Below, piece after piece: positions 1 to 9,465 of a stretch of DNA of 9,465 bases. Each line of letters starts with the position of its first letter. The stretch's first letter is position 1. The position numbers were made by a program, and so were the translations under genes. The notes under the pieces were generated by a model. The model was not told the origin of the DNA, made no database searches, and saw nothing but the letters and a program-made list of their open reading frames with translations. This DNA comes from Candidatus Omnitrophota bacterium (GTDB taxonomy: Bacteria; Omnitrophota; Koll11; VGKN01): the NCBI GenBank assembly GCA_016867055.1, contig VGKN01000037.1, positions 1 through 9,465 on the forward strand, in the 5' to 3' direction.

Positions 1-1
1 T

Positions 2-250
2 ATAGAGATTTTATATCATTTTTCCCTGGATTCTACTGGAGAGATGTTAACTCTAAAGACCCTACTTAAGGATAAAAAGGATCCTCATATTGAATCTTTA
101 GCAAATATGATTAAGGGTGCAGAATGGATTGAGAGAGAGATGTGGGAGATGCTCGGCATTAATTTTATAGGGCATCCGAATTTGAAGAGATTACTCTTAG
201 ACGAGGAACTACCAGAAGACTTCCATCCCTTAAGAAAGGAGAAAAAGTAG
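2..250 (+). CDS. NuoC/MbhK-like hydrogenase subunit, C-terminal part (5'-truncated)
   Basis: The reading frame is open from base 2 to the TAG at 248-250, so only the last 82 residues of a longer protein are visible; the first ATG at 44 is internal. The stretch ILYHFSLD, then ERE-WEMLGI-F-GHP-LKRLLL and a final DFHPLRKE matches the end of the 30-kDa complex I subunit family (NuoC, MbhK, EchD, and the N-terminal part of HycE). In group 4 hydrogenases this soluble subunit binds the large subunit on the cytoplasmic side and carries no cofactor. The large-subunit gene follows after a 90-base gap, as in Mbh and complex I operons, where NuoC precedes NuoD. The family call is confident. Whether it is a separate protein or the end of a larger fusion cannot be seen here. 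Confidence 0.88.
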   Translation: MEILYHFSLDSTGEMLTLKTLLKDKKDPHIESLANMIKGAEWIEREMWEMLGINFIGHPNLKRLLLDEELPEDFHPLRKEKK

Positions 251-253
251 TTA

Positions 254-334
254 TAGAGTTCATAGAGTTCACTAGAGTTGTTGAGTTTAAAACTCAAGCA
301 ACCCAAGCAACTCTATCAACGCAAGTAACACGAT
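254..334. repeat. Period-9 tandem repeat with inverted halves
   Basis: The gap between the NuoC-like and large-subunit genes is almost entirely nine 9-base units. They begin with TAGAGTTCA (254-262), an exact copy (263-271) and CTAGAGTTG (272-280). After the centre the units switch to the complementary sense (CAACCCAAG 299-307, CAACTCTAT 308-316, CAACGCAAG 317-325). TTGAGTTT (281-288) and AAACTCAA (290-297) form a perfect 8-base palindrome around one base, and TAGAGTTG (273-280) pairs with CAACTCTA (308-315). The RNA could fold into a long hairpin, but there is no T-run, so a terminator is not supported. Confidence 0.8.
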
Positions 335-340
335 AATAAT

Positions 341-1540
341 ATGTCACATAAAGTAATAGTCCCAATAGGTCCCTATCACCCATTACAGGAAGAGCCGGAA
401 TTTTTCAAACTCTATGTAGAGGGCGAGAAGGTTGTGGATATAGATATAGTAATTGGATATATGCACAGGGGGATAGAGAAACTCTCCGAGTCAAAGCACT
501 TTGACCAAGTGACATTTCTGGTTGAAAGGATATGTGGCATATGCTCTAATTCTCACCCCTTTGCCTATGTGAACGCGATTGAGGATTTGGCAAAGATAGA
601 GGTGCCCCAAAGGGCATTATTTATAAGGACGATAATAGCTGAACTTGAGAGGCTTCATAGTCATCTTCTTTGGCTGGGCTTAGCAGGTCATTTTATCGGG
701 TATAATACAGTTTGGATGTGGTCCTGGAAATATAGGGAGCCGGTTCTGGATATCCTTGAGTTAATCACAGGAAACAGGCAGCATTATGCAATGATGACGC
801 CTGGTGGGGTAAGGAGAGACATAAAAGAAGAAGATATGCCACAAATAAAGAAGATGATAAAAGACCTTATACCTGTATTAGATATGTTTAAGGGTGCTGT
901 TATGGATGATCCTGTTATACAAGCAAGGACAAAGGGCGTGGGCATTCTTACAAGGGAAGAGGCGATAGACTATTGTGTTGTGGGTCCTACAGCAAGGGCA
1001 TCAGGGATTTCTATTGATATAAGAAAAGACGACCCTTATGGAGCCTATGATAAGATAGAGTGGAAAGTCATAACGCAAAAAGAAGGCGATATATTCGCAA
1101 AGCTTGTGGTAAGAGTGCTTGAGATGTATGAGTCTATCAGGATTATAGAGCAGTGCCTTGATAGGATGCCGGATGGTCCTATTGATGCAGATGTAAAGGA
1201 GATACCATCTGGGGAGGGCATTGGTCATATTGAGGCACCTAGGGGCGAATGCTTCCATTATGTGCGCTCTGATGGGACTAATTCTCCCATAAGGCATAAG
1301 ATAAGAGCGCCCAGCTATATGAATGTTGCCTCAAATAAGGTTGCTGCGGTAAAGGGAACGATTTCAGATGCGGCGATAACTTTAGCTGCAGTTGACCCTT
1401 GTTATTGTTGCACGGAAAGAACAGCCGTAATAGAAAAAAAGACAGATAAAAAGATTATGAACGGCTGGGACCTTGTTAAGCTTTCGCAGGAGAAAACGGT
1501 TAGGTTAAAGAGGGAGTTGACAAAAAACAGTAACGAGTAA
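341..1540 (+). CDS. Group 4 membrane-bound [NiFe]-hydrogenase large (catalytic) subunit, NuoD/MbhL-like
   Basis: This 399-residue protein holds the NiFe(CN)2CO site that reduces protons (or oxidises H2) on the cytoplasmic face of the complex. The N-terminal nickel motif RICGIC lies at residues 63-68 (C65, C68) with H72 after it, and the C-terminal motif DPCYCCTER at 352-360 (C354, C357). Complex I NuoD lacks these cysteines, so this is a true hydrogenase. C356, between the two ligands, sits where relatives usually carry Ser or Gly. A 39-residue tail follows R360; in HycE-type enzymes such a tail is cleaved just after this arginine by a dedicated protease, and a HycI-like gene lies downstream at 8365. 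The start ATG has no clear Shine-Dalgarno site because the upstream gap is repeat sequence. The last codons (NSNE and stop) lie in the repeat at 1528-1573. Subgroup (4d-like versus another Mrp-linked branch) is not resolved. Confidence 0.95.
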   Translation: MSHKVIVPIGPYHPLQEEPEFFKLYVEGEKVVDIDIVIGYMHRGIEKLSESKHFDQVTFLVERICGICSNSHPFAYVNAIEDLAKIEVPQRALFIRTIIAELERLHSHLLWLGLAGHFIGYNTVWMWSWKYREPVLDILELITGNRQHYAMMTPGGVRRDIKEEDMPQIKKMIKDLIPVLDMFKGAVMDDPVIQARTKGVGILTREEAIDYCVVGPTARASGISIDIRKDDPYGAYDKIEWKVITQKEGDIFAKLVVRVLEMYESIRIIEQCLDRMPDGPIDADVKEIPSGEGIGHIEAPRGECFHYVRSDGTNSPIRHKIRAPSYMNVASNKVAAVKGTISDAAITLAAVDPCYCCTERTAVIEKKTDKKIMNGWDLVKLSQEKTVRLKRELTKNSNE

Positions 1541-1580
1541 TTAGACCTTTTATTACGCATTACTTGTTACGCGTACCTAG
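1528..1580. repeat. Period-7 repeat (GTTAC family) across the large-subunit stop and gap
   Basis: Units CAGTAAC (1528-1534) and GAGTAAT (1535-1541) run across the TAA stop of the large-subunit gene (1538-1540). After a short spacer the complementary sense appears as TTACGCA (1553-1559), TTACTTG (1560-1566) and TTACGCG (1567-1573). GTAACGAGTAAT (1530-1541) and ATTACTTGTTAC (1559-1570) are inverted repeats with one mismatch that is a G-U pair in RNA, so a stem with a 17-base loop is possible. No poly-T follows. The same family lies inside the next gene at 2577-2611. Confidence 0.75.
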
Positions 1581-1588
1581 GTTAAATT

Positions 1589-3238
1589 ATGTGGCGTATA
1601 GATATTTTAAGTAGTTTTGTTGCGGTTTCTATAGGGATATTCGGGCTACTTACCATTGTATATTCACTGGGGTTTATGAAGAACAGGCCACAACTTTTTC
1701 AGTATTACATCTATGTAATTTTAACTATAGCAGCCTCTATAGGAACTATTTTTACTAATAATTTGCTGGTCCTTTTAGTATTATGGGGATTTTTGGGACT
1801 CACCCTTTATCTGTTAATAAATATGGGTGACAAAAATTCAAGCACAACGGCTAAGAAGACATTAATAATCGTAGGTGGTTCAGATTCTCTTATGCTATTA
1901 GGAATAGGAATTGTCTATTATCTTACCGGGACATTGGATATGGACAAAATTCAGTTGACTGTTGACAGCTCGCAGTTGACAGTAATAGCATTTTTATGTC
2001 TGGCTATTACTGCTTTTGCCAAGGCAGGGGCAATGCCGCTGCATACATGGATTCCTGATGTAGCAGAGAGTGCACCTATACCCGTTAGCGCACTCTTACC
2101 TGCCTCCCTTGATAAATTGCTCGGTATATATCTTTTATTTAGGATTTCTACTGAGTTGTTTGTTTTGACCACCTTTATTAACCAGTTCTTATTAATCATA
2201 GGTGCCATTACAATCTTGGCCGCAGTAATGATGGCGCTTATTCAGCATAATTATAAGAAACTTTTGGGTTATCATGCAGTATCCCAGGTGGGTTATATGG
2301 TTATGGGAATAGGAACAGGAAATCCAGTTGGAATAGCAGGGGGATTATTTCATATGCTGAATAATGCAATTTATAAATCAGATTTGTTTTTGATAGGTGG
2401 TGCGGTTGAGAGTAAAAGGCAAACCCTGGAACTTGATAAACTCGGTGGTTTATCAAAGGCTATGCCGGTTACATTTTTTTGTGCTCTTATAGCTAGTCTT
2501 TCTATATCAGGAGTTCCACCGTTTAACGGGTTTGTATCAAAGTGGATGATTTATCAAGGACTTATAAGTCAACTACACGCTACGAGTTACTCGTTACGCG
2601 TTACGAGTTTACTTTGTTTAATATCAGCCATGTTTGGCTCGGCACTGACCCTGGCAAGTTTCTTAAAATTACTTCACGCTACATTTTTAGGACAAAAGAG
2701 TTCTCGGTCAACTGCGAGCAGTCAACTGTCAGCTAAAATTGACGAGGTTAATTTTCTTATGCGGCTTCCTATGTTAATCCTGGCAATTATTTGCATTATA
2801 TTTGGAGTATTTGCAAGCCAGATACCGCTTAGATATTTTATTTTACCCTCAGTAAAGGAAACTGCTTTCCTGGGAATATGGACATCTAACTTAGCTACCC
2901 TTTTGATAATTGTCGGTATTGTAGTAGGACTTGTTATCCTCTGGTTGGGGGATCTAAAAAAGAACACACGCCAGGATAACAGTTATGTGGGTGGTGAAAT
3001 AATACCGCAGGAATTTAGACCTACAGGAACAGAGTTTTACAATACAGTGAAAGACTTAGCCGGGTTTAAACAAATATACCAGAAAGCCCAGGAAGGATAT
3101 TTTGATATATATGAACAGGCAAAGGGAATAGTTTTTAATTTCACTCGCTTACTTCAACATCTTCATAACGGGATTTTGCCCACATATCTGGTCTGGTGTC
3201 TTTTGGGAATGATAGTCTTATTTTTTATAATTTACTAA
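1589..3238 (+). CDS. NuoL/HyfB-like antiporter-family membrane subunit with C-terminal lateral-helix-type extension
   Basis: This 549-residue, strongly hydrophobic protein belongs to the proton-antiporter M family (NuoL/M/N, MrpA/D, HyfB). The TM7 block FAKAGAMPLHTWIPD (residues 144-158) has the key lysine K145, followed by PVSALLPASLDKLLGIY (165-181) with K175, LLGYHAVSQVGYMVMGIG (225-242), and the FHMLNNAIYKSDLF helix with H255 and K263. The TM5 position of the family glutamate (E137 in the MrpD-like protein encoded here) is glycine G67. After the core, residues 467-549 (VGGE...FYNTVKDL...LLQHLHNGILPTYLVW) resemble the amphipathic lateral-helix plus terminal TM region seen in NuoL/MbhI-type proteins. 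Three loops contain in-frame period-7 repeat DNA (residues about 122-133, 330-341 and 372-382). ATG follows the repeat gap without a strong Shine-Dalgarno. Likely role: membrane arm of the hydrogenase; whether it pumps is uncertain. Confidence 0.88.
   Translation: MWRIDILSSFVAVSIGIFGLLTIVYSLGFMKNRPQLFQYYIYVILTIAASIGTIFTNNLLVLLVLWGFLGLTLYLLINMGDKNSSTTAKKTLIIVGGSDSLMLLGIGIVYYLTGTLDMDKIQLTVDSSQLTVIAFLCLAITAFAKAGAMPLHTWIPDVAESAPIPVSALLPASLDKLLGIYLLFRISTELFVLTTFINQFLLIIGAITILAAVMMALIQHNYKKLLGYHAVSQVGYMVMGIGTGNPVGIAGGLFHMLNNAIYKSDLFLIGGAVESKRQTLELDKLGGLSKAMPVTFFCALIASLSISGVPPFNGFVSKWMIYQGLISQLHATSYSLRVTSLLCLISAMFGSALTLASFLKLLHATFLGQKSSRSTASSQLSAKIDEVNFLMRLPMLILAIICIIFGVFASQIPLRYFILPSVKETAFLGIWTSNLATLLIIVGIVVGLVILWLGDLKKNTRQDNSYVGGEIIPQEFRPTGTEFYNTVKDLAGFKQIYQKAQEGYFDIYEQAKGIVFNFTRLLQHLHNGILPTYLVWCLLGMIVLFFIIY
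1952..1986. repeat. Period-7 repeat (CAGTTGA family) inside the NuoL-like gene
   Basis: Five consecutive 7-base units, CAGTTGA, CTGTTGA, CAGCTCG, CAGTTGA and CAGTAAT, encode residues 122-133 (QLTVDSSQLTVI) in frame. They lie in the loop before the TM7 lysine helix. The same unit appears intergenically at 7704-7731 and inverted at 2704-2735. Confidence 0.78.
2577..2611. repeat. Period-7 repeat (GTTAC family) inside the NuoL-like gene
   Basis: Units ACGCTAC, GAGTTAC, TCGTTAC, GCGTTAC and GAGTTTA encode residues 330-341 (HATSYSLRVTSL) in frame, in a short loop between hydrophobic helices. This is the family found at the large-subunit stop (1528-1573). The stretch is visibly richer in CG dinucleotides than the flanking gene. 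Confidence 0.78.
2704..2735. repeat. Inverted copy of the CAGTTGA period-7 repeat inside the NuoL-like gene
   Basis: Read on the minus strand it gives CAGTTGA, CTGCTCG, CAGTTGA and CCGAG. It shares the 13-mer GCTCGCAGTTGAC exactly with the copy at 1952-1986. On the plus strand it encodes residues 372-382 (SRSTASSQLSA), a polar loop between hydrophobic segments. Confidence 0.75.
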
Positions 3239-3240
3239 AA

Positions 3241-3759
3241 ATGTTAGATCTAAATATACTTTTAGTTTTAATGATTATAGGGGCCATAATGGCGGTAGAA
3301 ATAAAAGACCTACTTTCTTCTGTTATTGCGGTTGGTGCGGTAGGCCTTGGGTTATCTGTGGCGTTTTTAATCCTTAAGGCGCCTGACTTAGCCATAACGC
3401 AGTTGGTGGTTGAAATTTTGTGCGTGATAATACTAATTCGTTCAACTATTAGAAAAGACTTGCCACTTGTAAGAGACGGCAGGTGGATGTTTAACACAGT
3501 AAGTACGCTTATTTTTATTTTATTGTTTTTAGCTATAGCCTTTTTTTCTCTAAAAGAAATTCCCTCATTCGGCAGTCCTATTATGAGGGTAGCAGCAAAT
3601 TATGTAAAAGATGGACTTTCTAAAACTGGAGCAGCCAATATAGTTGCAGCAGTTATATTGGATTTTCGTGGATATGATACCTTAGGAGAGGCAACCGTTT
3701 TGTTTACAGCGGTTATAGGAGTTTTGACTGTTATAAGAAAAAAAGGGAGAATTAAATAG
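3241..3759 (+). CDS. MrpA C-terminal-type subunit (DUF4040/MbhD plus MbhE-like domains)
   Basis: This 172-residue membrane protein corresponds to the C-terminal third of MrpA, encoded apart from the antiporter domain. The first half has three hydrophobic segments and the signature LKAPDLAITQLVVEIL (residues 45-60), typical of DUF4040/MbhD. The second half ends with AANIVAAVILDFRGYDTLGE (131-150) and a last helix, the MbhE-type signature. In Pyrococcus these are two genes (MbhD, MbhE); here they are one. It is expected to contribute to the ion path of the Mrp module. I chose ATG 3241, two bases after the upstream stop, because a GTG at 3196 would add 15 residues overlapping the previous gene and unlike the family. 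Its TAG stop (3757-3759) is the start of the period-8 repeat. Confidence 0.88.
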   Translation: MLDLNILLVLMIIGAIMAVEIKDLLSSVIAVGAVGLGLSVAFLILKAPDLAITQLVVEILCVIILIRSTIRKDLPLVRDGRWMFNTVSTLIFILLFLAIAFFSLKEIPSFGSPIMRVAANYVKDGLSKTGAANIVAAVILDFRGYDTLGEATVLFTAVIGVLTVIRKKGRIK

Positions 3760-3836
3760 GTGTTAAGGTGTTTAGGTATTAAGGTGTTTAAGTGTTGGAG
3801 GTATTAAGGTGTTTAGGTGCTGAGGTGTTAAGATAG
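3757..3836. repeat. Period-8 tandem repeat, left flank of the four-helix-bundle gene
   Basis: Nine units of an 8-base repeat (one of 9 bases) run AGGTGTTA, AGGTGTTT, AGGTATTA, AGGTGTTT, AAGTGTTGG, AGGTATTA, AGGTGTTT, AGGTGCTG, AGGTGTTA. They begin with the last two bases of the upstream stop codon and end 22 bases before the next ATG. The 14-mer TTTAGGTATTAAGG (3771-3784) recurs in reverse complement at 4219-4232. Confidence 0.85.
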
Positions 3837-3852
3837 ATGGGAGATTAAGAGA

Positions 3853-4215
3853 ATGTTTGAGAGAGCTAAAGATTTAAGGATATTAAACCAGGCAGAAAAA
3901 ATTGCAGATGATATCTGGGAAATCGTAATTAACTGGAGCTATTTTGCAAAAGACACTATTGGCAAGCAGTTAATTTGCGCTTCTGATTCTATTGGTGCTA
4001 ACATAACAGAAGGGTACTCTCGTTATCATTTAAAAGAAGGTCTGAATTTTTATTATTATGCTCGGGCATCTTTAGAAGAAACAGAATATTGGCTCCGCCG
4101 CGCTATTAACAGAAAATTAATTAAATCGCAAGATTATGAGAAATTCTTAGAAAGATTAGAAAATCTATTACCTCAATTGAATTCTTTTATATCTAAAAAG
4201 AGAATTTCGAAATGA
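3853..4215 (+). CDS. Four-helix-bundle protein of the S23 / 23S rRNA intervening-sequence family
   Basis: This 120-residue soluble protein has no membrane segments and reads as four amphipathic helices. The core SDSIGANITEGYSR (residues 44-57), followed by F--YARASLEETEYWLRRA (about 66-84), matches the pattern of the family (SIP-NIAEG, then AR-SA-E---L). It has about the usual family length. Relatives are encoded in 23S rRNA intervening sequences, and the fold is shared with the Avd accessory protein of diversity-generating retroelements. The biochemical role of the stand-alone form is unknown; nucleic-acid binding is a reasonable guess. It is alone among membrane-protein genes and splits the Mrp cluster. 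Its start has a clear purine-rich site (TGGGAGA at 3838-3844), better than those of most neighbours. Its TGA overlaps the downstream ATG (ATGA at 4212-4215), so it would be co-translated with MrpB. Confidence 0.88.
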   Translation: MFERAKDLRILNQAEKIADDIWEIVINWSYFAKDTIGKQLICASDSIGANITEGYSRYHLKEGLNFYYYARASLEETEYWLRRAINRKLIKSQDYEKFLERLENLLPQLNSFISKKRISK

Positions 4216-4691
4216 ATCCCTTAATACCTAAAAACCAGAATACCTTAAAACCTAATCCAGGTATGACATTAATAGTGAAGGTGGTTACACGGCTTACCGT
4301 TGGGTTAATTTTACTTTTTGGAATATATATAGTTTTACATGGTCATTTAAGCCCTGGCGGGGGTTTTGCAGGCGGGGTAATTATTGCACTTTCATTTATC
4401 CATCTTACGCTCGCCTTTGGCAAGGACTTTGCACTCAGGAAGCTCTCGGAATCTAAAGCCTCATTATTAGAAAGTCTCGGGGCTATTATGTTTTTAACCA
4501 TTGCAACACTAGGTTTCTTAGGTGGATATTTCTTCTACAATTTCTTCATTAGCAAAGGAAAACCATTTAATCTTTTTAGTGCGGGCATAATTCCCCTATG
4601 TAATATTGCCATATGCCTAAAGGTAGGCGCAGGGCTATTTGCTATATTTTTGGTTTTGATTTTGTTCAGGCTTCCGGAAAAGAAAGAATGA
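4212..4691 (+). CDS. mrpB: MrpB/MbhF-like Na+/H+ antiporter subunit with repeat-encoded N-terminus
   Basis: This small membrane protein of the Mrp module has about four TM helices. The family signature HGHLSPGGGFAGGVIIAL is at residues 43-60, and PLCNIAICLKVGAGLFAIF at 128-146. The frame from ATG 4212 gives 159 residues, overlapping the upstream stop by 4 bases. Residues 2-17 (NPLIPKNQNTLKPNPG) are encoded by the inverted period-8 repeat and are unlike family N-termini. M18 (ATG 4263, MTLIVKVVTRL) matches the usual family start and was probably the ancestral one, but it has no well-spaced Shine-Dalgarno site today, so 4212 is kept with the alternative noted. With MrpA-G it is expected to form the ion-translocating part of the hydrogenase. 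Confidence 0.92.
   Translation: MNPLIPKNQNTLKPNPGMTLIVKVVTRLTVGLILLFGIYIVLHGHLSPGGGFAGGVIIALSFIHLTLAFGKDFALRKLSESKASLLESLGAIMFLTIATLGFLGGYFFYNFFISKGKPFNLFSAGIIPLCNIAICLKVGAGLFAIFLVLILFRLPEKKE
4214..4261. repeat. Period-8 repeat, inverted right flank of the four-helix-bundle gene
   Basis: Six 8-base units, GAATCCCT, TAATACCT, AAAAACCA, GAATACCT, TAAAACCT and AATCCAGG, are the reverse-complement sense of the left-flank repeat. CCTTAATACCTAAA (4219-4232) is the exact reverse complement of 3771-3784. The array lies wholly inside the predicted MrpB frame, where 24 bases (three units) make one eight-residue peptide period. Confidence 0.8.
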
Positions 4692-4692
4692 A

Positions 4693-5031
4693 ATGATTAC
4701 ATATTTTTTGTGCTTGGCGCTTTTTTGTGTTGGGCTTTATTGCGTCTTACGAAAAAGAAATCTTATTAAGATTATAATAGGCTTGGGTATAATTGACTAT
4801 GCGGTTAATTTGTTTTTTGTGTTGATAGGGTATCGCCATAAGGGACGTGCGCCTATTTTATCAAGTACTCAGGAGATAAAAAATATGGTAGACCCAATTC
4901 CGCAGGCGCTTGTTTTAACTGCGATAGTTATAGGGCTTGCGGTTACAGCCCTTATAGTTGCTATTGCCATGAGGTTGTACGAGAAATACGGCACATTTGA
5001 TATAACAAAGATAAAAAGACTTAAGGGATAA
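4693..5031 (+). CDS. mrpC: MrpC/MbhG-like antiporter subunit (NuoK family)
   Basis: At 112 residues and about three TM helices this is the NuoK-like subunit of the Mrp antiporter. The family block DPIPQALVLTAIVIGLAVTA (residues 67-86) is intact. The central helix GLGIIDYAVNLFFVLIG (30-46) is in the expected place; D35 is in a membrane position where the family often has a polar residue. The C-terminus is a short basic tail. The start is one base after the MrpB stop, with AAAGAA just upstream, so translational coupling is likely. Family assignment is firm; which ion moves is not shown by sequence. Confidence 0.94.
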   Translation: MITYFLCLALFCVGLYCVLRKRNLIKIIIGLGIIDYAVNLFFVLIGYRHKGRAPILSSTQEIKNMVDPIPQALVLTAIVIGLAVTALIVAIAMRLYEKYGTFDITKIKRLKG

Positions 5032-5043
5032 GATATTAATTTT

Positions 5044-6537
5044 ATGTATATACTACCACTTTTCGTTGTAATTCCTCTTGGAGGTGCTTTCTTGATATCC
5101 CTTTTAGGAAAAAGGATGAAAGCTATTCCTGATAGCCTTGGTTTTATCTGCACAGGCTCTTTATTCTTATTCTCATTATTTTCAGTATTCTTAACTTCTA
5201 ATATGGAGGTTATTGTATATAAGGTAGGCGGATGGGTTCCGCCAATTGGCATATGTATGGTTTTGGATGGTTTAACAAGTTTTATGCTAGTTACCTTGAA
5301 TTTAGTAAGTTTCCTGGTCGCTATATATTCTGTAAGTTATATGGAACGTTATACTGACAAGTGGAAGTTCTATGTCTTATTTTTCCTGATGCTCGCTGGG
5401 ATGAATGGTATTGTAGTCACAGGTGATTTGTTTAATCTATTTGTTTTTTTAGAGATAGCCTCTATATCCAGCTACGCCCTTGTTGCCTTTGGGACAGAGG
5501 AGGAAGAGTTGGAAGCCTCTTTTAAATACGCAATAATGGGCTCAGTTGCCTCAAGTTTTATATTGCTTGGGATAGCACTTCTTTATAGCATAGCAGCTAC
5601 ACTTAATATGGCAGATATCTCTCTTGAAATAGCAAAATTACAGAGCTCTTCTAGAATACTAAAATTCATTATTGTATTATTTATTATGGGCTTTGGCTTA
5701 AAAGCGGCCTTGATTCCTTTTCATGCATGGCTTCCTGATGCACATCCCTCAGCGCCTGCGCCAATCTCAGCGATGCTCTCTGGTGTGTTAATAAAAGTAT
5801 TGGGAGTCTATGCGTTGATAAGGATATTCTTTAATGTAATTGGAACAGATAAGACTATTCTTTCAATACTTATAATTTTGGGGATTATTTCTATGATTAT
5901 GGGTGCATTCTTAGCTATTGGGCAAAAGGATATGAAAAGAATGCTTGCCTATTCAAGCATAAGCCAGATAGGTTATATAATCTTTGCTATTGGAATACAA
6001 ACTCCACTTGCAATTTTTGCAGGACTATTTCATTTGATAAACCATGCGGTTTTTAAATCTTTACTTTTCTTAAATTCAGGTGCAGTGGAGTATTCTGCAG
6101 ATACCAGAAATTTAGACGAGATGGGGGGATTAAATAATCGTCTAATCATAACAGGGCACACCAGTTTGATAGGTTCAATGTCAATATCCGGAATTCCTCC
6201 GTTAAGCGGTTTCTGGAGCAAGTTATTAATTATTTTGGCAGCAGTTCAGGCTAAATATGTGGGTTTAGCTATAGTTGCAATATTGGTCAGTATATTGACT
6301 CTGGCGTATTATCTAAGGTTACAAAGAGATGCATTTTTTGGAAGGTTAAATGAGAGATTAAAAGCGATAAAAGAAGTACCCTGGACAATGCAGGTTTCTA
6401 TGTTAATACTGGCATTCGTTTGTATCTTTGGCGGGCTTATGCTCATTCCTTTTTTAAGGCCCTTTCTCCATAACGCAGCAGATGCTCTATTAGAAGGAAG
6501 AAACTACGCTGGTTTAGTTTTAGGGGCGGTTAAATGA
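5044..6537 (+). CDS. mrpD: MrpD/MbhH-like antiporter subunit (NuoN/NuoM family)
   Basis: This 497-residue protein of about 14 TM helices is the main antiporter-type subunit. The residues needed for proton transfer are present: E137 in the TM5 block LFVFLEIASISSYALVAFG, K220 in GLKAALIPFHAWLPDAHPSA (218-237), K251 in TM8 (VLIKVLGVY), H330 and H334 in the FHLINHAVFKSLLF helix, and K393 in the TM12 block SGIPPLSGFWSK. E137 and K220 match the essential Glu and Lys known from MrpD of Bacillus. Length is normal for MrpD and no repeat interrupts it. The start follows the MrpC stop by 12 bases, with an AAGGGA-like site in the end of MrpC. Its TGA overlaps the MrpE ATG. Confidence 0.95.
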   Translation: MYILPLFVVIPLGGAFLISLLGKRMKAIPDSLGFICTGSLFLFSLFSVFLTSNMEVIVYKVGGWVPPIGICMVLDGLTSFMLVTLNLVSFLVAIYSVSYMERYTDKWKFYVLFFLMLAGMNGIVVTGDLFNLFVFLEIASISSYALVAFGTEEEELEASFKYAIMGSVASSFILLGIALLYSIAATLNMADISLEIAKLQSSSRILKFIIVLFIMGFGLKAALIPFHAWLPDAHPSAPAPISAMLSGVLIKVLGVYALIRIFFNVIGTDKTILSILIILGIISMIMGAFLAIGQKDMKRMLAYSSISQIGYIIFAIGIQTPLAIFAGLFHLINHAVFKSLLFLNSGAVEYSADTRNLDEMGGLNNRLIITGHTSLIGSMSISGIPPLSGFWSKLLIILAAVQAKYVGLAIVAILVSILTLAYYLRLQRDAFFGRLNERLKAIKEVPWTMQVSMLILAFVCIFGGLMLIPFLRPFLHNAADALLEGRNYAGLVLGAVK

Positions 6538-7028
6538 AGTCAAGGATCATTCTTTTTATCTTAGGACTTTTAGTTTGGATATTACTTTCTTGGGCAGCCG
6601 ATGTTCCGCATTTAATAGTAGGGGTTTTAGTAGCCGCCTTTGTAGCCTATATGACAGGCGATATGTTTGTAAAGAGGCCGCGTCTATTTACCAATCCTGC
6701 ACGCTATCTCTGGTTTCTTTATTATATCCCTGTTTTTCTCTGGGAATGTATAAAGGCAAATATTGATGTGGCCTATAGAGTAGCCCATCCGAAGCTGCTG
6801 ATTAACCCTGGGATAGTGAAGGTAAAAACTACCTTAAAATCCGACACAGGCCTTACCTTTTTAGCCAACTCAATCACCCTTACTCCGGGCACAATGAGCG
6901 TGGATATTGATAAGGAAAACGGGTGCCTGTATATCCACTGGTTTGATGTGAAGGAAAAGGATATAGAGAAGGCAACGGTTCTTATTGTAAAAAAATTTGA
7001 AAATATAATTAAAAGGATTTTTGAGTAA
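6534..7028 (+). CDS. mrpE: MrpE/MbhA-like antiporter subunit
   Basis: The protein has 164 residues, the usual MrpE length. Two N-terminal hydrophobic segments (about residues 4-20 and 25-42) and a third (57-72) are followed by a soluble C-terminal domain. The family signature NSITLTPGT lies at 112-120, then MSVD and WFDV. The ATG overlaps the MrpD stop as ATGA, with AGGGGCGG just upstream as a good ribosome-binding site. MrpE is thought to support assembly of the Mrp complex and to lie at its edge. Nothing is abnormal in this gene. Confidence 0.93.
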   Translation: MKSRIILFILGLLVWILLSWAADVPHLIVGVLVAAFVAYMTGDMFVKRPRLFTNPARYLWFLYYIPVFLWECIKANIDVAYRVAHPKLLINPGIVKVKTTLKSDTGLTFLANSITLTPGTMSVDIDKENGCLYIHWFDVKEKDIEKATVLIVKKFENIIKRIFE

Positions 7029-7388
7029 ATGAAAATTCTGCGTTGGATAATAGGGTTGTTTTTAATAACCGTATTTGCCCTTCTAATAATTTTTTATCCG
7101 TTGGAATCGCTTTTAAAATGGCAGTCAGAGTGTTTCAGCCGCTGCTTATTTGTTTTATTATTATGTTTTGTATTTTGTCTGTATCGCATCTTCAGAGGAC
7201 CTACCTCTGCGGACAGAGCCGTTTGTATTGACATATTGGGAATTCTGATAGTGGGTTTTTGTGCATTTCTTAGCATACCAACTGGAAGAGACTGGTATAT
7301 AGATATAGCGATCGCCTGGGCGCTTCAGAGCTTTATAGGAACGCTGGCCTTGGCAAAATATCTTGAGGGTAGGCATTTTGATGAATGA
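7029..7388 (+). CDS. mrpF: MrpF/MbhB-like antiporter subunit with an extra N-terminal helix
   Basis: The C-terminal 80 residues are a standard MrpF: a hydrophobic helix, the loop RIFRGPTSADRAVCIDIL (53-70), then two helices with GRDWYIDIAIAWALQSFIGT (86-105). The whole protein is 119 residues, while most MrpF proteins have about 85-95; the excess is an N-terminal hydrophobic stretch (about residues 4-24) followed by a polar linker with W31, C35 and C39. The ATG comes directly after the MrpE stop (TAAATG), with AAAGGA about ten bases upstream. No internal ATG gives a standard-length product, so the extension appears real. Its end overlaps MrpG by 8 bases. Confidence 0.9.
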   Translation: MKILRWIIGLFLITVFALLIIFYPLESLLKWQSECFSRCLFVLLLCFVFCLYRIFRGPTSADRAVCIDILGILIVGFCAFLSIPTGRDWYIDIAIAWALQSFIGTLALAKYLEGRHFDE

Positions 7389-7710
7389 GACAATAGGCAT
7401 TATATTTATAATAATTGGTCTCACATTTGATTTCTTTGGTTGTCTGGGTTTAATCAGGCTCCCAGATGTATACAACAGACTTCAGGCCTCTACAAAATGC
7501 GTTACCCTTGGTACATGCGGAATAATGTTTGGGGTATTCATAACCAAGGGGTTCTCTCCGATAGGTATAAAGGCATTGCTTTGTATTGTTTTTATTTTAC
7601 TAACCTCGCCTGTCTCTGCACATGCGCTTTCAAGGGGTGCGCATATTTCAGGGGTTAAACTCTGGAAGAAATCGGTTTGCGATAAACTGGAAGAAGATAA
7701 AAGCAGTTGA
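7381..7710 (+). CDS. mrpG: MrpG/MbhC-like antiporter subunit
   Basis: The protein is 109 residues from ATG 7381 and has three TM helices. Family signatures are GLIRLPDVYNRLQASTK (residues 23-39), GIKALLCIVFILLTSPVSAH (62-81) and ALSRGAH. A TTG at 7363 would add six residues, but ATG 7381 is preceded at proper distance by GAGGGTAGG (7365-7373), so I chose it. It overlaps MrpF by 8 bases. The last codons and the TGA stop (7708-7710) lie in the CAGTTGA repeat, so the C-terminus has been set by repeat sequence. In the Mrp module MrpG packs with MrpE and MrpF. Confidence 0.93.
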   Translation: MNETIGIIFIIIGLTFDFFGCLGLIRLPDVYNRLQASTKCVTLGTCGIMFGVFITKGFSPIGIKALLCIVFILLTSPVSAHALSRGAHISGVKLWKKSVCDKLEEDKSS

Positions 7711-7735
7711 CAGTTAACAGTTGACAGTTAACGGT
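7704..7735. repeat. Period-7 repeat (CAGTTGA family) at the MrpG stop
   Basis: CAGTTGA, CAGTTAA, CAGTTGA, CAGTTAA form two perfect 14-base copies (7704-7717 and 7718-7731), followed by CGGTAAA. The repeat supplies the MrpG stop codon and fills the gap before the ferredoxin-like gene. This is the cleanest copy of the family also seen inside the NuoL-like gene (1952-1986, and inverted at 2704-2735). Confidence 0.85.
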
Positions 7736-7742
7736 AAAAGAT

Positions 7743-8351
7743 ATGAAATACCCAAAACTACGGGAATTAAAAGAGGCGGTTAAAGCGCTTATAAGGGGAC
7801 CTTATACCTCAAGATTTCCATATGAACCGCATATCCCAAAGGAGGGATTTCGCGGAAAGCCTCAATACTTTGAAGAAGACTGTATGGGTTGCACCGCTTG
7901 TTATCAAGTATGCCCTCCAGGCGCAATTGAATATACTGACGAGGTAAAAGATGGGATGGGAATTCGTAGACTTTCCATTGACCTGGATGTGTGTATAATG
8001 TGCGGTCAGTGTCAGGCAAACTGCCCGACCGAAAAGGGGATAGTTCTTATGCCGGAATTTGACCTTGCTACAGTTAAGACACGAATAGATAAACAGAAGA
8101 TTGAGAAAGAACTCATTCTATGCGAGGCCTGTAACAGCATAATAGCGCCATACGAACAGTTATTGTGGGTGGCTAAGAAATTAGGTTCGCTTAGCTTTTC
8201 CAATGTTTCGCTTATCTTGGCTTATTTAGGAAATATTAAACTCACATTGGATGAAAAACCCTCTTTTAAAGAGGAAAATGAATTTATCCGCTCAGACCGC
8301 TTTAAGATTCTCTGCCCCAGGTGCCGCCGCGAAGCAGTTCTTAAATCCTGA
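7743..8351 (+). CDS. NuoI/MbhN-like ferredoxin subunit, two [4Fe-4S] clusters plus extra CxxC pair
   Basis: This 202-residue peripheral iron-sulfur subunit has two complete cluster motifs: CMGCTACYQVCP (C47, C50, C53, C57) and CIMCGQCQANCP (C84, C87, C90, C94). The N-terminal region with FPYEP and FRGKP before the first cluster is typical of NuoI/MbhN/HycF. It should relay electrons from reduced ferredoxin to the small-subunit cluster near the NiFe site. The C-terminal third carries CEAC (C127, C130) and CPRC (C191, C194), a pattern suggesting a zinc-ribbon or rubredoxin-like site, as in some HycF/HyfH proteins. The start follows the repeat, and the nearest purine-rich site (GGTAAAAG) is weak. 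It comes directly after the Mrp block and before the maturation protease. Confidence 0.92.
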   Translation: MKYPKLRELKEAVKALIRGPYTSRFPYEPHIPKEGFRGKPQYFEEDCMGCTACYQVCPPGAIEYTDEVKDGMGIRRLSIDLDVCIMCGQCQANCPTEKGIVLMPEFDLATVKTRIDKQKIEKELILCEACNSIIAPYEQLLWVAKKLGSLSFSNVSLILAYLGNIKLTLDEKPSFKEENEFIRSDRFKILCPRCRREAVLKS

Positions 8352-8364
8352 TTTTATTATTCCG

Positions 8365-8850
8365 ATGTTAGCACAATTGGAAAAGATATTGAAAGGTGAT
8401 GTCCTATTTTTGGGTATAGGAAATGAATTAAGGGCAGATGATGGCTTTGGCGCTATTTTAGCGAGGCGGATAAAAGATAAAGTAGGTTTCCGCGTATTTG
8501 AGGCGGGCGTATCTCCTGAGAATTTTCTCGGGAAGCTGATAAAAGAAAAACCCGATACAGTTTTATTGGTAGACGCAGTGGATTTTGGCGGAGACTTCGC
8601 TGAGATTAAACTCTGGGATTTAAAGAGCGTCAAGACTAGAGTTTCTTTTTCCACCCATAACTCCTCTCTAAGCTTGATATGTGATTTTTTAAAAAGGGAG
8701 TTTGAGGTTGAGACATATCTTTTAGCGATGCAACCAAAGGAAGCAGGGTTTGGCAAGAAGATGAGCCCTGAGGTAGAAAAGAAACTCAACGAGATGAGCT
8801 CTTGGTTTAAAGAAAGGTATCCGTATGAGCATAAAGAAACGGTTAGATAA
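8365..8850 (+). CDS. hycI: HycI-type [NiFe]-hydrogenase maturation endopeptidase
   Basis: This 161-residue cytoplasmic protease is close to E. coli HycI in length. Recognised blocks are VLFLGIGNELRADDGFG (residues 13-29, D26 as the metal-sensing acidic residue), AGVSPENFL (47-55), TVLLVDAVDFG (65-75, second acidic site D70 or D73), STHNSSLSLICD (96-107, H98) and AMQPKEAGFGKKMS (121-134). The family checks nickel insertion and then removes the C-terminal tail of the large subunit; the likely substrate is the 39-residue tail of the protein at 341-1540. I chose ATG 8365, 13 bases after the ferredoxin-like stop, rather than ATG 8251, which would overlap that gene by 101 bases and add 38 residues foreign to the family. 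No strong Shine-Dalgarno precedes it. Confidence 0.93.
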   Translation: MLAQLEKILKGDVLFLGIGNELRADDGFGAILARRIKDKVGFRVFEAGVSPENFLGKLIKEKPDTVLLVDAVDFGGDFAEIKLWDLKSVKTRVSFSTHNSSLSLICDFLKREFEVETYLLAMQPKEAGFGKKMSPEVEKKLNEMSSWFKERYPYEHKETVR

Positions 8851-9465
8851 AATTCGCCATAAGAAAGAAGAGCCCAAATTAACAAAACCGGAACTTAAGC
8901 GCTATCACAGGCAGATGCTCTTAGATGGCTGGGGGCCTGAGGGCCAGAAAAGACTTAAAGGTTCCTCTGTGTTCATTGCCGGAGCAGGAGGCCTGGGCAG
9001 CCCTGTGGCTATGTACTTAGCAGCCGTAGGAGTAGGAAAATTGCGAATATGTGATTATGATACCCTTGAGGTCTCCAATCTTAACAGGCAGATACTACAT
9101 ACCCATACACGAATAGGAAAATATAAAGCCCTTAGTGCACAAATTACGCTTAAGAGAATAAATCCTCATACAGAGATAGGTGCCTTTTATGAAAGGATTG
9201 ACGAAAAAAGTATAGCGAAAATGGTAGGAGATGCCTCGGTTATAGTAGATTGTATGGATAATTTTCCAACGAGGTATATACTAAACGAGTTTGCGCTAAA
9301 AAATAAATTGGTTCTCATACACGGGAGTATCTGGGGTTGGGAAGGAAGACTTACCACTATTAACTTTCCAAAGACTCCCTGCCTTAGGTGTATATTCCCG
9401 GAGTCTCCACCAACAGGGGTTTTTCCTGTGGTGGGAGTTACCCCAGGAGTTATAGGTTGCCTTCA
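8825..9465 (+). CDS. ThiF/MoeB/HesA-family E1-like adenylyltransferase, 3'-truncated by window end
   Basis: The open frame starts at ATG 8825, overlaps the protease end by 26 bases and runs off the window after 213 residues. AAAGG lies eight bases before the start. The protein has the E1 hallmarks: RYHRQMLL (residues 26-33), nucleotide loop GAGGLGSP (53-60), acidic D77 and D79, NLNRQILH (85-92), DCMDNFPTRY (142-151) and the first zinc pair CLRC (186-189). These enzymes adenylate the C-terminal glycine of a ubiquitin-like sulfur carrier (MoaD or ThiS) for molybdopterin or thiamine synthesis. The first 20 residues are a charged extension. The link to a hydrogenase operon could mean pterin-cofactor supply (for example for a formate dehydrogenase or tungsten enzyme encoded nearby), but no MoaD- or ThiS-like gene is visible. 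MoeB-, ThiF- and HesA-type cannot be told apart here. Confidence 0.9.
   Translation, partial: MSIKKRLDKIRHKKEEPKLTKPELKRYHRQMLLDGWGPEGQKRLKGSSVFIAGAGGLGSPVAMYLAAVGVGKLRICDYDTLEVSNLNRQILHTHTRIGKYKALSAQITLKRINPHTEIGAFYERIDEKSIAKMVGDASVIVDCMDNFPTRYILNEFALKNKLVLIHGSIWGWEGRLTTINFPKTPCLRCIFPESPPTGVFPVVGVTPGVIGCL

Follow-up and report, generated by a model that had tools for sequence, protein, structure and literature searches.

The locus considered here raises the question of why a gene for an S23-type four-helix-bundle protein, set between arrays of short tandem repeats, interrupts a hydrogenase operon. The whole stretch of DNA that was analyzed (9,465 nucleotides, hereafter the window) is, according to profile matches, a segment of an operon in which membrane-bound hydrogenase genes are joined by Mrp-type antiporter genes, and its hydrogenase large subunit found its closest match in the species-genome collection in an Omnitrophota MAG locus (L001, 91%). 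The initial annotation, made from the window alone, had described an S23-type gene that splits the MrpA-C/MrpB junction, and profile searches confirmed both points: the S23 gene (3853-4215, plus strand, 120 aa; PF05635, E=6e-25; TIGR02436, E=6e-24) lies between an MbhD/MbhE-type subunit gene (3196-3759, plus strand; PF13244 and PF20501) and MnhB (4212-4691, plus strand; PF04039), and is the sole gene of the cassette. The left arm of the cassette (3757-3832, plus strand) contains about nine units of the 8-nt repeat AGGTGTTA (the repeat scan delimited the array at 3758-3832, with a period of 8 and 9.2 copies), the first of which supplies the stop codon of MbhDE. The right arm (4219-4254, minus strand), recognized by sequence comparison, carries the same repeat in the inverse sense and now codes for the first residues of MnhB, whose start codon overlaps the stop codon of the S23 gene. 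Between the arms there is a perfect 14-nt inverted match (positions 3771-3784 match 4219-4232 in reverse complement), a length that was reached in none of 1000 mononucleotide shuffles of both arms, the best of which gave 13. Thus, the arrays were as first described with respect to the left units, the opposite sense and the 14-base match, whereas the right array, being 35-38 nt long, holds four to five units rather than the six originally counted.

Both the profile match and the predicted four-helix-bundle fold place the protein in the S23/TIGR02436 family. A single-chain AlphaFold2 model, built from a 54-sequence alignment (pLDDT 94), was most similar in our comparisons to Xcc0516 (2gsc; TM 0.89), with 2rld also matching, and resembled the chains of Avd, an RNA-binding protein, in 4dwl and 8ub7 (TM 0.71-0.79, with 0.79 for 4dwl). 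Xcc0516 consists of five four-helix bundles, as stated in the title of the paper describing it, and a resemblance of PF05635 to Avd is mentioned in PMC10053308.

The operon was then aligned with those of relatives. Seventy of 80 hydrogenase loci yielded both neighbor genes, and in all 70 the MbhDE-MnhB junction was empty, the aligned ends being at most 173 nt apart, which is too short for an S23 gene. The gene is therefore not conserved at this position in distant relatives, as the initial annotation had anticipated for an inserted gene. Only two S23 matches were found in the 80 loci, both in L029 and away from this junction. Short repeats without S23 occur at the same junction in two relatives, namely a hairpin-like repeat AACCTCGTAGGTT...AACCTACGAGGTT near position 6051 of L011 and a run of related repeats AAATTCGAATATCGAAATTCG near position 6104 of L048. 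The window's cassette itself was met at the MbhDE-MnhB junction in one contig retrieved by the genome search (G008:C30, L087/L156), where the S23 gene is 83% identical to that of the window and the neighbor genes 62-81%. For the two S23 genes, dN was 0.10 and dS 1.2 (NG86), values which indicate that the protein is maintained by purifying selection. In genome G008, the junction is empty on the L010 contig but filled on C30, and 17 of the 19 matches to the window's repeat unit in this genome are on C30; we thus consider this contig probably misbinned and rejected the idea of two operon copies in one genome.

Other S23 genes were sought in 50 genomes with the PF05635 profile, which found matches in 7 of 10 genomes of a first set and 25 of 40 of a second. 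One hundred genes were retained for flank analysis: the window's own, 23 of 25 first-set matches (two were below the cut-off) and 76 of 85 second-set matches over the cut-off (nine split pieces, long fusions and contig-end stubs were left out). The upstream flank was scored against the reverse-complemented downstream flank, with a threshold of 18, and six genes without flanks were dropped. Inverted flanks scoring at least 18 were present at 47 of 94 S23 genes (46 of 93 without the window, whose score was 21) versus 17 of 704 control ORFs, the other 47 genes being below the threshold, while for direct-sense flanks the figures were 5 of 94 and 17 of 704; when flanks were swapped between S23 genes, 1.9% of 8742 pairs reached the threshold. 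In a census of arm arrays, in which an array had to beat all 30 shuffles and 15 cyanobacterial plasmid copies were added (n=109), arrays stood on both sides of 38 genes, on one side of 55 and on neither side of 16, as compared with 1 and 28 of 200 control ORFs with arrays on both sides and on one side, respectively. The period was 7 (80 arms) or 8 (40 arms) in 120 of 131 arms, with a median of 4.4 units per arm. The first description had implied that other PF05635 genes carry the window's own 8-base units in inverted orientation; the inverted orientation was found at the 47 genes, but the repeat unit differs between copies and follows the S23 subfamily. Its suggestion that other copies would not lack such flanks fared better, as 93 of 109 genes are accompanied by an array on one side or both.

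Among the 15 cyanobacterial copies, the inverted score was at least 18 in six; direct-sense arrays flank the gene in L201 and L202, as they do in L155, and no array was visible by eye in L194. The sites of these copies include cas10/cmr3, cas6/cas4 (twice), ribonucleotide reductase subunits and plasmid transfer genes, and all three copies in cas loci (L192, L198, L201) carry arrays. At the cas6-cas4 junction, two distant cyanobacteria (L198, L201) have S23 cassettes with different units, and since the two do not align among the matches listed, the place may have received two independent insertions. With regard to the surroundings, the left array starts at most 12 nt from the upstream stop codon in 35 of 59 cases with a co-directional upstream gene and a clear left array (a plain count with no control set). 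A preference of S23 genes for operons was considered and rejected, as 61 of 105 were co-directional with both neighbors versus 459 of 618 control ORFs from hydrogenase loci. In L164 (genome G023), an S23 gene (match at 1501-1818) lies amid a tRNA gene cluster at 991-2336, all on the same strand. Internal stops within the profile match occur in 8 of 100 S23 genes (e.g. L094, L106, L153), which are decaying copies. No rRNA was found in the 12 loci scanned with Rfam, insertion in rRNA being known here from the literature.

Evidence for movement came from two kinds of comparison. Firstly, the alignment of cassettes at unrelated sites (about 68-82%) spans both arms and the gene between them and goes no further. 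Such arm-to-arm alignments were found within one genome (L097/L102, L143/L153), between genomes (e.g. L100/L178, L105/L182) and between a Chitinispirillaceae MAG (L114) and Nostocales plasmids (L191 and L193). Arm similarity tracks protein similarity at unrelated sites in the sense orientation only (Mantel 0.156, 0 of 300 permutations; 16 of 115 genes were dropped owing to stops, shortness or lack of a flank), and among the 43 closest pairs the arms were similar in 60% in the sense versus 7% in the antisense comparison. A period set by the protein itself was rejected, because the agreement among similar S23 proteins vanished once pairs with similar arms had been removed; the period is hence inherited with the repeat unit. 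Secondly, occupied and empty versions of the same site were found in near-identical cyanobacterial plasmids. Site 1 is occupied in Scytonema and Trichormus (L190, L191) and empty in Aulosira and Tolypothrix (L290, L291), both of which were read, and in four more plasmids according to the match listing (~97%); here the 5-nt sequence GTAAT is duplicated across the upstream stop codon. At site 4, which is occupied in Nostoc ATCC 53789 (L296), the duplication is ATG, i.e. 3 nt, at a stop/start overlap, so that the two readable sites differ in the length of the target duplication. At sites 2, 3, 5, 6 and 7, S23 is present in one plasmid and absent from another, with divergence too high for exact ends, and the cas10-cmr3 junction, which is occupied in Picosynechococcus PCC 7003, has no S23 gene in PCC 7002.

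These sites bear on two other explanations. Short arrays might arise by slippage in AT-rich gaps and flank S23 genes by accident, with foldback template switching matching the two sides, which would suit the quick change of the units and their differences among copies, as well as the abundance of heptamer repeats in some bacteria (PMC4692102). We hold such a chance origin to be very improbable, since the inverted flanks are far more frequent at S23 genes than at control ORFs, and since arrays and gene enter array-free sites together, as in the occupied/empty pairs at sites 1 and 4. Alternatively, S23 might serve as an accessory regulator that acts on the arrays as operators or sites of translational control, with the arrays spreading by slippage and recombination and the genes by ordinary horizontal transfer. 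The purifying selection on S23, the position of arrays next to stop and start codons and the translational regulation proposed for TAACTGA arrays (PMC4679880) would all agree with this, but arrays and gene were inserted exactly and together, and the homology of unrelated loci ends at the arms; we therefore find a regulator with its binding sites improbable. Empty junctions in relatives, homology confined to the arm-to-arm segment, and occupied and empty plasmid sites point instead to a mobile cassette that inserts in protein operons, and the minimal mobile cassette suggested at the outset is borne out to that extent. In our judgment, window positions 3757-4254 are probably one copy of such a cassette of about 0.5 kb, composed of an array of 7-8-nt units, the S23 gene and the inverse array. 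Comparison of the loci indicates that Omnitrophota, Elusimicrobia, other MAG lineages and Cyanobacteria harbor cassettes of this plan, with other units, at numerous unrelated junctions, and that the S23 cassette with short-tandem-repeat arms has moved many times. This claim of mobility is based on a comparison of sequences, taken in part from MAGs that are incomplete and of which some contigs may be misbinned. Weighing against it are the 47 S23 genes under the score threshold, the 16 genes with no clear array, the direct-sense arrays and the unequal duplications, as well as three points set out below, namely the parallel rise of arrays with other periods, the small number of solo arrays that match a cassette in the same genome, and the stable surroundings of heptamer repeats described in PMC4692102.

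Arrays were also found without the gene. At plasmid site 1, L292 has the left arm alone, and at site 2, L293 has both arms, in each case without S23. On the 6-kb contig L156, the window's unit recurs as gene-less palindromes where two pairs of genes meet (2172-2259 and 3614-3666) and as an in-frame array within MnhA (894-931). In the window, the repeat scan detected a palindromic array without a gene, built from another unit (AGAGTTCAT / CAAGCAACTC), at 249-329, exactly between the genes of the 30-kDa subunit and the large subunit, which is probably a related array-only element, and a perfect short array of the 7-nt unit CAGTTAA/CAGTTGA at 7704-7732, between MnhG-type and ferredoxin-like genes. 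Short tandem arrays are furthermore present inside the MnhA frame of the window at length-variable places (1952-1983 and 2581-2609), and around 1952, at roughly the same point of the protein alignment, the arrays of the window and of L156 differ in their units. Free arrays were surveyed in 1.56 Mb drawn from the 50 genomes after masking of S23 neighborhoods, and the density of 7-8-nt arrays was 0.6 per 100 kb in 18 genomes with no S23 match, 1.7 in 12 genomes with one or two, and 5.8 in 20 genomes with at least three (still about 5.8 without L275, which samples the same region as L046; L022 and L251 overlap slightly). The density thus rises with S23 number (rho 0.49, p 3e-4) and is about nine times higher in S23-rich than in S23-free genomes, and arrays with periods of 6, 9 and 10 (24 arrays) increase as well (rho 0.54). 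An inverted partner within 100 nt that beat every control window accompanied 18 of the 50 free arrays listed (17 of 49 distinct ones). Of 46 solo arrays, six could be matched (p<0.01) to a cassette in the same genome, and most could not.

The folding of these elements suggests a further explanation, in which the cassette serves RNA processing: the inverted arms would be retained because the transcript hairpin is cleaved, as rRNA intervening sequences are by RNase III, so that the S23 message is released and the neighboring mRNAs are parted from each other, and movement would be rare and incidental. In the predicted RNA, the arms of the window pair across the S23 gene (2 of 100 shuffles folded equally well), and the gene-less palindromes fold well too (z -5.8 and -2.0 for those of L156, -5.6 for window positions 240-340). 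There is also a known precedent, a 428-nt intervening sequence of 23S rRNA that bears an S23 ORF, is closed by a 28-bp terminal stem and is excised by RNase III (PMC4990558). However, the direct-sense arrays of L155, L201 and L202 would not pair, arrays occur inside coding frames (L156, 894-931), and tandem units with a period of 7-8 are not needed for a plain stem. We consequently regard RNA processing as the main role of the cassette as rather doubtful.

Returning to the mobile cassette, one may ask whether an enzyme acting in trans, such as a Y1/RAYT-type transposase or a reverse transcriptase, moves the element, with S23 being a passenger or helper. That Avd, the partner of a reverse transcriptase, has the S23 fold and that Y1_Tnp is present in 44 of 50 genomes would speak for it. 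On the other hand, in these incomplete MAGs a reverse transcriptase was detected in only 6 of 50 genomes and in 2 of the 20 with at least three S23 matches, and Y1_Tnp was not found in G040, G002 and G042, which have 10, 4 and 3 S23 genes, respectively. Neither enzyme correlated with S23 number (rho -0.09 for the reverse transcriptase and 0.13 for Y1_Tnp), and both were rejected as helpers. An enzyme supplied elsewhere, as proposed in the initial annotation, was therefore not supported in the 50 genomes as far as these two enzymes are concerned, and we deem a trans-acting enzyme of this type unlikely.

Heptamer tandem arrays are known under the name STRR. How the cassette relates to these and to other known elements can be summarized as follows. 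It resembles the 23S rRNA intervening sequences in its size (about 0.4-0.5 kb), its single S23 gene and its complementary ends, but in the window, which gave no Rfam match up to E 0.1, the cassette sits in a protein operon, outside a 23S rRNA gene, and its ends are tandem 7-8-nt arrays; cassettes of this kind, moreover, have gene-less forms and exact plasmid insertions. Earlier authors cited in PMC4990558 proposed transposition of intervening sequences, as well as a mobile element with an ORF that functions in its mobility, and in CPR bacteria several insertion sites in 16S and 23S rRNA have been described to contain S23 ORFs (PMC11270868). Like the cassette arms, the heptamer arrays of cyanobacteria, Xanthomonas and Beggiatoaceae have 7-nt units, few per array, lie near stop and start codons and in part form convergent pairs (PMC4692102, PMC4679880). 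In particular, 70 and 75 convergent pairs were counted in two Xanthomonas genomes and few in Nostoc PCC 7120, with four units preferred, generally no tie to IS elements and stable surroundings (PMC4692102). The portions of these two articles available to us give neither a link to S23 genes nor a mechanism of spread, no mechanism being evident in the account of TAACTGA arrays (PMC4679880); S23 is not mentioned in the corresponding parts of PMC4853749 either, and those of PMC4907049, PMC8700078 and PMC11637426 contain nothing on S23 and arrays together. Among the matches listed in the open-licence PMC literature, there was no report joining S23 genes with short arrays. REP/RAYT systems and MITEs likewise have short palindromic gene-less elements beside a gene-bearing form (PMC3733652), but in REP/RAYT a Y1 transposase gene is flanked by palindromes, an arrangement which the window does not contain, and Y1_Tnp was not found in some S23-rich genomes. 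The terminal inverted repeats of MITEs and insertion sequences have their counterpart in the inverted arrays (score of at least 18 at 47 of 94 genes), whereas the single-gene cassette of the window contains no transposase, and the duplications at two plasmid sites are 5 nt and 3 nt long. Diversity-generating retroelements pair a reverse transcriptase with Avd, but no reverse transcriptase gene adjoins the S23 gene of the window. Finally, 18 S23-family genes in cas loci have been listed among functions associated with CRISPR-Cas (PMC3936711); they are likewise placed between cas genes, though the three copies that we inspected carry arrays and the PCC 7002 junction has no S23.

As for the mechanism of the mobile cassette, we tentatively propose that S23 binds the units and delivers the folded element. 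Both arms would fold into one stem, either in RNA or in single-stranded DNA during replication, and the S23 protein, having the same fold as the five-subunit Xcc0516 and Avd, would bind the regularly spaced units, the median of 4.4 units per arm being near one unit per subunit. Bound S23 could protect or deliver the folded element, which ordinary host enzymes would insert with a short duplication, in many cases where the upstream gene has its stop codon. From one site of synthesis, S23 might spread gene-less arrays elsewhere as well. In its full form, the model assumes a non-catalytic ring of five S23 subunits that holds the folded arms, one 7-8-nt unit per subunit, while host enzymes cut and join; since the same protein would spread gene-less arrays in trans, a single system could conceivably comprise many bacterial heptamer and octamer repeats together with the intervening sequences of rRNA and the stray S23 genes found in cas and other operons, an extension to which we give a comparably guarded, less than even, chance.

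The initial finding is real, and its interpretation proves largely right. Set beside known elements, the cassette extends the S23 intervening sequences to protein operons and is tied to the bacterial heptamer arrays, and perhaps it is the general form of which the rRNA copies are one case. It connects three subjects for which the parts of the literature at hand offer no settled account: the origin of S23-bearing rRNA intervening sequences, what makes and spreads the short tandem arrays of bacteria, and the presence of S23 genes within cas operons and others. The finding also cautions against taking an S23 gene found within an operon for a functional partner of its neighbors, and the link between the S23 cassette and the long-known bacterial repeats makes the origin of both testable.
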